64,000 nucleotides of DNA, taken from positions 1 to 64,000 of the forward strand of contig JAHLAX010000046.1 in NCBI GenBank assembly GCA_020625875.1. The letters run 5' to 3'. The DNA comes from a bacterium (lineage in GTDB: Bacteria > Bacillota > Clostridia > Oscillospirales > Acutalibacteraceae). The translations under genes were made by a program, and so were the position numbers. The notes beneath the pieces are model-generated. The model searched no databases. It was not told the DNA's origin and saw only the letters and a program-made list of their open reading frames with translations. Shown piece after piece: positions 1 to 64,000 of this stretch. The stretch's first letter is position 1, and each line of letters starts with the position of its first letter.

Positions 1-205
1 ACTTGCTGATTTCAAGGGGGATTACGTTTCTAACCTATTAGTTACTGTCATCCTGAGCGTAAGCGAAGGATCTTAAAGATTCTTCGTCGCTTTGCTCTTC
101 AGAATGACAGAGGAAGAACTGTTCCTCAGAATGACATAAGTGGAACTTCAATCCCACCGTCAAATCGCAAGCGATTTGCCCGCCTTCCTTTAGCATAGGG
201 AGGCA
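1..205. repeat. Mosaic of dispersed intergenic repeats
   Basis: No gene is visible in the first 223 bases. The segment opens with the tail of a repeat (GATTTCAAGGGGGATT) that recurs at about 9350-9370. It then holds a GTCATCCTGAG hairpin (46-109) with a short partial copy at 122-136, followed by an AATCCCACCG...GGGAGGC segment (about 149-203) that recurs at about 9405-9461. The same two outer parts lie close together near 9.3-9.46 kb without the hairpin between them, so the hairpin looks inserted into another repeat. Confidence 0.7.
46..109. repeat. GTCATYCTGAG hairpin repeat, copy 1
   Basis: Imperfect inverted repeat: TGTCATCCTGAGCG on the left matches TCAGAATGACA on the right, with AAGGATCTT/AAGATTCTT forming the inner stem. 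Two more copies lie at 24880-24939 and 59766-59841. It is intergenic and non-coding. Sequences of this type are known as abundant dispersed repeats in gut Clostridia; their function is unknown. Confidence 0.8.
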
Positions 206-223
206 AAGAAAGGAGAGATTAAA

Positions 224-961
224 ATGACAAAACTAAGAAAAACAATCAGCATTGTTCTTGCGGTGATTATGATTATGTCTGTTGCTCAAATATCTGTTTT
301 TGCCGCTGAGTTTGTCTCGCCGGCAAACAACACTGTTGTAACCGGTCCCGGCAATGTTAAGGTCAAGATTAAGACACAAGATTTTGTTGAAGGAAAAGAA
401 AACTATTGTGAGATAAAAATATATTCCGGTGACGGTACCAAACTGGGTTATAAAGATTTAAAGTACACTAAAAAAGGACAGATATTGACAGCTAAGTTGA
501 ACTTTAGAGATATTGGCAGTTACGTTTTATATTGCATTTGTTATCATAGCACTGAGAACGGTTTTGTTGAATACTCAACGGGCAAGTGGTATTATCTGAA
601 CGGTAAAATACTGGAGGCTCAGGATGTGATAAGGATTACCGTTAAGCGCGCTAATACACTTTCTGTCAAAACAGCCGCAAAATCCTTGAAAGCTTCCGCT
701 TTGAAAAAAGCACAGCAAACTGTCAATCCTGTTTCAATCAAAAAGGCGCGGGGTAAGGTTACGGTTAAAAAGATAAAGAAAGGCACTACGAGTAAGATTT
801 ATAAAAAAATTACCATAGCGAAGAAGACGGGAGCAATTACTTTTAAGAAGGGTACTTACAAAAGGGGTACCTACAAGGTTAAGCTCAAGGTTACTGCCGC
901 GGGAAACGATGAATATACGAGCAAGAGCAAGACTGTGACGGTTAAGATTAAAGTTAAGTGA
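224..961 (+). CDS. Secreted protein with basic Lys-rich C-terminal domain
   Basis: Predicted exported protein of 245 aa with no recognised catalytic domain. Residues 1-27 form a typical signal peptide: a basic N-terminus, a hydrophobic core, and cleavage near VFA-A. Residues 28-135 look like a beta-sandwich (GNVKVKIKTQDF, GQILTAKLNF). Residues 140-245 form a very basic, Lys/Thr/Val-rich domain ending TAAGNDEY...VKIKVK. The same C-terminal pattern closes the amylase at 51338-53464 and the X25 protein at 38312-40063. The start at 224 has a good ribosome site (AAAGGAGAG about 8 bases upstream). The N-terminal half may bind a polymer and the basic half may hold the protein at the cell surface; both are inferences. 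Confidence 0.8.
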   Translation: MTKLRKTISIVLAVIMIMSVAQISVFAAEFVSPANNTVVTGPGNVKVKIKTQDFVEGKENYCEIKIYSGDGTKLGYKDLKYTKKGQILTAKLNFRDIGSYVLYCICYHSTENGFVEYSTGKWYYLNGKILEAQDVIRITVKRANTLSVKTAAKSLKASALKKAQQTVNPVSIKKARGKVTVKKIKKGTTSKIYKKITIAKKTGAITFKKGTYKRGTYKVKLKVTAAGNDEYTSKSKTVTVKIKVK

Positions 962-976
962 GGATTTTAGATTATA

Positions 977-1004
977 TAGGGGAGCGGCAGGAGCGGCTCC
1001 CCTA
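977..1004. repeat. AGGGGAGC hairpin, possible terminator
   Basis: Inverted repeat TAGGGGAGC (977-985) / GCTCCCCTA (996-1004), 15 bases after the upstream stop codon. Related TGTAGGGGAGC sequences occur at about 9289, 24734 and 24771, so it belongs to a dispersed family. There is no strong T-tract, so a role as terminator is uncertain. Confidence 0.5.
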
Positions 1005-1091
1005 CAGTTATTTTGAAGCTGTTTTATTACCTCTTGCAAATTCGGCTCTCCTTTGATATACTCTATTGTGTATCAAAGGAGGGATTTTCCA

Positions 1092-1601
1092 TTGAAATAT
1101 TGCCCCAAATGTAAACGAATGTATAATGACGAAGAAACCAACTGCGCGCGCGACGACTGCAAGCACAAGGCGCTGAAGCCTGTTGAGGACGAAACAACCT
1201 CGGTTTATCTCTGCTCGGGCGACGTTATTGAGCGCGACAGGGTGCAGGCGGCGCTAGAAGACAACGGTGTGCCGAGCGTTTATGTGCGTCATGGTGTTAC
1301 CGCGAATTCTCAGGTGGTTACAGGTCAGGATTTTGACGGATTCGATATTCTCGTGCCTTATGAATTGTATGATAAGGCGTACGATATTGCTGTCGGTATC
1401 GGCGCGATAAAGCTTGAGGGTGAGCAGATTATAGAGGATGATAATATTGAAGAAATTGAGCCTCATCCGCTGGAGCAGATGTCTCGCTCAAAGCGCACGA
1501 CAGTCAGGGTTGTTTCGGCAATTTTGCTGATTGTTGTTGTGGCGCTCGTAATATACGGCGTTGACTATATTATGAAGTTTATTACTGAATTGTTTAAATA
1601 A
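1092..1601 (+). CDS. Zinc-ribbon, DUF2007-like, single-pass membrane protein
   Basis: Hypothetical protein of 169 aa. The N-terminus carries a zinc-ribbon-like set of cysteines (CPKCKRMYNDEETNC, then CK). Next comes a region like the DUF2007 'putative signal transducing' domain (CSGDVIERDRVQAALEDNG), then an acidic stretch. A C-terminal membrane segment (about residues 140-163, VVSAILLIVVVALVIYGV) leaves a short tail, so most of the protein should face the cytoplasm. I place the start at TTG 1092, which sits 8 bases after a near-perfect AAAGGAGGG, rather than at the upstream ATG 1053, which has no ribosome site and would run through it. Function unknown. Confidence 0.75.
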   Translation: MKYCPKCKRMYNDEETNCARDDCKHKALKPVEDETTSVYLCSGDVIERDRVQAALEDNGVPSVYVRHGVTANSQVVTGQDFDGFDILVPYELYDKAYDIAVGIGAIKLEGEQIIEDDNIEEIEPHPLEQMSRSKRTTVRVVSAILLIVVVALVIYGVDYIMKFITELFK

Positions 1602-1604
1602 AAA

Positions 1605-1813
1605 GGCTTCCCTTGGGAAATTCCCCAATAGGGGAAATGTCACGAAGTGACAAAAGGGTGGCGGTCTCCCGCTAGGGAAAAGCTGTCAGGCGAAGCCTGA
1701 CTGATGAGGGATTTGGTTGCCTATATATTTACGTTGAAAACAACTGATAAAGGAAGGGTAGTCCCTCATCCGACTTCGCTTCGCTCAGCCACCTTCCCCC
1801 AAGGGAAGGCTAA
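1605..1813. repeat. TTCCC-ended inverted-repeat element, copy 1
   Basis: Non-coding stretch of about 209 bp bounded by AGGCTTCCCTTGGG and its complement CCCAAGGGAAGGCT. Internal palindromes include TGTCACGAAGTGACA, CTGTCAGGCGAAGCCTGAC and a TGATGAGGGA...TCCCTCATC pair. Related copies are at 15077-15305 and 38074-38240, with a partial copy near 61551-61600. The long complementary ends suggest a non-autonomous mobile or folded-RNA element; no transposase is present. Confidence 0.75.
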
Positions 1814-1832
1814 AAAGAAAAGGAGAACGAAA

Positions 1833-3107
1833 ATGAGCTATAAAAATATTGAAACAAAATGTATTCAGTCTGGCTATGAGCCGAAGAACGGCGAGCCCAG
1901 AGTGATTCCGATTGTGCAGAGCACAACCTTTAAGTACGAGACAAGCGAGGCTATGGGCGCGCTGTTCGATTTGGAAGCGGCGGGATTCTTCTATACACGT
2001 CTTGCCAACCCGACGCTTGACGCTGTTGAAAAGAAAATCGCCGACTTAGAGGGCGGCGTGGGCGCTATGCTCACCTCGTCCGGACAGGCTGCCACGCTTT
2101 CGGTTGTTACGAATATCTGTAAAGCGGGCGACCATGTTATCTGTTCCAGCGCGGTTTACGGCGGCACATTTAATCTGTTCGCGAAAACGCTCGTTGACCT
2201 CGGTATCGACTGCACATTTGTCGCCGCTGATGTCACAGAGGAAGAACTTAATAATTCTTTTAAAGAAAATACAAAACTCGTATTTACCGAGTCTGTTACC
2301 AACCCGTCGCTTGACGTTGCCGACGTTGAGATGTTCGCCAAGTGCGCTCACGCTCACGGCGTTCCGCTCTGCGTTGATAACACCTTCCCGACGCCGATTA
2401 ACTTCAGACCTATTGAATGGGGCGCGGATATTGTTGTTCACTCCACCTCAAAATATATGGACGGTCACGCTGTGGCGCTCGGCGGCGTTGTGGTTGACAG
2501 CGGCAACTTTGACTGGACTAACGGCAAGTTCCCGATGCTCAGCACTCCCGACGAGACCTATCACGGCGTTGTATATACCGAGCAGTTCGGCAAGGCGGCT
2601 TTCATCACAAAAGCCCGCACACACATTATGCGCGATATGGGACCGCAGATGTCTCCGATGAACGGCTTTTTGCTAAATCTCGGACTTGAAACGCTTTTTC
2701 TCAGAATTCCGCGCCACTGCGAGAACGCTATGAAGGTTGCCGAGTTCCTCGAGAGCAATGACAAAATCGAGTGGGTAAATTATCCCTCATTAAAGAGCAG
2801 CAAATACTACGACAGAGTTCAGAAGTATATGCCTAACGGTACCTGCGGCGTAGTTTCGTTCGGAGTTAAGGGCGGACGAAAAGCGGCTGAAAAGCTTATG
2901 GCTTCACTAAAGCTCGCGGCTATCGTTACTCACGTTGCCGACGCGCGCACATGCTGTCTGCATCCCGCAAGCTCAACTCACCGCCAGATGACAGACGAAC
3001 AGCTTGAGGCGGCGGGAATCAGCCCGAGTATGATTCGCTTCTCAGTCGGCATTGAAAACGCCGAGGATATTATCGCCGACTTAAAACAGGCGATTGATAA
3101 CGTATAA
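1833..3107 (+). CDS. metY: O-acetylhomoserine sulfhydrylase (Cys/Met PLP enzyme)
   Basis: PLP enzyme of 424 aa, predicted to make homocysteine from O-acetylhomoserine and sulfide in methionine synthesis. It is full length for the MetY branch of the Cys/Met metabolism family. Visible motifs are YTRLANPT near the N-terminus, SSGQAA (PLP phosphate contacts), DNTFPTP, and HSTSKYMDGH with the likely Schiff-base lysine; the C-terminal RFSVGIEN is also typical. The start is ATG 1833, 6 bases after AAAGGAGA; the longer open frame from 1704 would cross a repeat. It shares one base with ispD (TAATG), so the two are probably cotranscribed. No SAM riboswitch is visible upstream. Cystathionine gamma-synthase/lyase is less likely given the best-matching motifs. 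Confidence 0.9.
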   Translation: MSYKNIETKCIQSGYEPKNGEPRVIPIVQSTTFKYETSEAMGALFDLEAAGFFYTRLANPTLDAVEKKIADLEGGVGAMLTSSGQAATLSVVTNICKAGDHVICSSAVYGGTFNLFAKTLVDLGIDCTFVAADVTEEELNNSFKENTKLVFTESVTNPSLDVADVEMFAKCAHAHGVPLCVDNTFPTPINFRPIEWGADIVVHSTSKYMDGHAVALGGVVVDSGNFDWTNGKFPMLSTPDETYHGVVYTEQFGKAAFITKARTHIMRDMGPQMSPMNGFLLNLGLETLFLRIPRHCENAMKVAEFLESNDKIEWVNYPSLKSSKYYDRVQKYMPNGTCGVVSFGVKGGRKAAEKLMASLKLAAIVTHVADARTCCLHPASSTHRQMTDEQLEAAGISPSMIRFSVGIENAEDIIADLKQAIDNV

Positions 3108-3787
3108 TGAGCGCGTTTGTAAGCGCGATTATTGTCGCGGCGGGCAACTCCACGCGTATGGGTATAGGCAAAAGCAAGCAGTTTATTGAACTCAAAGGCG
3201 AGCCCGTAATAAAACACACCCTTTGGGCGTTTGAAATCTCGAATGTTATAGATTCTATTGTTGTCGTATGCCGCGAGCAGGACGAAAAGGATATTAAAGA
3301 CGTGATAAGAAGCGGCGGCTTTTGTAAGGTTAAAGCTGTGGTTTACGGCGGAAAGACGCGCGACATCAGCGTCAAAAACGGCGTGCTCGCCTGCGACGAA
3401 CGCACTTCTCACTTTGCTATTCACGACGGCGCCAGACCGCTTGTTTCCGACAAGGATATTAAAGCGGTAGTAAATGAAGCGATAAAATACAAAGCAGCGG
3501 CTCTCGGTACGCTTGTAACCGACACAATAAAAGTTGTGGATGAAAACGACAACATCATCTCGACTCCCGACAGAAGCGCGCTCAGAGCGGTTCAGACGCC
3601 ACAGGTTTTTGAGAAAAATCTGTACCTCAAAGCGCTCGAAAAGGGCAGCAACAAGGGTATTACCGACGACTGCCAGCTCGTCGAGAGTATAGGGGAGAAA
3701 GTGAAAATCGTCCTCGGCAGCGAGCGTAATATAAAGCTCACTACGAAGAATGATATTATAATAGCCGAGAGCTTTCTGAATAAGTAA
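3107..3787 (+). CDS. ispD: 2-C-methyl-D-erythritol 4-phosphate cytidylyltransferase
   Basis: IspD, 226 aa, third step of the MEP isoprenoid pathway (transfer of CMP from CTP to methylerythritol 4-phosphate). The N-terminus has the nucleotide-binding signature IIVAAGNSTRMG followed by KSKQF. The middle has HDGARPLV, and RAVQTPQVF and TDDCQLVE follow, all typical. Length matches the family. Its ATG overlaps the metY stop by one base, suggesting translational coupling of two unrelated pathways. IspF, the next but one enzyme, lies 430 bp downstream behind a terminator and its own promoter. Confidence 0.95.
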   Translation: MSAFVSAIIVAAGNSTRMGIGKSKQFIELKGEPVIKHTLWAFEISNVIDSIVVVCREQDEKDIKDVIRSGGFCKVKAVVYGGKTRDISVKNGVLACDERTSHFAIHDGARPLVSDKDIKAVVNEAIKYKAAALGTLVTDTIKVVDENDNIISTPDRSALRAVQTPQVFEKNLYLKALEKGSNKGITDDCQLVESIGEKVKIVLGSERNIKLTTKNDIIIAESFLNK

Positions 3788-3792
3788 CACAA

Positions 3793-3824
3793 CAGGGCAA
3801 CCACAGGGTTGCCCTGAGTCTTTT
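3793..3824 (+). terminator. Intrinsic terminator after ispD
   Basis: Stem CAGGGCAACC (3793-3802) / GGTTGCCCTG (3807-3816) with a 4-base loop, followed by a short TCTTTT tract. It lies 6 bases after the ispD stop. Confidence 0.75.
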
Positions 3825-3866
3825 AGTATCAATAAAGATACTGTATTTACATTAATGTAAAAAATA

Positions 3867-3895
3867 TTGACATTTTGAAGATGAGACTTTAGAAT
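3867..3895 (+). promoter_or_regulatory. Promoter for the 67-aa gene
   Basis: TTGACA (3867-3872), 17-base spacer, TAGAAT (3890-3895); 47 bases upstream of the ATG at 3943. Confidence 0.65.
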
Positions 3896-3942
3896 CAATA
3901 ATGTAAATATTATTCACATAGTTATAAGTCGGGAGGCTTATT

Positions 3943-4146
3943 ATGGCGGAATACAGTATTGTTTGTCCCGAAAACGAAGCTGATGGTTACGGCATAAAGG
4001 CTGTAAGCACAAAGTATTATTACGACATTTCTCACAACCGCGAGGCGTTGACCGAGTTTTGTGAGATGTGCAGCGAGCTTGATTTAGAGCTTGTTCATTT
4101 TGATACCGTGCTTGAAGATTATCTGAGTCGAAAAGCCTTTTTGTAA
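3943..4146 (+). CDS. Small hypothetical protein between ispD and ispF
   Basis: 67-aa acidic, soluble protein with no signal peptide or membrane segment. It has its own sigma-70 type promoter and a clear ribosome site (GGGAGG 8 or so bases before ATG), so it is likely real. Visible features are a tyrosine cluster (STKYYYDISHN) and a helical acidic C-terminal half (LTEFCEMCSELDLELVHFDTVLEDYL). I do not recognise a family with certainty; its pattern resembles short Clostridial proteins of unknown function. Confidence 0.7.
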   Translation: MAEYSIVCPENEADGYGIKAVSTKYYYDISHNREALTEFCEMCSELDLELVHFDTVLEDYLSRKAFL

Positions 4147-4161
4147 TCGGCTATAAAAATC

Positions 4162-4190
4162 TTGAATAAAACACTATTATGTGTTATTAT
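4162..4190 (+). promoter_or_regulatory. Promoter of ispF
   Basis: TTGAAT (4162-4167), 17-base spacer, TATTAT (4185-4190), 29 bases before the ispF ATG. Confidence 0.6.
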
Positions 4191-4219
4191 TCTTCTATAA
4201 TCTATCGGGCGGTGATTAG

Positions 4220-4693
4220 ATGCGAATAGGACACGGATATGACGTGCACAAGCTTGTTGAGGGCAGAAAGCTGATACTCGGCGGGGTGGATATTCCCTAC
4301 GAAAAGGGGCTGCTCGGTCACAGCGACGCTGATGTGCTTTTACACGCGATTATGGACGCGTTGCTTGGCGCCGCGGCGCTGGGGGATATAGGCAAGCTGT
4401 TCCCCGATACAGACGAGCGTTTTAAGGGAGCCGACAGCATTCTTTTGCTCAAAGAAGTCTGCCGCGTGCTTTCTGAGAATGGTTATAGAATAGTTAATAT
4501 TGACTCGACCGTGATTGCCCAACGACCGAAGCTCAAGGACTATATCGTTACAATGCGCGGCAATATCGCGAACGCCTGCGGCGTTGAAACGAGCCAGATA
4601 AGCGTCAAAGCTACCACTGAGGAAAAGCTCGGCTTTACGGGCTCGGGCGAGGGAATCTCAGCCCACGCTGTGTGTTTGATTGAAAATTGTTGA
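4220..4693 (+). CDS. ispF: 2-C-methyl-D-erythritol 2,4-cyclodiphosphate synthase
   Basis: IspF, 157 aa, forms the cyclodiphosphate intermediate of the MEP pathway with release of CMP; the active enzyme is a trimer with zinc. The N-terminus RIGHGYDVH supplies the zinc ligands Asp and His, and [20 protein letters not shown] supplies the third His and the substrate contacts. [10 protein letters not shown] and [17 protein letters not shown] are the other family signatures. Length is normal. Its TGA stop lies inside the -35 box of a promoter for a downstream small RNA. Confidence 0.96.
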
Positions 4694-4717
4694 CAAATAA
4701 TTTATGTATGATATAAT
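4690..4717 (+). promoter_or_regulatory. Promoter of predicted antitoxin RNA
   Basis: Consensus TTGACA (4690-4695), 16-base spacer, TATAAT (4712-4717). No coding gene follows on this strand before the terminator at 4780-4817, which points to a short untranslated RNA starting near 4724. Confidence 0.75.
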
Positions 4718-4723
4718 GAATAT

Positions 4724-4817
4724 AGAAACAGAGTTGACCGAACGAAACGGTTAACCTGTAGAGTTAGTTATTTATAAAAAATAACCGCTACTGTGGCATT
4801 TTGGCGGTTATTTTTTT
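4724..4817 (+). ncRNA. Predicted small antisense RNA (type I antitoxin-like)
   Basis: Predicted transcript of about 94 nt between a consensus promoter and a strong terminator. It starts with a hairpin (GTTGACCG...CGGTTAAC, 4733-4755) and has no ribosome site or open frame. Its 3' end overlaps the 3' end and stop codon of a tiny minus-strand gene (4808-4888), so the two transcripts would be complementary across the shared terminator. Its CCGAAC...GGTTAACC motif recurs, on the other strand, in the 5' leader of that gene (4917-4945). This matches the plan of TxpA/RatA or Fst-type loci. Existence and role are inferred from layout alone. Confidence 0.6.
4780..4817. terminator. Bidirectional terminator shared by sRNA and toxin-like gene
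   Basis: Stem AATAACCGC (4780-4788) / GCGGTTATT (4804-4812). Plus-strand T-tract at 4811-4817; on the minus strand the A-rich stretch at 4774-4781 gives the T-tract. Confidence 0.8.
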
Positions 4818-4888
4818 ATGTCTTTGATTAGCTCCGATAAAACTACCATAAAAATTATGAGTAGTATGTATTCGGACAATGCTGACAC
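4808..4888 (-). CDS. Tiny hydrophobic peptide, holin-like type I toxin candidate
   Basis: A 26-codon frame from GTG 4888 (or 23 codons from the in-frame TTG at 4879). It encodes a single hydrophobic helix (YILLIIFMVVLSELI) with a basic tail (KDIKK), the usual form of Fst/TxpA/holin-like membrane toxins. A ribosome site AAAGGA lies 6 bases before the GTG. That site is locked in an 11-bp hairpin with an upstream CCCTTTCTTTT (4890-4919), as in type I toxins whose translation is held back by leader structure. It has its own promoter (4957-4985) and faces a convergent small RNA. Family membership is inferred from form and layout, not similarity search. Confidence 0.6.
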   Translation of the reverse strand: MSALSEYILLIIFMVVLSELIKDIKK

Positions 4889-4889
4889 C

Positions 4890-4919
4890 CCCTTTCCTTT
4901 AGTTGTAAAAAAGAAAGGG
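4890..4919 (-). promoter_or_regulatory. Shine-Dalgarno-sequestering hairpin in toxin leader
   Basis: On the minus strand CCCTTTCTTTT (4919-4909) pairs with AAAGGAAAGGG (4900-4890), ten Watson-Crick pairs and one G-U, burying the ribosome site of the tiny gene. Confidence 0.65.
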
Positions 4920-4956
4920 TTAACCGCTTCCGTTGTTCGGACAACTCCGTAAAGCT

Positions 4957-4985
4957 ATTATAACACAAATGTTCGATAAATGCAA
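4957..4985 (-). promoter_or_regulatory. Promoter of the tiny toxin-like gene
   Basis: Minus strand TTGCAT (4985-4980), 17-base spacer, TATAAT (4962-4957). A stem-loop GTTGTCCGAACAAC (4945-4932) follows near the predicted transcript 5' end. Confidence 0.7.
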
Positions 4986-5007
4986 TACAAAATGAATAAA
5001 AACTACG

Positions 5008-5040
5008 CCTCGTTCATAAGCTTGAACGAGGTGCTTTTTT
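5008..5040 (+). terminator. Hairpin plus T-tract abutting the dacF start
   Basis: Stem CCTCGTTC (5008-5015) / GAACGAGG (5024-5031), then TGC and six Ts ending directly at the dacF ATG (5041). The likely dacF ribosome site (GAGGTG, 5028-5033) is inside the stem. It may be a terminator, a translation-limiting leader, or both. Confidence 0.55.
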
Positions 5041-6186
5041 ATGTTTAAAAAATTGATTTCTTTTATGTTGATAATCGCGGTTTTGACGACGCCTGTTTGC
5101 GCTTTTGCCAAGGCGGAAAAGCCCACGGTTATCCTAAGCTCACCCGCGGCTGTGCTTATGGAAGCGGAGACGGGCAAAATTCTTTTTGAGAAAAATAAAG
5201 ACGAAAAGAGAGCCTGCGCGTCAATTACAAAGGTTATGACGTTACTGCTCGTTATGGAGGCGCTCGAAAACGGCAAAATAAAACTTACCGATACGCTCAC
5301 CGCGTCTGAGCACGCCGCGTCAATGGGCGGCTCGGATATTTGGCTCGAGCCTAATGAAAAGATGAGTGTTGATGATTTGATAAAAGCTACCGCTGTAGCT
5401 TCGGCGAACGACGCGGCTGTGGTGCTCGCTGAGGCAATATCGGGCAGCGAGGAGGCGTTTGTCGCCGAAATGAACAAGCGCGGCAAGGCGCTTGGTATGA
5501 AGAACACAACTTTTAAAAACTGCAACGGGCTTGACGAAAAGGGACACCTTACCTCAGCGAACGACGTTGCTGTTATGTCGCGCGAATTGATAAAGTATCC
5601 CAAAATCTTTGACTACACGTCAATCTGGATTGACAACCTGCGCGGCGGCAAAACTCAGCTTGTCAATACCAACAAGCTGCTCAAAACCTACAATGGAATC
5701 ACAGGTTTAAAGACAGGTACAACAGGCGAGGCGGGCTGCTGTATAAGCGCCACAGCCAAGCGTGACGGGCTCAGTCTTATTGCTGTTGTGCTCGGCTGTG
5801 ACAGCGGCAAGGAGCGCTTTAAGGACGCTGCGAGCCTGCTCGACTACGGCTTCGCTAACTTCGCGGTTGAAAAACTAAAGCTCCCCAAACAGGCGACCGA
5901 GGATATTAAGGTCGAGGGCGGAATGGATGATACTCTACATTTAAAATGCCCTCAGCCCGGGAATACTATAGTGGGCAGAATGGCGAGCGACAAAGTTACA
6001 ACCGAGTGCAAAATCAAAAAAGAGGTGAAAGCTCCCGTCAAAAAAGGCGACAGAATGGGCGAGGTCAATTATTATCTCAACGGTGAAATAGTAAAAACCT
6101 GCCCGATTACCGCGGGTAACTCGATTGAGAAAATGACATTCGGAACAGTATTAAACAAGTTGTTTAATTCGTTATTGGAATTATAA
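5041..6186 (+). CDS. dacF: D-alanyl-D-alanine carboxypeptidase (PBP5/DacF family)
   Basis: Penicillin-binding carboxypeptidase of 381 aa that trims the terminal D-Ala from peptidoglycan stem peptides outside the membrane. Residues 1-24 form a signal peptide. The three active-site motifs are present: S61-I-T-K64, S121-A-N123 and K224-T-G226 (LKTGTTGEAG). A beta-rich C-terminal domain (about 280-360) and a short amphipathic end complete the PBP5-like plan. There is no second membrane segment. Its ribosome site lies in a hairpin that ends in a T-tract right at the start codon, which would limit expression. DacA or DacF cannot be told apart; sporulation-linked DacF is a guess from the clade. Confidence 0.85.
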   Translation: MFKKLISFMLIIAVLTTPVCAFAKAEKPTVILSSPAAVLMEAETGKILFEKNKDEKRACASITKVMTLLLVMEALENGKIKLTDTLTASEHAASMGGSDIWLEPNEKMSVDDLIKATAVASANDAAVVLAEAISGSEEAFVAEMNKRGKALGMKNTTFKNCNGLDEKGHLTSANDVAVMSRELIKYPKIFDYTSIWIDNLRGGKTQLVNTNKLLKTYNGITGLKTGTTGEAGCCISATAKRDGLSLIAVVLGCDSGKERFKDAASLLDYGFANFAVEKLKLPKQATEDIKVEGGMDDTLHLKCPQPGNTIVGRMASDKVTTECKIKKEVKAPVKKGDRMGEVNYYLNGEIVKTCPITAGNSIEKMTFGTVLNKLFNSLLEL

Positions 6187-6226
6187 TTATTTTCTCATTT
6201 ATCCTTTCTCATTTCTTATTTACCCC

Positions 6227-6255
6227 TTGCATATACTCCCATTTTGTGGTAAAAT
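6227..6255 (+). promoter_or_regulatory. Promoter of pgi
   Basis: TTGCAT (6227-6232), 17-base spacer, TAAAAT (6250-6255), 51 bases before the pgi ATG. Confidence 0.65.
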
Positions 6256-6305
6256 ATCATTAATAATACAAAATAGCGTAATAGTACGCTTTTGGGGGTA
6301 ATCTA

Positions 6306-7643
6306 ATGTCAACAAAATTAACTGACAAGTATTTAAAAGGATTTATCAGCGAGGATGAATACAAGGGTATCGCCTCTCAGGTTAAAGTCGCTCATAAGGC
6401 GTTGCACGACGGCACAGGTCTCGGCAATGACTTTATCGGATGGGTTGACCTTCCCACAAATTATGATAAAGAGGAATTTGACCGCATAAAAAAAGCTGCC
6501 GCGAAGATTAAGAACGACACCGATGTTTTTGTGGTAATCGGTATTGGCGGTTCATATCTCGGCGCGAGAGCGGCTATCGAGTTCTTGACTTCGCCTAACT
6601 ACAACGCTTTAGCTAAAGACACTCCTCAGATTTATTTCACAGGTAATTCCATTTCATCCGACGCGCTCAGCGATATTATTGAGCTCTGCGAGGGCAAGGA
6701 TGTTTCGATTAATATGATTTCAAAGTCGGGCACAACCACCGAGCCCGCTATCGCTTTCCGCGTATTCCGTGACCTGCTCGAGAAGAAGTACGGCAAGGAC
6801 GGCGCCAAGGAGCGTATCTACTGCACAACCGACAAGGCTAAAGGTACATTAAAGCAGCTTGCCGACAAAGAAGGCTACGAGACTTTTGTAGTTCCCGACG
6901 ATGTAGGCGGACGTTTTTCAGTGCTCACAGCCGTAGGTCTTCTGCCCATCGCTGTAGCGGGCGCTGACATCGACGCTCTTATGACAGGCGCGAAGAAGGC
7001 TCAGGACGAGTTTGACAACGATGATTTGTTCTCGAACGACTGCTACAAATACGCGGCTATCCGCAACATTCTTTATAATAAGGGATGCACAACCGAGATT
7101 ATGGTCAGCTACGAGCCTGCGTACACACTTATGAACGAGTGGTTCAAGCAGCTTTACGGCGAGAGTGAGGGCAAGGACAAGAAGGGTATCTTCCCCGCGA
7201 GCGTAATTTTCTCGACAGACCTTCATTCACTCGGTCAGTACATTCAGGACGGCAGACGCAACCTGTTTGAGACGGTAGTTCTTTTTGATAAGTGCAAGAA
7301 GCCGATTACACTCGGCGAGGATCCTACAAACGTTGACGGCCTCAACTTCTTAGCCGGCAAGACTATGGACTTTGTAAACCGCAAGGCGTTCGAGGGTACA
7401 GTGCTCGCGCATAACGACGGCGGTGTTCCCAACGTAGTGCTCAATGTTGAGGCTATGGACGAGTTGAACCTCGGTTATCTCATCTACTTCCTCGAGAAGG
7501 CTTGCGCTATTTCCGGATATATTCTCGGCGTCAATCCGTTCAATCAGCCTGGTGTAGAGAGCTATAAGAAGAATATGTTTGCGCTGCTCGGCAAGCCTGG
7601 TTATGAAGACCAGAAGGCGGAGTTAGAAGCAAGACTTGGTTAA
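6306..7643 (+). CDS. pgi: Glucose-6-phosphate isomerase
   Basis: PGI, 445 aa, interconverts glucose-6-phosphate and fructose-6-phosphate in the cytoplasm. It is the shorter form usual in Firmicutes. The SIS-type sugar phosphate site is seen as [15 protein letters not shown] and [32 protein letters not shown] is the first PGI signature, and the C-terminal [16 protein letters not shown] carries the second signature with the catalytic Lys. It has its own promoter. It links glucose released from starch to glycolysis, which fits the amylases in this window. Confidence 0.96.
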
Positions 7644-7697
7644 TAATACAGATTATTTATAGTATTAAAAATATGAAAAATAAGGAGGAGTAAAAGT

Positions 7698-8114
7698 ATG
7701 GTTACTTTACTTATCGGAAAAAAAGGTTCAGGCAAAACAAAGAAGCTCATTCAGCTCGCTAACGAGGCTGTAGCTGCTTCTCAGGGCAACGTAGTTGTTA
7801 TCGAAAAGGGAGCCAAGCTCACCTACGATATTACCTCGAAGGCTCGTCTTATTGATACCGACCAGTACGCTGTTAAGGGCTACGATATGCTGTATGGTTT
7901 TATCAGCGGCATATGCGCGGGCAACTATGACGTTACTGATATTCTTATTGATTCCACATTCAAGATTGCTCCCGAGGCTATCGGCGGCATTGATGAATTT
8001 ACAAAGAAGCTTCAGTCACTCAGCGAGTACTCTGGCGCCAATATGGTAGTCCTCATCTCAGCGGCTGAAGAAGATTTACCCAGCGATATCAACGCAGTTT
8101 GTGAAGTTATCTGA
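7698..8114 (+). CDS. Small P-loop ATP/GTP-binding protein
   Basis: 138-aa soluble protein with a clear Walker A motif at its N-terminus (LLIGKKGSGKTKKL) and a possible Walker B-like strand (DILIDSTFK, about residues 75-83). Further strands (NVVVIEKG, NMVVLISA) fit a minimal P-loop fold. It is too short for a kinase or ABC protein with known extra domains. A strong ribosome site (AAGGAGGAG) precedes the ATG. It follows pgi by 54 bases and could share its transcript. I do not recognise a specific function. Confidence 0.75.
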   Translation: MVTLLIGKKGSGKTKKLIQLANEAVAASQGNVVVIEKGAKLTYDITSKARLIDTDQYAVKGYDMLYGFISGICAGNYDVTDILIDSTFKIAPEAIGGIDEFTKKLQSLSEYSGANMVVLISAAEEDLPSDINAVCEVI

Positions 8115-8137
8115 TGATTTTGTAAAAAACAATATCT

Positions 8138-8279
8138 GTACCCCTTTTTAAAGGGGTCGAAATCTTCGATTTCGGGGGATTGTATTTCCTTGCTATGAAC
8201 GTTCATAAAAAGGAAGCATAATCCCCCAAAATTGACGGATGTTATCCGTAACTATTTTGACCCCTTTAAAAAGGGGTAC
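8138..8279. repeat. GTAC-ended palindromic element, copy 1 (142 bp)
   Basis: Ends are GTACCCCTTTTTAAAG and its complement CTTTAAAAAGGGGTAC. Inside are a local palindrome (GAAATCTTCGATTTC), GGGGGATT / AATCCCCC and the conserved core TATGAACGTTC. Three further copies lie at 17859-18024, 28524-28676 and 45787-45951, each just downstream of a stop codon and mostly just upstream of the next gene. No coding capacity. Confidence 0.85.
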
Positions 8280-8290
8280 AATAGTTTCTC

Positions 8291-8319
8291 TTGAATAATA
8301 CGTTCTTTTGTGTTAAAAT
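8291..8319 (+). promoter_or_regulatory. Promoter of the LRR-dockerin gene
   Basis: TTGAAT (8291-8296), 17-base spacer, TAAAAT (8314-8319), immediately after the repeat element and 28 bases before the ATG. Confidence 0.65.
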
Positions 8320-8347
8320 CTACATAGATTCTATTGGAGTTGAAAAT

Positions 8348-9277
8348 ATGAAAAAGACAGTTTCAATATTACTGGCGATAATAATCGCGGCGGCTTCGCT
8401 GTTTTCGGCGGGCGCGTTTGTGTCGCCTGATTATCCCAATATAGATTTTACCAATGATTTTGACGATAATCTTTATGTTTCGGGTTATACCGGTACAGAT
8501 TCCGTGCTGGTAATTCCCGAAACTGTTTACGGCAAGAACGTTCTGCGCTTAGGAAAAAAGTCGCTCAAAGGCAACGAAGCGCTCGAAAGCGTAATAATGC
8601 ACGACAATATGACAATTATCAGAGAGCGGGCTATGTATCAGTGCCCAAATCTGTCGTATGTATTTTACTCCCAAAAGCTCGAGGTTATTGAATCGTACGC
8701 TCTGGCTTATAACAACGAAAATATCACCTCGGCGCTCTTGCGTAACACAGCCGTAAGGCAACTCGGTGACGGCGCGTATATGGAGTGCAACAACTTAGAG
8801 TATCTGTCGCTTCCTGATACGCTTGAGCAGATTGACGGTACTGTATTTAATAAAACCTCTATCAGAAAGCTTGTGCTGCCGAGCAAAACAACTACCATCG
8901 GCGCGCGAAGCTTTGCATATTGTGATAAGCTCAAAGAAATCTATGTACCCGCGTCAGTTACGGTTATCGGTACCGATGTTTTTCACGGTTCAAACAACGT
9001 GACCGTCTATACTCCCGAGGGTAGCGCGATGTGGGAATACTGTGAGGGAAACGGCATCACCTGCGCAGCTCTGAGTGAGGAAAACTTACCGTCGCGCCTG
9101 CTCGGCGACACTAACGGCGACAGCGAGCTGACCATCAACGACGTCACGTTTATTCAGCGTGAGCTCGCGGGCTATAAAACCAATTTTTACGCCGATAACT
9201 GCGATTTCAACGGCGATTGCGTTTTTAATATCAACGACGCCACAATGCTGCAGCTCAAGCTTGTGGGACTTATATAA
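8348..9277 (+). CDS. Secreted leucine-rich repeat protein with C-terminal dockerin
   Basis: Exported protein of 309 aa. Residues 1-23 are a signal peptide. Residues about 45-240 carry BspA-type leucine-rich repeats with recurring L-E-S/Y-V/L-x-x-x-x-x-I motifs (ALESVIMHDNMTIIRERAMY, LEYLSLPDTLEQID, LKEIYVPASVTVIG). Residues about 252-309 form a type I dockerin: two calcium-binding segments, DTNGDSELTINDVTFIQREL and DFNGDCVFNINDATMLQLKL. A dockerin implies attachment to a cohesin scaffold outside the cell. The LRR part may bind protein or carbohydrate. The start is ATG 8348, 8 bases after GGAG; the frame extends upstream to 8291 without a ribosome site. No cohesin gene is in this window. Confidence 0.85.
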   Translation: MKKTVSILLAIIIAAASLFSAGAFVSPDYPNIDFTNDFDDNLYVSGYTGTDSVLVIPETVYGKNVLRLGKKSLKGNEALESVIMHDNMTIIRERAMYQCPNLSYVFYSQKLEVIESYALAYNNENITSALLRNTAVRQLGDGAYMECNNLEYLSLPDTLEQIDGTVFNKTSIRKLVLPSKTTTIGARSFAYCDKLKEIYVPASVTVIGTDVFHGSNNVTVYTPEGSAMWEYCEGNGITCAALSEENLPSRLLGDTNGDSELTINDVTFIQRELAGYKTNFYADNCDFNGDCVFNINDATMLQLKLVGLI

Positions 9278-9288
9278 AATTGATAATT

Positions 9289-9461
9289 GTAGGGGAGCCG
9301 CTCATGCTGCTCCAGAGTCCCCCTTTTCTAAAGGGGAAAAGAAATCAACTTGTTGATTTCAAGGGGGATTGAAGTATGAAACAAAGCATACATCTGATAT
9401 TAACTCCAATCCCACCGACTTCGCTACGCTCAGCCACCTCCCTTTCGTAAAGGGAGGCTAT
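9289..9461. repeat. Composite dispersed repeats
   Basis: Intergenic stretch with TGTAGGGGAGCCGCTC (9288-on), then CCCCCTTTTCTAAAGGGG and GATTTCAAGGGGGATT (to 9370), then AATCCCACCG...CTCCCTTTCGTAAAGGGAGG (9409-9460). The last two parts match positions 1-24 and 149-203. The final hairpin is followed by a T run and may end the upstream transcript. Confidence 0.65.
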
Positions 9462-9567
9462 TTTTTCAAAAAGTTAGAAAAATTGCGGTTTTTAATTGAC
9501 TTTAGCGTGATGATGTGATACTATAATAAGGCTTTGAAATATTTAAAATTTTTATGAGGTGAAAAAT

Positions 9568-10392
9568 ATGAAAAGATTTATCGCATTGGCTCTCATAGCC
9601 GTAATGGCAGTTTGTGTTTTCGCGGGCTGCGGCTCATCAGACACAAAGTCATCAGACGCTAAAACCGCCGACAAAACTACATTCACAGTAGGATTTGACG
9701 CTGAGTTCGAGCCCTACGGCTATCTTGACGAAAAGACAAACGAGTACACAGGCTTTGACCTTGAGCTTGCTCAGGCTGTTTGTGACAACTTAGGCTGGGA
9801 GCTTAAGAAGCAGCCCATCGACTGGGACAACAAGGACAGCGAGCTTAACTCAGGCACAATCGACTGCATCTGGAACGGCTTTACAATCAACGGCCGTGAG
9901 GATAAGTATACATGGTCTGTTCCCTATGTTGACAACTCTCAGGTAGTTGTTGTAAAGAAGGATTCTGACATCAAGAAGCTCAACGACTTAAGCGGCAAGG
10001 TTGTAGCCGTTCAGGCTGACTCATCAGCTTTGGCTGCGTTTGAGGGCGATGACGCTACAAAAGAAAACAAGAAGCTCGCAAAATCCTTCAAGGAACTCCA
10101 GCAGGTAGGCAACTACAACGACGCTCTTATGAATCTTGACGCGGGCGCTGTTGAAGCTGTATGTATGGATATTGGTGTAGCTCAGGCTAAAATCGCGGAT
10201 ACCAAAGATAAGTACAAAATGCTTGACGAAATCGTTTCAACAGAGCAGTACGGTATCGGCTTCAAGAAGGGCAACACAGAGCTCAAGGATAAGGTTGAAA
10301 AAGAACTTATGAAGCTTGTTAAGAACGGCAAGTTCGCTAAAATCGCTAAGAAATATAAGCTTCAGGACGCAGTTTGCCTCGGTAAGGATTAA
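9568..10392 (+). CDS. Amino-acid ABC transporter substrate-binding lipoprotein
   Basis: Solute-binding protein of 274 aa, type II fold, for polar amino acids (SBP_bac_3 family). The signal peptide ends in a lipobox (FAGC, Cys at residue 20), so the mature protein is lipid-anchored on the outer face of the membrane. FTVGFDAEFEPYGYLDEK and GFDLELAQAVC near the N-terminus and DCIWNGFTI are typical of glutamine, arginine or cystine binders. The start is ATG 9568, 6 bases after GAGGTG. It heads a three-gene importer operon with permease and ATPase. A terminator after it would give more binding protein than permease. The exact substrate cannot be read from sequence. Confidence 0.92.
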   Translation: MKRFIALALIAVMAVCVFAGCGSSDTKSSDAKTADKTTFTVGFDAEFEPYGYLDEKTNEYTGFDLELAQAVCDNLGWELKKQPIDWDNKDSELNSGTIDCIWNGFTINGREDKYTWSVPYVDNSQVVVVKKDSDIKKLNDLSGKVVAVQADSSALAAFEGDDATKENKKLAKSFKELQQVGNYNDALMNLDAGAVEAVCMDIGVAQAKIADTKDKYKMLDEIVSTEQYGIGFKKGNTELKDKVEKELMKLVKNGKFAKIAKKYKLQDAVCLGKD

Positions 10393-10405
10393 TAGTTGAT
10401 TACAC

Positions 10406-10434
10406 GGGCTGTCTCTTTTGGGACAGCCCTTTTC
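10406..10434 (+). terminator. Attenuating terminator inside ABC importer operon
   Basis: Stem GGGCTGTC (10406-10413) / GACAGCCC (10422-10429) followed by TTTT, between the binding-protein and permease genes. Such partial terminators commonly set higher binding-protein levels. Confidence 0.75.
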
Positions 10435-10470
10435 TCAATAATCGAGTCTTTTGAAAAAAGGATGATAACT

Positions 10471-11232
10471 ATGAAGAAAAAATATGTTATTGTTGCCGCC
10501 GTTGTGTTTGTGGCGCTGCTTATACCCGCTATTATAGCAATCTGCAGCGGTATAAATATAACGGGCAACGAGAATTTTACTAATCTGACAGGCATTGTCG
10601 CTCAGATTTCGAGCGGTATGTGGGCTTCGCTGATTCTTTTTACATTGACGCTCGTTTTCTCGATGCCGATAGGTCTTTTGATAACCTTCGCGCGCCGTTC
10701 GCGCTTTAAGGTCATTGAGATGATTACAAAGTTTTATATCTCTGTAATGCGCGGTACTCCGCTTATGCTTCAGCTGATTGTTGTGTATTTCGCGCCTTAT
10801 TATATTTTCAAGATTCCGCTGAGTTCAGACTATCGTTTTTACGCGGCTATCATCGGTTTTTCACTCAACTACGCGGCTTATTTTGCCGAGATTTACCGCA
10901 GCGGTATCGAGGCTGTGCCGAAGGGACATTACGAGGCGGCTAAGGTGCTCGGATATTCGCGCCAGCAGACTTTTATTAAAATAGTTTTCCCCCAGATGGT
11001 CCGCCATGTGCTGCCGCCTGTTACAAACGAAATTATCACTCTCGTTAAGGATACATCGCTCGCTTACGCTATCGCGTATGTTGAGATGTTCACTCTCGCC
11101 AAGCAGGTAGCGGCGGCTCAGAGCAGTATTCTGGCGCTGTTTGTCGCGGGCTTGTTCTACTATCTTTTCAACCTTCTCGTTGCTTTTGTTATGGGTTTAA
11201 TCGAGAAGAAGATGAACTATTATACAAAGTAG
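10471..11232 (+). CDS. Amino-acid ABC transporter permease
   Basis: Integral membrane permease of 253 aa in the HisM/GlnP family. An N-terminal anchor (YVIVAAVVFVALLIPAIIAIC) precedes the five-segment core. The EAA loop that docks the ATPase is seen as GHYEAAKVLGYSRQQTFIKI. RGTPLMLQLIVVYF and VKDTSLAYAI are family motifs. The start is ATG 10471, about 8 bases after AAGGA; an ATG at 10462 is in frame but lies on the ribosome site. It sits 11 bases before the ATPase gene. Confidence 0.92.
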   Translation: MKKKYVIVAAVVFVALLIPAIIAICSGINITGNENFTNLTGIVAQISSGMWASLILFTLTLVFSMPIGLLITFARRSRFKVIEMITKFYISVMRGTPLMLQLIVVYFAPYYIFKIPLSSDYRFYAAIIGFSLNYAAYFAEIYRSGIEAVPKGHYEAAKVLGYSRQQTFIKIVFPQMVRHVLPPVTNEIITLVKDTSLAYAIAYVEMFTLAKQVAAAQSSILALFVAGLFYYLFNLLVAFVMGLIEKKMNYYTK

Positions 11233-11243
11233 GAGGTTGAATT

Positions 11244-12002
11244 ATGAAGCTGTTAGAAATTAATAATATAAAGAAAACCTTTGATGATTTAGAGGTATTA
11301 AAAGACATTTCAATCTCTGTCGAGGAGGGAGAGGTTGTCTCAATCCTCGGACCCTCGGGCTCGGGCAAATCGACGCTTCTGCGCTGCGCTACGTTCCTCG
11401 AAACAATGGACGCGGGCAGTATGTATTACTGCGGCGAGGAAGCCGTAAAGGATGTAAACGGAAAATCCGTATACGCAAGCAAGCACGACCTCAAAAGGAT
11501 TATGAATTACTATGGACTAGTGTTCCAGAATTTCAATCTCTTCCCGCATTTTACGGTGCTCAAAAATATTATGGACGCGCCTGTTCACGTACAAAAACGT
11601 GATAAGAAAGAAGTATATGATGAGGCTATGAGCCTGTTAAAACAGATGGGAATTGAGGACAGGGCGGATTACCTGCCGTGTCAGCTTTCGGGCGGACAGC
11701 AGCAGCGTGTGGCTATTGCCAGAGCGCTCGCGATGAATCCGAAGATTCTGTTTTTTGACGAGCCCACCTCGGCGCTCGACCCTGAGCTTACAGCTGAAAT
11801 CTTAAAAGTGCTCCGTCAGCTAGCCGAGAAGAAGATGACTATGGTTATCGTAACTCACGAAATCGAGTTCGCCCGCAACGTGTCCGACAGAGTAATATTT
11901 ATGGACGAGGGCTACATAATAGAACAGGGCGCTCCCGAGGATGTTATCGACAATCCCGCTAACGACAGAGTAAGGGCGTTTCTGGCTAAAGTAAAGGGCT
12001 AA
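11244..12002 (+). CDS. Amino-acid ABC transporter ATP-binding protein
   Basis: ABC ATPase of 252 aa of the GlnQ/HisP class that powers the importer encoded just upstream. Walker A is GPSGSGKST, the Q-loop lies in LVFQNFNLFPH, the signature is LSGGQQQRVAIARAL, Walker B is ILFFDEPTSALD and the switch His is in IVTHE. All motifs are intact. A ribosome site AGGAGG lies just before the ATG. The yihY gene follows 7 bases after the stop and may be read on the same mRNA. Confidence 0.95.
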   Translation: MKLLEINNIKKTFDDLEVLKDISISVEEGEVVSILGPSGSGKSTLLRCATFLETMDAGSMYYCGEEAVKDVNGKSVYASKHDLKRIMNYYGLVFQNFNLFPHFTVLKNIMDAPVHVQKRDKKEVYDEAMSLLKQMGIEDRADYLPCQLSGGQQQRVAIARALAMNPKILFFDEPTSALDPELTAEILKVLRQLAEKKMTMVIVTHEIEFARNVSDRVIFMDEGYIIEQGAPEDVIDNPANDRVRAFLAKVKG

Positions 12003-12009
12003 GCGTTTT

Positions 12010-12897
12010 ATGAGTAAGCTTTTGAATTGGATTAAAATTCTAATTAAGAATATAAAATTGATCTTAAATAAAAACTCAAAGGATAATGTATCAGCCATAG
12101 CTGCTCAGTCGGCGTTTTTTATAATCCTTTCGTTTGTGCCGTTCCTTATGTTCACTTTGGCGATTTTTTCTCATTTTGGGGTTACACAGTCAGTCTTTGA
12201 GGGTGTATTTGAGAACGTTTTTATAGACGAATCCCTGAACGCATGGCTGAAAAACATTTTTTATGAGATTTATTCTTACTCGACAGGAGTCGCGATTACA
12301 ACAATTATCGCCGCGCTTTGGTCAGCGGGTAAGGGAGTTTACTCCATAACTGAGGGAATAAGGGTAATTTACAATTTGCCCAACCGACACAACTGGCTTA
12401 TTAAAAGGCTTTTTTCGATGGGTTACACGGCTTTGCTTTTTATAGCTATTCTTTTGTCGACGATTGGACTTGTTCTTTCTGAATTTGTCGATGATGTAAT
12501 CAAACCGATTATAAAGACCTTGCCGAATATCGTTTATGTTCTGTATACGCTCAGGTATCTGATTGTATTCGTATTGATTGTATTGCTCTTATCCGTGGCG
12601 TTTAAACTGTATTTAAGGAGCAGGGTAGAGGATAAGCGCTACGCCTCGTTTAAGTGTCAGCTGCCCGGGGCGTTGATTGCCGCCGCGAGCTGGGTGGTGC
12701 TTTCGCTGGGCTTTAAGATTTATGTAAATTACTTTAACGGATTCAGTATTTATGGCAGTCTGGCGTCGATGACGCTTGTGATGGTATGGGCGTATTTTTG
12801 CATTTACGCGCTTGTGTGGGGTATACAGATTAACTATATGTATCGCGATAAAATATCAGCTTTTAAGATACGCAAACTTTTTAAAAGAAAGTCTTGA
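12010..12897 (+). CDS. YihY/BrkB family membrane protein
   Basis: Polytopic membrane protein of 295 aa in the YihY/virulence factor BrkB family, once misnamed ribonuclease BN. About six membrane segments are visible, starting with FFIILSFVPFLMFTLAIFSHF. The family motifs are DNVSAIAAQSAFF near residue 22-34, ALWSAGKGVYSITEGI, and PGALIAAASWVVLSLGFKIYV near the C-terminus. The molecular role is not settled in the family. There is only a weak ribosome site, inside the end of the ABC ATPase gene, so translation may be coupled. Its stop codon lies in the -35 box of the next promoter. Confidence 0.85.
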   Translation: MSKLLNWIKILIKNIKLILNKNSKDNVSAIAAQSAFFIILSFVPFLMFTLAIFSHFGVTQSVFEGVFENVFIDESLNAWLKNIFYEIYSYSTGVAITTIIAALWSAGKGVYSITEGIRVIYNLPNRHNWLIKRLFSMGYTALLFIAILLSTIGLVLSEFVDDVIKPIIKTLPNIVYVLYTLRYLIVFVLIVLLLSVAFKLYLRSRVEDKRYASFKCQLPGALIAAASWVVLSLGFKIYVNYFNGFSIYGSLASMTLVMVWAYFCIYALVWGIQINYMYRDKISAFKIRKLFKRKS

Positions 12898-12922
12898 CAA
12901 AATTCTCTACATTTTGTAAAAT
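12894..12922 (+). promoter_or_regulatory. Promoter of yceD-rpmF
   Basis: Consensus TTGACA (12894-12899), 17-base spacer, TAAAAT (12917-12922), 36 bases before the yceD ATG. Confidence 0.75.
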
Positions 12923-12957
12923 AGTACACAGCGTTTTAATATAACTTGGAGGTGCTT

Positions 12958-13452
12958 ATGCTTCTAAAGTTGAAGGACGTCTTTATTAACGAAGGCAGCC
13001 GCTCGGAAGTTGACTATTCCTTGCCGCTCGCTGAGCTTGACATTAACGGGGATTATCCATTCAAATCTCCTGTCAGGGTTTTGGCGACGGCGGTCAATCG
13101 GGCAGGGCTTGTGGAGCTTAATGTAGACGCGGTTTTTGATTATACCACCCGCTGCGACAGATGCTTTGTTCCTATGACGAAGCATATGAAGCTATCATTT
13201 ACCCACGGACTCGCTGTCGAGTTGATAGACGAAGAAAACGACGACTATATTGAAACACCTGATTATACGCTCGAGCTTGACGATCTAGTCATTTCGGACA
13301 TTCTGCTCAATTTGCCGAGCAAGATGCTCTGCCGTGACGATTGCAAGGGCTTGTGTCCTGATTGCGGCGCTAACCTCAACGAAGGCGACTGCGGCTGCGA
13401 TAAACAAAAGATTGACCCGAGGCTCGAGGCTTTAAAAGATTTAATTGATTAG
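12958..13452 (+). CDS. yceD: YceD/DUF177 family protein
   Basis: 164-aa protein of the YceD (DUF177) family, which across bacteria is almost always found just before rpmF, as here; a role in large-subunit rRNA accumulation is reported for plant and bacterial members. Visible are a CDRC pair (TTRCDRC, about residues 65-70) and a Cys-rich end (CRDDCKGLCPDCGANLNEGDCGC), which resembles a zinc-binding knuckle. The start is ATG 12958, 5 bases after GGAGGTG. It shares a transcript with rpmF. Confidence 0.9.
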   Translation: MLLKLKDVFINEGSRSEVDYSLPLAELDINGDYPFKSPVRVLATAVNRAGLVELNVDAVFDYTTRCDRCFVPMTKHMKLSFTHGLAVELIDEENDDYIETPDYTLELDDLVISDILLNLPSKMLCRDDCKGLCPDCGANLNEGDCGCDKQKIDPRLEALKDLID

Positions 13453-13479
13453 TATATTTACTTTTAAGGAGGAATAAAA

Positions 13480-13677
13480 ATGGCAGTACCTACCGGAAAA
13501 ACTTCTCACAAAAGAAAGAGCTCAAGACGCTCAGCTAACTACAAGCTTGACGCTCCCACACTCACAACTTGTCCCAACTGCGGTACATTGACAGCGGCTC
13601 ACAAGGCTTGCGTAAACTGCGGTATGTATAAGGGCAGACAGGTTGTCGTTATGGAAGACGCAACAGCTAAAAAGTAA
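13480..13677 (+). CDS. rpmF: 50S ribosomal protein L32
   Basis: L32, 65 aa, with the conserved basic start (AVPTGKTSHKRKSSRR) and a four-cysteine zinc ribbon (CPNCGTLTAAHKACVNCG). It is thus the zinc-binding C+ form. It follows yceD by 27 bases and has a strong AAGGAGG ribosome site; a terminator follows. Confidence 0.97.
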   Translation: MAVPTGKTSHKRKSSRRSANYKLDAPTLTTCPNCGTLTAAHKACVNCGMYKGRQVVVMEDATAKK

Positions 13678-13690
13678 TTTATGAAACGTC

Positions 13691-13722
13691 GGGCGGCAGG
13701 ATATACCAGCCGCCCTGTTTTC
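13691..13722 (+). terminator. Terminator after rpmF
   Basis: Stem GGGCGGC (13691-13697) / GCCGCCC (13709-13715) followed by TGTTTTC. Confidence 0.8.
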
Positions 13723-13774
13723 GTATTATATGTAATATTATAATTCTGAATTAGAATAAAAAGGGAGGCGCGGT

Positions 13775-15079
13775 ATGTCTGTTAAAATTAAAGACGTTGA
13801 CGAAAAAAGCCGCGCTTATAAAAAAGGCGTAAGGTCGGGCGATACTCTGGTTTCAATAAACGGCAACGAGATTGTCGATGTGCTTGACTACCGCTTTTAT
13901 CAGGTGAACAGCAAGCTTGAGCTTGAAATCCAAAAGCCTGACGATAAAGTTAAAAAGATTAAAATAAAGAAGCAGGAATATGAGGAGCTCGGGCTTGAGT
14001 TCGACACCTACCTTATGGATAAGGAGCATTCCTGCAAAAATAAGTGCATATTCTGTTTTATAGACCAGTTGCCGAAGGGTATGCGCGAGACGCTCTATTT
14101 TAAAGACGACGACAGCAGACTTTCGTTTTTGTTCGGCAACTATATAACTCTTACGAATCTGACTGAGCACGAAATCAGCAGAATAATAAAAATGCACATA
14201 AGCCCGATTAATGTGTCGGTTCATACCACTAATCCAGAGCTCAGGTGCAAGATGATGAACAACCGATTCGCGGGCAGCGCGCTCGACGCTTTGAGGCGTT
14301 TTTCAGAGGCGGGGCTTATGATGAACTGCCAGATTGTGGCGTGCCCCGGGATAAACGACGGCGACGAGCTCAGACGCACTCTGTCGGATTTGGAAGAGCT
14401 CGGCGTTCAGTGCGTGGCGGTAGTGCCCGTCGGGCTGACGCGCTACAGAGAGAATCTTTATCCGCTGACGCCTTATAACAGCGAAACGGCTGCCGAAACG
14501 CTGGATATTATTGAGCGTTTCGGCGACAAATGCAAAGAAAAATACGGCAGGCGTACTGTCTACGCCGCTGATGAGTTTTATATAAAGGCGGGCAGAGCGC
14601 TCCCTCCGCCTGAGTATTACGAGGGCTATCCCGCGCTCGAAAACGGCGTCGGGCTCGTGACACTTTTAAGGGAAGAAGTCGAGTTCGCGCTTGAGGAATT
14701 TGAACCTGACGAAACGCTAAACCATAAGGTGACTGTTGCGTGCGGCGAGTGCACCTATGAAGAACTTAAAAAGACGCTTTCACTTATAAACGTAAAGTTT
14801 CCCAACATCAATATTAACGTTCAAAAGATAAAGAACGACTTTTTTGGCGGTCAGATTGACGTCACGGGACTTGTCACGGGCGGCGATTTGATTAATCAAC
14901 TTAAGGGCAAGGACTTAGGTGACAAGCTTTTGATACCGTCCTGTATGCTGCGTTTTGAGGGGGATATTTTCCTCGATGACGTGAGCGTTGACGACGTAAG
15001 AGAGCAGCTGAATATAAACGTAAAAGTAACCGACAACAGCGGCGACGCGGTTGTACGTGAGATAATAAAAAAGGAATAG
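13775..15079 (+). CDS. DUF512 protein: PDZ plus radical SAM-like
   Basis: 434-aa protein with the three-part DUF512 plan. Residues 1-65 are PDZ-like (GVRSGDTLVSINGNEIVDVLDY). A central region has a CxxxCxxC cluster (C-KNK-C-IF-C at about residues 86-93) with FIDQLPKGMRETLYFKDDD, and resembles the radical SAM fold. The C-terminal DUF512 domain carries CGECTYEE and the DVTGLVTGGDLINQL pattern. Family members bind a 4Fe-4S cluster by motif, but the reaction is unknown. In many Firmicutes it lies directly before der, as here, which hints at a ribosome or GTPase connection. A repeat element separates the two genes. Confidence 0.9.
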   Translation: MSVKIKDVDEKSRAYKKGVRSGDTLVSINGNEIVDVLDYRFYQVNSKLELEIQKPDDKVKKIKIKKQEYEELGLEFDTYLMDKEHSCKNKCIFCFIDQLPKGMRETLYFKDDDSRLSFLFGNYITLTNLTEHEISRIIKMHISPINVSVHTTNPELRCKMMNNRFAGSALDALRRFSEAGLMMNCQIVACPGINDGDELRRTLSDLEELGVQCVAVVPVGLTRYRENLYPLTPYNSETAAETLDIIERFGDKCKEKYGRRTVYAADEFYIKAGRALPPPEYYEGYPALENGVGLVTLLREEVEFALEEFEPDETLNHKVTVACGECTYEELKKTLSLINVKFPNININVQKIKNDFFGGQIDVTGLVTGGDLINQLKGKDLGDKLLIPSCMLRFEGDIFLDDVSVDDVREQLNINVKVTDNSGDAVVREIIKKE

Positions 15080-15305
15080 GCTTCCCTTGGGGGAAGCTGT
15101 CAGCCGCAGGCTGACTTAAGAGGGTCCACTTGAAAAGGGATTATATAATAACGTTTAGTATTTCGAGCATTTCTAAAGTTGACCCTCTCCCGACCAAATC
15201 GCCTTTGGGCGATTTGCCCACCCTTTCCTTAGCAGGAACGGCAACCCTTTTGTCGGCGTTGCCGACATTTCCCCTGCAAGGGGAATTTCCCAAGGGAGGG
15301 CTTAT
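15077..15305. repeat. TTCCC-ended inverted-repeat element, copy 2
   Basis: Begins AGGCTTCCCTTGGGGGAAG and ends TTCCCAAGGGAGGGCTTA, with internal palindromes CTGTCAGCCGCAGGCTGAC and AAATCGCCTTTGGGCGATTT and a GAGGGTC...GACCCTC pair (15120-15186). It also contains a CAACGCCGACAAAAG-type hairpin (GGCAACCC...GTTGCC). It sits between the DUF512 gene and der, touching both. Confidence 0.7.
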
Positions 15306-15319
15306 AAGGAGAACTAAAA

Positions 15320-16645
15320 ATGTCAAAACCCGTTATAGCAATTGTAGGCAGACCTAATGTCGGTAAGTCTACTTTATTCAACAAGTTAATAGGGCAAAGG
15401 CTGTCAATAGTTGACGATACCCCGGGCGTTACCCGCGACAGAATCTACGGTGAGCTCGAGTGGCAGAACCGAAAGGCTATCGTGATTGACACAGGCGGTA
15501 TTGAGCCAAAGTCAGACGATGTAATCCTGTCACAGATGCGCCGTCAGGCTCAGCTCGCGATTGAGACCGCTCACGTTATTATCCTTGTGACCGATATGAA
15601 GGCGGGCTTGGTTGCTACCGATATGGACGTTGCCGATATGCTTCAGAAGTCGGGCAAGCCTTTGGTGCTCTGCGTCAATAAGTGCGATACTATAGGCGAG
15701 CCACAGCCGGAGTTTTATGAGTTTTATAACCTCGGTCTGGGCGATCCTGTTCAGGTTTCGGCGGTACACGGTCACGGCACGGGCGATTTGCTCGATGAGG
15801 TGTTTGAGCACTTGCCCGAAGAAGCCGAGGGTGAGGACGACGAGAGCGTTATTAATGTCGCCGTAATCGGCAAGCCGAATGTCGGCAAAAGCTCGCTTGT
15901 CAACTTTCTAACAAAAGAGGACAGAGTGATTGTGTCTGATGTCGCGGGCACGACGCGCGACAGCATAGATACAAAGGTCGAAACCAAAGAAGGTACATTT
16001 ACCTTTATTGATACCGCGGGCTTAAGACGCAAAAGCAGAATCGTTGATGATATTGAAAAATACAGCATTATCCGCGCCAAAATGGCGATTGAGCGAAGCG
16101 ATGTGTGCGTTATTATGATTGACGCCGAGGTCGGCTGCACCGAGCAGGACACAAAGGTCGCGGGGCTCGCGCTCGACGCGGGCAAGGCGTGCGTTATTGC
16201 GGTCAACAAATGGGACGCTATCGAGAAGAACGACAAGACAATGCGTGAATTCAACAAGAAGATTGCGGTTGATTTCGCGTTTATGCCTTGGGCTCCCGTT
16301 GTGTATATATCCGCTAAAACAGGTCAGCGCGTTGACTTGCTTCTGAGGACCGTTACAGCGGTTGCCGCCAATAGCGCCACGCGTATCAAGACAGGTACGC
16401 TTAATGAGCTGCTCGCTCAGATTACCACGCGCGTTCAGCCGCCTACCGATAAGGGCAAGAGGCTCAAAATCTTCTATATGACTCAAGCTTCTGTCAAGCC
16501 GCCAACGTTTGTGTGCTTCTGTAATAACAAGGAACTATTCCATTTTTCATATCAAAGATATATCGAAAACCGTATCCGCGAGACCTTCGCGCTTGACGGT
16601 ACGCCTATTAGAATGATTATTCGTGAAAGGGGAGAGAAGAATTGA
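15320..16645 (+). CDS. der: Ribosome biogenesis GTPase Der (EngA)
   Basis: Essential tandem GTPase of 441 aa acting in 50S subunit assembly. The two G domains each show their motifs: first GRPNVGKST, DTPG, DTGG and NKCD; second GKPNVGKSS, DTAG and NKWD. The C-terminal KH-like domain follows (about 355-441, LKIFYMTQASVKPPTFVCFCN). Full length. It overlaps plsY by 4 bases. Confidence 0.97.
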   Translation: MSKPVIAIVGRPNVGKSTLFNKLIGQRLSIVDDTPGVTRDRIYGELEWQNRKAIVIDTGGIEPKSDDVILSQMRRQAQLAIETAHVIILVTDMKAGLVATDMDVADMLQKSGKPLVLCVNKCDTIGEPQPEFYEFYNLGLGDPVQVSAVHGHGTGDLLDEVFEHLPEEAEGEDDESVINVAVIGKPNVGKSSLVNFLTKEDRVIVSDVAGTTRDSIDTKVETKEGTFTFIDTAGLRRKSRIVDDIEKYSIIRAKMAIERSDVCVIMIDAEVGCTEQDTKVAGLALDAGKACVIAVNKWDAIEKNDKTMREFNKKIAVDFAFMPWAPVVYISAKTGQRVDLLLRTVTAVAANSATRIKTGTLNELLAQITTRVQPPTDKGKRLKIFYMTQASVKPPTFVCFCNNKELFHFSYQRYIENRIRETFALDGTPIRMIIRERGEKN

Positions 16646-17349
16646 GCGGAATGATGAGCTTTCTGCAGACTCAATGGTACTGGGTATTAATCGCTGTCGT
16701 CATCGCTTATCTTTTGGGCAGTGTAAACACGGCTGTTATTGTCACCAAGATTTTTACAAAGGGTAAAGAGGACATCCGAGAGATGGGCAGCGGCAACGCG
16801 GGTTTTACAAACGTGTTGCGCTCTGTGGGCAAGGTGCCCGCTATTCTCACTATAGTGTGCGACCTTTTGAAATCTGTTATCGCTGTGCTTATAGGCGGAA
16901 TTTTATTCTCGATAGCCGCGGGCAACAGCGAGAACATTGACGCCGTTATCAGAATAGGCAAGTATATCTGCGGCTTTTTCTGTATTCTCGGTCACAGCTA
17001 TCCGATTTATTTTCACTTCAGAGGCGGCAAGGGAATTGTTACCGCCGCTGGTATGATGCTCGTTGCCGACTGGCGTGTGTTCCTTATGATTCTTGGAACA
17101 TTTTTGATTGTGTTTATTATCTCGAGAATAATCTCTCTCGCGAGTATAATCAGCGCTTGTATGTTCCCTGTTTATACCTTTATTCTGACCTTCTTCTTTG
17201 ATTATCAGGGCGGCGGATACCCGATACTCTATGTTTGGCTGTGTACGCTTTGCGCGATAGGTACGTGCGTGTTCGTTGTGATTAAGCATTCCTCAAATAT
17301 CAAGCGTCTTATCAGAGGCGAGGAGAAGAAAATCAAAGCAAAAAAATAA
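16642..17349 (+). CDS. plsY: Glycerol-3-phosphate acyltransferase PlsY
   Basis: Membrane acyltransferase of 235 aa that passes the acyl group from acyl-phosphate to glycerol-3-phosphate, the first step of phospholipid synthesis. Motifs: GSVNTAVI, DIREMGSGNAGFTNVLR, and HSYPIYFHFRGGKGIVTAAG. At least five membrane segments are visible. The start is probably TTG 16642, about 7 bases after AGGGGAG and overlapping the der stop; the in-frame ATGs at 16651 and 16654 are spaced poorly. The tail is basic (RGEEKKIKAKK). Confidence 0.93.
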   Translation: MSGMMSFLQTQWYWVLIAVVIAYLLGSVNTAVIVTKIFTKGKEDIREMGSGNAGFTNVLRSVGKVPAILTIVCDLLKSVIAVLIGGILFSIAAGNSENIDAVIRIGKYICGFFCILGHSYPIYFHFRGGKGIVTAAGMMLVADWRVFLMILGTFLIVFIISRIISLASIISACMFPVYTFILTFFFDYQGGGYPILYVWLCTLCAIGTCVFVVIKHSSNIKRLIRGEEKKIKAKK

Positions 17350-17352
17350 TTG

Positions 17353-17381
17353 TTGAAAAATAATTAACGTAGTATTATAAT
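17353..17381 (+). promoter_or_regulatory. Promoter upstream of HIT gene
   Basis: TTGAAA (17353-17358), 17-base spacer, TATAAT (17376-17381). It predicts a 5' leader of about 125 bases, which includes an imperfect ACTGACNACTGA tandem (17412-17438) and no gene. Confidence 0.6.
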
Positions 17382-17513
17382 ATAGGGTGTGGGCGAAGCC
17401 CACCATTATTACTGACAACTGACTACTGACCACTGATAACTTGTATGAAAAACTGACGGAGTGAAGTGTGAGTAGTTTTTGGGTTAAAGATTTGCTTTTC
17501 AGGAGAATAGAAA

Positions 17514-17849
17514 ATGGACTGTATTTTTTGTAAGATAATCGACGGTTCTATTCCGTCAAAAAAGGTATACGAAGACGATATGATGCTCGCTTTTCACGAT
17601 ATTGAGCCCGCGGCTCCCGTTCACGTTGTAATGGTGCCCAAAGCGCATATCGAGAGCGCTGACGCTCTCAACGAGGAGAACGTTAAGTATGTCGCTCATA
17701 TCTTCTCAAAGGCGGGCGAAATCGCCAAGAGCCTTGGACTTAAGAACGGCTATCGTATAGTCAATAACTGCGGACCCGACGGCGGACAGACTGTGTTCCA
17801 TATCCACTTCCACCTTATGGGCGGAAAACAGCTTGGCACAATGGTATAA
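17514..17849 (+). CDS. HIT family nucleotide hydrolase
   Basis: 111-aa histidine triad protein of the HINT branch, likely hydrolysing nucleoside phosphoramidates or acyl-AMP. The N-terminal CIFCKIIDG and the C-terminal triad HIHFHL followed by MGGKQLG are standard. The first Cys pair (CxxC) with a later His could bind zinc. Full length. The GTAC-ended repeat begins 10 bases after its stop. Confidence 0.94.
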   Translation: MDCIFCKIIDGSIPSKKVYEDDMMLAFHDIEPAAPVHVVMVPKAHIESADALNEENVKYVAHIFSKAGEIAKSLGLKNGYRIVNNCGPDGGQTVFHIHFHLMGGKQLGTMV

Positions 17850-17858
17850 AAACTGAAT

Positions 17859-18024
17859 GTACCCCTTTTTAAAGGGGTGCAAATTGTTGCGAACAGCGTG
17901 AGCCAATTTGCGGGGATTATCTTTCCTCTTTATGAACGTTCTGGTAGAGGACCGCTACGCTACACAATCCCCCAAAATTGAAACGCAAGCGTTTAGCAAT
18001 TTTGACCCCTTTAAAAAGGGGTAC
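17859..18024. repeat. GTAC-ended palindromic element, copy 2 (166 bp)
   Basis: Ends GTACCCCTTTTTAAAG / CTTTAAAAAGGGGTAC; inner GGGGATT...AATCCCC pair and core TATGAACGTTCTGGTAGAG. The core is closest to copy 4 (45787-45951): both continue AGAGGACCGCTACGCTA. Confidence 0.85.
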
Positions 18025-18045
18025 TTAGCAGATGGAGGAATAAAA

Positions 18046-18585
18046 ATGGGTAAGACTTATAAAATGACAATCGCGGGCTGTGAGCGTGAGCTTCCGCTTT
18101 GCGAGGTAAGCGAACATCTTGATATTGCCGCATTTATTATGTTCGGCGACGTAGAGGTTACTGTAGCGGCGGCAAAGGAATTGCTTGAAAAATGCCCTGA
18201 TTTTGATATTATCGTTACCGCCGAGGCTAAGGGAATTCCGCTCGGTTATGAGATGGCTCGTCAGTCGGGCAAGAACTATGTTGTAGCGCGTAAGGGACTT
18301 AAGGTTTATATGCCCGAATATATTAACGTTGAGGTTCGCTCGATTACAACTCTGTCTGTTCAGAGACTTTATATCGGCACAGATGATATAAACAAGATTA
18401 AAGACAAAAAGGTTATTATTGTTGATGACGTTATTTCCACAGGCGAGAGCTTAATCGCTCTTGAGCAGCTTGTCAACAAAGCCGGCGGAAACGTTGTAGG
18501 TAAGGCGACCGTGCTCGCTGAGGGCGACGCCGCTGACCGTGACGATATTATTTTCCTTGATAAGCTTCCTGTTTTTCCAAAGTAA
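18046..18585 (+). CDS. Phosphoribosyltransferase, adenine PRTase-like
   Basis: 179-aa type I phosphoribosyltransferase, predicted to make a nucleotide from a purine base and PRPP. The PRPP-binding loop is VIIVDDVISTGES (about residues 124-136), and TAEAKGIPLGYEMAR plus YVVARKGLKVYMP match the adenine PRTase pattern. The start is ATG 18046, 6 bases after GGAGGA; the frame open from 17908 runs through the repeat. Apt is the most likely identity, but xanthine PRTase or a salvage relative cannot be excluded. Confidence 0.8.
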   Translation: MGKTYKMTIAGCERELPLCEVSEHLDIAAFIMFGDVEVTVAAAKELLEKCPDFDIIVTAEAKGIPLGYEMARQSGKNYVVARKGLKVYMPEYINVEVRSITTLSVQRLYIGTDDINKIKDKKVIIVDDVISTGESLIALEQLVNKAGGNVVGKATVLAEGDAADRDDIIFLDKLPVFPK

Positions 18586-18597
18586 GAGGTAACTGAA

Positions 18598-20802
18598 ATG
18601 ACTAAACGACTGTTTGCGTACTTAGGGCTAACTATGCTCTCGGTGTATACAGTCGTTTTTTATTTTGGTATATACGGAATTTGCGCGGCGGGTCTGGTTT
18701 TTGCGGGCTTGATTATCCGCGCGGTTTTTATTAAAGGCTCAAATATATCGCGGAGAGTGTTTGTGTTTATTGCCGTGACGGTTTTGGTTTCGACGCTTCT
18801 ATTCAGTGTGTACGACGGCGTTTTTAAATCATTTGGAGAGCGGTATGCGGGTGATACGGTCAGTATGACAGCTAAAGTAAACTCCGACGGCGTAAAGCGA
18901 AACGGTATGTATACATATGAGCTCAAAGCCGAGAGAATAGATAGCGAAAAAACCGATATTAAAGTTATGCTTTACAGCAACTTTTTTCTTTCTTGCGGTT
19001 ACGGCGACACAATAAAAGTGAAAGCCCGACTGAAAATGTGTGATGACAACTATCACCGTTCCAAAGGCTTTGTCTGTTCGGCTGCGGGTGATGAGTATAA
19101 GCTTGATTATAAAGTTTTGAAGCAAGGCGAAACGGATATTTGGCACATCCCGAGCGAGATTCAGAAAAGCTTGTCAGAAGCAATAAAGAGTGTAGTGCCG
19201 GGCAGCAGCGGCGAGTTGTGCGCCGCGGTAGCGTTCGGCGACAGGAACGGACTGTCTGACGACATCGACAGGATGTTTACGTCGACAGGGCTGAGCTTTC
19301 TGATAGTTATTTCAGGACTTCATATGAGTATCGCTTCGGCGTTTTTGCTCTTTGTGCTGAAACCTTTGGGCAAGCGCAGATTCGGCAATACCATACGTTG
19401 TTTGATAACCGTGCTTATTATTATATTATATATGCTGATAACAGGTTGGACAGCTTCGGTTGTGAGGTCGGGAATTGCTGTTATTTCTATGGTTATAGCC
19501 GTCGCGTTCAATCGAAGGAGCGATATGTATAATAATCTCGGATTCGCGGCTTTTGTGCTTATTGTCGCCAATCCGTACGCTGTCGGTGATACCTCGATGC
19601 TGTTGTCGTTTTCGTCTGTTTTGGGAATCGTGTATTTCTTCCCGAAGCTGTATCGAAGATTCGAGGATTACTGTCTTGCGCAAAAGATAGACTATTACAA
19701 TGAAATAAAAAGAACCAATCAGCGCAAACGACAGCTGGCGTTCAGAGTTAGGATGTCGCTTCTGAATATTTACGACGGTCTGATAAAAATAATTTTTGTA
19801 TCGCTGTCGGCGATAATCGCGAGTATGCCGATTGTTAGCTTGACGATAGGCTATGTCAACCCGACCACAATACTTACATCTGTCATCCTGACGCCTCTTG
19901 TTATGTGCGTGCTGGTGCTTTCGCTGTTGATTGCCGCGGTGGTTTATATCCCGTTCCTTAGTTCTGTGTCATATTTCATCGGAGCGGTCGCGGATTTTGC
20001 TTCAAATGTTATCATATCTGTTGTACGTATAATTTATTCCGCTGACTATCTTACTCTTTATCTTGACCGCGATATTGTATGGCTTTGGCTTTCTGTGCTC
20101 GCTGTGCTTGTTATACTGGCGATAGTTTTGAAGCGTGACAAAAAGATTATGATTGCCGCGTTTTTGTTGTCGCTTGTTTTTCTTGCGGGCTGCTACAGCG
20201 CGAAATTTATTATTCACCAAAATAGTGTTACTCTGAAAATCTACGGGACCGCTTCGCCCTCGGTCAGCGTTACGGGCGGAGGTGTAGAAGCGCTGTTGTC
20301 ATACGGTTGTGCTTATGATGAAACCGACGAGCTTTTACGCAATCTGCACAGCTCGTTCGGCGATGTAAGAACGCTTGTAATACCGAATGACTCGCTCAAA
20401 ACCTCTCGAATCGCAAATAATATTATGGACACATTTGACGTTGAGAGTGTAATGATGTATCATAGTAACAGAACCGCTAAAGACACCGAGCTCAAGGCTT
20501 TGAGCCGCAATAATTACAAGGAGTTCTATAACTCGGATATTGTCAGGCTAAACCTCGGCAAAGGTATTACCGACACGATAATCCATGACGGAAAGAAAGT
20601 ATGGCAGTATGTCGATAATAAAAAGACGTCTGTGCTCATTGTTCCCGACAAAGCTGACGTTCTGCGTCTGGACGAAAAATACAGAACCGCGGATGTCGTA
20701 GTGTGCGGTTCTGAAACAGAGAATATAAATCTGCTCGGCAAGAGTGACACCGTGTTTGTTACGGGCGGAAGTAATAAAGTAACGAGTATAAGACTTAAAT
20801 AG
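18598..20802 (+). CDS. comEC: ComEC/Rec2 family DNA-uptake channel
   Basis: 734-aa polytopic membrane protein. Residues 1-80 hold the first membrane segments, about 85-190 a DUF4131-like soluble domain, and about 205-500 the Competence domain with LSFLIVISGLHMSIASAFL and many helices. The last 190 residues look like a metallo-beta-lactamase fold (LKIYGTASPSVSVTGGG, TLVIPNDSLKTSRIANN), but the HxHxDH metal motif is absent at the expected place. The channel probably still imports single-stranded DNA; the nuclease-like domain looks dead. It is followed 12 bases later by holA, a common order. Confidence 0.88.
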   Translation: MTKRLFAYLGLTMLSVYTVVFYFGIYGICAAGLVFAGLIIRAVFIKGSNISRRVFVFIAVTVLVSTLLFSVYDGVFKSFGERYAGDTVSMTAKVNSDGVKRNGMYTYELKAERIDSEKTDIKVMLYSNFFLSCGYGDTIKVKARLKMCDDNYHRSKGFVCSAAGDEYKLDYKVLKQGETDIWHIPSEIQKSLSEAIKSVVPGSSGELCAAVAFGDRNGLSDDIDRMFTSTGLSFLIVISGLHMSIASAFLLFVLKPLGKRRFGNTIRCLITVLIIILYMLITGWTASVVRSGIAVISMVIAVAFNRRSDMYNNLGFAAFVLIVANPYAVGDTSMLLSFSSVLGIVYFFPKLYRRFEDYCLAQKIDYYNEIKRTNQRKRQLAFRVRMSLLNIYDGLIKIIFVSLSAIIASMPIVSLTIGYVNPTTILTSVILTPLVMCVLVLSLLIAAVVYIPFLSSVSYFIGAVADFASNVIISVVRIIYSADYLTLYLDRDIVWLWLSVLAVLVILAIVLKRDKKIMIAAFLLSLVFLAGCYSAKFIIHQNSVTLKIYGTASPSVSVTGGGVEALLSYGCAYDETDELLRNLHSSFGDVRTLVIPNDSLKTSRIANNIMDTFDVESVMMYHSNRTAKDTELKALSRNNYKEFYNSDIVRLNLGKGITDTIIHDGKKVWQYVDNKKTSVLIVPDKADVLRLDEKYRTADVVVCGSETENINLLGKSDTVFVTGGSNKVTSIRLK

Positions 20803-20814
20803 GAGGTTGGGCTT

Positions 20815-21861
20815 ATGCCCGAGCTGTCCCGCAAGGATTTTAAACAAAGAATAAACAAAAAAGAATACAGCAGTCTTAACCTTATCTACGGCGACGAAAA
20901 AATGTACGTAAAGCTCGATACAGAGTTTTTGATAACCAAGCTGATGGGCAAGGAGCCTTCCGAGTTCAACTTCCACAGCTTTAGTTATCCGTGCAGTATT
21001 GACGATATTGCCGTGGCTGTGCAGGTTGTGCCGTTTACGAGCGAGTATAACTGCGTCAAGGTCGCTGATTTTGATTTTAACGCGCTCAAAAAAGAAGAGC
21101 TCGAGCAGTTTATGGCTGTGCTCGAAAATGTGCCCGATACCACCGTGCTTATCCTGACTATGCCGACGCTCGAGCAGGATATGAAAAAGCAGGGAGCGGG
21201 TTTTAGCAAAGTTAAAAACTACGTTAAGAAAAACGGCGTTGTGTGCTTTGACGGCAGAGAAACCGATATTTCTCTTGCTCGTCAGATTGTGCGCTGGGCG
21301 GATAAACGCGATATTAAAATCGAGCAGGCTGACGCCTATAAGCTCCAGGAGTATGTGGGCGACGATTTGAACACTATCAAAAACGAGCTCGACAAGCTCT
21401 GCAATTATGTGGGCGAAGGCGGGCTGATTACAGGCAAAGAAATTGAGCTGCTCGTTTCAAAACGACTCGAGGCGAACATTTTTTATCTCGCGGATGAGAT
21501 AGTCGCCGAACACAGCGACCGCGCTTATACAATGCTCGACGCGCTCTTTTATCAAAAGGCTGAGCCCGAGAGCATTTTAAGCGTGCTGAGCAAGGCGTAT
21601 ATAGATTATTACCGCGCGAGAGTAGGGCTCGAGAGCGGAGCTTCGATGAAAGATATTGCCGCGGATTTCAACTACGGCAGGCGCGAGTTCGTATTGAAAA
21701 AAGCGCTTCCGAAAATCAGCAGAATCCCTACAAGTGCCCTGCGTGAGAGCCTTGACGTTATCACACAGACAGTAGCCGATTTTCATTCAATGACATTTAA
21801 TAAGCGGCTGGCTCTGGATAATCTTGTGGCGAAGCTGCTTCTGTTGGCGGGCGAAAGATGA
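20815..21861 (+). CDS. holA: DNA polymerase III subunit delta
   Basis: HolA, 348 aa, the clamp-loader subunit that opens the sliding clamp. The N-terminal NLIYGDEKMYVK is typical (normally LYGxExYL), followed by the AAA+-like domains without a full P-loop, as known for delta. A C-terminal helical domain (about 215-348, ISRIPTSALRESLDVI) completes it. It begins 12 bases after comEC and overlaps rnmV by 4 bases. Confidence 0.9.
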   Translation: MPELSRKDFKQRINKKEYSSLNLIYGDEKMYVKLDTEFLITKLMGKEPSEFNFHSFSYPCSIDDIAVAVQVVPFTSEYNCVKVADFDFNALKKEELEQFMAVLENVPDTTVLILTMPTLEQDMKKQGAGFSKVKNYVKKNGVVCFDGRETDISLARQIVRWADKRDIKIEQADAYKLQEYVGDDLNTIKNELDKLCNYVGEGGLITGKEIELLVSKRLEANIFYLADEIVAEHSDRAYTMLDALFYQKAEPESILSVLSKAYIDYYRARVGLESGASMKDIAADFNYGRREFVLKKALPKISRIPTSALRESLDVITQTVADFHSMTFNKRLALDNLVAKLLLLAGER

Positions 21862-22442
21862 TAAGCATTAAAGAGGCCGTCATTGTTGAGGGCAGATACG
21901 ACAAAATCAAGCTGTCGCAGGTTATCGACACGCCGATTATCGAAACAGGCGGATTCAGAATTTTTAAGGATAAAGAAAAGCAGAATCTTATCCGCCAGAT
22001 AGCCGAGCGCAGAGGAATACTTGTGCTTACCGACAGCGATTCCGCGGGATTTGTTATACGCAACTTTTTAAAGGGAAGCGTGCCCGAGGACAGAATAAAG
22101 CACGCCTATATTCCTCAGCTGAAGGGTAAAGAAAAGCGCAAAGCCGAAGCCTCAAAGGAAGGGCTCCTAGGTGTTGAGGGAGTGAGCGCCGAAATAATCC
22201 TTGACGCCGTGCGAAAGAGCGGCGCGAGTGTTCTCGGCGAGGATAATCAAATCAAAAAAAGCGAGATTACCAAGAGCGACTTGTATGAGCTTGGGCTTAC
22301 GGGCAGAGAGAATTCAGCGATTATGAGAGAAAGGCTACTTAAAAAGCTTGAACTCCCGACCTATCTCTCAACCAACGCGATGCTCGCCGCGCTCAATTGC
22401 TTATATTCTTTAGAAGAATTAAAAGAAATGCTGAATAAATAA
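21858..22442 (+). CDS. rnmV: Ribonuclease M5
   Basis: 194-aa Toprim-domain endonuclease that matures 5S rRNA in low-GC Gram-positives. The Toprim glutamate lies in VIVEGRYDKIKL and the DxD motif in LTDSDSAGFVIRNFL. The C-terminal half (about 110-194) matches the family extension. Its start overlaps holA (ATGA). Usually rnmV sits near ksgA; here it ends a comEC-holA operon before a terminator. Confidence 0.92.
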   Translation: MISIKEAVIVEGRYDKIKLSQVIDTPIIETGGFRIFKDKEKQNLIRQIAERRGILVLTDSDSAGFVIRNFLKGSVPEDRIKHAYIPQLKGKEKRKAEASKEGLLGVEGVSAEIILDAVRKSGASVLGEDNQIKKSEITKSDLYELGLTGRENSAIMRERLLKKLELPTYLSTNAMLAALNCLYSLEELKEMLNK

Positions 22443-22484
22443 AACAACCGAGCTTAGTATTACCAAAGCTCGGTTGTTTTTATT
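22441..22484. terminator. Bidirectional terminator between rnmV and corC
   Basis: Perfect 15-bp stem AAAACAACCGAGCTT (22441-22455) / AAGCTCGGTTGTTTT (22466-22480) with T or A runs on both sides, serving two convergent genes. Confidence 0.85.
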
Positions 22485-22489
22485 TAAAA

Positions 22490-23758
22490 TTAATCTTCCT
22501 CATCGGTTATCTTAGGCTCGATATAAACATTAACAGCTATAATTCTCTGGCTGTTTACCTGCTGAACCACGAGCGTAAGATTGCGGTAGCTGAATTTTGC
22601 CTTGCGGCGGGGGATAGTGGAGAAGTGCTCCAGAATAAATCCGCCGACCGTCACAGCGTCGGTTTCGACATCATCGGGGTCGATGTCCGCAAGTTCAAAC
22701 AAATCCTCAAGCGGCATATCTCCGCTGACTATGTATTCGGTGTCGGAAATCTTGGTGCAGTCATTCTCGATTTCCTCATCCTCATCCCAGATTTCGCCGA
22801 CGATTTCTTCAAGCAAGTCCTCCATGGTGACAATACCAAGAGTGCCGCCGTATTCATCGGTGACAATAGCGATATGAAGTCTTTTGCGCTTGAAATCGCT
22901 GAGAGTTTTTGAAAGATTCTGGTTGTTAAAAATGAAGTACGCGGGCTGAATCAGCTTGCCGATATTCGGCTCGCGGTTCTGCGCGAGCTCCTCTAAGTAG
23001 TCGCGCGTATGAAGTATGCCGATGATGTGGTCAATAGTGTCCTTATAAACGGGGATACGCGAATAGCGGCTCTCCATTACAATGTGCTTTAGTTTTTCGG
23101 GCGTATCGGTTATGTCTATAGCTGTCATATCAACACGCGGCGTCAGGACTTCGAGCACGGTTTTGTCGTCAAAGTCGAGTACAGACTGAACCATCTCGCT
23201 CTCGTCCTCTTCGAGTACGCCTTCGCCCTCGATATTTTCAACAATCTGTTTGAGCTCGTCCTCTGTTACAGATGGCTGCTCTTCCTTTGTGCCCGCGATT
23301 TTCAGCGCGCCGCCCTTGAGCTTGACAAAAAGAAAAACTATCGGGGAGAGTACGATTGTGATTGCCTTGAGTATTCCCGCGGTAGCGAGAGAATAACTCT
23401 CCGCGTGCTCCTTGGCGAGGCACTTCGGGATTATTTCGCCGAAGGTCAGCACCAGAAGCGTTGTCGCGCCTGTGGCTATCGCGGTACCCACATCGCCGAA
23501 AAGCTCCAGACATACAGCTGTGGCGAGTGATGAACACCCGAGATTAACTATGTTGTTGCAGATTAATATCGCTGTCAAAGCGTTGTCAAAATGATTTGTA
23601 ATGTACAAAACGCTTTTAGCCTTTTTGTTGCCGTCGTCGGCGTAGCTCTGAATGCGGATGACGTTTACAAACGAAAACGCTGTTTCAACCGAACTGAAGA
23701 AGGCGGAAAGCAAAATACAGAGTACAATTACAATTATTTGCCACGTTTGAACTTCCAA
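22490..23758 (-). CDS. HlyC/CorC family CNNM-CBS membrane protein
   Basis: 422-aa protein with an N-terminal DUF21/CNNM membrane domain (about 1-180; VLCILLSAFFSSVETAFSF), two CBS repeats (about 195-320; LTPRVDMTAIDITDT, IVTDEYGGTLGIVTMEDLLEEI) and a C-terminal CorC_HlyC domain. Members are linked to magnesium or cobalt export and were once called haemolysins. The start is TTG 23758, about 9 bases after GGAAG; an ATG a few bases upstream is out of frame. Divergent from tepA. Confidence 0.9.
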   Translation of the reverse strand: MEVQTWQIIVIVLCILLSAFFSSVETAFSFVNVIRIQSYADDGNKKAKSVLYITNHFDNALTAILICNNIVNLGCSSLATAVCLELFGDVGTAIATGATTLLVLTFGEIIPKCLAKEHAESYSLATAGILKAITIVLSPIVFLFVKLKGGALKIAGTKEEQPSVTEDELKQIVENIEGEGVLEEDESEMVQSVLDFDDKTVLEVLTPRVDMTAIDITDTPEKLKHIVMESRYSRIPVYKDTIDHIIGILHTRDYLEELAQNREPNIGKLIQPAYFIFNNQNLSKTLSDFKRKRLHIAIVTDEYGGTLGIVTMEDLLEEIVGEIWDEDEEIENDCTKISDTEYIVSGDMPLEDLFELADIDPDDVETDAVTVGGFILEHFSTIPRRKAKFSYRNLTLVVQQVNSQRIIAVNVYIEPKITDEED

Positions 23759-23846
23759 AAAGTATCACTTCCATAAATATTTCTCTCATTAGCATACTAT
23801 AATTCTTTTAAAAAATAATTTTTATTTAGAAAAAAGAATAATTTTC

Positions 23847-23875
23847 TTGAATTATATTACATAAAATGATATAAT
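23847..23875 (+). promoter_or_regulatory. Promoter of tepA
   Basis: TTGAAT (23847-23852), 17-base spacer, TATAAT (23870-23875), 51 bases before the ATG at 23927. Confidence 0.65.
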
Positions 23876-23926
23876 TACAGTGTGTATGCGCGCCTTTTGG
23901 GAATAATAAACGCGGAGGTGCGCGTT

Positions 23927-24673
23927 ATGAACAACGACAAAACAAATGACGACGAATTTATCCGCAATCCCTGCGAGGAGGACGGAGACCAAAAAACCGA
24001 TAATCCAGCCGATGAAAACAGCTTTGAGCGTATTCAGGACAGCGGCGCTGTGATTACGGAGCGTGACGGCTCGGTCATTCACTGCCTTACGATTGTCGGA
24101 CAGATTGAGGGGCATTACCTGCTCCCTCAGAATAACAAAACCACCAAGTACGAGCACGTTATTCCCATGCTTGTGGCGATTGACGAGGATCCGAGAATTG
24201 ACGGGCTGCTGATTTTGCTCAACACTGTCGGCGGCGACGTTGAGGCTGGGCTCGCTATAGCGGAGCTTATTTCGGGTATGAAAAAGCCCACGGTTTCAAT
24301 TGTGCTCGGCGGCGGTCACTCAATCGGGATTCCGCTCGCGGTTTCGGCTAAAAAGAGCTTTATCGCCAAGAGCGCGTCGATGACCGCTCACCCTGTACGA
24401 AGCACGGGGCTTACAATAGGCGTGTGGCAGACGTTTGAGTATTATCAGCGGATGCAGGACAGAATCACTAGTTTTATTGTCGATAATTCAAGAATCTCAA
24501 AAGAAGATTACGAAAGCCTTGTTATGAACACGGGCGAGCTCGTTATGGATATTGGCACTATTCTAGACGGTCAAAGGGCTGTTGAGGTAGGTTTGGTAGA
24601 TTGCGTCGGAACTCTCAAAGAGGCGCTCGATTGCCTCTATGAGATGATAAAAGAGTATAAAGGTGGTCAGTGA
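23927..24673 (+). CDS. tepA: ClpP-family serine protease TepA (YmfB-like)
   Basis: 248-aa ClpP/crotonase-fold protease. An acidic N-terminal tail of about 45 residues precedes the fold. The likely nucleophile lies in [11 protein letters not shown] and the His in [24 protein letters not shown] is the substrate-binding strand. It resembles Bacillus TepA/YmfB, described as aiding protein export, and in Bacillus also lies near spoIIIE; here uppP lies between it and ftsK/spoIIIE. The start is ATG 23927, 6 bases after GGAGGTG. Its last codons are part of a 7-bp tandem repeat. Confidence 0.85.
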
Positions 24674-24710
24674 TCAGTGATTAGTGATCAGTGATCAGTG
24701 ATCAGTGAAC
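24664..24710. repeat. Tandem AGTGATC heptamer repeat
   Basis: About six copies of AGTGATC (one variant AGTGATT) beginning inside the last codons of tepA and running past its stop. Not a CRISPR; too short and without spacers. Confidence 0.8.
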
Positions 24711-24867
24711 GGCGGGATACCCGCACCCGTTTATTGTAGGGGAGCTGCTCCCGCCGCTCCCTCAAACCATATTGTAGGGGAGCTGTTGCTAAGCCGCAGA
24801 CGGCACCACCTTTGTCGCATTCGCGACATCTCCTCCAGTGGAGGAGTCACCCGCCGCTCCCGTAAAA
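24711..24867. repeat. AGGGGAGC-type repeats between tepA and uppP
   Basis: Contains two direct copies of ATTGTAGGGGAGCTG (24734 and 24771 regions), each followed by CCGCCGCTCCC, and a CTCCAGTGGAG hairpin. No open frame with a ribosome site was seen. Confidence 0.65.
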
Positions 24868-24879
24868 ATGTTATAAAAG

Positions 24880-24939
24880 TGTCATCCTGAGCGTCAGCGA
24901 AGGATCTTTAAGATTCTTCGGCTCTGCCTCAGAATGACA
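24880..24939. repeat. GTCATYCTGAG hairpin repeat, copy 2
   Basis: TGTCATCCTGAGCG...CTCAGAATGACA with inner stem AAGGATCTT/AAGATTCTT. Same family as 46-109 and 59766-59841. Confidence 0.8.
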
Positions 24940-24967
24940 CAATAAATGATTGCTGTAGGAGGAGTAT

Positions 24968-25918
24968 ATGATTACACAAATTATTCAAAACGTAATTCTC
25001 GGTATTATTCAGGGACTCACGGAGTTTTTGCCCGTGTCCAGCAGCGGACACCTCAACATAGCCGAGCACCTTATGGGTATGAGCGACGGCGGAATATTCC
25101 TCGACGTTATGCTACATATCGGTACGCTTGCGGCTGTGCTGATTTTTTACCGCAAGCTTATCTGGCGGCTTATAAAAGCGTTCTTCTCGCTTATTAAGGA
25201 CATTTTTACAGGCAAGTTCAGATGGTCACAGATGGACGGCGACCGCAACCTTATCATTATGCTTATAATCGGTCTTTTGCCGCTGTTTTTACTCTTTTTG
25301 CCCATCCCCGCGATTGCCGAAGGAGTAGACAAACTTAAGGATTTGGCGGATTTGTTCAAGGAGAGTTCCCTGTTTATCGTAACGGGTATTGCGCTTCTGG
25401 TCACAAGCTTGCTGTTGTTTATCGGCATTCAGTGCAACAAGCGCGCGTCGGGTAAACACTTTAAGAAAGACGATAACAACGACTATGAGGGCAACGGACG
25501 CACACGCTATGGCGTGCTCGACGCTATAGCTGTTGGTTTCGGACAGCTTTTCGCCGCGCTTTTCCCTGGGCTTTCCCGCTCGGGAACAACACTCGCTGTC
25601 GGTGAAATGAGAGGCATCAACAAGCAGGCGGCGCTCGACTATACCTTTGTTCTGGGCGTTCCCTCAATTATCGCCGCCGCTGTATTAGAGGCAAAGGATA
25701 TACCGAAATCCTCCCTCAATACAGAGTCGATTATAGCGGTGCTGTGCGGCGTTGTCGCCGCGGCGGTTGTGGGCTATCTAGCGATTAAGCTCTTTAAATG
25801 GCTGTTAAAGACTGACAAGATGATTATTTTTGTTATTTATACCGCTGTTGTCGGACTTGCTGTAGTCGGTATCAGCGTTTATGAAATGCTTACAAATACA
25901 GTAGTAAGGTTTGTTTAA
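24968..25918 (+). CDS. uppP: Undecaprenyl-diphosphatase
   Basis: UppP/BacA, 316 aa, recycles the undecaprenyl carrier for cell-wall synthesis and gives bacitracin tolerance. The two active-site regions are GLTEFLPVSSSGHL at the N-terminus and LFPGLSRSGTTLAVGEMRG. About eight membrane segments are visible. It is about 40 residues longer than the usual form because of a charged loop (about residues 158-183, NKRASGKHFKKDDNNDYEG). It has a good GGAGGAG ribosome site. Confidence 0.95.
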   Translation: MITQIIQNVILGIIQGLTEFLPVSSSGHLNIAEHLMGMSDGGIFLDVMLHIGTLAAVLIFYRKLIWRLIKAFFSLIKDIFTGKFRWSQMDGDRNLIIMLIIGLLPLFLLFLPIPAIAEGVDKLKDLADLFKESSLFIVTGIALLVTSLLLFIGIQCNKRASGKHFKKDDNNDYEGNGRTRYGVLDAIAVGFGQLFAALFPGLSRSGTTLAVGEMRGINKQAALDYTFVLGVPSIIAAAVLEAKDIPKSSLNTESIIAVLCGVVAAAVVGYLAIKLFKWLLKTDKMIIFVIYTAVVGLAVVGISVYEMLTNTVVRFV

Positions 25919-25972
25919 AATTCTTTATTAGAATTCTGATAAAGAATTATGGAAGAATATGGAAGTGGAAAA

Positions 25973-28513
25973 ATGGCAGAAAAAAAGACTTCAAAACCCA
26001 AGAAAAAGACAAATAATAATGCCAAAAAAGCGCCAGTAAAACGCTCGCAACAGCATAAGAGAAACAAACGAGCTCAAAAAAAGCGCAACTATAGGGTAGA
26101 GGCGATTATCTACGCGGCATTGGCGTTGCTTACCTTGTTTTTGATATTGCTCCCCGGCGCGAGCGTATGGATGGTAATCAGAGGAATCTTCTTCGGATTA
26201 TTCGGCATTTGCTCAATTCTTGTGCCGATAACCTTCGCGTATCTCGCGTTTATCACGGCGCTCGAAAAAGAAATAGCGCATTTCAAAACCAAGGTGTTTA
26301 TGTGCGCCGCGATAATCCTGCTTGCGGAATCAGCTGTTTATCTTTTCAGCGAATACAACTTTACCGACCAGAATTACTTTGCCGCTTTGGGTTCATTGTT
26401 TGGCAGAGCCTATAATACAACAAACTACTTTGTAACAGGCGGCGGACTTTTCAGCGGAATAATCGGTTATCCGATTCTGCTCGCGTTCAGCAAGGTCCCC
26501 GCGATACTCGTTGTGCTCGTGCTTCTCGCCGCTCTGATACTCATCATCGGCAGAATCTCTCTCAACGATATTGCCCGCGCCGCTATGAAAGTGGGGCATA
26601 AGGTCAGCGATACTACCCAGAGAAGCAGGGAGCGCATCAGGACAAGACGAGTTGAGCGCAAGAAAGACCCCGAGTTTTCATACGATAACTTCGACACTCT
26701 GATTGATATTCCGATTGACGACGCGACCAAAAAACCGCGCCGCCGCAAGAGAAGCGAGATCGACATCTCGATTGACGACGATTCAAACGCGGCCGCTCCA
26801 AATCCCGCCGATAACTTTATTGAGGCTATAAACAAGGCTCAGGGCGAGGAAAAAGAAGATAATCAGCCCGCCCAGAATGTCCCGATTGAGCAGACAAAGC
26901 CCGCTCCCAAACGCCGCAGAACCAAGAGTGAGCAGGAGAAGGCTGAGCATACCGCTTATAAGTATCCGCCTATCGGACTGCTCAGAGCGGTTAAAAACAG
27001 CGGAGCCGACGGCGAGGCTGAGATGCGCGCCAACGCTCAAAAGCTCATTTCTACTCTTGACAGCTTCGGCGTTAAGGCTGAGATTACCCATATTTCACGC
27101 GGTCCTTCCGTTACGAGATATGAGCTTCATCCTGCTCCGGGCGTCAAGATTAACAAAATCACCAATCTTTCTGATGATATTGCCCTTAACCTTGCCGCCA
27201 ACGGTATCCGTATCGAGGCGCCCATCCCAGGCAAAGCCGCGGTAGGTATCGAGGTTCCGAATAAGGCGGTCAGCGTGGTAAGTATACGCGAGCTTATTGA
27301 TTCTGATGAATTTGAAGCCAGCGAAAGCAAGCTCACCTGCGTACTCGGCAGAGATATTGCGGGCAAGATTGTCACAACTGATATTGCTAAGCTGCCTCAC
27401 CTGCTTATCGCGGGTACCACAGGCTCAGGTAAATCGGTGTGCGTAAACTCACTGCTTATCAGTATTCTGTACAAGGCGGCGCCCGACGAGGTCAAGCTTG
27501 TGCTTATTGACCCCAAAATGGTTGAGTTCTCAAAATACAAGGGAATACCGCACCTGCTTATCCCTGTAGTTTCTGACGCTAAAAAGGCGGCGGGAGCGCT
27601 CGCGTGGGCGGTCAACGAAATGCAGAACCGCTATAAATTGTTCTCGGAATACGACTGCAAGGATATTGACGGTTATAATAAACTGATTGAGAGTAATCTT
27701 GAATATATGCGCGACAATCCTCCCGTATATAACGAGGAAAAGGACGAGGAGGAACAGCCTGTACTCGAGGTAAACGGACTTCCTGTTGCCAAAGAAAAGC
27801 TGCCTCGTATCGTTATCGCTATTGACGAGCTCGCCGACCTTATGATGACAGCGCCAGGTGAGGTAGAGGACAGCATTGTGCGTCTCGCTCAGCTCGCGCG
27901 TGCCGCGGGTATGCACCTTGTTATCGCTACCCAGCGACCGACAGCGAACGTTATCACAGGTCTTATCAAGGCGAATGTTCCGAGCCGTATTGCGCTCAAG
28001 GTTGGCTCGAATATGGATTCGCGAATTATACTGGATACAGGCGGAGCCGAAAAGCTCATAGGACGAGGCGATATGCTCTATATGCCTGTGGGCGCGCCCA
28101 ACCCGATTCGTGTTCAGGGCTGCTTCGCTACCGAGGACGAAATCGGCGGAGTTACACGCTATATCAAAAAGTCATATACAGCTCAGTACAACGAGGAAAT
28201 CGAGGAGCGAATCAAGCGTATTGCCGCTGAGGAGCTTGATAACGGTGCGGGTAATAATGAAGCCAACACCATCGACGGCATTGAGCTTGACAGCAAAATG
28301 GAGGACGCGATTAAGTATGTAATCGAGTCGGGACAAGCCTCAACCTCAATGATTCAGCGCCGCTTTAAGGTCGGTTACGCCCGCGCGGGACGTATGATTG
28401 ACGATATGGAGCAGCTCGGCATCGTTGAGCCGCATCAGGGCTCAAAGCCAAGAAAGGTGCTTATGAGCTACGGCGAGTGGCTCGAGAGAGCGAATAACCT
28501 GAATAAGGATTGA
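25973..28513 (+). CDS. FtsK/SpoIIIE DNA translocase
   Basis: 846-aa membrane-anchored DNA pump that moves chromosome ends through the closing septum. A basic N-terminus is followed by about four membrane segments (residues about 40-180), a charged linker of about 140 residues with proline and acid clusters, and the motor domain. Walker A is in AGTTGSGKSVCVNSLL and Walker B in IVIAIDELADLMM. The C-terminal winged-helix gamma domain (about 785-846, MIQRRFKVGYARAGRMIDDM) reads KOPS/SRS sites. The start is taken as ATG 25973 after GGAAGTGG; the in-frame ATG at 25949 has no ribosome site. FtsK and SpoIIIE roles cannot be separated by sequence alone. Confidence 0.93.
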   Translation: MAEKKTSKPKKKTNNNAKKAPVKRSQQHKRNKRAQKKRNYRVEAIIYAALALLTLFLILLPGASVWMVIRGIFFGLFGICSILVPITFAYLAFITALEKEIAHFKTKVFMCAAIILLAESAVYLFSEYNFTDQNYFAALGSLFGRAYNTTNYFVTGGGLFSGIIGYPILLAFSKVPAILVVLVLLAALILIIGRISLNDIARAAMKVGHKVSDTTQRSRERIRTRRVERKKDPEFSYDNFDTLIDIPIDDATKKPRRRKRSEIDISIDDDSNAAAPNPADNFIEAINKAQGEEKEDNQPAQNVPIEQTKPAPKRRRTKSEQEKAEHTAYKYPPIGLLRAVKNSGADGEAEMRANAQKLISTLDSFGVKAEITHISRGPSVTRYELHPAPGVKINKITNLSDDIALNLAANGIRIEAPIPGKAAVGIEVPNKAVSVVSIRELIDSDEFEASESKLTCVLGRDIAGKIVTTDIAKLPHLLIAGTTGSGKSVCVNSLLISILYKAAPDEVKLVLIDPKMVEFSKYKGIPHLLIPVVSDAKKAAGALAWAVNEMQNRYKLFSEYDCKDIDGYNKLIESNLEYMRDNPPVYNEEKDEEEQPVLEVNGLPVAKEKLPRIVIAIDELADLMMTAPGEVEDSIVRLAQLARAAGMHLVIATQRPTANVITGLIKANVPSRIALKVGSNMDSRIILDTGGAEKLIGRGDMLYMPVGAPNPIRVQGCFATEDEIGGVTRYIKKSYTAQYNEEIEERIKRIAAEELDNGAGNNEANTIDGIELDSKMEDAIKYVIESGQASTSMIQRRFKVGYARAGRMIDDMEQLGIVEPHQGSKPRKVLMSYGEWLERANNLNKD

Positions 28514-28523
28514 TAAGCTTGAC

Positions 28524-28676
28524 GTACCCCTTTTTAAAGGGGTAAGAATTGTTACACGCTTGCGTGTCAATTCTTGGGGATTATCTATCCTCCATATGAA
28601 CGTTCATAAAGAAAACCGCCTCTAAAGGGCTACACAACCCCTCGAAATCAAGATTTCGGTCCCCTTAAAAGGGGAC
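28524..28676. repeat. GTAC-ended palindromic element, copy 3 (153 bp)
   Basis: Left end GTACCCCTTTTTAAAG; right end is diverged (CCCCTTAAAAGGGGAC). Core TATGAACGTTCATAAAG is closest to copy 1. It lies between the ftsK and ygiQ-type genes. Confidence 0.8.
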
Positions 28677-28698
28677 ACAAATAAGTAAAGGAATAATA

Positions 28699-30561
28699 AT
28701 GTCATATCTTCCTATGACAATTAAAGAAGTTAAAGACCGCGGATGGGACAGCGTGGATTTTGTCTACATAAGTGGCGACAGCTACGTTGACCATCCGTCT
28801 TTCGGCGCGGCGATTATTACCCGAGTTCTTGAGAGTGAGGGTTATAAGGTCGCGTTTCTTGCTCAGCCCGATTGGCGTTCGGAGCGCGATTTTACGCAAT
28901 TCGGACGTCCGCGTCTGGGCTTTTTTATTTCAGCGGGCAATATCGACAGTATGGTGGCTCACTATACCGTAGCTAAGCGCAAGAGAAGCGACGACGCCTA
29001 CACCGCGGGTGGCAAGGCGGGCAAGCGCCCCGACAGAGCCGTTACCGTTTACAGCAATATTGTAAAAAAGCTGTATCCAGACTGCCCTGTTATTATCGGC
29101 GGGCTCGAGGCTTCGCTCAGGCGTTTCGCTCATTACGATTACTGGGCTGATAAGGTTATGCCGTCTGTGCTTGTTGACAGCAAAGCGGACATTCTGTCCT
29201 ACGGAATGGGCGAGCTCCAGACTATCGAAATAGCAAAAAGACTTAATGACGGACTGCCGATTGAGGCGCTCTATGATATACGCAGTATTTGCTATTTAAT
29301 TCCTACAAAGAATTATACACCGCAGTCGGCGGTCGATTTACCGAGCTTTGAGCGAGTGAGTGAGAGTAAAAAAGACTACGCCATAGCCGCGCGCAAGGAG
29401 CTCGAGGAGGCTGACGCCGTACGCGGGCGAAAGGTTATTCAAAGACACGGCTCGTATATTCTGGTGCAGAATCCGCCGATGTATCCTCTCAACACAGAGC
29501 AGCTCGATTGGGTTTATTCGCTTCCTTACGAGCGTTATTATCCCGAGTGTTATGAGGAGCTTGGCGGTGTTCCGGGCATAAAAGAGGTTGAGTTCTCAAT
29601 CACTCACAACCGCGGCTGCTTCGGCGCGTGCAACTTCTGTTCGCTCGCGTTTCATCAAGGCAGAGCGGTAACAGTCCGAAGCGAAGAAAGCGTAATAAAT
29701 GAAGCGAAAAGCTTTCTTAAAAATCCGCGTTTCAAGGGATACATCAGCGATGTGGGCGGTCCTACCGCGAATTTCAGAATACCCTCGTGCGATTATCAAA
29801 GAGAGCACGGACTTTGCAAAAATAAAAAGTGCCTCGCTCCAAAGCCGTGCGGCAATCTCAACGCCGACCATAGCGATTATATCGACCTGCTCAGAAAGCT
29901 TCGCAAGCTAAAGGGCATAAAAAGAGTATTTATACGCAGCGGAATTCGCTACGATTATTTTTTGCAGGATAAGTCTGACGAGTTTCTGGACGAGCTTGTA
30001 CGCTATCACGTCAGCGGTCAGCTCAGAGTAGCGCCCGAGCACTGCTCAGAGGTTGTGCTCGACAGTATGGGCAAGCCGCATATTGAGGCTTATAAAAAGT
30101 TTTCGCAAAAGTTCTACGCCGCCACAAAACAGGCGGGTAAGGAGCAGTATCTTGTGCCTTATCTTATGAGCTCGCATCCTGGGTGTAAGCTGAAGGACGC
30201 GGTTGAGCTCGCAGTGTTTTTAAAGCGAGAGAAGATTCATCCCGAGCAGGTTCAGGACTTTTATCCCACCCCAGGCACAATCTCAACCGCTATGTTCCAC
30301 ACAGGTCTTAATCCGTATACGATGGAAGAAATTTACGTTCCCAAATCGCCCAATGAAAAGGCTATGCAAAGGGCTCTTATGCAGTACTTTATTCCAAAAA
30401 ACAGGGATACAGTCTTTAAAGCGCTGAAAATCGCGGGCAGGCTTGACCTTGTCGGCAGCGGCAAAAACTGCCTCATTACCGCTCCGAAGAATTATGTACC
30501 TAAGCAGCCGAAGAAAAACAACAAATATTCACGAAAAAAGCCAAAAAATAAGAAAAGATAG
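28699..30561 (+). CDS. YgiQ family radical SAM protein
   Basis: 620-aa protein of the YgiQ (UPF0313) family. The N-terminal part (DSVDFVYISGDSYVDHPSFG) is the B12-binding-like domain. The radical SAM cluster is CFGACNFCSL (CxxxCxxC, about residues 311-318). A later CKNKKCLAPKPC group may bind another metal. The C-terminus is rich in Lys and Asn. The substrate is unknown in the family. Complete, with an AAAGGA ribosome site. Confidence 0.93.
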   Translation: MSYLPMTIKEVKDRGWDSVDFVYISGDSYVDHPSFGAAIITRVLESEGYKVAFLAQPDWRSERDFTQFGRPRLGFFISAGNIDSMVAHYTVAKRKRSDDAYTAGGKAGKRPDRAVTVYSNIVKKLYPDCPVIIGGLEASLRRFAHYDYWADKVMPSVLVDSKADILSYGMGELQTIEIAKRLNDGLPIEALYDIRSICYLIPTKNYTPQSAVDLPSFERVSESKKDYAIAARKELEEADAVRGRKVIQRHGSYILVQNPPMYPLNTEQLDWVYSLPYERYYPECYEELGGVPGIKEVEFSITHNRGCFGACNFCSLAFHQGRAVTVRSEESVINEAKSFLKNPRFKGYISDVGGPTANFRIPSCDYQREHGLCKNKKCLAPKPCGNLNADHSDYIDLLRKLRKLKGIKRVFIRSGIRYDYFLQDKSDEFLDELVRYHVSGQLRVAPEHCSEVVLDSMGKPHIEAYKKFSQKFYAATKQAGKEQYLVPYLMSSHPGCKLKDAVELAVFLKREKIHPEQVQDFYPTPGTISTAMFHTGLNPYTMEEIYVPKSPNEKAMQRALMQYFIPKNRDTVFKALKIAGRLDLVGSGKNCLITAPKNYVPKQPKKNNKYSRKKPKNKKR

Positions 30562-30571
30562 TGGCTTTTGC

Positions 30572-30600
30572 TTGACTTATAAATTTAGATTTAATATAAT
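30572..30600 (+). promoter_or_regulatory. Promoter of tyrS
   Basis: TTGACT (30572-30577), 17-base spacer, TATAAT (30595-30600). The predicted transcript starts near 30607, leaving a leader of about 24 bases, too short for a T-box. Confidence 0.75.
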
Positions 30601-30630
30601 TATTTAAGAATATTTCAAGAGGTGAGAACA

Positions 30631-31857
30631 ATAGGAGTATATGAAGAATTACAGGCGCGCGGCTTAATCGCTCAGGTTACCGACGAGGAGGAAATCCGCG
30701 AGCTTGTCAATAACGGAAAAGCTGTTTTTTACATAGGCTTTGACCCGACAGCCGACAGCCTCCATGTAGGCCACTTTATGGCTCTCTGCCTTATGAAGCG
30801 CTTACAGATGGCTGGCAACAAGCCCATCGCGCTTGTAGGCGGCGGCACGGGTATGATAGGTGACCCCTCGGGTCGTACCGATATGCGCAAGATGCTTACA
30901 AAGGAAGATATTGAATACAACTGCAACCGATTCAAGGAGCAGATGTCTAAGTTTATCGACTTCTCGGACGGCAAGGCTATTATGGTCAACAACGCGGACT
31001 GGCTTTTGGACCTCAACTATGTTGACGTTCTCAGAGAGGTCGGCGCGTGTTTCAGTGTTAACCGTATGCTGACAGCCGAGTGCTATAAGCAGCGTATGGA
31101 AAAAGGCTTAAGCTTCCTCGAGTTCAACTATATGATAATGCAGAGCTACGATTTCTACAGGCTCTTTCAGGATTACGGTTGCAATATGCAGTTCGGCGGC
31201 GACGACCAGTGGAGCAATATGCTCGGCGGCACAGAGCTTATCAGGCGTAAATTAGGCAAGGACGCCTACGCTATGACAATCACCCTGCTCCTCAACTCCG
31301 AGGGCAAAAAGATGGGCAAAACCCAGAGCGGCGCCGTGTGGCTTGACCCCGAAAAGACAAGCCCCTACGAGTTCTATCAGTACTGGCGCAACGTGGCTGA
31401 CGCTGACGTACTCAAATGCATCCGTATGCTCACATTCCTTCCGCTTGAGGAAATCGACAAGATGGACAGCTGGGAGGGCGCTCAGCTCAATACAGCCAAA
31501 GAGATTCTCGCGTTTGAGCTCACTAAGCTCGTTCACGGCGAGGAAGAGGCGAAGAAAGCTCAGGAAGCTGCGCGCGCGCTGTTCGGCAGCGGAGCGAATA
31601 CCGACAATATGCCTACTACCGAGCTTTCGGGTGAGGACTTCGCCGATAACTTTACTGTGCTTGATTTGCTTCAGAAGTGTTCGCTCATCGGTTCGCGCAA
31701 AGAGGGCAGAACCCTCATTCAGCAGGGCGGCGTATCGCTCGACGGCGAAAAGGTCACCGACCCGTTCACTCAGGTGACTGAGGATATGTTCAGCGAGAAC
31801 GGTTATGTAGTAATCAAAAAGGGTAAGAAAGTCTATCACAAAGCCCTTTTAAAATAA
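30631..31857 (+). CDS. tyrS: Tyrosyl-tRNA synthetase
   Basis: Class I synthetase of 408 aa that charges tRNA-Tyr. The HIGH-type motif is LHVGHFMAL, the second motif KKMGKTQSG, and a C-terminal S4 RNA-binding domain is present (about 345-405). The family begins M-x-V-Y-E-E-L; here those residues are preceded by ATA (30631-30633), placed 5 bases after GAGGTGA. The only other in-frame start is GTG 30622, which overlaps the ribosome site itself. An AUA start is therefore likely, though the GTG reading (411 aa) cannot be excluded. No T-box is present. Confidence 0.93.
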
Positions 31858-31881
31858 TTATAAAAATCATGGAGGTACAAA

Positions 31882-32307
31882 ATGAAAAAGTTTTTTGGAG
31901 AGTTTAAAGAATTCATAATGCGCGGCAACGTTATGGATCTCGCGGTAGCTGTTATCATCGGCGCGGCGTTCGGCGCTATCGTAACCGCTCTTTGCGACAA
32001 GATCATCACGCCGCTCATTCAGCTTATTATCGGTTCTATCTTTGGTAAGAGCATTGACGAGATGACAAAGGTGCTCAACGTTGGTCCCATTGAGTTCGGC
32101 GCGTTTATTTCCGCGGTAATTAACTTCATAATTATGGCGTTAATCATTTTCCTTATGGTCAAGGCTGTCAACAAGGCTATGGCTATCGGCAAAAAGAAGG
32201 AAGAGGAAGAAGAAGCGGCTACAACCAAGGAGTGCCCCTACTGCAAGAGCGAAATCGCTATCGAAGCTACCCGCTGCCCTCATTGTACATCTCAGCTTGA
32301 TGAATAA
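31882..32307 (+). CDS. mscL: Large-conductance mechanosensitive channel with zinc-ribbon tail
   Basis: MscL, 141 aa, releases solutes on sudden osmotic down-shift. The N-terminal amphipathic helix and pore helix are clear (EFKEFIMRGNVMDLAVAVII, then GAAFGAIVTAL), and the second membrane helix is FISAVINFIIMALIIFLMV. The C-terminus adds a four-Cys zinc ribbon (CPYCKSEIAIEATRCPHC) in place of the usual short bundle end. Such tails are known in Firmicute MscL. AGGAG-like ribosome site (GGAGG) before ATG. Confidence 0.95.
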   Translation: MKKFFGEFKEFIMRGNVMDLAVAVIIGAAFGAIVTALCDKIITPLIQLIIGSIFGKSIDEMTKVLNVGPIEFGAFISAVINFIIMALIIFLMVKAVNKAMAIGKKKEEEEEAATTKECPYCKSEIAIEATRCPHCTSQLDE

Positions 32308-32326
32308 TAAACTATAAGCAGCAATT

Positions 32327-32360
32327 AAGCCCCTGACGCACGTCAGGGGCTTGTTTCTTT
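32327..32360. terminator. Terminator between convergent mscL and lipoprotein gene
   Basis: Stem AAGCCCCTGACG (32327-32338) / CGTCAGGGGCTT (32341-32352), then TGTTTCTTT. It also serves as stem for the minus-strand gene ending at 32366. Confidence 0.8.
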
Positions 32361-32365
32361 ATATC

Positions 32366-33130
32366 TTATGAAGCGACTTCAAGCAGCTTTTTGTTAACTC
32401 TGTTTGTAACTTCTATGTAATAAGCGTAATCCTCGGTTGAGAGCGAGTTTTCATCAATATCCTCTATTTTCTTAGAGAATTTGTTGTATTTGTCCATCAT
32501 ATCTGAATAGTCAGAAAGCAGTTCAAGAGCATTGTCGGATTTATTGTATTTTTTCATAAAATCAACATATTTATTCATAAACTTCTCGTATTCATCCATT
32601 GTCTTTTTGAAGTTTGTGCTCGTACCTGCTTTTGATTTGGAAGAAGCCTTAGAGGATTTAGTTTTAGATGATTTAGATGATTTTTTTGATGTCTCTTTTG
32701 TTTCGCTGTCTTTATTATCTTCGCCTTTGCTCGGGGAATAAAGGCTAATATCCATAGTTTTTTCATCTTTATCATATGATAGAGTCAGAGAATAGCCATC
32801 TTTGTTTTCGGCTGAATAGTAGTCGTCCATGTTTGAATAATCGACTTTAAATCCTTTGCTCTTACAATCTTTTACATATGTTTTATAATCGTCAAGCTCC
32901 GTTTCTGAGATAGTTATTGATAAACTGTCAGAATCATCTATTATTATCTCGCCCATGGATGATTTTGGCTTAGGAATCAATGATGCGATTTTGCTGTCCG
33001 GCCACTCAATTTTTGAATAATCGTCATCTTCATTGTCCCCGCACGAGCTGAAAAGGAACACCGATCCGCCAATGAGAGTTAATGAGAGTAGCAAAGCAAT
33101 TAGTTTTGTGAAATGTTTTTTGTTTTTCAT
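32366..33130 (-). CDS. Lipoprotein, DUF6591-like, with Ser/Lys-rich linker
   Basis: 254-aa exported lipoprotein: a basic start, hydrophobic core and lipobox (FSSC, Cys about residue 31). Residues 35-135 form an alpha/beta domain with WPDSKIASLIPKPKSSMGEI and DYKTYVKDCKSKGFKVDYS, which I associate with the DUF6591 family of Clostridia. Then comes a Lys/Ser-rich linker of about 35 residues (SSKSSKTKSSKASSKSK) and a helical end (about 180-254). The start is taken at 33130, after AAGGAGG; the frame extends upstream to 33181. No function is known. Confidence 0.75.
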   Translation of the reverse strand: MKNKKHFTKLIALLLSLTLIGGSVFLFSSCGDNEDDDYSKIEWPDSKIASLIPKPKSSMGEIIIDDSDSLSITISETELDDYKTYVKDCKSKGFKVDYSNMDDYYSAENKDGYSLTLSYDKDEKTMDISLYSPSKGEDNKDSETKETSKKSSKSSKTKSSKASSKSKAGTSTNFKKTMDEYEKFMNKYVDFMKKYNKSDNALELLSDYSDMMDKYNKFSKKIEDIDENSLSTEDYAYYIEVTNRVNKKLLEVAS

Positions 33131-33153
33131 AAAGAACCTCCTTGAATAACTGT

Positions 33154-33185
33154 AAAAAATAACCGTGTACTTATAATACACGGTT
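33154..33185 (-). terminator. Terminator downstream of the kinase gene
   Basis: Stem AACCGTGTA (33161-33169) / TACACGGTT (33177-33185) with a minus-strand T-tract from the A run at 33154-33160. It lies between the kinase gene and the lipoprotein gene on the same strand. Confidence 0.7.
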
Positions 33186-33198
33186 TAAAAGCTTTTTT

Positions 33199-33224
33199 GG
33201 TATGCTTGTTGCATACCTTTTTTA
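33199..33224 (+). terminator. Orphan plus-strand terminator
   Basis: Stem GGTATGC (33199-33205) / GCATACC (33211-33217) with TTTTTT on the plus strand only. No plus-strand gene lies upstream of it back to mscL, which has its own terminator. Confidence 0.5.
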
Positions 33225-33244
33225 TTTATTTGTGTTTTACAATG

Positions 33245-34327
33245 TCAGTAGGGCATACTTGGAAGAAAACAGAAAAGTACAACACCCGCGATCAGCGAGC
33301 ATACGCCGATTGCTATAAAAATACGCCTGCCGATTTGTGGTTTACCTTTTACGATAAACCTCGAAAGCCCGCCAATGTCGCCGAGTGTTAAATACGGCAG
33401 CAGTGTTAGCAGCACCAAAAAGTCTACGCCTGTCAGTATCTGACGTACGGGGCGATCCATAGTGCCGAGAAAGTGTATCGTATAATTAAAATAAGCGAAA
33501 GCAAACACGACATATCCTGTTATGAATATAATTGTCAGAATCTTAAGAAAAACATTTTTGCCTCTAAAGCCAGGGGGGATGGCGTAATTGATGTATTTTT
33601 TTGAAGTTTTATTTCTTTTGTAGAATTTTCTGCCGAGAATCTCACGCTTTAAATCATCGGCGTTGTTATACCTGTTGTCGCTGTCCATCTCGATACATCT
33701 GCGGATTATCGGTGTAAGACCGCCTTGATACAGCTTTTCGTTCGGCAGCTTACCTGTCAGAAGAAAATTCATAAGCACACCGCAGGAATATATGTCGGCG
33801 CGGGCGTCCGTCTGTGAAAAGCCGAATTGCTCCGGTGCGGCGTAACCGGGTGTTCCGAACACCTGAGTGTCTTTGCTCTGACCGTTTTTGACTGAACGCG
33901 CTATGTCGTAGTCGATGATTTTGACTATGCCGCTTTTGTCAATCATAACATTTGAAGGGTTGATGTCGCGATGAATGATTCCTAGCTTATGCAGTTCTAT
34001 AAGTCCGTCGCACAGCTGGGCTATGATGTTTTTAACCTTGATTTCAGAAAACAACCTGTTCGAGTTGACCGCTTCGTCGAGAGTAACTCCCTCAATATAC
34101 TCGCATACGCTTACGCATTTTCCGTTTTGTATTACAGAGTCATACACGCGCATAAGATTAGGGTGCTCAAGCCGAGATATTCTGTCGAATATATCAAAGC
34201 TTTCTTCTTTGCAAACGCACTTAACCATCAGCGTGCCGTCCGAATTGTTGCGCACCAAGGTTGATTTTTTGCCCAACGGATTCAGCTCGGTGAATTGCCA
34301 CAATCTTAATTTTTCGTCAACATTCAT
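33245..34327 (-). CDS. Membrane-bound Ser/Thr protein kinase
   Basis: 360-aa Hanks-type kinase. The catalytic core spans about residues 10-230: VKCV with the ATP-binding Lys, HRDINPSNVM with the catalytic Asp and Asn, DYD in place of DFG, and GTPGYAAPEQFG in the activation segment. The glycine loop is poor (LGKKSTLVRN). The last 110 residues hold about three membrane segments and no PASTA repeats, so it is not a PrkC-type wall sensor. It diverges from an HTH-like gene across a gap of about 60 bases, suggesting a kinase-regulator pair. Ribosome site AAGAGG. Confidence 0.88.
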   Translation of the reverse strand: MNVDEKLRLWQFTELNPLGKKSTLVRNNSDGTLMVKCVCKEESFDIFDRISRLEHPNLMRVYDSVIQNGKCVSVCEYIEGVTLDEAVNSNRLFSEIKVKNIIAQLCDGLIELHKLGIIHRDINPSNVMIDKSGIVKIIDYDIARSVKNGQSKDTQVFGTPGYAAPEQFGFSQTDARADIYSCGVLMNFLLTGKLPNEKLYQGGLTPIIRRCIEMDSDNRYNNADDLKREILGRKFYKRNKTSKKYINYAIPPGFRGKNVFLKILTIIFITGYVVFAFAYFNYTIHFLGTMDRPVRQILTGVDFLVLLTLLPYLTLGDIGGLSRFIVKGKPQIGRRIFIAIGVCSLIAGVVLFCFLPSMPY

Positions 34328-34394
34328 ACGAACCTCTTGAAAAACAATAAATTAATATGATATTATTTTAGCATACACGAAAGGAATGTACAAT

Positions 34395-34817
34395 ATGAAA
34401 AAAACAACCGATGACCTCTGGAACGAGATGCTGCAGACCGATAATGTGGATGAATTTATAAAGAACAATCCCGAGGATGTGTTTTTTAACGGTCTGGAGG
34501 AGTTCTTTGACTATCAGCTTAAAACAAAAAATCTGAAGTCGGGCAAAGTGTTTGAGGCAGCGATGATTGAAAGACATTTTGGCCATCAGATAATTACGGG
34601 GATGAGAGGAGCGACTCGCGACAAAATCATTCAGATTTGCTTTGGGTTGAAGCTGAACTTAAGTGAAGCTCAGCAGTTTATAAAAATTAGCGGTAACCGA
34701 GAGCTTTATGCCAGAGACCACCGCGATTTGGTGATTATTTACGCGATTAAGGACGGAAAGTCGCTAATCGAAACAAACCTCGAATTAGAAAAACGAAACC
34801 TCAGTGTTTTTGAATAA
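34395..34817 (+). CDS. HTH-like small protein divergent from kinase gene
   Basis: 140-aa soluble protein. Residues about 47-92 (KVFEAAMIERHFGHQIITGM, RDKIIQICFGLKLNLSEAQQ) have the spacing of an XRE-like helix-turn-helix, although sequence identity to known regulators is not evident. The N-terminal 45 residues are acidic and helical; the C-terminus (DHRDLVIIYAIKDGKSLIET) is helical too. The start is ATG 34395, 9 bases after AAAGGA; ATG 34386 lies on the ribosome site. Divergence from the kinase gene suggests it may be a kinase substrate or regulator. A terminator follows. Confidence 0.7.
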   Translation: MKKTTDDLWNEMLQTDNVDEFIKNNPEDVFFNGLEEFFDYQLKTKNLKSGKVFEAAMIERHFGHQIITGMRGATRDKIIQICFGLKLNLSEAQQFIKISGNRELYARDHRDLVIIYAIKDGKSLIETNLELEKRNLSVFE

Positions 34818-34819
34818 TA

Positions 34820-34858
34820 AATGGACGGTTCAGTGTTCTGAACCGTCCGTTATCTTTT
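34820..34858. terminator. Bidirectional terminator between HTH gene and nrdG
   Basis: Stem GGACGGTTCA (34823-34832) / TGAACCGTCC (34839-34848) with flanking T- or A-rich runs; serves two convergent genes. Confidence 0.8.
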
Positions 34859-35399
34859 ATCCTCTTGTTTTTGTGCCGTCGTAGAGCGTATCCTCGTTTA
34901 CGCTCACAGCCTTGCCTTGCTTAAGGCTTTCGGGAACATCGAGGAAGCGCTGGTTTTTGCTGCCTCTGAACAGAAGCATAAGGCTTCGCTGTTCCTCAAT
35001 AAAAGGTCCGTCCACAAGATAGTCGAGGTTTTTTAAAAGAGCCATCCATTCTGGCTTTTCCTCGCTTCCAGCGATGAGTTCTTCAAAGGTATATCCTGAG
35101 TAGCTCATCACGTTTAAACCGTTCTCGTGGCATTTCTGAGCCAATTCCGCCAGCGCTTCGGCTTGGCAGAAAGGTTCGCCTCCCGAGAAGGTCAATCCCT
35201 GCAGGATTTTGTTCTTTACGGCTATAGCCAGAATCTTGTCAACGTCGCCCGAGTGCCTCGGCTCAAACGCCCAGGTTTCGGGATTGTGACAGCCCTTGCA
35301 GTGGTGCGGGCAGCCTTGTGTAAAAATCGTCATTCTAATGCCCGGGCCGTCAACGATACTCTCGCTGACGACCCCGCTTAAATTTAATTTAGTACCCAT
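34857..35399 (-). CDS. nrdG: Anaerobic ribonucleotide reductase activating protein
   Basis: 180-aa radical SAM enzyme that makes the glycyl radical on NrdD. The iron-sulfur motif CPHHCKGC (CxxxCxxC) is near residue 30, followed by GLTFSGGEPF. Its ATG lies one base after the nrdD stop, with no strong ribosome site, so translation is probably coupled. Complete for the family. Confidence 0.95.
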   Translation of the reverse strand: MGTKLNLSGVVSESIVDGPGIRMTIFTQGCPHHCKGCHNPETWAFEPRHSGDVDKILAIAVKNKILQGLTFSGGEPFCQAEALAELAQKCHENGLNVMSYSGYTFEELIAGSEEKPEWMALLKNLDYLVDGPFIEEQRSLMLLFRGSKNQRFLDVPESLKQGKAVSVNEDTLYDGTKTRG

Positions 35400-35400
35400 T

Positions 35401-37767
35401 TTATACTGCTTCGTCTGTAAGCTCGCTCATATCAAGGCTCTCGCCGATATTGTGCTTAACTCTGTCTTCAACCTCGGCGCGCTTGGCGTCGTTGAAGCGG
35501 TCGAGCGTACCTACAAGGTAGCCTGTGATTCTGCGGATACGCTCAAAGCCTATGCCGCCCGAGCCTTCCTTACGTCCGCATACGGGGCAGTAATCGCCGA
35601 TTATGCCTGTGTGTCCGCATACAGGGTCGCGGTCTACGGGATGGTTGATTGAGCCGTAGCCTACGCCGCATTCCTTCATCTGACGGATAACTGCCTCGAA
35701 CGCGTCAAGGTTCTGAGTCGGGTCGCCGTCGAGCTCAATGTAAGAAATGTGACCGCCGTTTGTAAGAGCGTGATATGGAGCTTCGAGCTTAATCTTCTCC
35801 ATAGCCGAAATGTTGTAGTATACAGGGATATGGAAGGAGTTTGTATAATAATCTCTGTCTGTAACGCCCTCGATTTTGCCGAAGCGCTCACGGTCGATTC
35901 TTACGAAACGTCCTGAAAGTCCTTCAGCTGGTGTGCCGATAAGGGCGAAGTTGAGCTGATGTCTCTGAGTAGCCTCGTTCATCTTCTTGCGCATATAGCC
36001 GATGATTTCGAGACCGAGCTTCTGTGAGCTTTCGCTCTCGCCGTGGTGCTTGCCGACCAATGCCTTAAGACATTCCGCGAGACCGATGAAGCCTACTGTG
36101 AGTGAGCCGTGCTTTAATACGTCGCGGACTGAATCATTCGGACCGAGTTTTTCGGAGTCAATCCAGACGCCCTGTCCCATAAGGAAGGGATAGTTTCTGA
36201 CGAGCTTGGAGCACTGAATCTCAAATCTCTCCAAAAGCTGCTCAACACAAAGGTCGCACATTCTGTCAAGCTGCTCAAAGAAGAAGTCAACATTTTTATT
36301 AGAAAGGATAGCGAGGCGGGGGAGGTTGATTGATGTAAAGCTTAAGTTGCCTCTGCCGTAGGTAATCTCGCGCTCGGGGTCGTGGATGTTGCCGATAACT
36401 CTTGTGCGGCATCCCATATAGCCGACCTCTGTCTCGGGATGACCTTCCTTGTAATAAGCGATGTTATAGGGAGCGTCGAGGAACGAGTAGTTGGGGAAGA
36501 GGCGCTTCGCGCTGACCTTCATCGTTTCTTTATAAATATCATAGTTGGGGTCGCCGGGGTTGTAGTTTACGCCCTCTTTTACTTTGAAAATCTGAATGGG
36601 GAAGATAGGTGTCTCGCCGTTGCCCAGACCGTTGTCTGTAGCCTTGAGGATGTTCTTCATAACCATTCTGCCCTCGGGCGAAATATCTGTGCCGTAGTTG
36701 AGGGATGAGAACGGAATCTGAGCGCCCGCGCGGCTGTGCATTGTGTTGAGGTTGTGGATAAGAGCCTCCATAGCCTGGAATGTAGCTCTGTCAGTCTCAA
36801 CCTCGGCGTGTTTGAACGCGAATCTCTGGAGCTTGCCCGCGAGCTTCTCGCCGTACTTTTCTGTGAGAATCTTATTCTCGGCTGCCTTATAGTCGGGGCT
36901 GTTGTCCTCGAGCTTCGGCCATTCGCCCGCGATTTCCTCTGCTTTGTCGCAGATTTCCTTGGTTGTAGCCTTGGCGTTTTCGTCATCTGTTAAGAGCTCA
37001 ATCGCTCTCTCGAGATTCTGGCGATAGCGCTTGCGGTATGTCTTGCGAACACCAGGAGCCATAGAGTAGTCAAAGTTCGGAACGCTCTGACCGCCGTGCT
37101 GGTCGTTCTGGTTGGACTGAATTGCAATACACGCGAGAGCGGAGTAGCTCTGAATATCGTTAGGTTCTCTTAGGTAGCCGTGACCTGTTGAGAAGCCGTC
37201 CTTAAAAAGCTTTAATAAGTCGATCTGACAGCAGGTTGTTGTCAGCGTCAAAAAGTCGAGGTCATGAATATGAATGTCGCCGTCGAGGTGAGCCTTTGAG
37301 TGCTTGGGGTTGAGGATATACATATGATAGAACTGCTTAGCGCCCTCTGAGCCGTACTTGAGCATTGTGCCCATAGCTGTGTCGCCGTCGATGTTGGCGT
37401 TTTCGCGCTTAACGTCGTTGTCTTTAGCGGCCTTGAATGTAAGGTCCTCATAAATCTTCATCAGCTTGGTGTTCATATCGCGAACACGGGTACGCTCCGC
37501 GCGGTAGAGAATGAACTCCTTGGCGGTTCTGGCGTGACCGTTTTCGATGAGCACCTTTTCAACTGTATCCTGTACGTGTTCAACAGTCGGCTCTGTAACG
37601 CCCTCAGCCTCTAGTGTGGCGAGAACTTCCTTGGCGAGCTTTTCGGCTGTCTCGTAGTCTGTGCCGCCGATAGCCTGAGCCGCCTTGTAGATTGCCTGAG
37701 TGATTTTTTCTAAATCAAAATTTGCTGTGCGTCCGTCGCGCTTTTTAATCTTAGTAATCATAGTCAT
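35401..37767 (-). CDS. nrdD: Anaerobic ribonucleoside-triphosphate reductase
   Basis: Class III reductase of 788 aa that makes deoxynucleotides without oxygen. Residues 1-95 form an ATP cone (KIKKRDGRTANFDLEKITQA). The catalytic domain has the expected thiols, and a zinc site near the end (CGHTGIIGDYCPVCG). The radical glycine is in RRITGYL (about G749). It forms an operon with nrdG. NrdR-type palindromes lie upstream (37809-37824, 37964-38010), so it is likely repressed by NrdR. It supports strict anaerobic growth. Confidence 0.97.
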   Translation of the reverse strand: MTMITKIKKRDGRTANFDLEKITQAIYKAAQAIGGTDYETAEKLAKEVLATLEAEGVTEPTVEHVQDTVEKVLIENGHARTAKEFILYRAERTRVRDMNTKLMKIYEDLTFKAAKDNDVKRENANIDGDTAMGTMLKYGSEGAKQFYHMYILNPKHSKAHLDGDIHIHDLDFLTLTTTCCQIDLLKLFKDGFSTGHGYLREPNDIQSYSALACIAIQSNQNDQHGGQSVPNFDYSMAPGVRKTYRKRYRQNLERAIELLTDDENAKATTKEICDKAEEIAGEWPKLEDNSPDYKAAENKILTEKYGEKLAGKLQRFAFKHAEVETDRATFQAMEALIHNLNTMHSRAGAQIPFSSLNYGTDISPEGRMVMKNILKATDNGLGNGETPIFPIQIFKVKEGVNYNPGDPNYDIYKETMKVSAKRLFPNYSFLDAPYNIAYYKEGHPETEVGYMGCRTRVIGNIHDPEREITYGRGNLSFTSINLPRLAILSNKNVDFFFEQLDRMCDLCVEQLLERFEIQCSKLVRNYPFLMGQGVWIDSEKLGPNDSVRDVLKHGSLTVGFIGLAECLKALVGKHHGESESSQKLGLEIIGYMRKKMNEATQRHQLNFALIGTPAEGLSGRFVRIDRERFGKIEGVTDRDYYTNSFHIPVYYNISAMEKIKLEAPYHALTNGGHISYIELDGDPTQNLDAFEAVIRQMKECGVGYGSINHPVDRDPVCGHTGIIGDYCPVCGRKEGSGGIGFERIRRITGYLVGTLDRFNDAKRAEVEDRVKHNIGESLDMSELTDEAV

Positions 37768-37808
37768 TACCTCCCTGTTACATCTTTGTAAACGTTAATT
37801 CTTCTAAA

Positions 37809-37824
37809 ACACAATATATTGTGT
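37809..37824. promoter_or_regulatory. Perfect NrdR box downstream of nrdD transcription start
   Basis: ACACAATATATTGTGT, a perfect 16-bp palindrome identical to the Clostridial NrdR box pattern. It lies about 15-30 bases after the predicted start of the nrdD transcript. Confidence 0.8.
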
Positions 37825-37845
37825 CATCTCTCAGATTGCCAGCAC

Positions 37846-37874
37846 ATTATATCGGATTTCACGCTTTTCGTCAA
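37846..37874 (-). promoter_or_regulatory. Promoter of nrdDG
   Basis: Minus strand TTGACG (37874-37869), 17-base spacer, TATAAT (37851-37846). Confidence 0.75.
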
Positions 37875-37963
37875 TTAGTAAAAGTGACTAATTACAAGGA
37901 TAATTTTTGTGCAATATGAGCAGAAACCCGCGATAATATTTTATAAAGGAATTAAACGCTAAA

Positions 37964-38010
37964 AAACAACAAATTGTGTCTAATTTGTAACCCGACACAA
38001 GATGTTGTGT
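37964..38010. promoter_or_regulatory. Tandem NrdR boxes, 31 bp apart
   Basis: AAACAACAAATTGTGT (37964-37979, 13 of 16 matches to the palindrome) and ACACAAGATGTTGTGT (37995-38010, 14 of 16). The 31-bp spacing, three helical turns, is the usual NrdR arrangement. A weaker minus-strand promoter (TTGTTT, 18 bases, TATAAA) may overlap the nearer box. Confidence 0.7.
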
Positions 38011-38073
38011 TTTGTTAAAAAATGTAATTTTTAAATTACCGTTCTGTAATTAGTGGTAAATAGAGAGTAGAGA

Positions 38074-38240
38074 GCCTTCCCCCTTTGGGGGAAGGTGGGC
38101 AAATCGCATTAAGCGATTTGGTCGGATGAGGGCATACTGACATTTATAATAGATGGAACTTTCGTATACGGATGCTAAACGTATGTCTGCCCTCATCCGC
38201 CTCACTATGTTCGGCACCTTCCCCCAAGGGGGGAAGGCTT
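38074..38240. repeat. TTCCC-ended inverted-repeat element, copy 3
   Basis: Ends GCCTTCCCCCTTTGGGGGAAG and CTTCCCCCAAGGGGGGAAGGC (each also a local hairpin). Inside are AAATCGCATTAAGCGATTT and a GGATGAGGGCA...TGCCCTCATCC pair. Confidence 0.75.
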
Positions 38241-38258
38241 GCCAGCTCTCCTACAGTT

Positions 38259-38292
38259 AAAAAAACGAAAGGCTCGGTTGCCCGAGCCTTTC
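38259..38292 (-). terminator. Terminator of the X25 starch-protein gene
   Basis: Stem GAAAGGCTCGG (38267-38277) / CCGAGCCTTTC (38282-38292); minus-strand T-tract from A run at 38259-38265. Confidence 0.85.
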
Positions 38293-38311
38293 TGATAAAC
38301 TAAAAGTTTAA

Positions 38312-40063
38312 TTATTTAACAACTTTAACCTTAAGAGTTACAGACTTAGAACCAGCCTTGTAGTTCTTGTCGCCCTTAGCGGAAACCTTAACGTTGATTT
38401 TGTAAGTCTTGTTCTTCTTAAGACCCTTCTTAACAGTTACAACGCCCTTCTTGGAAACTGCAATATACTTGTTTTTGGTAGCCTGCTTATAGGAAACAGC
38501 GCCCTTAGCCTTAGTAACTGAGAATGCCTTAGATGCCTTAAATGTTGTCTTCTTGGCGTTTACCTTAACCTTAAGAGCCTTAGCTGAAACCTTCATTGTG
38601 TTAGCAGCCTTAGCGATAGTAAAGGTCTTCTTGAGTGTGCCTGTGTAAGAGCCCTTACCTGTAATAGTAACAGTAGCCTTACCTGCGTTTGTGTTGTTCT
38701 TATAAGATACTGTGTAATCTGTCTTTTCCTTAAGAACAGTGGAGCCATTCTTAACCTTAACAGATAATTTGATAGCTTTGCCTTTGTAAGTAACTGTCTT
38801 AAGACCTGTTACTGTGCACTTAGCAACGCTGATCTTAGCGGGTGTGGGAACAGGAGCTACTGTATCGTCAACTACAGGAACTTCGTCCTCGGGACCGTAA
38901 ACTGTAGCTACAACAGCCTCAGGATTTGCGCCTTCGATTTCGGGTGCTGCTGAGAGCTGTACAAACTTGAATACTACTGTGGAGCCGTCATTGGGAACCT
39001 CTACATAAGTGTTGTTGCCCATTCCGCCCGGATGCCATGTAGCCTTACCGTTTGCGTCAATATAAACTACCTTGAACTCGTAGCGGGGCATGCCCTTATC
39101 GTCAACGTTGTTTGCGCTGGAAGGAACGTTAGTTGCTACATAGTAGTAGAAAGAACCGTCGTTAGAAGCTGTGAGCTTGGGTGAGCCGTTTGTGGAAGCC
39201 TCAGCATATCCCCACTCTGTGCCGCAAACCTCTTCTGAACCTGTGAGGTAGTAACCGGGAACGATTTCAGCAACGGGCTCTGTATCGGAAGTTACGGGTT
39301 CGCCCTCAGAAGTTGAGGGGTCAACTGTAGCGTCAGAAAGCTCTACAGAGTATGTAGCGCCTGTCTTTGAAGCAAAATCAAACTCAGAAAGATCAAGTGT
39401 AAATGTTACGTCCTTTGCCTCAGTAAGAACAAGTGCGAAGTTGCCTGCGGCATTCCATACAGCGGCACCTGAGAGAGCAGTAGCGTCTTCGCCTGCGCCC
39501 CAGTTAGCGTCCCAGTTGCCGTTAGCGGCGAACTTATAGCTGTAAGAACCAGCAGCAACGTTTGTGCAGGTTACTGTGTATACGTCGTCTTCAGCAGTCA
39601 TTACAGGAGCGTCAGCAAACTGCCAGGTTGTGAAGCCCATTAACTGCATTGTGTCAATGGTAATACCTGTTGTTGCTTCGACACTGTCGCCGTAGAAACC
39701 AACTTCGTTATTTGTGGGGTCGAATGTGATTGTTACGTTACAAACCTCTGATACAGTGATGTCAAAGTTTGCGTTACCTTCACCGTCGCCAATCCATCTT
39801 TCGCCGTCTTCAACTACCTTGAACTGGTAGCTGCCTACCGCAACGCTCTCGAATGTTTTCTCATACAAGCCTGACTCAGCAAGTGTCATAGCGTTTGTTG
39901 TGTCTTCACCGTCCCACTCGGAAGTGCAAAGAGCTGGTACGCCAGCTACAACATAAGTGTGCTCGATTTGCTCGCTATCATTAGCGGAAGCACTAACCAT
40001 AGCTATTGAAGCGATCATAAGAACCGCGAGAACAACAGCTAAAGCCTGTCTGAATTTTCTCAT
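38312..40063 (-). CDS. Secreted multi-module starch-binding protein (X25-like)
   Basis: 583-aa exported protein. Residues 1-27 are a signal peptide. Three repeated beta modules follow: about 33-125, 128-245 (FTTWQFADAPVMTAEDDVYT; AAGSYSYKFAANGNWDANWG) and 260-390. The second module closely resembles X25 modules of pullulanases and R. bromii Sas20-type starch proteins; the others match it more weakly (GSYQFKVVEDGERWIGDGEG, YEFKVVYIDANG). A Pro/Asp linker leads to an Ig-like segment (YTVSYKNNTNAGKATVTITG) and then the basic Lys-rich domain (about 490-583, SAKGDKNY...LKVKVVK). No catalytic motif or dockerin is seen. Start ATG 40063 follows AAGGAGG; promoter at 40113-40141. Confidence 0.8.
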   Translation of the reverse strand: MRKFRQALAVVLAVLMIASIAMVSASANDSEQIEHTYVVAGVPALCTSEWDGEDTTNAMTLAESGLYEKTFESVAVGSYQFKVVEDGERWIGDGEGNANFDITVSEVCNVTITFDPTNNEVGFYGDSVEATTGITIDTMQLMGFTTWQFADAPVMTAEDDVYTVTCTNVAAGSYSYKFAANGNWDANWGAGEDATALSGAAVWNAAGNFALVLTEAKDVTFTLDLSEFDFASKTGATYSVELSDATVDPSTSEGEPVTSDTEPVAEIVPGYYLTGSEEVCGTEWGYAEASTNGSPKLTASNDGSFYYYVATNVPSSANNVDDKGMPRYEFKVVYIDANGKATWHPGGMGNNTYVEVPNDGSTVVFKFVQLSAAPEIEGANPEAVVATVYGPEDEVPVVDDTVAPVPTPAKISVAKCTVTGLKTVTYKGKAIKLSVKVKNGSTVLKEKTDYTVSYKNNTNAGKATVTITGKGSYTGTLKKTFTIAKAANTMKVSAKALKVKVNAKKTTFKASKAFSVTKAKGAVSYKQATKNKYIAVSKKGVVTVKKGLKKNKTYKINVKVSAKGDKNYKAGSKSVTLKVKVVK

Positions 40064-40112
40064 TTTGAAAATCCTCCTTAAAAAAATATTTTTTCGGTTT
40101 GAAACCATCTTT

Positions 40113-40141
40113 ATTATAAAATAATTCAAAATATAAATCAA
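40113..40141 (-). promoter_or_regulatory. Promoter of the X25 starch-protein gene
   Basis: Minus strand TTGATT (40141-40136), 17-base spacer, TATAAT (40118-40113), 50 bases before the ATG. Confidence 0.7.
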
Positions 40142-40212
40142 TAAAAAAATTACATAATTTTAATGTTTTTATATGAAAAAACTTGTCCATTATTACAATT
40201 TTCAACATATTT

Positions 40213-40248
40213 CCAAAAAAAGAAAAAAGCGCCCCGAAGGACGCTTTT
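40213..40248 (-). terminator. Terminator of putP
   Basis: Stem AAAAGCG (40225-40231) / CGCTTTT (40242-40248) extended by CC/GG pairs, with a minus-strand T-tract from A-rich 40213-40226. Confidence 0.75.
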
Positions 40249-40269
40249 AATTCAATGTTTGTTTTTTAA

Positions 40270-41817
40270 TTAAGCTTCAACGTTTTTAACCTGCTCGAAT
40301 TCCTTTACGATTTCGTTGTCGGGAGCTTTAGTTATGAGTGAAACGATTATCATAACAACCAAAGCAACAGGGAAGCCGACTGCGAGTGAGTAGAGGCCTG
40401 TAGCAGCGCCGATTGTCTGTCCGCTTACGAAAGGAATGTAGTCCCATGCGATAACGGTGAGAGCGCCGCTTATCATACCCGCGAGAGCGCCCTGCCAGTT
40501 ACTGCGTTTCCAGAACAGTGCGAGCAGTACAACTGGTCCGAACGCCGCGCCGAAGCCTGCCCACGCGTCTGATACAAGTCCCATAATACTTGATTTGGGG
40601 TCAAGAGCGATTACGAACGCGATTACAGCGATTACCGCAACAGCGATTCTGCCGAGCACAAGCGCGCTCTTCTCGCTGGCTTTTTTGTTGATAACGCCCT
40701 TGTACATATCCTCAGAGATAGCCGAGGCGGTAACGAGAAGCTGGCTGTCGGCGGTACTCATAATAGCCGCCAGAATTCCGCAGAGGAAGATTCCGCCGAT
40801 AAAGATGAAGAAGCCGTTTCCTGTGAAAATCTGCTGAATCATTCTGATTAATACTGTTTCTGATGTTGTGTCGTTGAGTTCGCTTGTGAGGAAAGCGCGT
40901 CCGATAATACCGATGAAGAAAGAAGCGATGAACGCGAGTGTAACCCAGATGATGGCGATTGAGCCTGACTTTTTGATTTCTTTCTCGCTCTTAACAGCCA
41001 TAAATCTTACGAGGATATGGGGCATACCGAAGTAACCGAGTCCCCAACCAAGTCCTGATACGATTCCTGTCCATGAGATAGGCTCGCCGCCGACTGTCAT
41101 CGGGTTGACGAATGAGCCTATATCGCTGATGCCGTTCTTGGCGAGGTTAGCGTCAAAGCCGCCGTTGCCCGAAACAATAGCGTAAGCGATAATCGGAACG
41201 CTCATAATAGCCACGAGCATAAGCATACCCTGAATAAGGTCTGTGGTACATACAGCCCTGAAACCGCCGAGAAGTGTGTAAACAAGAATTACGACAGCGG
41301 CGATAATAAGACCGATAAAGTAAACCTGAGAGTAGTTTTCGTCTGTGCCGAAAAGTGTTGCGAACAGCTTTGCTCCGCTTGAGAAAGCCGACGCTGTGTA
41401 TACCGCGAAGAATACGGCGATGATAATAGCCGATACTATCTTCAGCGCGCCTTTATCACGGAAACGGTTCTCGAAGAAGCTGGGAATTGTAAGGCTGTTG
41501 CCCGCCTTAATGGTGTATCTTCTGAGTCTTTTTGATACGAATACCCAGTTGAGAATTGTACCGATTAAAAGTCCGATGGCAATCCAGATGTCGCCCGAGC
41601 CTGTGAGATAGAACGCTCCGGGCAAACCCATCAACAGCCAGCCGCTCATATCCGAGGCTTCCGCCGAGATAGCCGCTGTCCACGCGCCGAGTCCACGGCC
41701 GCCGAGGAAGTAGTCCTCGTTGTTCTTTGTCTTTCTTGAGTAGAACGCGCCGATGCCTATCATAACAAGCATATAAAACGCGAACGCGCAAAGAACAATA
41801 ATGTTTGATGTTGTCAT
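40270..41817 (-). CDS. putP: Sodium/proline symporter
   Basis: PutP, 515 aa, of the sodium:solute symporter family, imports proline with sodium. Family features: about 13 membrane segments, YFLGGRGLGAWTAAISAEASDMSGWLLMG split over the first helices, and the AIMSTADSQLLV helix with sodium-site Ser/Thr residues. Length matches PutP. A strong AGGAGG ribosome site precedes the ATG. Single-gene unit with its own terminator. Confidence 0.94.
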   Translation of the reverse strand: MTTSNIIVLCAFAFYMLVMIGIGAFYSRKTKNNEDYFLGGRGLGAWTAAISAEASDMSGWLLMGLPGAFYLTGSGDIWIAIGLLIGTILNWVFVSKRLRRYTIKAGNSLTIPSFFENRFRDKGALKIVSAIIIAVFFAVYTASAFSSGAKLFATLFGTDENYSQVYFIGLIIAAVVILVYTLLGGFRAVCTTDLIQGMLMLVAIMSVPIIAYAIVSGNGGFDANLAKNGISDIGSFVNPMTVGGEPISWTGIVSGLGWGLGYFGMPHILVRFMAVKSEKEIKKSGSIAIIWVTLAFIASFFIGIIGRAFLTSELNDTTSETVLIRMIQQIFTGNGFFIFIGGIFLCGILAAIMSTADSQLLVTASAISEDMYKGVINKKASEKSALVLGRIAVAVIAVIAFVIALDPKSSIMGLVSDAWAGFGAAFGPVVLLALFWKRSNWQGALAGMISGALTVIAWDYIPFVSGQTIGAATGLYSLAVGFPVALVVMIIVSLITKAPDNEIVKEFEQVKNVEA

Positions 41818-41965
41818 TATTTCCCTCCTGATTTTATTACTTTACTAACATAAAGTAAAAATTTTTTTAACTCGAATATAATACCATATAATATGGGATT
41901 TTTCAAGTGACCAATGTGCACAATTCTTTCGTGAAAATTTTTACATTTTATTTCTATATATAATA

Positions 41966-41994
41966 TTGATTAAAAATCGAGTTTAGATTATAAT
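41966..41994 (+). promoter_or_regulatory. Promoter of alr-polA
   Basis: TTGATT (41966-41971), 17-base spacer, TATAAT (41989-41994), 65 bases before the alr ATG. Confidence 0.7.
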
Positions 41995-42059
41995 ATAATA
42001 AGATTAATATGGATTATTATGTATAATTATATTTATGCGTAAATGCGGAAGGCGAGTAT

Positions 42060-43235
42060 ATGGATATTGTAAGGCGCACGTGGACCGAGGTTTCTCTCGA
42101 TAACGCTCGTGAAAACTACAAATTGATAAAGAATAGAATCGGTGACACAAAGCTGTGCTGCGTTGTAAAAGCCGACGGCTACGGTCACGGCGCTGTGGCA
42201 CTCGCGACTTTGTATCAGAGCCTTGGCGCGGACTACTTCGCTGTCAGCAATATTGATGAGGCTAAAGAACTCAGAGATAACGGAATCACGCTCCCGATTC
42301 TTATCCTCGGCTACACTCCCGTCGAGAACGCCCGCGAGCTTTTTGAGCTCAACATTACCCAGTCAGTGTATTCGCTCGAGTACGCAAGGGCGCTCAGCGC
42401 TAAGTGCGAAAAGCACAATTTAACGATAAAAATTCACATCAAGCTCGACACGGGAATGAGCCGCATAGGTTTTATGTGTCAGGAATTCCCGAGAGATAAT
42501 AATTCTATAAAAGAAATAAAAGAAGCCTGCTCGCTCAAAGGCTTAAACCCTGAGGGCATCTTTACCCACTTCTGTGTTTCTGACAGCGCGGATGAGGGAA
42601 AGGCTTTTACCGAAAAGCAGTTTGAGAATTTTACATATACAGTTAATTCTTTAAAAGAAAATAATATAGAGTTTGAAATAGTCCATTGTTCAAACTCTGG
42701 CGCTACTCTCGACTATCCCCAAACCTACTGCAATATGGTCAGAGCGGGGATTATCCTCTACGGCTTACAGCCGTCTCCTGTCTGCGGTAACAACGCTGGA
42801 TTAAAGCCGGTTATGGCTATGAAAACAGTTATCGCCCATATCAAGACAATTGAGAAAGGCGCTTCGGTTTCTTACGGAAGGACTTTTATTTCTGATAAAG
42901 AATTAAAAATTGCTACTGTCCCCGTAGGCTACGCTGACGGATTTATCAGAGCCTACGCAAAAGACGGCTATATGCTTGTCGGCGGGAAAAAGGCGCCGAT
43001 AATCGGCAGAATCTGTATGGACCAGACTATGATTGACATCAGCGATATTGACGATGTAAAAATCGGCGATGAGGTTCTTGTGTTCGGCACAGGCGAAAGC
43101 GGCGAACGCACAGCCGATGATTTGGCTATTTGCGCCGATACAATAAATTACGAGGTTGTATGTACAATCTCAAAGCGCGTGCCACGCTTCTTTGTAAGGC
43201 ACGATAAGATTACGGAAGTGATGTATAAGCTATGA
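42060..43235 (+). CDS. alr: Alanine racemase
   Basis: 391-aa PLP enzyme that makes D-alanine for the cell wall. The PLP lysine is in CVVKADGYGHGA near the N-terminus, KLDTGMSRIGF is the barrel motif, and YADGFIRAYAKDGYMLVGG with CMDQTMIDIS marks the C-terminal domain holding the catalytic Tyr region (VSYGRTF). It overlaps polA by 4 bases. Confidence 0.95.
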   Translation: MDIVRRTWTEVSLDNARENYKLIKNRIGDTKLCCVVKADGYGHGAVALATLYQSLGADYFAVSNIDEAKELRDNGITLPILILGYTPVENARELFELNITQSVYSLEYARALSAKCEKHNLTIKIHIKLDTGMSRIGFMCQEFPRDNNSIKEIKEACSLKGLNPEGIFTHFCVSDSADEGKAFTEKQFENFTYTVNSLKENNIEFEIVHCSNSGATLDYPQTYCNMVRAGIILYGLQPSPVCGNNAGLKPVMAMKTVIAHIKTIEKGASVSYGRTFISDKELKIATVPVGYADGFIRAYAKDGYMLVGGKKAPIIGRICMDQTMIDISDIDDVKIGDEVLVFGTGESGERTADDLAICADTINYEVVCTISKRVPRFFVRHDKITEVMYKL

Positions 43236-45772
43236 CGCTTTTAGTTGTCGACGGTAACAGCATACTTAACCGCGCGTTTTACGGAATCCGTCCGCTCAGT
43301 ACCAAGAGCGGTCAGCCGACCAACGCTATTTACGGTTTTTTGACTATGCTCGAAAAAATAAAATCCGACACCAACCCTGACCGTGTCGCCATAGCGTTCG
43401 ACTTAAAAGCCCCGACTTTCCGCCATAAGGCTTACGACGGCTACAAGGCTAACCGAAAGGGAATGCCCGAGGAGCTGGCGGCTCAGCTCGAACCCTTAAA
43501 AAAGCTGCTCACGCTTTTGGGTTATAAGATGGTTACCTGCGAGGGCTATGAGGCTGACGATATTCTAGGCACTCTTTCGCTCGCGGCTCAGAACAGCGGC
43601 GACAAGTGTTTTATCGCGACAGGCGACCGCGACTCGCTCCAGCTTGTGGATGAGAACATTACCGTTGATTTGGCGACTAATAAAGCGAATATATTTTACA
43701 CTCCCGAAAAGGTAAAAGAGGATTACAGCGTAACTCCCGCCCAGCTCATTGACGTTAAGGCTATTCAGGGCGACAGCTCCGACTGTATCCCAGGCGTAGC
43801 GGGTATCGGTCCAAAAGGCGCGACTGAGCTCATTTCACGTTTTAACGATTTAGACTATATATATGAAAATATAGATACAATAGATATTAAGGAAGGTATG
43901 CGCACTAAGCTCAAGGCTTCCAAGGACAACGCCTACCTCAGCCGTATGCTCGGCGAGATAAAGCGCGACATTCCCGTTGATACCAACCTCGACAGCTATA
44001 AGGTTGAGCTCAACGACAGGGAAGAGGCAATCCGCTTTATGGGCTCGCTCGAGCTGTTCAAGCTGATTGACCAGATGAAGCTGCGTGAGGCTGAATCAGA
44101 CGTGCCCTCCGAAGCTAAAGAAAAAGAGCATATTTCTATAAAAGAAATAAATAATTATTCTAATAAAGAATTATATTTTGTTCCCGAGTTTGAAAATGAC
44201 GAGATATCGCTGATTGTTTCAGGTGATAACGAAGTTTTAATTCTAAAAGAGAAAAATAATATTATAGAATTACTCAAAGATGACAGCATAGAAAAATACA
44301 CCTTTAACTCAAAGCCGCTGTTTGCCTACGCCGATAAAAACGGATTTGAAATAAAAAATCTTAAAACCGACCTTCTGCTCGCGGCTTATCTTTTGCAGCC
44401 GTCGGCCTCATCCTACAGTCTCGACAAGCTGTGTATATCCTACGGATTTGATTTGCCCGTTGTTGATAATTCTGATAAAGAATTATATTCAGCTGTTTAT
44501 CTTATGCCGAAGCTCAGCGAAAAGCTGCTCGCTGATATTGAGGAAAAGGGGATGACCTCCCTCCTCGATGATATAGAAATTCCGCTCGCGAATGTACTCG
44601 CCAAGATGGAAAACGTCGGCTTCTCAGTAGATAAGCAGGGCATAGCCGATTACGGCGAAATGCTGGGTGCTCAGATTAAGAATCTTGAGCAGGAGATTTA
44701 CAACGAAGTCGGTTATGAGTTCAACATAAACTCGCCAAAGCAGCTAGGCGTGGCTCTGTTTGAGGATTTGGGACTGCCCGCTAAGAAGAAAACGAAAAGC
44801 GGTTATTCCACCAACGCCGAGGTGCTTGAAAGCCTGAGGTACTCCTATCCGGTGGTGGAGATGGTGCTCAGCTACAGAACGCTCGCTAAGCTTAAATCGA
44901 CATACTGCGATGGCTTATTAAAAGTTATCGGCGATGACGGTCGTATTCACTCCAGCTTCAATCAGACCGAAACACGCACGGGTCGCATAAGCTCTACCGA
45001 GCCTAATCTCCAGAATATCCCCGTTCGAACCGAGCTCGGTCGCGAGATGAGAAAGTTTTTTGTCGCTAAAGACGGCTGTGTGCTTATTGACGCCGACTAC
45101 AGCCAGATTGAGCTGAGAGTTCTCGCGCATCTTTCAGGCGACAAGAATATGATTCAGGCTTTTCAGAATAACGACGATATTCACGCGATTACCGCCTCAC
45201 AGGTTTTCAATATGCCGCTTGATATGGTTACGCCGCAGATGCGTTCGCGCGCTAAGGCTGTCAATTTCGGCATAGTTTACGGAATAGGCGCGTTCTCGCT
45301 TGGAAAAGATATTAAGGTAAGCACAAAAGAGGCTTCTAATTATATAAAGTCATATCTCGCTCATTACAGCGGCATCGACAGCTATATGAAAAAAGTTGTC
45401 GAGAGCGCTAAAGAAACAGGCTACGCCGTCACTATGTTCGGTCGCAGGCGTTACCTGCCCGAGCTGACTACGGGCAACTTCAACACCAGAGCCTTTGGCG
45501 AGCGTGTGGCGCGCAATATGCCTATTCAGGGCACAGCCGCCGACATAATCAAAATCGCTATGGTCAACGTTGACAGGCGAATGAAGGACGAGGGGCTGGA
45601 CGCGAGGTTGATTCTTCAGGTTCACGATGAGCTGATTGTTGAGGCTCCCGCGTATGAAGCTATGCAGGTGGCGATGATACTGCAGGAAGAAATGGAAAAG
45701 GCGGTAGAATTAAAAGTTCCGCTTGTCGCCGAGGCGAGCGTAGGTGAAACTTGGTATGACGCTAAGGGGTAG
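43232..45772 (+). CDS. polA: DNA polymerase I
   Basis: 846-aa repair and Okazaki-fragment polymerase. The N-terminal 5'-3' nuclease is intact (LLVVDGNSILNRAFYG, EGYEADDILGTL, ATGDRDSLQL). The middle domain (about 300-465) keeps the fold (DLLLAAYLLQP) but lacks the DxE exonuclease residues (FVPEFENDEISL instead), so proofreading is predicted absent, as in Bacillus-type enzymes. The polymerase domain has DADYSQIELRVLAHLSGD, RSRAKAVNFGIVYG and VHDELIVEAP. Complete; overlaps alr. Confidence 0.96.
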   Translation: MTLLVVDGNSILNRAFYGIRPLSTKSGQPTNAIYGFLTMLEKIKSDTNPDRVAIAFDLKAPTFRHKAYDGYKANRKGMPEELAAQLEPLKKLLTLLGYKMVTCEGYEADDILGTLSLAAQNSGDKCFIATGDRDSLQLVDENITVDLATNKANIFYTPEKVKEDYSVTPAQLIDVKAIQGDSSDCIPGVAGIGPKGATELISRFNDLDYIYENIDTIDIKEGMRTKLKASKDNAYLSRMLGEIKRDIPVDTNLDSYKVELNDREEAIRFMGSLELFKLIDQMKLREAESDVPSEAKEKEHISIKEINNYSNKELYFVPEFENDEISLIVSGDNEVLILKEKNNIIELLKDDSIEKYTFNSKPLFAYADKNGFEIKNLKTDLLLAAYLLQPSASSYSLDKLCISYGFDLPVVDNSDKELYSAVYLMPKLSEKLLADIEEKGMTSLLDDIEIPLANVLAKMENVGFSVDKQGIADYGEMLGAQIKNLEQEIYNEVGYEFNINSPKQLGVALFEDLGLPAKKKTKSGYSTNAEVLESLRYSYPVVEMVLSYRTLAKLKSTYCDGLLKVIGDDGRIHSSFNQTETRTGRISSTEPNLQNIPVRTELGREMRKFFVAKDGCVLIDADYSQIELRVLAHLSGDKNMIQAFQNNDDIHAITASQVFNMPLDMVTPQMRSRAKAVNFGIVYGIGAFSLGKDIKVSTKEASNYIKSYLAHYSGIDSYMKKVVESAKETGYAVTMFGRRRYLPELTTGNFNTRAFGERVARNMPIQGTAADIIKIAMVNVDRRMKDEGLDARLILQVHDELIVEAPAYEAMQVAMILQEEMEKAVELKVPLVAEASVGETWYDAKG

Positions 45773-45786
45773 AGGAAACGTTGAAT

Positions 45787-45951
45787 GTACCCCTTTTTAA
45801 AGGGGTGTGAATTGTTATCGCGTTAAGCGGTCAATTCACGGGGATTAGCTATCCTTACTATGAACGTTCTGATAGAGGACCGCTACGCTAGACAATCCCT
45901 CTGAATTGACTCACTGCGTTCGTAACAATTCAGGTCCCTTTAAAAAGGGAC
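45787..45951. repeat. GTAC-ended palindromic element, copy 4 (165 bp)
   Basis: Left end GTACCCCTTTTTAAAG; right end diverged (CCCTTTAAAAAGGGAC). Core TATGAACGTTCTGATAGAG, with TCAATTCAC / GAATTGA pairing nearby. Between polA and the phosphatase gene. Confidence 0.82.
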
Positions 45952-45975
45952 ACAAAGCAGTAAGAAGGTAATTGT

Positions 45976-46404
45976 ATGAAAAATGTATTGTTTGTATGCA
46001 CGGGCAACACGTGCCGCAGTCCTATGGCGCAGGGCATATGCGAGAAAATCTGTTTTGACGAGCGGTTGCCCGTCAGAGTCGACAGCGCCGGGCTTTCGGT
46101 AAAACAGGGCGAACCCGCCACAGAAAACGCGGTAATTGCCTGTCGTGAAATCGGCGCGGATATTTCCCGCCACAGAGCTACTGATGTGCGTACTTTAGAT
46201 TTGAGTATGTATGACGCTGTTTATACGATGTCCCAAAGGCATAAAAACGCTCTTATAGCTCTCGGCGCGAATCCTTACAAAATCTGGGTGCTCGCTACCG
46301 AGGACGGCGGAATCCCCGACCCCTACGGCGGTGATTTGGACACCTACAGAGTTTGCAGGGATGAAATTCGAAAAGCGGTTGAAATTTCTATAAACGAATT
46401 ATGA
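45976..46404 (+). CDS. Low-molecular-weight protein-tyrosine phosphatase
   Basis: 142-aa cytoplasmic phosphatase. The P-loop is C8-TGNT-C13-R14-S (VLFVCTGNTCRSPMAQ), and the general acid Asp is in PDPYGGDLDTY near residue 117. Complete for the Wzb/YwlE family; protein-arginine phosphatase YwlE has a Thr at the position after the first Cys-x-x-x motif, as here (GNTCRS), so arginine phosphatase activity is possible. Overlaps rimI by 4 bases. Confidence 0.9.
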   Translation: MKNVLFVCTGNTCRSPMAQGICEKICFDERLPVRVDSAGLSVKQGEPATENAVIACREIGADISRHRATDVRTLDLSMYDAVYTMSQRHKNALIALGANPYKIWVLATEDGGIPDPYGGDLDTYRVCRDEIRKAVEISINEL

Positions 46405-46847
46405 TAATCAGAGAGTTAACGCAAACCGAGATTCCTGAAATCGCCGAAATTGAGCGCCGCTGCTTTTCTCACCCTTGGTCTGAGGACAGTATTAATGACT
46501 CATTCGCCAACAGTTCCAATCGTTTTTATATCGCCGAGTTTGACGGCGTAATCGCGGGATATGTCGGGCTGAGCGTCATAATCGACGAGGGCTATATACT
46601 CAATGTGGCTGTATTACCCGATTATCGGCGAAAGGGCATCGCTAAAGCGCTTATCAATCATATTATCAGTTTATATAAGGAAAAACTTGCGTTTCTGACC
46701 TTGGAGGTCAGACCGTCCAATACGGCGGCAATTAGGCTTTATGAAAGCTTCGGTTTTGAAAAGGCGGGTTTGAGAAAGGATTATTACCGCGAACCCAAAG
46801 AGGACGCGTTGATCTTGACATTGTTTATGAATAAGGGAAACATATGA
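46401..46847 (+). CDS. rimI: Ribosomal protein S18 alanine N-acetyltransferase
   Basis: 148-aa GNAT acetyltransferase. The acetyl-CoA loop is VLPDYRRKGIAKALI (Q/RxxGxG/A type), and the C-terminal VRPSNTAAIRLYESFGFEKAGLRKDYY is typical of RimI. It overlaps both neighbours by 4 bases and lies directly before tsaD, the usual rimI-tsaD pairing. Confidence 0.92.
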   Translation: MIIRELTQTEIPEIAEIERRCFSHPWSEDSINDSFANSSNRFYIAEFDGVIAGYVGLSVIIDEGYILNVAVLPDYRRKGIAKALINHIISLYKEKLAFLTLEVRPSNTAAIRLYESFGFEKAGLRKDYYREPKEDALILTLFMNKGNI

Positions 46848-47854
46848 AAATACTATCAATCGAAACCTCCTGTGACGAGACCGCCGCTGCGGTTGTCGAG
46901 GATGGGCGAGAGGTGCTCAGCTCCGTTATCGCCTCACAGGTTGAGGAACACAAGCTCTACGGCGGCGTGGTGCCCGAGATTGCCTCGCGCCGACACGCCG
47001 AGGCGATAGTTCCCGTGGTTCAAAAGTCGCTTGACGACGCAAAGCTTAATATAGATGATATTGACGCAATTGCCGTTACTCACGCCCCTGGGCTTATAGG
47101 AGCTCTGCTCGTCGGTGTGAACTTCGCCAAAGGGCTTTCTCTGGCAACAGGAAAACCGCTTGTGCCCACACATCATCTGAGAAGTCATATAGCTTCCAAT
47201 TATATTTCTCACAAAGAATTAAAACCGCCGTTTATGTGTCTTGTCGTAAGCGGAGGTCACAGCCATATTGTGATGGTTGAGGACTATACAAAAATGAAAG
47301 TTATCGGCAGAACCCGCGACGACGCGGCGGGCGAAGCTTTTGATAAAGCCGCGCGCACTATGGGTATTCCGTACCCCGGCGGCATAGAGATGGACAAAAT
47401 CGCCGAAAACGGCGACCCTACAGCGTTTAAATTTCCGCGTCCCGTTGTTCACGACGCGCCCTATGATTTCAGCTTTTCGGGGCTTAAAACCTCTGTAATT
47501 AACCTCATACATAATATGGAGCAGAGGGGAGAAGAAATCCCCGTTGAGAATATCTGCGCAAGCTTCAGAAGCGCGGTTGTAGAGCTGCTTGTGTCGAACT
47601 TTATGAAAGCCTGCGAGGACTATGATGTAAAAACTCTCGTGGTCGCGGGCGGTGTTTCGGCAAACTCGCTGCTTCGCAGACGACTTGACGAGGAGAGCGA
47701 AAGCCGAGGTTTTAAGTTCTATAAACCCGACAAAAGCGTCTGTACCGACAACGCCGCTATGGTCGGTTCTCAGGGATATTATGAATATCTCAGCGGCAAT
47801 ATCGCCGACTTAAGCCTTAACGCTGTGGCGACCTTGCCGATTGATTACCGATAA
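46844..47854 (+). CDS. tsaD: tRNA N6-threonylcarbamoyladenosine transferase TsaD
   Basis: 336-aa ASKHA-fold enzyme that adds the threonylcarbamoyl group to A37 of ANN-reading tRNAs. LSIETSCDETAAAVV is the N-terminal nucleotide signature; the metal-binding histidines are in PTHHLRSH; VAGGVSANSLLR and CTDNAAMVG complete the set. Full length. TsaB is not in the window. Confidence 0.95.
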   Translation: MKILSIETSCDETAAAVVEDGREVLSSVIASQVEEHKLYGGVVPEIASRRHAEAIVPVVQKSLDDAKLNIDDIDAIAVTHAPGLIGALLVGVNFAKGLSLATGKPLVPTHHLRSHIASNYISHKELKPPFMCLVVSGGHSHIVMVEDYTKMKVIGRTRDDAAGEAFDKAARTMGIPYPGGIEMDKIAENGDPTAFKFPRPVVHDAPYDFSFSGLKTSVINLIHNMEQRGEEIPVENICASFRSAVVELLVSNFMKACEDYDVKTLVVAGGVSANSLLRRRLDEESESRGFKFYKPDKSVCTDNAAMVGSQGYYEYLSGNIADLSLNAVATLPIDYR

Positions 47855-47886
47855 ATAGGGTATATGAGGTAAATGGGGTAAAATAA

Positions 47887-49185
47887 TTGCTTAAAAGAAT
47901 TATAATTCTTTTTATGGCGGTGCTTATAGCCTTACTTAGCTCTTGTAGTTTTGTGACGACAACGGTTAAAAAAGCATCTCCCAAAAAGAATACAAACAAA
48001 TCAAACAGTATAAAAATCAATAAAAAGAAGATTGACAGCGACATCGTCCTCTCGCAGTATTATAAACCGATTGTGCTTGATACGGGCTATAACTGTCTTG
48101 ATAACGACAACGAGCGCCGCGTATATAACGGAATTGTGGAGCACGCCGATGATTTTACCGACGGCTCAAAGGACGAGGACGGCAACTATGTTATTACCAC
48201 TTTTACTCTTTACGAATGTGATATAAGTTCAAAAGAGTTATCCAAGGTGTTTTTCGCCATTGAACTTGACAAACCCGATTTTTTCTGGCTGGCGAGCCCC
48301 TATTCATATACGCTTACAGATAACGGAGTCTTTTCGCTTACACTCACCTCGACTATAACTTATAAAGAAATGATAAAACGCAGGGGACAGCTCAACTCCG
48401 TGATAAATTCCGTGCTGGCGGGATTAAAAAAGAATATGAGCGAGTTTGAGCGCGAGCTGTATATTCACGACTATCTTGTTAAAAACTGCGTATATCAGGA
48501 AAAAGCCTCAAACAACGATAACCGCTATACAATTTACGGCTGCCTTGTTGAGCAGAGCGCTGTGTGCGAGGGCTACAAAAACGCCTTTCAACAGCTGCTT
48601 GCTTACTGCGGAATAGAATCATACGGAGTCAGCGGCTCGCTCGAGGACAGCAGCAACGTTGACCACGTTTGGAACGCGGTCAAAATCGAAGGCGATTACT
48701 ACTACACCGATGTTACATGGGACGACGCCGAGGATATTGTGATGTACGATTATTTTAATCTGACATCAAAGGAGCTTTCTCATTCGCATTCAATTGCCGA
48801 GCTGTTTGACACTGTTTCGGAATCATCGGATTTTAATTCGGGCAAGATTCTCAACTATAATCTTATAGTCCCTCAGTGTAACGCAAAAAAATATAATTAC
48901 TACAGATACTTGGGCACCAATGTCAAAAGTATGAGCGACAATAGAATTGTCGATGATTTGGCGAAAGCCGCGGAAAAAAAAGAACCGTATTTTTATATTT
49001 CGGTTAATAAAAAGTTAAATTATACCACAACTTATGACCAGCTGTTTTCAGATGATATTTTCCTGTTTTCAGATTATATTGATCAGGCTAACTCGAAGCT
49101 CGGATACGACGCGCTGCGGACCTCGGTCTCGGTACTTAAACGAGAGTGGCTGAGAACGATAGTTGTCGTTTTGAATTACAATTAA
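47887..49185 (+). CDS. Transglutaminase-like lipoprotein
   Basis: 432-aa exported lipoprotein: hydrophobic signal, lipobox LSSC (Cys about residue 20), Lys/Ser linker. A transglutaminase-like domain at about 150-305 carries the Cys-His-Asp set: SAVCEGYKNAFQQLL, DHVWNAVKIEGDYYYTDVTW. The remaining C-terminal 125 residues show no known motif. Such domains usually act as peptidases or bind cell-wall or protein partners outside the cell. The start is TTG 47887, about 8 bases after GGGGT. No obvious link to the neighbouring genes. Confidence 0.8.
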   Translation: MLKRIIILFMAVLIALLSSCSFVTTTVKKASPKKNTNKSNSIKINKKKIDSDIVLSQYYKPIVLDTGYNCLDNDNERRVYNGIVEHADDFTDGSKDEDGNYVITTFTLYECDISSKELSKVFFAIELDKPDFFWLASPYSYTLTDNGVFSLTLTSTITYKEMIKRRGQLNSVINSVLAGLKKNMSEFERELYIHDYLVKNCVYQEKASNNDNRYTIYGCLVEQSAVCEGYKNAFQQLLAYCGIESYGVSGSLEDSSNVDHVWNAVKIEGDYYYTDVTWDDAEDIVMYDYFNLTSKELSHSHSIAELFDTVSESSDFNSGKILNYNLIVPQCNAKKYNYYRYLGTNVKSMSDNRIVDDLAKAAEKKEPYFYISVNKKLNYTTTYDQLFSDDIFLFSDYIDQANSKLGYDALRTSVSVLKREWLRTIVVVLNYN

Positions 49186-49201
49186 TATTACGGAGGGATA
49201 T

Positions 49202-49957
49202 ATGAGCTACGATACACGATTATTCAAATTGCTCGAAAACAAAAGAATAGCCGACGGAGTTTTTTCGTGGACAGTTGAGAATGATGAACTGTGCAGGCTG
49301 TGCGAGTGCGGGCAATTCGTCAACGTAAAAGTTCCTCCGCGTGTTCTCAGGCGACCTATATCAATCTGTGACGCTGATGAGAATACCCTCAGGCTTGTGT
49401 TTCAGGTCAAGGGTGAGGGCACAAGAATAATGTCCGAGATGAAAGAGGGCAGCGAGGTCGAAATCTTAGCGCCTCTTGGTCACGGCTTTGAAATTGACGT
49501 GAGCAAAAGATACTGCTTTGTCGGCGGCGGCATAGGCGTTCCGCCACTGCTTTTCGCCGCGAAACAAACCGAGAATCCGCTTGTAATCACAGGATTCAGA
49601 AGTAAAAACCTTGTTATTCTGCAAGATGAATTCAGTTCAATAGGTTCTGAGCTCTACCTCACCACAGACGACGGTTCGGCTGGGATTCACGGTTTTGTGA
49701 CGGATGTTCTGAAAGAGCATCTCGATGAATTCGACGAGGTCTGCGCCTGCGGTCCGATGCCGATGCTCAAGGCTGTTGCCGAAGTATGCAAAGGCAAAAA
49801 GCGTTGTCAGGTTTCTCTCGAGGAGAGGATGGGCTGCGGGATAGGCGCTTGTCTTGTCTGCTCGTGCAAAACCAAGGTCGGCGATGATTACGCGATGACT
49901 CAGGTGTGCAGACGAGGTCCTGTATACGACGCTGAGGAGGTGTTCTTCGATGGCTGA
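49202..49957 (+). CDS. pyrK: Dihydroorotate dehydrogenase electron transfer subunit
   Basis: 251-aa PyrK: passes electrons from the PyrD FMN to NAD. FAD site RRPISICDAD, NAD site FVGGGIGVPPLL, and a 2Fe-2S cluster with CGIGACLVCSCKT plus a later Cys (QVCRRGP). Overlaps pyrD by 8 bases. Confidence 0.94.
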   Translation: MSYDTRLFKLLENKRIADGVFSWTVENDELCRLCECGQFVNVKVPPRVLRRPISICDADENTLRLVFQVKGEGTRIMSEMKEGSEVEILAPLGHGFEIDVSKRYCFVGGGIGVPPLLFAAKQTENPLVITGFRSKNLVILQDEFSSIGSELYLTTDDGSAGIHGFVTDVLKEHLDEFDEVCACGPMPMLKAVAEVCKGKKRCQVSLEERMGCGIGACLVCSCKTKVGDDYAMTQVCRRGPVYDAEEVFFDG

Positions 49958-50861
49958 TTTAAGTGTAAATATCTGCGGCGTTGAGTTTAAAAATCCGCTC
50001 ATAGCCGCTTCGGGAACCTTCGGCTTCGGCAGGGAGTTTTCAGAGCTTTATCCGCTGTCTAATCTCGGCGGAGTGTCCAGCAAGGGTATAACTCTCGAGC
50101 CTCGCGACGGAAATCCTACCCCGCGTATAGCGGAGTGTGAGAGCGGAATTCTGAACGCTGTCGGTTTACAGAATCCAGGTGTTGACCATTTTATTGAGTA
50201 TGACCTCGATTGGCTTAAGGCTCAGGATACCGTAGTAATAGCCAACATCGCGGGCAACACTGCCGAGGACTATTGCGCTATGGCAGAAAAGCTCAGCGCT
50301 TCTCCCGTCGATATGATTGAGCTCAACATAAGCTGCCCCAATGTAAAGTGCGGCGGAGTTCAGTTCGGCACAAATCCCGATTCGGTGTATTCAATCACGG
50401 ATGATGTAAGAAAGCATTGTACAAAGCCATTGATTGTAAAGCTCAGTCCGAATGTTACCGACATCGCCGAAATCGCCAGAGCCGCCGAAAGCGCGGGCGC
50501 TGACGCTCTTTCGCTGATAAACACTCTCACGGGTATGCGTATCGACATCAACACGGCACGCCCGATAATACATAACAACACAGGCGGAATGAGCGGTCCC
50601 GCGGTATTCCCTGTCGCTGTGAGAATGGTGTGGCAGGTGTCAAACGCCGTCAAGATTCCGATTATCGGAATGGGCGGTATCTCAAAATGGCAGGACGCCG
50701 TTGAGATGCTTATGGCGGGAGCCTCCGCTTTACAAATCGGCACGGTGCTCTTTAACGACCCGTACGCGCCTATGAAGATTAATCTAGGGCTGAACAATTA
50801 TCTGGACAGCAAAGGGTATAATTCTGTAAAAGAATTAACAGGAACAGTTAAACCATATTAA
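49950..50861 (+). CDS. pyrD: Dihydroorotate dehydrogenase, catalytic subunit (type 1B)
   Basis: 303-aa FMN barrel enzyme oxidising dihydroorotate in pyrimidine synthesis. Motifs: NPLIAASGTFGFG, the catalytic-loop ELNISCPNVKCGG with the active Cys, and PIIGMGGISKWQDAVEML at the FMN phosphate. Pairs with pyrK as an NAD-linked 1B enzyme. Confidence 0.96.
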   Translation: MADLSVNICGVEFKNPLIAASGTFGFGREFSELYPLSNLGGVSSKGITLEPRDGNPTPRIAECESGILNAVGLQNPGVDHFIEYDLDWLKAQDTVVIANIAGNTAEDYCAMAEKLSASPVDMIELNISCPNVKCGGVQFGTNPDSVYSITDDVRKHCTKPLIVKLSPNVTDIAEIARAAESAGADALSLINTLTGMRIDINTARPIIHNNTGGMSGPAVFPVAVRMVWQVSNAVKIPIIGMGGISKWQDAVEMLMAGASALQIGTVLFNDPYAPMKINLGLNNYLDSKGYNSVKELTGTVKPY

Positions 50862-50875
50862 AGGAAAAACACGGT

Positions 50876-51295
50876 ATGATTATTTTATCAGTTGATTTAG
50901 GAAAGGCAAGAACAGGTCTCGCGATTTCGGACATAACCGAAACGCTCGCCTCGCCTCTTGCGCAAATTAGCGAAAAGAATCCCGACCGACTCATCGAGAG
51001 GGTTTCGAATGTCGCTTTAGCGCGCGGAGTTGATTTGATTATTGTCGGATTGCCTAAAAATATGGACGGAACCGAAGGCGAGTCCGCCGAATACTCGCGT
51101 GATTTCGCCAAAAAGCTAAAAGAAAAAACAGGTATTCTTGTTCGAATGCAGGACGAGAGGGGAACAACCATAACCGCCCACAATTACCTTAACGCTACCA
51201 ATACCCGAGGGATTAAGCGTAAGAATGTTGTAGATTCGGTCGCGGCGACAATTATCCTGCAAAACTATCTCGATTCCAAAAATCCAAAATTATAA
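50876..51295 (+). CDS. ruvX: Putative Holliday junction resolvase RuvX (YqgF)
   Basis: 139-aa RNase H-like protein involved in pre-16S rRNA processing or recombination. SVDLGKARTGLAISD is the N-terminal metal site; GLPKNMDGTEGESAEYSRDF and QDERGTTITA are family signatures; the final DSVAATIILQNYL holds the last Asp. Complete. Confidence 0.93.
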   Translation: MIILSVDLGKARTGLAISDITETLASPLAQISEKNPDRLIERVSNVALARGVDLIIVGLPKNMDGTEGESAEYSRDFAKKLKEKTGILVRMQDERGTTITAHNYLNATNTRGIKRKNVVDSVAATIILQNYLDSKNPKL

Positions 51296-51337
51296 TATAT
51301 AATAAAGTTTGAAATTAACACTGAAAGGATGGATTTT

Positions 51338-53464
51338 ATGAAAATTAAACACACAGTAATTTCGCTGGTTCTCGCTCTGGCGCTTGTACTCGGTACATTC
51401 GCGGGGCTCGCAGTTACCGCGGGCGCTGAAGAAGCTTCAGATCTTGTAAACGAGCAGGGACTTGTTGAAAACGTTGAGGGCGGTTGTATTCTACACTGCT
51501 GGTGCTGGAGCTTCAACACCATTAAGGAAAATATGCAAAAAATCGCCGATGCGGGTTACTCGGCGGTTCAAACCTCGCCGATTAACGCCATTATGAATGC
51601 TGAGAACAGCGGTATGTCGCTTTACAGTAACGGCAGCGGAAAATGGTATTATTCCTATCAGCCCACAAACTATACAATCGGCAACTTTATGCTCGGCACA
51701 GAGGACGAGTTTAAGGATATGTGCGAGACAGCTCACAGCTACGGCGTAAAGGTTATTGTTGATATAGTCGCCAACCATACCACAGGACAAAAGGCGTTTG
51801 TACGAGGCGACCTCAAAACGCTTAAGGACGCGGGCGTACTCTATCATACTGACGACGGCAAATCATCCGATGTCCGCCGCAATATGACTCAGCATTATGG
51901 TGTTTGTCCTGATGTCAATACTCAGAACAAGGATTATCAGAATATAATCCTTAACTTCCTTAAGCTTTGTGTAGCTGACGGCGCCGACGGCTTCCGTTAT
52001 GATATGGCTAAGCATATTGAGCTACCAGATGATAAAGAGGCTTACGCTTCGGATTTCTGGCCGACAGTTCTCGATAACGGCTCAACCTTTGAATACGGCG
52101 AGGTACTGCAGTCTCCTTATGACCGCTTCAAGGATTACGCCGCTATTATGCACGTTACAGCATCGAATTATGGCGATAGTATCAGAAGCTATTTCTATAA
52201 CGGCTGCAATAATATAAGCGCAAGCAACTTCGTAAGTTATAACAGCAACCTTGTAAAGGCTGACCGCCTTGTTACATGGGTTGAGTCTCACGATACATAC
52301 GCTAATGATAACGATGGCAAAGTTAATAGCAGCGCGTCATTCTGGATGTCAAACTCACAGGTTCGCCGCGGCTGGGCGCTCATCGCTGCGCGCAAGGACA
52401 ACACCTCGCTGTTTTTCAGCCGTCCTAAGGGCAGCGTTGAAACAAAAAATGTTACGTTGCTCAACAATCCCAGATGGGGAGAAAACCAAATCGGTATCGC
52501 GGGCGACGACAACTACTTCCATCCCGAGGTAGTCGCTGTCAACAAGTTCAGCACAGCTATGCTCGGAGTAAGCGAGAATATCGAAAACATCAAAAACAGC
52601 AAAAAACTGTTGATGGTTTCACGAGGTACCAGAGGAGCTGTTATTATCAACAACTCTGACGAGGATGTGAATCTTGACGCTGATTTAGGACAGAAAACAA
52701 AGCTTAAAAACGGTACATACACCGACGCGGCTGACGGCGACCAATTCTATGCTTATAACGGCAGATTATTCGGTACAATTAAAGCTGAGTCCGTAACAGT
52801 ATTGTATGATGATTCGTCACTTTATAATACAGTAGTTCCCGATGAGTATCAGATTGAGATTACCGACCCGACAGTTCCCGCCACAAGCGAGACACAGCCT
52901 GCTTCCAGCGAAACTCAGCCGAGTTCAAGCGAGGCTCCCGACCCGACCACTCTCGCGCCCAAGGCGGCGAAGTCAACAATCTATGTAGGAGCTACAACCA
53001 CAATCAAGCCCAATGTTAAGAACGCGGTTGGCGCTACAACGTATAAGACCTCAAACAAGAGCGTCGCGACAGTAAGCTCAAAAGGCGTTGTCAAGGGCGT
53101 CAAGGCGGGCAGCGTAACTATCACGGTTACTAACAACAAAGTCAGCAAGAAGCTGACAATCAAAATAGTTAAGAAAAACCAGAGTATGACGGTCAAAGCC
53201 TCCGCAAAGAGCGTTAAGTACTCAAAGGTTAAAAAAGCTAAACAGACAGTTTCAGCAATAACAGTTAAAAATTATAAAGGCTCTCTTTCGTATAAAAAAG
53301 TCTCAGGCTCAGCCAAGCTCTCAGTTACCTCAAAGGGCAAGATTGTTGTCAAAAAGGGTACAAAGAAAGCTACATACAAAGCAGTTGTAAAGGTTACCGC
53401 GGCAGGTAATACCGCGTATAACAGCTCTACTAAAAAAGTCAACATAACCGTTAAGGTTAAATAA
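51338..53464 (+). CDS. Secreted GH13 alpha-amylase with Ig-like and Lys-rich domains
   Basis: 708-aa extracellular amylase. Signal peptide 1-30. GH13 barrel about 45-440, with region I DIVANHTT, region II GFRYDMAKHIE (nucleophile D222), region III FEYGEVLQ (E255) and region IV VESHDTYAND (D319). A Ser/Pro/Thr linker (about 520-540) leads to a BIG2-like Ig domain (about 545-608, YKTSNKSVATVSSKGVVKGV) and the basic Lys-rich domain (610-708, TAAGNTAY...ITVKVK). No dockerin. The start is ATG 51338, 8 bases after AAAGGA. It lies 36 bases before a second amylase gene and likely shares its transcript. It should cut alpha-1,4 bonds of starch outside the cell. Confidence 0.9.
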   Translation: MKIKHTVISLVLALALVLGTFAGLAVTAGAEEASDLVNEQGLVENVEGGCILHCWCWSFNTIKENMQKIADAGYSAVQTSPINAIMNAENSGMSLYSNGSGKWYYSYQPTNYTIGNFMLGTEDEFKDMCETAHSYGVKVIVDIVANHTTGQKAFVRGDLKTLKDAGVLYHTDDGKSSDVRRNMTQHYGVCPDVNTQNKDYQNIILNFLKLCVADGADGFRYDMAKHIELPDDKEAYASDFWPTVLDNGSTFEYGEVLQSPYDRFKDYAAIMHVTASNYGDSIRSYFYNGCNNISASNFVSYNSNLVKADRLVTWVESHDTYANDNDGKVNSSASFWMSNSQVRRGWALIAARKDNTSLFFSRPKGSVETKNVTLLNNPRWGENQIGIAGDDNYFHPEVVAVNKFSTAMLGVSENIENIKNSKKLLMVSRGTRGAVIINNSDEDVNLDADLGQKTKLKNGTYTDAADGDQFYAYNGRLFGTIKAESVTVLYDDSSLYNTVVPDEYQIEITDPTVPATSETQPASSETQPSSSEAPDPTTLAPKAAKSTIYVGATTTIKPNVKNAVGATTYKTSNKSVATVSSKGVVKGVKAGSVTITVTNNKVSKKLTIKIVKKNQSMTVKASAKSVKYSKVKKAKQTVSAITVKNYKGSLSYKKVSGSAKLSVTSKGKIVVKKGTKKATYKAVVKVTAAGNTAYNSSTKKVNITVKVK

Positions 53465-53500
53465 ATGAAGTTTTGAAATTATGATTTAGGAGTGAAGGAA

Positions 53501-56110
53501 ATGAAACTAAAAATCACCAGTATTGTGCTTGCGCTTGTAATGCTTTTGAGCTGTATTGTTATATCAAACATTCCCGTTAACGCGGTTGATACAGCCAAAA
53601 ACGCAACATCAGGCGGAAGCACGGGACCTCAGAGTAAGATTCAGGGCTCGGCGATTCTCCATTGCTTTGACTGGTCTTACAACTCAATCAAAAACAACTT
53701 GCAGGCTATCAAGGACGCGGGCTATACTGCGGTTCAGACTTCGCCTGTACAGCCACCTAAAGACTATAGCAGCAGTTACCGTGATACAGGTACTCCAGGA
53801 AGAGGAGGCGGTCAATGGTGGAAACTCTATCAGCCTCTCGGAATCCGTATCGCCGACGGCAACACATGGCTGGGCACTAAAGCTGAGCTCAAGGCTATGT
53901 GTACCGCTGCCGAGAATATGGGTATTAAGGTTATCGTCGACGTAGTAGCCAACCACGTAGCCAATAAGAGCGACGGCGGCGGTTACTGGAACGTTAACGA
54001 CGGAGTTGACGGCGACCTTAAGCGCGAGGATTATTACCACAGCTCAAATGACTGGGCTAACGACGGCAGCCGTTACTCTGTTACACAGGGTCATATCGGT
54101 ATGCCCGACCTTAATACGGGACACTCCGATATTCAGAATAAGTTCAAGGCGTTTCTTCAGGATTGTAAAAATCAGGGTGTAGACGGTTTCCGTTTTGACG
54201 CGGCTAAGCATATTGAGCTTCCGAACGATGACGGCTGCGGAAGCCAGTTCTGGCCCAACGTTCTCGGCGGCGTTCCCAACGCTTACGCCTATGGCGAAAT
54301 ACTCAACAGTCCTGGCGGCGGATGCAGCATCAGCAATTATACACAGTATATGAGCGTTACCGATAACAACGCGGGCGATTACCGCCTTAAGTGCGCTTGT
54401 GATAAGAACGCTTCAGGTCTCGCTACTAACTCACCAGGTGACGGAAAGAGCGGACTCGCGGCGAATAAATCCGTTCTTTGGGTTGAGTCTCACGATACAT
54501 ATATGGGTAATTCAGGCTCAGCGGGTATTGCTAACACATCGGGTGTACAAAGCAGTGATATTATCAAGGCGTGGGCTATCGTAGGTTCCCGCGCTGAGTG
54601 CTCGGCACTCTACTTTGCGCGTCCCGCGGCTAATATGGGTGACGCTTCTTCCGATACAACATGGAAGTCAACTCCCGTAGCCGAAGTCAACAAGTTCAAA
54701 AACTTCTTTGACGGACAGGACGAGTATCTCTCCTCACAGGGTGACTGCGCCTATAACGAGCGCGGCACCTCCGGTGTTGTTATCGCCAAGCTCGGCGGCG
54801 GCGGCAGCGTATCGCTCACAGCTCACAAAATGGCTGACGGTCAGTACAAAGACTGGGTTTCGGGCGGCACATTCACTGTTTCGGGCGGCAAAATCAGCGG
54901 TAACGTCGGCAGCTCGGGTGTAGCGGTTGTTTATAACGCTACAGTTGTTCCCGCGGGTCCCTCGGTTTCGATTGACTTCAACGGCGGCAACTACGGCGGT
55001 AACTTCTACGGCACAGCCACAATCACTCTTAACGCCGCTAACGTTAGCTCAGCTACATATAAGCTCGGCAACGACACCGCGAAGAGCTATACCACAGGCA
55101 CAAAGATTACAATAGGCGCGGGAATGAACGACGGTCAGTCTATAAACCTTGTACTTAACGGTACAGGTACAAACGGCAAAACGGTAACCCAGAGCTATTC
55201 CTTTACCAAAAAAGCCCGACCGTCAATGTCAGGCAATACGGTAGTTTTTTATGATGATACAGCCACAAACTGGGGAAATGTATGCGCCTATGTTTATATT
55301 GATGATGTAGGAATCACAAACGCGGGATGGCCTGGCGCTTCAATGACAGACCTCGGCGATCACCTCTGGGGCTATACTATTGATGACAACACATTCCCGA
55401 ACGCCAGGGTTATTTTCGCGAAACTTGGCGGCGGCGCTCAGCACAACAACCCCGATGAACCTGGTCTTGTGATAAACAAGGGCGAATGGAAGATTTATTC
55501 CAACGGTTCGTGGCAGGATTACCCCAAGCCCTCAAATCCAACTAATCCGACTAATCCGACAAGCGCAAGCTCAGGCGGAACGTACTCATATTATTACGGT
55601 GATATAAACTGCGATAATAAGGTCAACATCAACGATGTTACATTCATTCAGTTCAATCTGATTCATATTGCTTCTTATACACCGTCAACACTTGGCGCGA
55701 CTCTGGGCGATGTTGACTCCAACGGCAAAATCGCTATACAGGACGCCAACCTGATTCAACAGTATCTGGCGGGTATCAAGTCAAGCGGAAACCGCGCGGG
55801 CACGGGTTACGGTACACCTGTTACAAATCCGACCACCCCGACTCAGACTACTCCCACAAACCCGACTAATCCGAGCGGCACCGTAACTTTCTACTTTGAT
55901 AACTCAGGCTTTATGAGCGATCCTGTGGCGCGCTGCTTCATAGACGGCAACTATAACGACCATACCGACTATACAATGCAGTATGTCAGCGACGCAAAAT
56001 TCAAGGTTACTGTTCCGAGTAAGTTTAATCGTGTTGAATTCCGTTATAATAACAATAATCAGAATACTCAATGGTATAACATCGAAGACGGAAAAACATA
56101 CTCTCAATAA
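53501..56110 (+). CDS. Secreted GH13 alpha-amylase with CBM26-like module and internal dockerin
   Basis: 869-aa extracellular amylase. Signal peptide 1-29. GH13 core about 48-470: DVVANHVAN, GFRFDAAKHIE (D233), YAYGEIL (E266), VESHDTYMGN (D332). A beta module (about 485-575) is followed by a CBM26-like starch-binding module (about 578-680, VCAYVYIDDVGITNAGWPGA). An Asn-Pro-Thr linker leads to a type I dockerin (about 693-762; DINCDNKVNINDVTFIQFNL and DVDSNGKIAIQDANLIQQYL). A second linker and another small CBM-like module (about 795-869, VARCFIDGNYNDHTDY) end the protein. The dockerin lies inside, not at the end. It should dock to an amylosome-type scaffold. The start is ATG 53501 after TAGGAG. 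Confidence 0.9.
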   Translation: MKLKITSIVLALVMLLSCIVISNIPVNAVDTAKNATSGGSTGPQSKIQGSAILHCFDWSYNSIKNNLQAIKDAGYTAVQTSPVQPPKDYSSSYRDTGTPGRGGGQWWKLYQPLGIRIADGNTWLGTKAELKAMCTAAENMGIKVIVDVVANHVANKSDGGGYWNVNDGVDGDLKREDYYHSSNDWANDGSRYSVTQGHIGMPDLNTGHSDIQNKFKAFLQDCKNQGVDGFRFDAAKHIELPNDDGCGSQFWPNVLGGVPNAYAYGEILNSPGGGCSISNYTQYMSVTDNNAGDYRLKCACDKNASGLATNSPGDGKSGLAANKSVLWVESHDTYMGNSGSAGIANTSGVQSSDIIKAWAIVGSRAECSALYFARPAANMGDASSDTTWKSTPVAEVNKFKNFFDGQDEYLSSQGDCAYNERGTSGVVIAKLGGGGSVSLTAHKMADGQYKDWVSGGTFTVSGGKISGNVGSSGVAVVYNATVVPAGPSVSIDFNGGNYGGNFYGTATITLNAANVSSATYKLGNDTAKSYTTGTKITIGAGMNDGQSINLVLNGTGTNGKTVTQSYSFTKKARPSMSGNTVVFYDDTATNWGNVCAYVYIDDVGITNAGWPGASMTDLGDHLWGYTIDDNTFPNARVIFAKLGGGAQHNNPDEPGLVINKGEWKIYSNGSWQDYPKPSNPTNPTNPTSASSGGTYSYYYGDINCDNKVNINDVTFIQFNLIHIASYTPSTLGATLGDVDSNGKIAIQDANLIQQYLAGIKSSGNRAGTGYGTPVTNPTTPTQTTPTNPTNPSGTVTFYFDNSGFMSDPVARCFIDGNYNDHTDYTMQYVSDAKFKVTVPSKFNRVEFRYNNNNQNTQWYNIEDGKTYSQ

Positions 56111-56119
56111 TAGAAAGCA

Positions 56120-56147
56120 AAAAGCTGGCGCTAAGCGTCAGCTTTTT
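56120..56147 (+). terminator. Terminator of the amylase operon
   Basis: Stem AAAAGCTGGCGC / GCGTCAGCTTTT with one mismatch, then a T-tract at 56142-56147. Confidence 0.85.
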
Positions 56148-56197
56148 TGTCTGTTGTCGAAAGTCAGCAGTCAGTTATTAACGTGATTATCTAAAAG

Positions 56198-56246
56198 AAG
56201 AATCAGCAGCACTTCTCCCGCGAGATGTTACTGCTGATTCTTTTGT
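56198..56246 (-). terminator. Hairpin downstream of htpG
   Basis: Stem AAGAATCAGCAG (56198-56209) / CTGCTGATTCTT (56231-56242), 37 bases after the htpG stop on the minus strand; flanked by T-rich runs on both strands. Confidence 0.65.
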
Positions 56247-56282
56247 TGTTTTGTTAACTATTAACTTGCCGCTTTAGTGTTT

Positions 56283-58160
56283 TCACATAATTGAACAAAC
56301 CAAATCGGCGTATTCCGAGGGGTTCTCAATCGGGAGTCCCGCGATTAACAGCGCCTGATTATAGAAAATCTCGGCGTATTTCTTCGCCTTGTCATCGTCC
56401 TTGCCGATGAGCTCAACCATAGCCTTTACCGCTTCGTGATTCATATTGAGCTCAAGACAGCGCTGCGCTTTCATGCCCGCCTCGGGCTGCATAGCGCTGA
56501 AGTATTTTTCCATCTCAAAGCTGATGCCGCCCTTTGCTGTCATACAAACGGGGTGGCTTACGAGCTTTTTGCTTGCGATTACCTCGCTTACCTTGTCGCC
56601 GAGAGCGTCGCGCACGAACTTGAGCGCTTCTGTGTTTTCCTCTACGTTTTCTTCTTTATTTTCGGATTCAATTCCGAGGTCGTCGCTGTCAACGCTTCTG
56701 AACTGCTTGCCGTTATACTCGGCTAAGGTCTGAAGTGTGAACTCGTCAATATCCTGTGTACAGTAAAGCAGCTCATAACCCTTGTTGAGCACAACCTCAG
56801 CCTGCGGAAGCTTGCTGATAGCCGCCACGCTCTCGCCTGTGGCGAAGTAGATGTATTTCTGCTCCTCGGGCATACGGTCAATATACTCAGCGAGTGTTGT
56901 CTGCTTATCACCGTTTGAGGAATGGAACATCAAAAGGTCTTTGATGTTGTCCTTGTGCATACCGTAGTTGCTGACAATTCCGTATTTAAGCTGTCTGCCG
57001 AATTCATTAAAGAAGTTCTCGTATGTTTCTCTGTCCTTTTTGAGCAGGGAAGAGAGCTCGTTCTTGATTTTCTTCTCAAGTGTTTTTGCCACGGTTTTGA
57101 GCTGATGGTTGTGCTGGAGCACCTCACGCGAGATGTTGAGCGAGAAGTCCTGGCTGTCTACAACACCCTTTACAAAGCGGAAGTGGTCGGGCAAAAGCTC
57201 CTCGCAGTTTTCCATAATAAGCACGCCGCTTGAGTAGAGCTGTAAGCCCTTTTTGTACTCCTTGGTGTAGAAGTCAAACGGAGTTTTTGACGGAATATAG
57301 AGCAGCGCCTTATATGTTACAACGCCCTCAACCGAGGTTGTGATAATCTTCGCGGGCTTATCAAAAGCGTTGAACTTATCGTGATAGAATTTTTCGTATT
57401 CCTCGTCGGTTACATCCTTCTTGGGACGCTGCCAGATTGGAACCATAGAGTTGAGCGTCTCAGCCTCGGTTACGCTCTCGTACTCGGGATTGTCTGTGCC
57501 CTCGGTGCCTTCCTTAACCTTGCTGTGTGTCATATCCATTATAATAGGATAGCGGATGTAGTCGCTGTATTTTTTTACGAGCTCAGAGATTCTGTACTGC
57601 TCAAGGAACTCGCTGTAGTTTTCGTTCTCTGTGTCTTCTTTGATATGCAGGGTTACAACCGTGCCCGCGCTGTCCTTGTCGGCGTCCTTGATTGTATAAC
57701 CGTCAGCGCCCGAGGAGGTCCAGATAAAGCCTGTGTCCGCGCCGTATTTTTTGGTGTACACCTCAACCTTGTCAGCAACCATAAACGCCGAATAAAAACC
57801 TACACCAAACTGACCGATAATATCAACGTCGTCGCTTTGTTCGATTTCCTGTTTAAAGCGATAGGAACCCGACGAAGCGATTGTGCCGAGGTTCTTGTCT
57901 AGGTCTTCCTTGTCCATACCAACGCCGTTGTCCTCAATTGTGAGCACGCGGTTTTCTTTATCAATAGTAATGTTGATTTTAAAGTCACCTCTGTTAAGCC
58001 CAACCTTGTCGTCTGTCAGTGAGATAAAGCAGAGCTTATCAATAGCGTCGCTCGCGTTTGAAATAAGCTCGCGCAGAAAAATCTCCTTGTGTGTGTAAAT
58101 TGAGTTAATCATTAAATCCAAAAGCCTTTTGGATTCCGATTTGAATTGCTTTTTAGCCAA
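56283..58160 (-). CDS. htpG: Molecular chaperone HtpG (Hsp90)
   Basis: 625-aa bacterial Hsp90. The N-terminal ATP domain shows ELISNASDAIDKL, DNGVGMDKEDL, GTIASSGSYRF and GQFGVGFYSAFMVAD; the middle domain has LYIPSKTPFDFY and LNISREVLQ; the C-terminal dimerisation domain is complete. The start is TTG 58160, 8 bases after AGAAGG; the open frame continues to another TTG at 58187 with no ribosome site. Its promoter carries a palindrome centred on the -35 box, a likely operator. Confidence 0.95.
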   Translation of the reverse strand: MAKKQFKSESKRLLDLMINSIYTHKEIFLRELISNASDAIDKLCFISLTDDKVGLNRGDFKINITIDKENRVLTIEDNGVGMDKEDLDKNLGTIASSGSYRFKQEIEQSDDVDIIGQFGVGFYSAFMVADKVEVYTKKYGADTGFIWTSSGADGYTIKDADKDSAGTVVTLHIKEDTENENYSEFLEQYRISELVKKYSDYIRYPIIMDMTHSKVKEGTEGTDNPEYESVTEAETLNSMVPIWQRPKKDVTDEEYEKFYHDKFNAFDKPAKIITTSVEGVVTYKALLYIPSKTPFDFYTKEYKKGLQLYSSGVLIMENCEELLPDHFRFVKGVVDSQDFSLNISREVLQHNHQLKTVAKTLEKKIKNELSSLLKKDRETYENFFNEFGRQLKYGIVSNYGMHKDNIKDLLMFHSSNGDKQTTLAEYIDRMPEEQKYIYFATGESVAAISKLPQAEVVLNKGYELLYCTQDIDEFTLQTLAEYNGKQFRSVDSDDLGIESENKEENVEENTEALKFVRDALGDKVSEVIASKKLVSHPVCMTAKGGISFEMEKYFSAMQPEAGMKAQRCLELNMNHEAVKAMVELIGKDDDKAKKYAEIFYNQALLIAGLPIENPSEYADLVCSIM

Positions 58161-58192
58161 TGTAAAAACCTTCTTTCTTTTTTCCAAAAGAC

Positions 58193-58232
58193 ATTATAAC
58201 TCATATATCAAAAAAATTCAATTTTTTGATAT
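58193..58232 (-). promoter_or_regulatory. htpG promoter with palindrome centred on -35
   Basis: Minus strand TTGAAT (58221-58216), 17-base spacer, TATAAT (58198-58193). A perfect 11-bp inverted repeat ATATCAAAAAA (58205-58215) / TTTTTTGATAT (58222-58232) flanks the -35 hexamer exactly. It is neither a CIRCE element nor an evident CtsR heptamer repeat. Confidence 0.65.
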
Positions 58233-58338
58233 GAACATTTTTTCAAAAAATTGCATTAAAGAATGCAATTTTCCCTCTTTTTGCGCTATTAGTAGAGGGT
58301 ATGCCCCGCGCCTTCTAATATTATGAAAGGAAAAACAT

Positions 58339-58578
58339 ATGCAAGTAGATTTAATGGTCGCGCTTGTCGGTCTGGCGGGTTCCGCCGTAGGCTCGCTTTG
58401 CGGCGTGCTGATAAACACAAAGCTCAGCAACTACCGCATTGAACAGCTTGAAAAGAAGGTAGATAAACACAATAATCTTATCGAGAGAGTTTTTGAGCTC
58501 GAAAAAACCCAGCGCGTAACCGATGAAAAGATTACTGTCGCCAATCATCGAATTGACGATTTAGAGAAAGGAACATAA
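58339..58578 (+). CDS. XhlA-like small coiled-coil membrane protein
   Basis: 79-aa protein with one N-terminal membrane segment (VALVGLAGSAVGSLCGVLI) and a long charged coiled-coil (about 30-79, YRIEQLEKKVDKHNNLIERV). This form matches the small XhlA/haemolysin-type proteins that precede holins in phage lysis cassettes. AAAGGA ribosome site. It lies one base before the holin gene. Confidence 0.75.
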   Translation: MQVDLMVALVGLAGSAVGSLCGVLINTKLSNYRIEQLEKKVDKHNNLIERVFELEKTQRVTDEKITVANHRIDDLEKGT

Positions 58579-58579
58579 T

Positions 58580-58828
58580 ATGAAAGTGTCAGGACAAACA
58601 ATCGCGAGAACAGCAGTGCTTGTTATCGCTTTGGCTAACCAGCTTTTGACAGCTTTCGGCGCGAATCCGCTTCCGTTCTCGGACAATGAGGTTTACGAAA
58701 CGGTGTCAATCATAGTGTCAGCCGCGGCATCTGTCTGGGCTTGGTGGAAGAATAACAGTTTTACTATGGAAGCGCTTGAAGCTGATAAGCTGCTGAACAA
58801 ATTAAAAGGTGATAAAAATGAATCTTAA
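58580..58828 (+). CDS. Phage-type holin (phi LC3 family)
   Basis: 82-aa small membrane protein with the pattern of phage holin family 1: GQTIARTAVLVIALANQLLT, a second hydrophobic stretch (TVSIIVSAAASVWAWWKNNSFT) and a charged tail. It should make the membrane pores that release the endolysin. Its end overlaps the endolysin start by 11 bases. Confidence 0.88.
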   Translation: MKVSGQTIARTAVLVIALANQLLTAFGANPLPFSDNEVYETVSIIVSAAASVWAWWKNNSFTMEALEADKLLNKLKGDKNES

Positions 58829-59732
58829 AGATAAAAAGGGCGTTGACATTTCGTCTTTGAACGAAAATGTCGATATGTCCTTAATCAAAAAGGCGGGTTA
58901 TGACTTCGTTATGATTCGCTGCGGCTTTGGCGATAATATCGAAAGTCAGGACGATTCTCAGTTTGAGGCGAACGTCAAAAAAGCCGAAAAACTCAAAATG
59001 CCGTGGGGAGTTTATCTTTATTCATATGCCACAAGCAGAGCAGAGGCTAAGAGCGAGGCGGAACACGTCAAGCGCCTTTTAAAAGGAAAGCGCCCGACGC
59101 TTCCTGTGGCTTTTGATATGGAGGACGCCGACGGCTACAAGTTAAAACACGGCGCTATGAAAAAGTCGCTGATTACCGATATATGCGAAACGTTTTTGAG
59201 CCGTATCAAAAAAGTGGGTTACTACCCGATGCTCTACACCAGCCTGTCGTGGATAGGCAACTATATTTCGACAGATGTTACAGATAAATATGATTTGTGG
59301 GTGGCTCAGTGGAGCTCGTCCTGCGATTATAAGGGCAAGAATCTCGGAATGTGGCAGTACGGCGGCGAGGTTAACTACCTCGAAAGTAACTCAATCGGCG
59401 GCGTCGGAACAATTGATAAGGATAAGTGTATCAAGAACTATCCCGAGATAATCAAAAAAGGTGGTTATAACAACTGGAAGAAGCCTGAATTGAAAGCTTT
59501 GGACACAACAGGGTTTAAAAAGGGAGATAAAAGCAACGGCGTTTTAGCGCTTAAACAGCTCTTAATTCTTTTGAAGAATAAAGGCACAATTGCCGCCAAA
59601 GTAAAAAACGACTGCGGCTTCGGCAAAGGCACCGAAAAGGCGGTCAATCAGGTTCTCAAAAAACTCGGCTATAAACAGAACGGCATAGCAGGGGAGAAGC
59701 TTATCAAAAGGATAACAACGATGATTGACTAA
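58818..59732 (+). CDS. GH25 lysozyme endolysin
   Basis: 304-aa peptidoglycan muramidase. The GH25 domain (about 8-205) shows KGVDISSLNENVDMSLIKKA, the acidic motif AFDMEDADGY and WVAQWSSSCDYKGKNLGMWQY. The C-terminal part (about 225-304, GDKSNGVLALKQLLILLKNK) is a peptidoglycan-binding-1-like domain. No signal peptide, so export depends on the holin. The start is ATG 58818 after AAAGGTG; the frame opens at GTG 58809 on the ribosome site. Flanked by no other phage genes. Confidence 0.92.
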   Translation: MNLKDKKGVDISSLNENVDMSLIKKAGYDFVMIRCGFGDNIESQDDSQFEANVKKAEKLKMPWGVYLYSYATSRAEAKSEAEHVKRLLKGKRPTLPVAFDMEDADGYKLKHGAMKKSLITDICETFLSRIKKVGYYPMLYTSLSWIGNYISTDVTDKYDLWVAQWSSSCDYKGKNLGMWQYGGEVNYLESNSIGGVGTIDKDKCIKNYPEIIKKGGYNNWKKPELKALDTTGFKKGDKSNGVLALKQLLILLKNKGTIAAKVKNDCGFGKGTEKAVNQVLKKLGYKQNGIAGEKLIKRITTMID

Positions 59733-59765
59733 AGCAAATATCGTTGGTATAAAAGCCAACTTCAC

Positions 59766-59841
59766 TGTCATTCTGAGCGTAAGCGAAGAATCTTATATTT
59801 TCTTAATAAGATTCTTCGTCGCTTTGTTCCTCAGAATGACA
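59766..59841. repeat. GTCATYCTGAG hairpin repeat, copy 3
   Basis: TGTCATTCTGAGCG...CTCAGAATGACA with inner stem AAGAATCTTA / TAAGATTCTT. Longest and most regular of the three copies. Confidence 0.8.
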
Positions 59842-60190
59842 ATTTGGGGCTGTCGAAAGTTAACGCGACAGCCCCAAGCATTTTCTTTATGTAGCGTTGC
59901 GACCACCGCCAGTGGCGGAAAAAGGGAGCAAAAGCGCTCGGCAAAATAACGAGCCCTTGGAGTGCGCCCCAAGCGCTCCGCAGGGCGACTATATTTTGAC
60001 GCGGTTGCTTTCAAGTCACGCCACAATTCAGCCCAAAGAGCTGGTGGCGTTTTGGTTCATCTGATTTAAATGTACTGCCTCGCTTGTGGGGTTCACGTTA
60101 GTGGGAAATGCTTCTGCTGAACTACGCCCTAAAAACGCTTCCCCGAAGCGTTTTCTTAACGGGCTTTCAAGTCACGCCACTTATCAGCGT
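59842..60190. other. Non-coding region with hairpins and tRNA-Thr fragments
   Basis: No gene supported. It holds a 12-bp hairpin TTGGGGCTGTCG (59844-59855) / CGACAGCCCCAA (59866-59877), GC-rich palindromes (CCGCCAGTGGCGG; AACGCTTCCCCGAAGCGTT), and two 15-bp copies of TTCAAGTCACGCCAC (60010-60024, 60166-60180) identical to the 3' part of the nearby tRNA-Thr but in the opposite orientation. AGCTGGTGGCG (60039-60049) is a further fragment of the tRNA end. A minus-strand open frame across 59793-60026 has repeat-derived composition and is not called. Confidence 0.6.
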
Positions 60191-60230
60191 CAAAACAAAA
60201 AGGCATCCGTGTGGATGCCTTTTTGTTTTG
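60191..60230 (-). terminator. Terminator of tRNA-Thr
   Basis: Perfect 18-bp inverted repeat, AAAAAGGCATCC / GGATGCCTTTTT in its core, arms 60191-60208 and 60213-60230. It touches the CCA end of the tRNA. Confidence 0.85.
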
Positions 60231-60304
60231 GAGCTGGTGGCGTGACTTGAACACGTGACCTTCTCATTACGAGTGAGATGCTCTACCGACTGAGCTACAC
60301 CAGC
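60229..60304 (-). tRNA. tRNA-Thr (anticodon CGU)
   Basis: 76-nt cloverleaf on the minus strand with encoded CCA. Acceptor stem GCTGGTG / CACCAGC; D-arm AGCTCAGTCGGTAGAGC; anticodon arm TCTCA-CTCGTAA-TGAGA giving anticodon CGT, which reads ACG; T-arm ACGTG-TTCAAGT-CACGC with one outer mismatch. Confidence 0.93.
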
Positions 60305-60539
60305 ATATTTATCATATAATTCCAAGATGCTTACATATTATAACTCGATTAATAAGTTTTTGCAAGTCGTTAATAATAAAAAAAGTGAATTATTACAAGT
60401 TTTTAGCGTATTTTTGTGACAAATTATCCACTTGTATTGACTTTATATATTTTTTATTTTATATTATACTAAAGAATACTTTTACGCTTTGTATTGATGT
60501 TCTTAATTTCCCAATTTTGGAGAAAGGTGGTTTCTAATT

Positions 60540-60905
60540 ATGTCGAAATCGTTTGGTAGGCATCTTAGAGATTTGCGCAAAAGTAACTCAAATTTCTCAC
60601 AACAGGAAATGGCTGATAAGCTCAATATTTCCCGTTCAACATATACTTATTATGAGACAGGAAAATCCGAGCCCGGACAAGAGAAATTAAAAAAGATATG
60701 TGAGATTCTCAATGTTGATTTTAATACTCTCCTAGGTTATTCGGATGAGGGTGTTGTTGCCGCGGCAGCTTCCGAAGAAGCGACTGATGAAACTTTCGGT
60801 TCTCTTACTCCCAGTGAGGAGCAGCTTCTCCTCGCGTACAGAAGTATGAATACAGAGGAAAAAGAGTATATCGGCAAGCAAATCACTAAGATTGTTAAAG
60901 GTTGA
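60540..60905 (+). CDS. XRE-family transcriptional regulator
   Basis: 121-aa DNA-binding protein. The helix-turn-helix spans about residues 8-62 (SQQEMADKLNISRSTYTYYE and QEKLKKICEILNVDFNTLLG). The rest is acidic and probably mediates dimer contact or signal sensing (LTPSEEQLLLAYRSMNTEEK). AGAAAGGTGG ribosome site. It stands alone between tRNA-Thr and rpsO with its own terminator. It could be host or a phage-remnant repressor given the nearby lysis cassette; the sequence does not decide. Confidence 0.88.
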   Translation: MSKSFGRHLRDLRKSNSNFSQQEMADKLNISRSTYTYYETGKSEPGQEKLKKICEILNVDFNTLLGYSDEGVVAAAASEEATDETFGSLTPSEEQLLLAYRSMNTEEKEYIGKQITKIVKG

Positions 60906-60915
60906 TTGTTTTCTT

Positions 60916-60945
60916 AGCCGTCCGCGTTTTGCGGGCGGCTTTTTT
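60916..60945 (+). terminator. Terminator of the XRE regulator gene
   Basis: Stem AGCCGTCCGC (60916-60925) / GCGGGCGGCT (60931-60940) then TTTTTG. Confidence 0.85.
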
Positions 60946-61044
60946 GTTTGAGAACGTTTAAAGTAATATATAATAATTTTCACGAATCGTGTATAAATAT
61001 ACATTTTATAAAATTTATTTAATATATCGACTTATAAAAAAGCT

Positions 61045-61073
61045 TTGACTTTTTAATAAAGCTGTGATATAAT
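61045..61073 (+). promoter_or_regulatory. Promoter of rpsO
   Basis: TTGACT (61045-61050), 17-base spacer, TATAAT (61068-61073). The leader from about 61080 to 61176 is GC-richer than its surroundings and has ACGC...GCGT pairing, a possible S15 autoregulatory structure. Confidence 0.7.
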
Positions 61074-61176
61074 ATCGAATGTTAAGCTTTTACGCGGTTT
61101 TGGGATTATGCCTCAATGAGGATTTTCACAGCCTTCTACTGCGTTTTGGCAAATATTTTATAAAGGTGGAATAACA

Positions 61177-61440
61177 ATGTTACCAGAAGAAAAAGCGGCA
61201 ATCATTGCCGAGTACGCTACACACGAGGGAGATACAGGTTCTCCCGAGGTTCAGATTGCTCTTCTTACAAAGAGAATCAATGATTTAACCGAGCATCTCA
61301 AAGTCCATAAGAAGGACCACCACTCAAGACGCGGTCTTCTCAAAATGGTTGGTCAGAGACGTTCTCTCCTCAAATACCTCACAAAGGTTGACATCGAGAG
61401 GTATCGTTCAATCATCAAGAGATGCGGTATTCGTAAGTAA
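61177..61440 (+). CDS. rpsO: 30S ribosomal protein S15
   Basis: S15, 87 aa, binds the central domain of 16S rRNA. Conserved [20 protein letters not shown] and [20 protein letters not shown] are present. It lies before pnp, the standard rpsO-pnp order, but 298 bases apart with a repeat between. Confidence 0.98.
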
Positions 61441-61550
61441 TTTAGTGAAGTTAGGGCAGGCGGCAACGTTTGCCCTATAACTCGTTTATTACAGGATTTT
61501 TTGTCGCTGCGCTTTAGCGGTAAAACGAGTCTATTAATCCTTTCTGATTT

Positions 61551-61602
61551 GCCTTCCCTCGGGGGAAGGTGGCACGCCGTAGGCGTGACGGATGAGGGAC
61601 AG
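61551..61602. repeat. Partial TTCCC-type repeat between rpsO and pnp
   Basis: GCCTTCCCTCGGGGGAAGGT followed by CACGCCGTAGGCGTGACGG and ATGAGGG: the left half of the element seen at 1605, 15077 and 38074. No right half follows. Upstream a small stem TAGGGCA / TGCCCTA (61452-61477) may end the rpsO transcript. The remaining 61603-61738 has no gene. Confidence 0.65.
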
Positions 61603-61738
61603 AATAGTATTCACGCATTCTGAGATTTTGCTCATTGAAGGGATATATAATATACTGGTTTTATTGCTTAAGTGTCGGTGAAAAATCCTGTGAAATATAA
61701 AGTGAAGCTTTTTAATATTGCTTCAGAAAGGATTTTTT

Positions 61739-63955
61739 ATGAATAAGAAAATGGAATTCAACAACTACAAAACCTTCGAAACTGAATTCGCCGGTCGTCC
61801 CCTCGTCATTGAAACAGGCAAGATGACTCAGCTCGCCAACGGCGCGTGCCTCGTTCGCTACGGTGAGACAGTAGTGCACGTTGCTGTAACTGCTTCGGCT
61901 AAGCCCAGAGATGGTATCGACTTCTTCCCGCTTTCAGTTGACTATGAGGAGAAGCAGTACGCCGCGGGCCGCATCCCAGGCTCATTCCTCAAGAGAGAGG
62001 GCAGACCTTCTGAGAAGGCTATCCTCACAAGCCGTGTAATCGACCGTCCCATCCGTCCGCTTTTCCCCAAGGATATGCGCAACGACTGCTCCGTAGTTTG
62101 TACGGTTATGTCTGTCGATATGGACTGCTCACCCGAGATTGCCGCTATGATCGGTACATCTATCGCGATTTCTATCTCTGACGTTCCGTGGAACGGTCCT
62201 ATCAGCGGTTGCTCGGTAGGTCTTGTTGACGGCGAAATCGTTATCAACCCCAACGAGGAACAGCGCGCTGTGTCGGATATGTCCACAACAGTCGCTTCAA
62301 CCTCAGAGCGTATCGCTATGATTGAGGCGGGCGCTAACTGCGTTGACGACGAGACAATGTATAACGCTATTATGGCAGGTCACGAGGCTAACCAGAAGAT
62401 TATCGAGTTCATCAACGGCATCGTTGCTGAAATCGGTAAAGAAAAGTTCTCTTATCCCTCAAACGAGCCCGACCACGATATGTTCGAGGCTATCTATAAC
62501 TTCGCCGAGGCTGACGTTAAAGTCGCTCTCGATACAGATGACAAGACTGTTCGCGACGAAAGACTCAAGCCTATCTACGAGGCTGTTCACGAGAAATTCG
62601 ACGAGGAATATCCCGAGTGCGAGGCTAAAATCGACGAGTGTATGTACAAAACTCAGAAGACTATCGTCCGCCGCTGGCTGCTCGACGAGCAGAAGCGTGT
62701 AGACGGCAGAGGTATGGACGATATTCGTCCTCTCGCTTCCGAGGTTGGCGTGCTCCCCAGAGTTCACGGTTCAGGTATGTTCACAAGAGGTCAGACTCAG
62801 GTTCTTACAATCGCTACTCTCGGTTCGGTAGCTGAGAAACAGCTGCTTGACGGACTTGACGGCGAGACCGAAAAGAGATATATGCACCACTACAACTTCC
62901 CGAGCTATTCGGTAGGTGAGACAAAGCCCAGCCGCGGCCCAGGCCGTCGTGAAATCGGTCATGGCGCACTCGCCGAGAGAGCTTTGCTCCCTGTTATTCC
63001 TCCTGTTGAGGAGTTCCCCTACGCTTTAAGACTCGTGTCTGAGGTTCTTTCGTCCAACGGTTCAACCTCACAGGGCTCAGTCTGCGGCTCAACCCTCGCG
63101 CTTATGGACGCGGGTGTTCCGATTAAGGCTCCTGTAGCGGGTATATCCTGCGGTCTTATCACCGAGAACGAGCGCTGGATGACAATGGTTGACATCCAGG
63201 GGCTTGAGGACTTCTTCGGCGATATGGACTTTAAGGTAGCGGGTACAAAGGACGGCATCACAGCTATCCAGATGGATTTAAAGATTTCGGGACTTCTGCC
63301 CGAGATGGTCAAGGAAGCTCTCGAAAAGACTCACAAGGCTCGTAACTATATCCTCGACGAGGTTATGCTCAAGGCTATCGCCGAGCCCCGTCCCGAGCTT
63401 TCCAAATACGCTCCCAAGATGTTCACAACTACAATCGACGCTGAGAAGATTTCAGAAGTTATCGGTAAGAGCGGTAAGGTCATCAAAGAAATCCAGGCTC
63501 AGTGCGAGTGTAAGATTGATATTGAAGAAGACGGCGCAACAGGCAACGTATTCGTAGCCGGTCTCGACGCTGACAAGTGTAAGAGAGCGCTTGAGATGAT
63601 TCAGACTATTGCCAACGATCCCGAGCCGGGCGCTATGTTCTACGGCAAGGTAACACGTATTATGGACTTCGGCGCGTTCGTTGAGATTGCTCCCGGTAAA
63701 GAAGGTCTTTGCCACATCAGCCAGCTTGATGTTAAGCGCACAAAGAACGTAACCGATGTTGTAAACGTAGGTGACGTTATCCGCGTTAAGGTTCAGGAAA
63801 TCGACGACAAGGGCAGACTTAACCTCAGCCGCAGAGATGTACTCATTGAGGTTGACGGCTTAGAGCCCGAGAACGATCCCGAGGAGGACAAGAAGAATTC
63901 CCGTCCCCGCGGCGGCAGAGGCGGTCACGGCAGAGGCGACAGACGCAGACATTAA
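61739..63955 (+). CDS. pnp: Polyribonucleotide nucleotidyltransferase (PNPase)
   Basis: 738-aa phosphorolytic exoribonuclease of mRNA turnover. Order: RNase PH-like domain 1 (about 20-150), helical domain, RNase PH-like domain 2 (about 330-545, with PGRREIGHGALAERAL and the SNGSTSQGSVCGSTLAL motif), KH domain (about 560-620, VIGKSGKVIKEI) and S1 domain (about 630-700, GKVTRIMDFGAFVEIAPGKE). The end is Arg/Gly-rich (RGGRGGHGRGDRRR). The start is ATG 61739, 7 bases after GAAAGGA; the frame extends back to 61718. Confidence 0.97.
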   Translation: MNKKMEFNNYKTFETEFAGRPLVIETGKMTQLANGACLVRYGETVVHVAVTASAKPRDGIDFFPLSVDYEEKQYAAGRIPGSFLKREGRPSEKAILTSRVIDRPIRPLFPKDMRNDCSVVCTVMSVDMDCSPEIAAMIGTSIAISISDVPWNGPISGCSVGLVDGEIVINPNEEQRAVSDMSTTVASTSERIAMIEAGANCVDDETMYNAIMAGHEANQKIIEFINGIVAEIGKEKFSYPSNEPDHDMFEAIYNFAEADVKVALDTDDKTVRDERLKPIYEAVHEKFDEEYPECEAKIDECMYKTQKTIVRRWLLDEQKRVDGRGMDDIRPLASEVGVLPRVHGSGMFTRGQTQVLTIATLGSVAEKQLLDGLDGETEKRYMHHYNFPSYSVGETKPSRGPGRREIGHGALAERALLPVIPPVEEFPYALRLVSEVLSSNGSTSQGSVCGSTLALMDAGVPIKAPVAGISCGLITENERWMTMVDIQGLEDFFGDMDFKVAGTKDGITAIQMDLKISGLLPEMVKEALEKTHKARNYILDEVMLKAIAEPRPELSKYAPKMFTTTIDAEKISEVIGKSGKVIKEIQAQCECKIDIEEDGATGNVFVAGLDADKCKRALEMIQTIANDPEPGAMFYGKVTRIMDFGAFVEIAPGKEGLCHISQLDVKRTKNVTDVVNVGDVIRVKVQEIDDKGRLNLSRRDVLIEVDGLEPENDPEEDKKNSRPRGGRGGHGRGDRRRH

Positions 63956-63966
63956 TTCATATCATT

Positions 63967-64000
63967 AACGGCTCCCGTTCGGGAGCCGTTTGTTTATTGT
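63967..64000 (+). terminator. Terminator of pnp
   Basis: Stem AACGGCTCCC (63967-63976) / GGGAGCCGTT (63981-63990) followed by TTGTTTATTG to the window edge. Confidence 0.85.

Follow-up and report, generated by a model that had tools for sequence, protein, structure and literature searches.

A type I toxin-antitoxin-like unit with mirrored RNA starts and a LexA-like site in its toxin promoter in a Ruminococcus-like bacterium

Introduction

What is encoded by the roughly 300 bases at positions 4690-4985 of the window, by which we mean the whole 64,000-nucleotide stretch of DNA from a Ruminococcus-like bacterium analysed here, flanked as these bases are by two ordinary genes? The original prediction saw in them a compact type I toxin-antitoxin-like locus on the plan of the TxpA/RatA and Fst families. 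Gram-positive type I pairs are described, in the portion of PMC4147584 available to us, as convergent RNAs that overlap at their 3' ends. Our comparison of sequences supports a unit of the type I toxin-antitoxin-like kind whose predicted RNAs converge on a common terminator and whose peptide frame and leader stem are conserved. Moreover, there are two features absent from the earlier account, namely that the unit belongs to a dispersed multicopy family and that its toxin promoter contains a LexA-like site. Annotation readily overlooks peptides of 21-33 codons, and a model of the antitoxin RNA is a searchable tool that brings to light numerous candidate toxin loci among relatives of Ruminococcus.

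Results

Parts of the locus

The unit consists of convergent promoters, a minus-strand hydrophobic peptide of 23 codons with a basic tail, a predicted plus-strand RNA of about 97 nt, and one terminator common to both transcripts, which we call RNA I (toxin mRNA) and RNA II (antitoxin RNA). Its parts, and its neighbours under the names given them by the original prediction, are:

4220-4693: open reading frame named ispF, left neighbour of the unit
4690..4717, plus strand: promoter of RNA II, TTGACA-N16-TATAAT, 12/12 match
4724..4820, plus strand: RNA II, predicted antitoxin small RNA of about 97 nt with predicted ends; matches covariance model R1 at 98 bits, the window copy itself being included in the model
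4731..4742, plus strand: 5' element of RNA II (GAGTTGACCGAA), almost identical to the RNA I 5' element
4733..4755, plus strand: 5' hairpin of RNA II, GUUGACCG / CGGUUAAC, 8 bp
4776..4817, both strands: bidirectional terminator common to RNA I and RNA II, from energies and structure
4808..4879, minus strand: putative toxin peptide MSEYILLIIFMVVLSELIKDIKK, TTG start, 23 codons, with codon-position bias
4886..4888, minus strand: alternative GTG start, 26 codons; overlaps the Shine-Dalgarno (SD) sequence and is judged unlikely
4888..4892, minus strand: SD core GGGGG, from sequence and fold
4890..4919, minus strand: leader hairpin hiding the SD, 11 bp, 4919-4909 paired with 4900-4890
4918..4926, minus strand: RNA I arm CGGUUAACC, immediately 5' of the SD hairpin
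4935..4948, minus strand: 5' element of RNA I (GGAGTTGTCCGAAC), an inverted copy of the RNA II 5' element
4957..4985, minus strand: toxin (RNA I) promoter, TTGCAT-17-TATAAT, extended -10
4963..4974, minus strand: LexA-like site GAACATTTGTGT inside the toxin promoter, by matrix score
5041-6186: open reading frame named dacF, right neighbour of the unit

Both promoters had been called consensus. For the RNA II promoter this is correct; it ranks first among the five sigma-70-like sites listed in 4000-6000, and its position carries a match of at least 10/12 in 109 of 116 family loci, against 62 of 3000 random 58-mers of the window. The toxin promoter, however, has a perfect TATAAT preceded by a TGT extension but a weak -35, TTGCAT, matching at 3 of 6 positions, and because of this -35 the sigma-70-like scan did not list it. 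The plus-strand RNA, originally put at 94 nt, is supported by the model match, at the length given above. For the peptide, predicted at 23-26 codons, the frame 4888-4808 is indeed present, and we prefer the shorter form: the TTG at 4879 is a better start than the GTG at 4888 because the GTG falls within the SD. This TTG is kept in 5 of 5 subtype A copies (see below) and is, from the sequence, the likely toxin start. The single bidirectional terminator and the burial of the SD in an 11-bp hairpin were both correctly foreseen, as was the overlap of the two predicted transcripts at their 3' ends, which spans about 43 nt and is perfectly complementary with the transcript ends that we assume. CCGAAC and GGTTAACC do lie near the predicted 5' ends of both RNAs.

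Copies of the unit

The search for the same arrangement in related genomes that the original prediction had proposed returned several copies. A blast of the 321-bp unit gave a second copy in the same genome, with 76% identity, and, among 59 genomes searched, strong matches in three others (G033, G015 and G005), while an exact toxin-leader pattern identified 11 copies in 5 of 161 genus genomes, two of which also hold an antitoxin-only copy. The 11 copies, which are related to one another and whose agreement is to that extent not independent, keep the common plan, the G015_C35 copy with a diverged toxin promoter. The peptide frame and the leader hairpin, on whose conservation in relatives the prediction had staked itself, are both conserved, and the peptides fall into three subtypes (MSEYILLI.., MIEEIIALL.. 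and MYEIILYL..).

Comparison of flanks indicates at least three sites common to different genomes. One of them, matched by its left flank, is occupied in G000 by subtype A, in G033 by subtype B and in G015 by A and B in tandem. At the ispF/dacF site of G033 and G015 the antitoxin half alone is kept and the toxin half is replaced by another repeat, whereas a toxin leader without RNA II occurs in none of the 11 pattern-found copies. The apparent direction of decay, towards an antitoxin-only state, supports a toxin-antitoxin reading. We observed that the replacing repeat, GGCTTCCCTTGGGGGAAGC... (L083, about 5040-5215, with the same site in L086), leaves an orphan antitoxin RNA.

In named genome contigs the toxin-leader pattern matched 15 stretches, 8 of which are copies in MAGs, seven titled Ruminococcus (three of them goat rumen) and one 'bacterium bin66'. 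We took the other 7 (Gammaproteobacteria, Acidobacteria, Halorubrum, Nitrospirales, Chryseobacterium) as chance matches, two of them having been inspected. Phage carriage of the window type was likewise considered and rejected, the 2 exact pattern matches in viral contigs falling by chance within GC-rich phage genes and not being accompanied by the unit. The patterns of two other groups had no match in viral contigs, blastn of the unit found no match in phages, and among plasmids its sole match, a partial one of 69 bases, was to 3 from Enterococcus. Separately, one locus (L145, in G086) holds a second family 5' element and arm within a few hundred bases downstream of the model match, and therefore tandem units occur outside the window type too.

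A wider RNA II family

How far does the arrangement extend beyond these copies? A covariance model of RNA II, built from 15 sequences and with E-values that are rough, has at E 0.1 a match in 126 of the 161 genus genomes, where about 16 would be expected by chance, with up to 10 matches per genome; at 1e-4 it matches 69 of 161 (hand count). At the latter threshold the matches extend to 80 of 394 genomes of the order and 16 of 398 of the phylum, both samples containing the window's own genome and a few kin. We took as genus loci the 117 best model matches, down to E 6.4e-6, leaving aside a contig-edge match (G023:C49:133). Under strict criteria (an SD and a basic C-terminus) an opposing peptide is present at 91 of the 117, whereas the wrong strand has one at 0 of 117 and random stretches at 11 of 4000; under loose criteria an opposing hydrophobic peptide is present at 99, compared with 21 of 117 and 582 of 4000. 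This leaves 18 loci (loose) or 26 (strict) with RNA II and no peptide. Outside the genus, loose criteria give a candidate peptide at 12 of the 17 order loci printed and at 7 of 9 phylum loci, one of the 7 being a fragment. The peptide-less loci include L127 (G008), L129 (G103) and L149 (G004); a few keep apparent 3' remnants of the toxin frame, and at least G143 and G156 retain the RNA I leader.

What kinds of toxin sit on this RNA chassis? Among 10 toxins tested, 2 pass the Pfam cut-off for Hol_Tox (PF16935), with 25.3 and 32.0 bits against 23.3, and a further Hol_Tox-like toxin, in G001, falls 0.1 bit short. Several chassis toxin types have no Pfam match. With types defined by regular expressions, one and the same toxin type turns up on several chassis groups, just as several toxin types share a single chassis group, and toxins thus appear to have been exchanged on a conserved RNA frame. 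Profile searches gave no Hol_Tox match for the window-type A, B and C peptides and no match for the window peptide in the libraries searched; window-type peptides match no NCBIfam model, that of the C. difficile type I toxins included. No Rfam family reaches its gathering score at the window locus or in ten relatives. The whole looks like a large, apparently uncatalogued family of tiny putative membrane-peptide toxins paired with opposing silencer RNAs. We found no description of it in the literature searched, which is weak evidence, most subscription journals lying outside its coverage. At L017 (G001:C41), near a similar terminator, there is a small peptide of another kind, MDFLISFTFSIVANVVAYYICKWLDRK, which has an SD of its own and resembles, very weakly, a type I toxin model of C. 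difficile (E 0.082).

Coding signal and structure of the two RNAs

Differences between peptides at the three codon positions number 27/4/42 in the window subtype and 815/201/1468 over all aligned sets, where pairs inside one set are not independent. This bias is, in the aligned sequences, the mark of selection for hydrophobic residues, and we have here a short hydrophobic peptide with a charged tail under coding selection, as one asks of a type I toxin; in the peptide listing of genus loci the start chosen is sometimes a longer in-frame one than we judge likely. The other half of such a system, an antisense RNA complementary to the toxin mRNA, is present in the sequence of the predicted transcripts.

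The predicted structures are also conserved. Pairing of the RNA I SD exceeds that in shuffled leaders in 85 of 90 loci, with a mean unpaired probability of 0.13 against 0.31 (90 of the 91 loci, in a few of which a doubtful SD was picked). The 5' hairpin and terminator of RNA II covary; two-sided changes number 126, where shuffles average 28 and slid controls reach at most 27, over 101 distinct rows of an alignment that was fitted to the structure and in which related rows are not independent; the 3' arm of the hairpin, CGGUUARCC, is widely conserved. Among the 11 copies, the calculated energy gain from 3' pairing at the shared terminator averages -41.8 kcal/mol for cognate and -8.8 kcal/mol for non-cognate RNAs, although one non-cognate pair from different genomes reaches -32.9 kcal/mol. 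These energies support the view that pairing specificity would come from the 3' overlap.

Might the peptide instead be a non-toxic small membrane protein, a stress-induced modulator, with RNA II as its regulatory RNA? The chromosomal location, here between housekeeping genes, would suit such a protein. However, chassis relatives encode Hol_Tox proteins, the locked SD and antisense partner are as in known toxins, and antitoxin-only remnants occur, and we regard a non-toxic role as improbable.

Mirrored 5' ends

Both RNAs begin with the same sequence of about 10-13 nt, and this element covaries between groups. Of the 117 loci, 116 have a parsable RNA II arm, 92 an RNA I arm as well and 91 also a peptide, the rest being dropped from the comparison. 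Within a locus the two 10-mers agree on average at 9.12 of 10 positions, against 7.61 between loci and 7.29 for a reverse-complement control, and 0 of 10000 permutations reach 9.12. When loci are sorted into eight 5'-element groups, set by eye with regular expressions after single-linkage clustering had given one cluster, the true pairing of RNA I with RNA II groups is the best of all 40320. Within groups a fine match is significant for A (27/5000) and C (101/5000) only and is lacking in A2, B, D and E; two further groups, F with 2 loci and G with 3, are too small for this comparison. The identity spans about 13 nt, positions 0-9 of the profile being inflated by the choice of anchor and positions 10-12 not, and it is not raised in the flanking promoters. 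The same arm, CGGUUAGCC, follows the element in most loci. By eye, a shared 5' sequence was also seen in several loci of other families, and two phage Hol_Tox-like loci (Listeria and Enterococcus, Bacilli hosts) have a leader segment common to both strands at 11 of 12 positions, a different segment and one assessed with no chance control.

One could read inverted elements of this kind as the terminal repeats of a MITE-like mobile repeat whose promoters arose by chance, since copies stand at several chromosomal sites and one pair is tandem. But the inverted identity is confined to those 13 or so nucleotides, at the predicted RNA 5' ends and without a rise in the flanking promoters, the peptides evolve as coding sequence, and some sites are common to genomes by their flanking sequence, all of which makes a mobile repeat very unlikely.

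Why, then, should the mRNA of a toxin have the same opening sequence as the RNA antisense to it, a question that the families compared below leave unanswered? The original prediction noted that GGTTAACC is self-complementary and suggested that the two RNAs could kiss there. In its strong form, kissing through GGTTAACC or a swap of hairpin arms would be the main inhibitory contact, as in Fst par; the palindrome is present in both 5' ends in the window, and the arms of one RNA can pair with those of the other. The energies speak against this: the cognate 5'-5' gain is -2.48 kcal/mol, no better than the -2.51 kcal/mol of other groups, and 4463 of 10000 permutations are as low (91 x 91 pairs). Moreover, in 4 of 11 copies RNA II has GGTCAGCC where RNA I has GGTTAGCC, leaving an A-C mismatch in the kissing duplex, while within RNA II's own hairpin GGTCAGCC turns a G-U into a G-C pair. 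We therefore hold a decisive 5' contact to be improbable. A common recognition or stability element fits the shared 5' ends better than cognate 5'-5' pairing, and, as speculation, purine-rich SD-like 5' elements might protect the 5' end.

Tentatively, and aware that the odds are rather against so specific a scheme, we suggest that in a large clostridial branch of such loci the antitoxin RNA may be built as a copy of the toxin mRNA leader, the mirror serving as an address for a common factor and not for cognate antisense pairing. This factor could be an RNA-binding protein, or else a site for ribosome standby or 5' protection, and the antitoxin would compete with or mimic the toxin leader. The element would then change in concert in both RNAs while toxins are exchanged, and in the window branch the toxin alone would be under LexA.

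A LexA-like site in the toxin promoter

Of the 31 lexA upstream regions of the genus that could be parsed, 30 have a box near CRAACAAATGTTYG. The boxes were chosen by eye (22/22 in the first regions parsed, with 8 of 30 lexA loci unparsed, and 8/9 later), and in a few regions another candidate scored equal or higher. With a matrix from these 30 boxes, the site in the window's toxin promoter ranks second of 63,989 positions, five of which score at least 8 bits; it reaches 9.9 of a possible 19 bits, its right half being imperfect (GTGT, not GTTT). A score of 6 bits is reached by 19 of 21 toxin promoters of groups A and A2 and by none of their 21 antitoxin promoters; for the remaining groups the figures are 8 of 69 (toxin) and 5 of 69 (antitoxin), 90 of the 91 loci being covered. 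An identical stretch of 18 bases (GAACATATGTGTTAATAT) occurs in the lexA promoter of G031 and in the G033_C15 toxin promoter, while recA of the window genome has only a weak box of 6.1 bits. Judged from these sites, the toxin switch of the window branch may be wired to DNA damage.

It is quite possible, if somewhat less to be expected, that the site is inherited promoter sequence of the group and no LexA operator at all: the group A copies are paralogous, the site is imperfect, and in other groups so few promoters reach 6 bits. On the other hand, shared descent leaves aside that none of the A/A2 antitoxin promoters reaches this score and that G031's own lexA promoter has the same site. That promoter (L254, about 569-605) has two close LexA-like boxes, of 15.9 and 9.9 bits, and the latter recurs unchanged in some toxin promoters.

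Discussion

Proposed mechanism

We consider it highly probable that the locus is a chromosomal type I toxin-antitoxin unit in which RNA II silences RNA I by 3' pairing; in this reading the toxin promoter would be under LexA. RNA II, made from its strong promoter, would pair with the toxin mRNA through the 3' overlap at the common terminator, leading presumably to RNase III decay, a translation block, or both. RNA I would be silent by default because its SD is locked in the predicted, conserved leader hairpin. LexA would sit on the extended -10 of the toxin promoter only, and DNA damage would lift the repression, whereupon, if the operator-like site acts as one, the toxin mRNA would outrun RNA II. 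The 23-aa peptide, judged by its class, would then enter the membrane and slow the cell.

This reading is supported because the plan is kept in 11 copies in 5 genomes; because of the coding signature, the SD sequestration in 85/90 loci and the covariation of RNA II; because strict opposing peptides occur at 91/117 loci, against 0/117 and 11/4000 in the controls; because two Hol_Tox toxins above the cut-off sit on the same chassis and 3' pairing is cognate-specific; and because of the antitoxin-only sites in two sister genomes and the LexA-like site. It is weakened because the window peptide matches no known toxin family, because the minus-strand -35 is weak, and because 18/117 (loose) or 26/117 (strict) RNA II loci have no peptide, and its SOS part because the LexA-like site is imperfect, at 9.9/19 bits, and the recA box weak.

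Relation to known systems

TxpA belongs with Hol_Tox, and Hol_Tox toxins occur on the window unit's RNA chassis. The unit further shares with TxpA/RatA-type and Hol_Tox (PF16935) systems a short hydrophobic peptide with a basic tail and convergent predicted RNAs with 3' overlap, the latter as described in PMC4147584; it differs in that the window peptide is not Hol_Tox by profile, no Rfam family matches, and a LexA-like site lies in the toxin promoter. The likeness to TxpA/RatA originally proposed holds by way of the Hol_Tox-matching toxins on the same chassis, but the window peptide itself matches nothing. By its predicted architecture the unit is of the TxpA/RatA (Hol_Tox) kind; what is new is a putative toxin peptide outside the profile libraries searched, mirrored RNA starts, and a possible SOS switch.

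Membership of the Fst family, in contrast, finds no support. The unit shares with par of pAD1 (Fst/Ldr) convergent promoters, a bidirectional terminator and an SD in a 5' stem-loop. But in par, according to the sections of PMC7472228 at hand, direct repeats make the RNAs complementary, whereas the window's 5' repeats are inverted and the RNAs are alike there. The same sections describe a Trp between the transmembrane helix and the charged tail and a P/D/S/TXXXG motif, the Fst prototype itself having Val in place of the Trp; MSEYILLIIFMVVLSELIKDIKK has neither the conserved Trp nor the motif (PXXXG).

If the LexA-like site is real, the locus would give a clostridial gut bacterium an SOS-driven type I toxin, one that compares with TisB of E. 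coli. The named LexA-controlled type I toxins in the available text of PMC8309996 and PMC4147584 are TisB and DinQ, both of E. coli; TisB is there a short membrane peptide under LexA whose antitoxin RNA, IstR-1, is not induced by DNA damage. A short membrane peptide, putative in the window, is common to TisB/IstR-1, DinQ and the window unit, LexA control being in the window only predicted. However, tisB and istR-1 are divergent genes, with no 3'-overlapping mirrored RNA. The C. difficile type I systems (such as CD0977.1-RCd11) resemble the unit, in the excerpt of PMC7699646 that we could draw on, in other respects: they are clostridial, the toxin is hydrophobic with a positive tail, and the 3' end of the antitoxin overlaps the toxin transcript, yet window-type peptides do not match the NCBIfam model of these toxins.

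Finally, just beyond the unit, at 5006-5043, the window has a strong terminator-like hairpin of 11 pairs whose T-rich tail reaches the dacF start codon. Its stem is almost identical in G033 and G015, and, judged by position and fold, it may be a leader attenuator of dacF.
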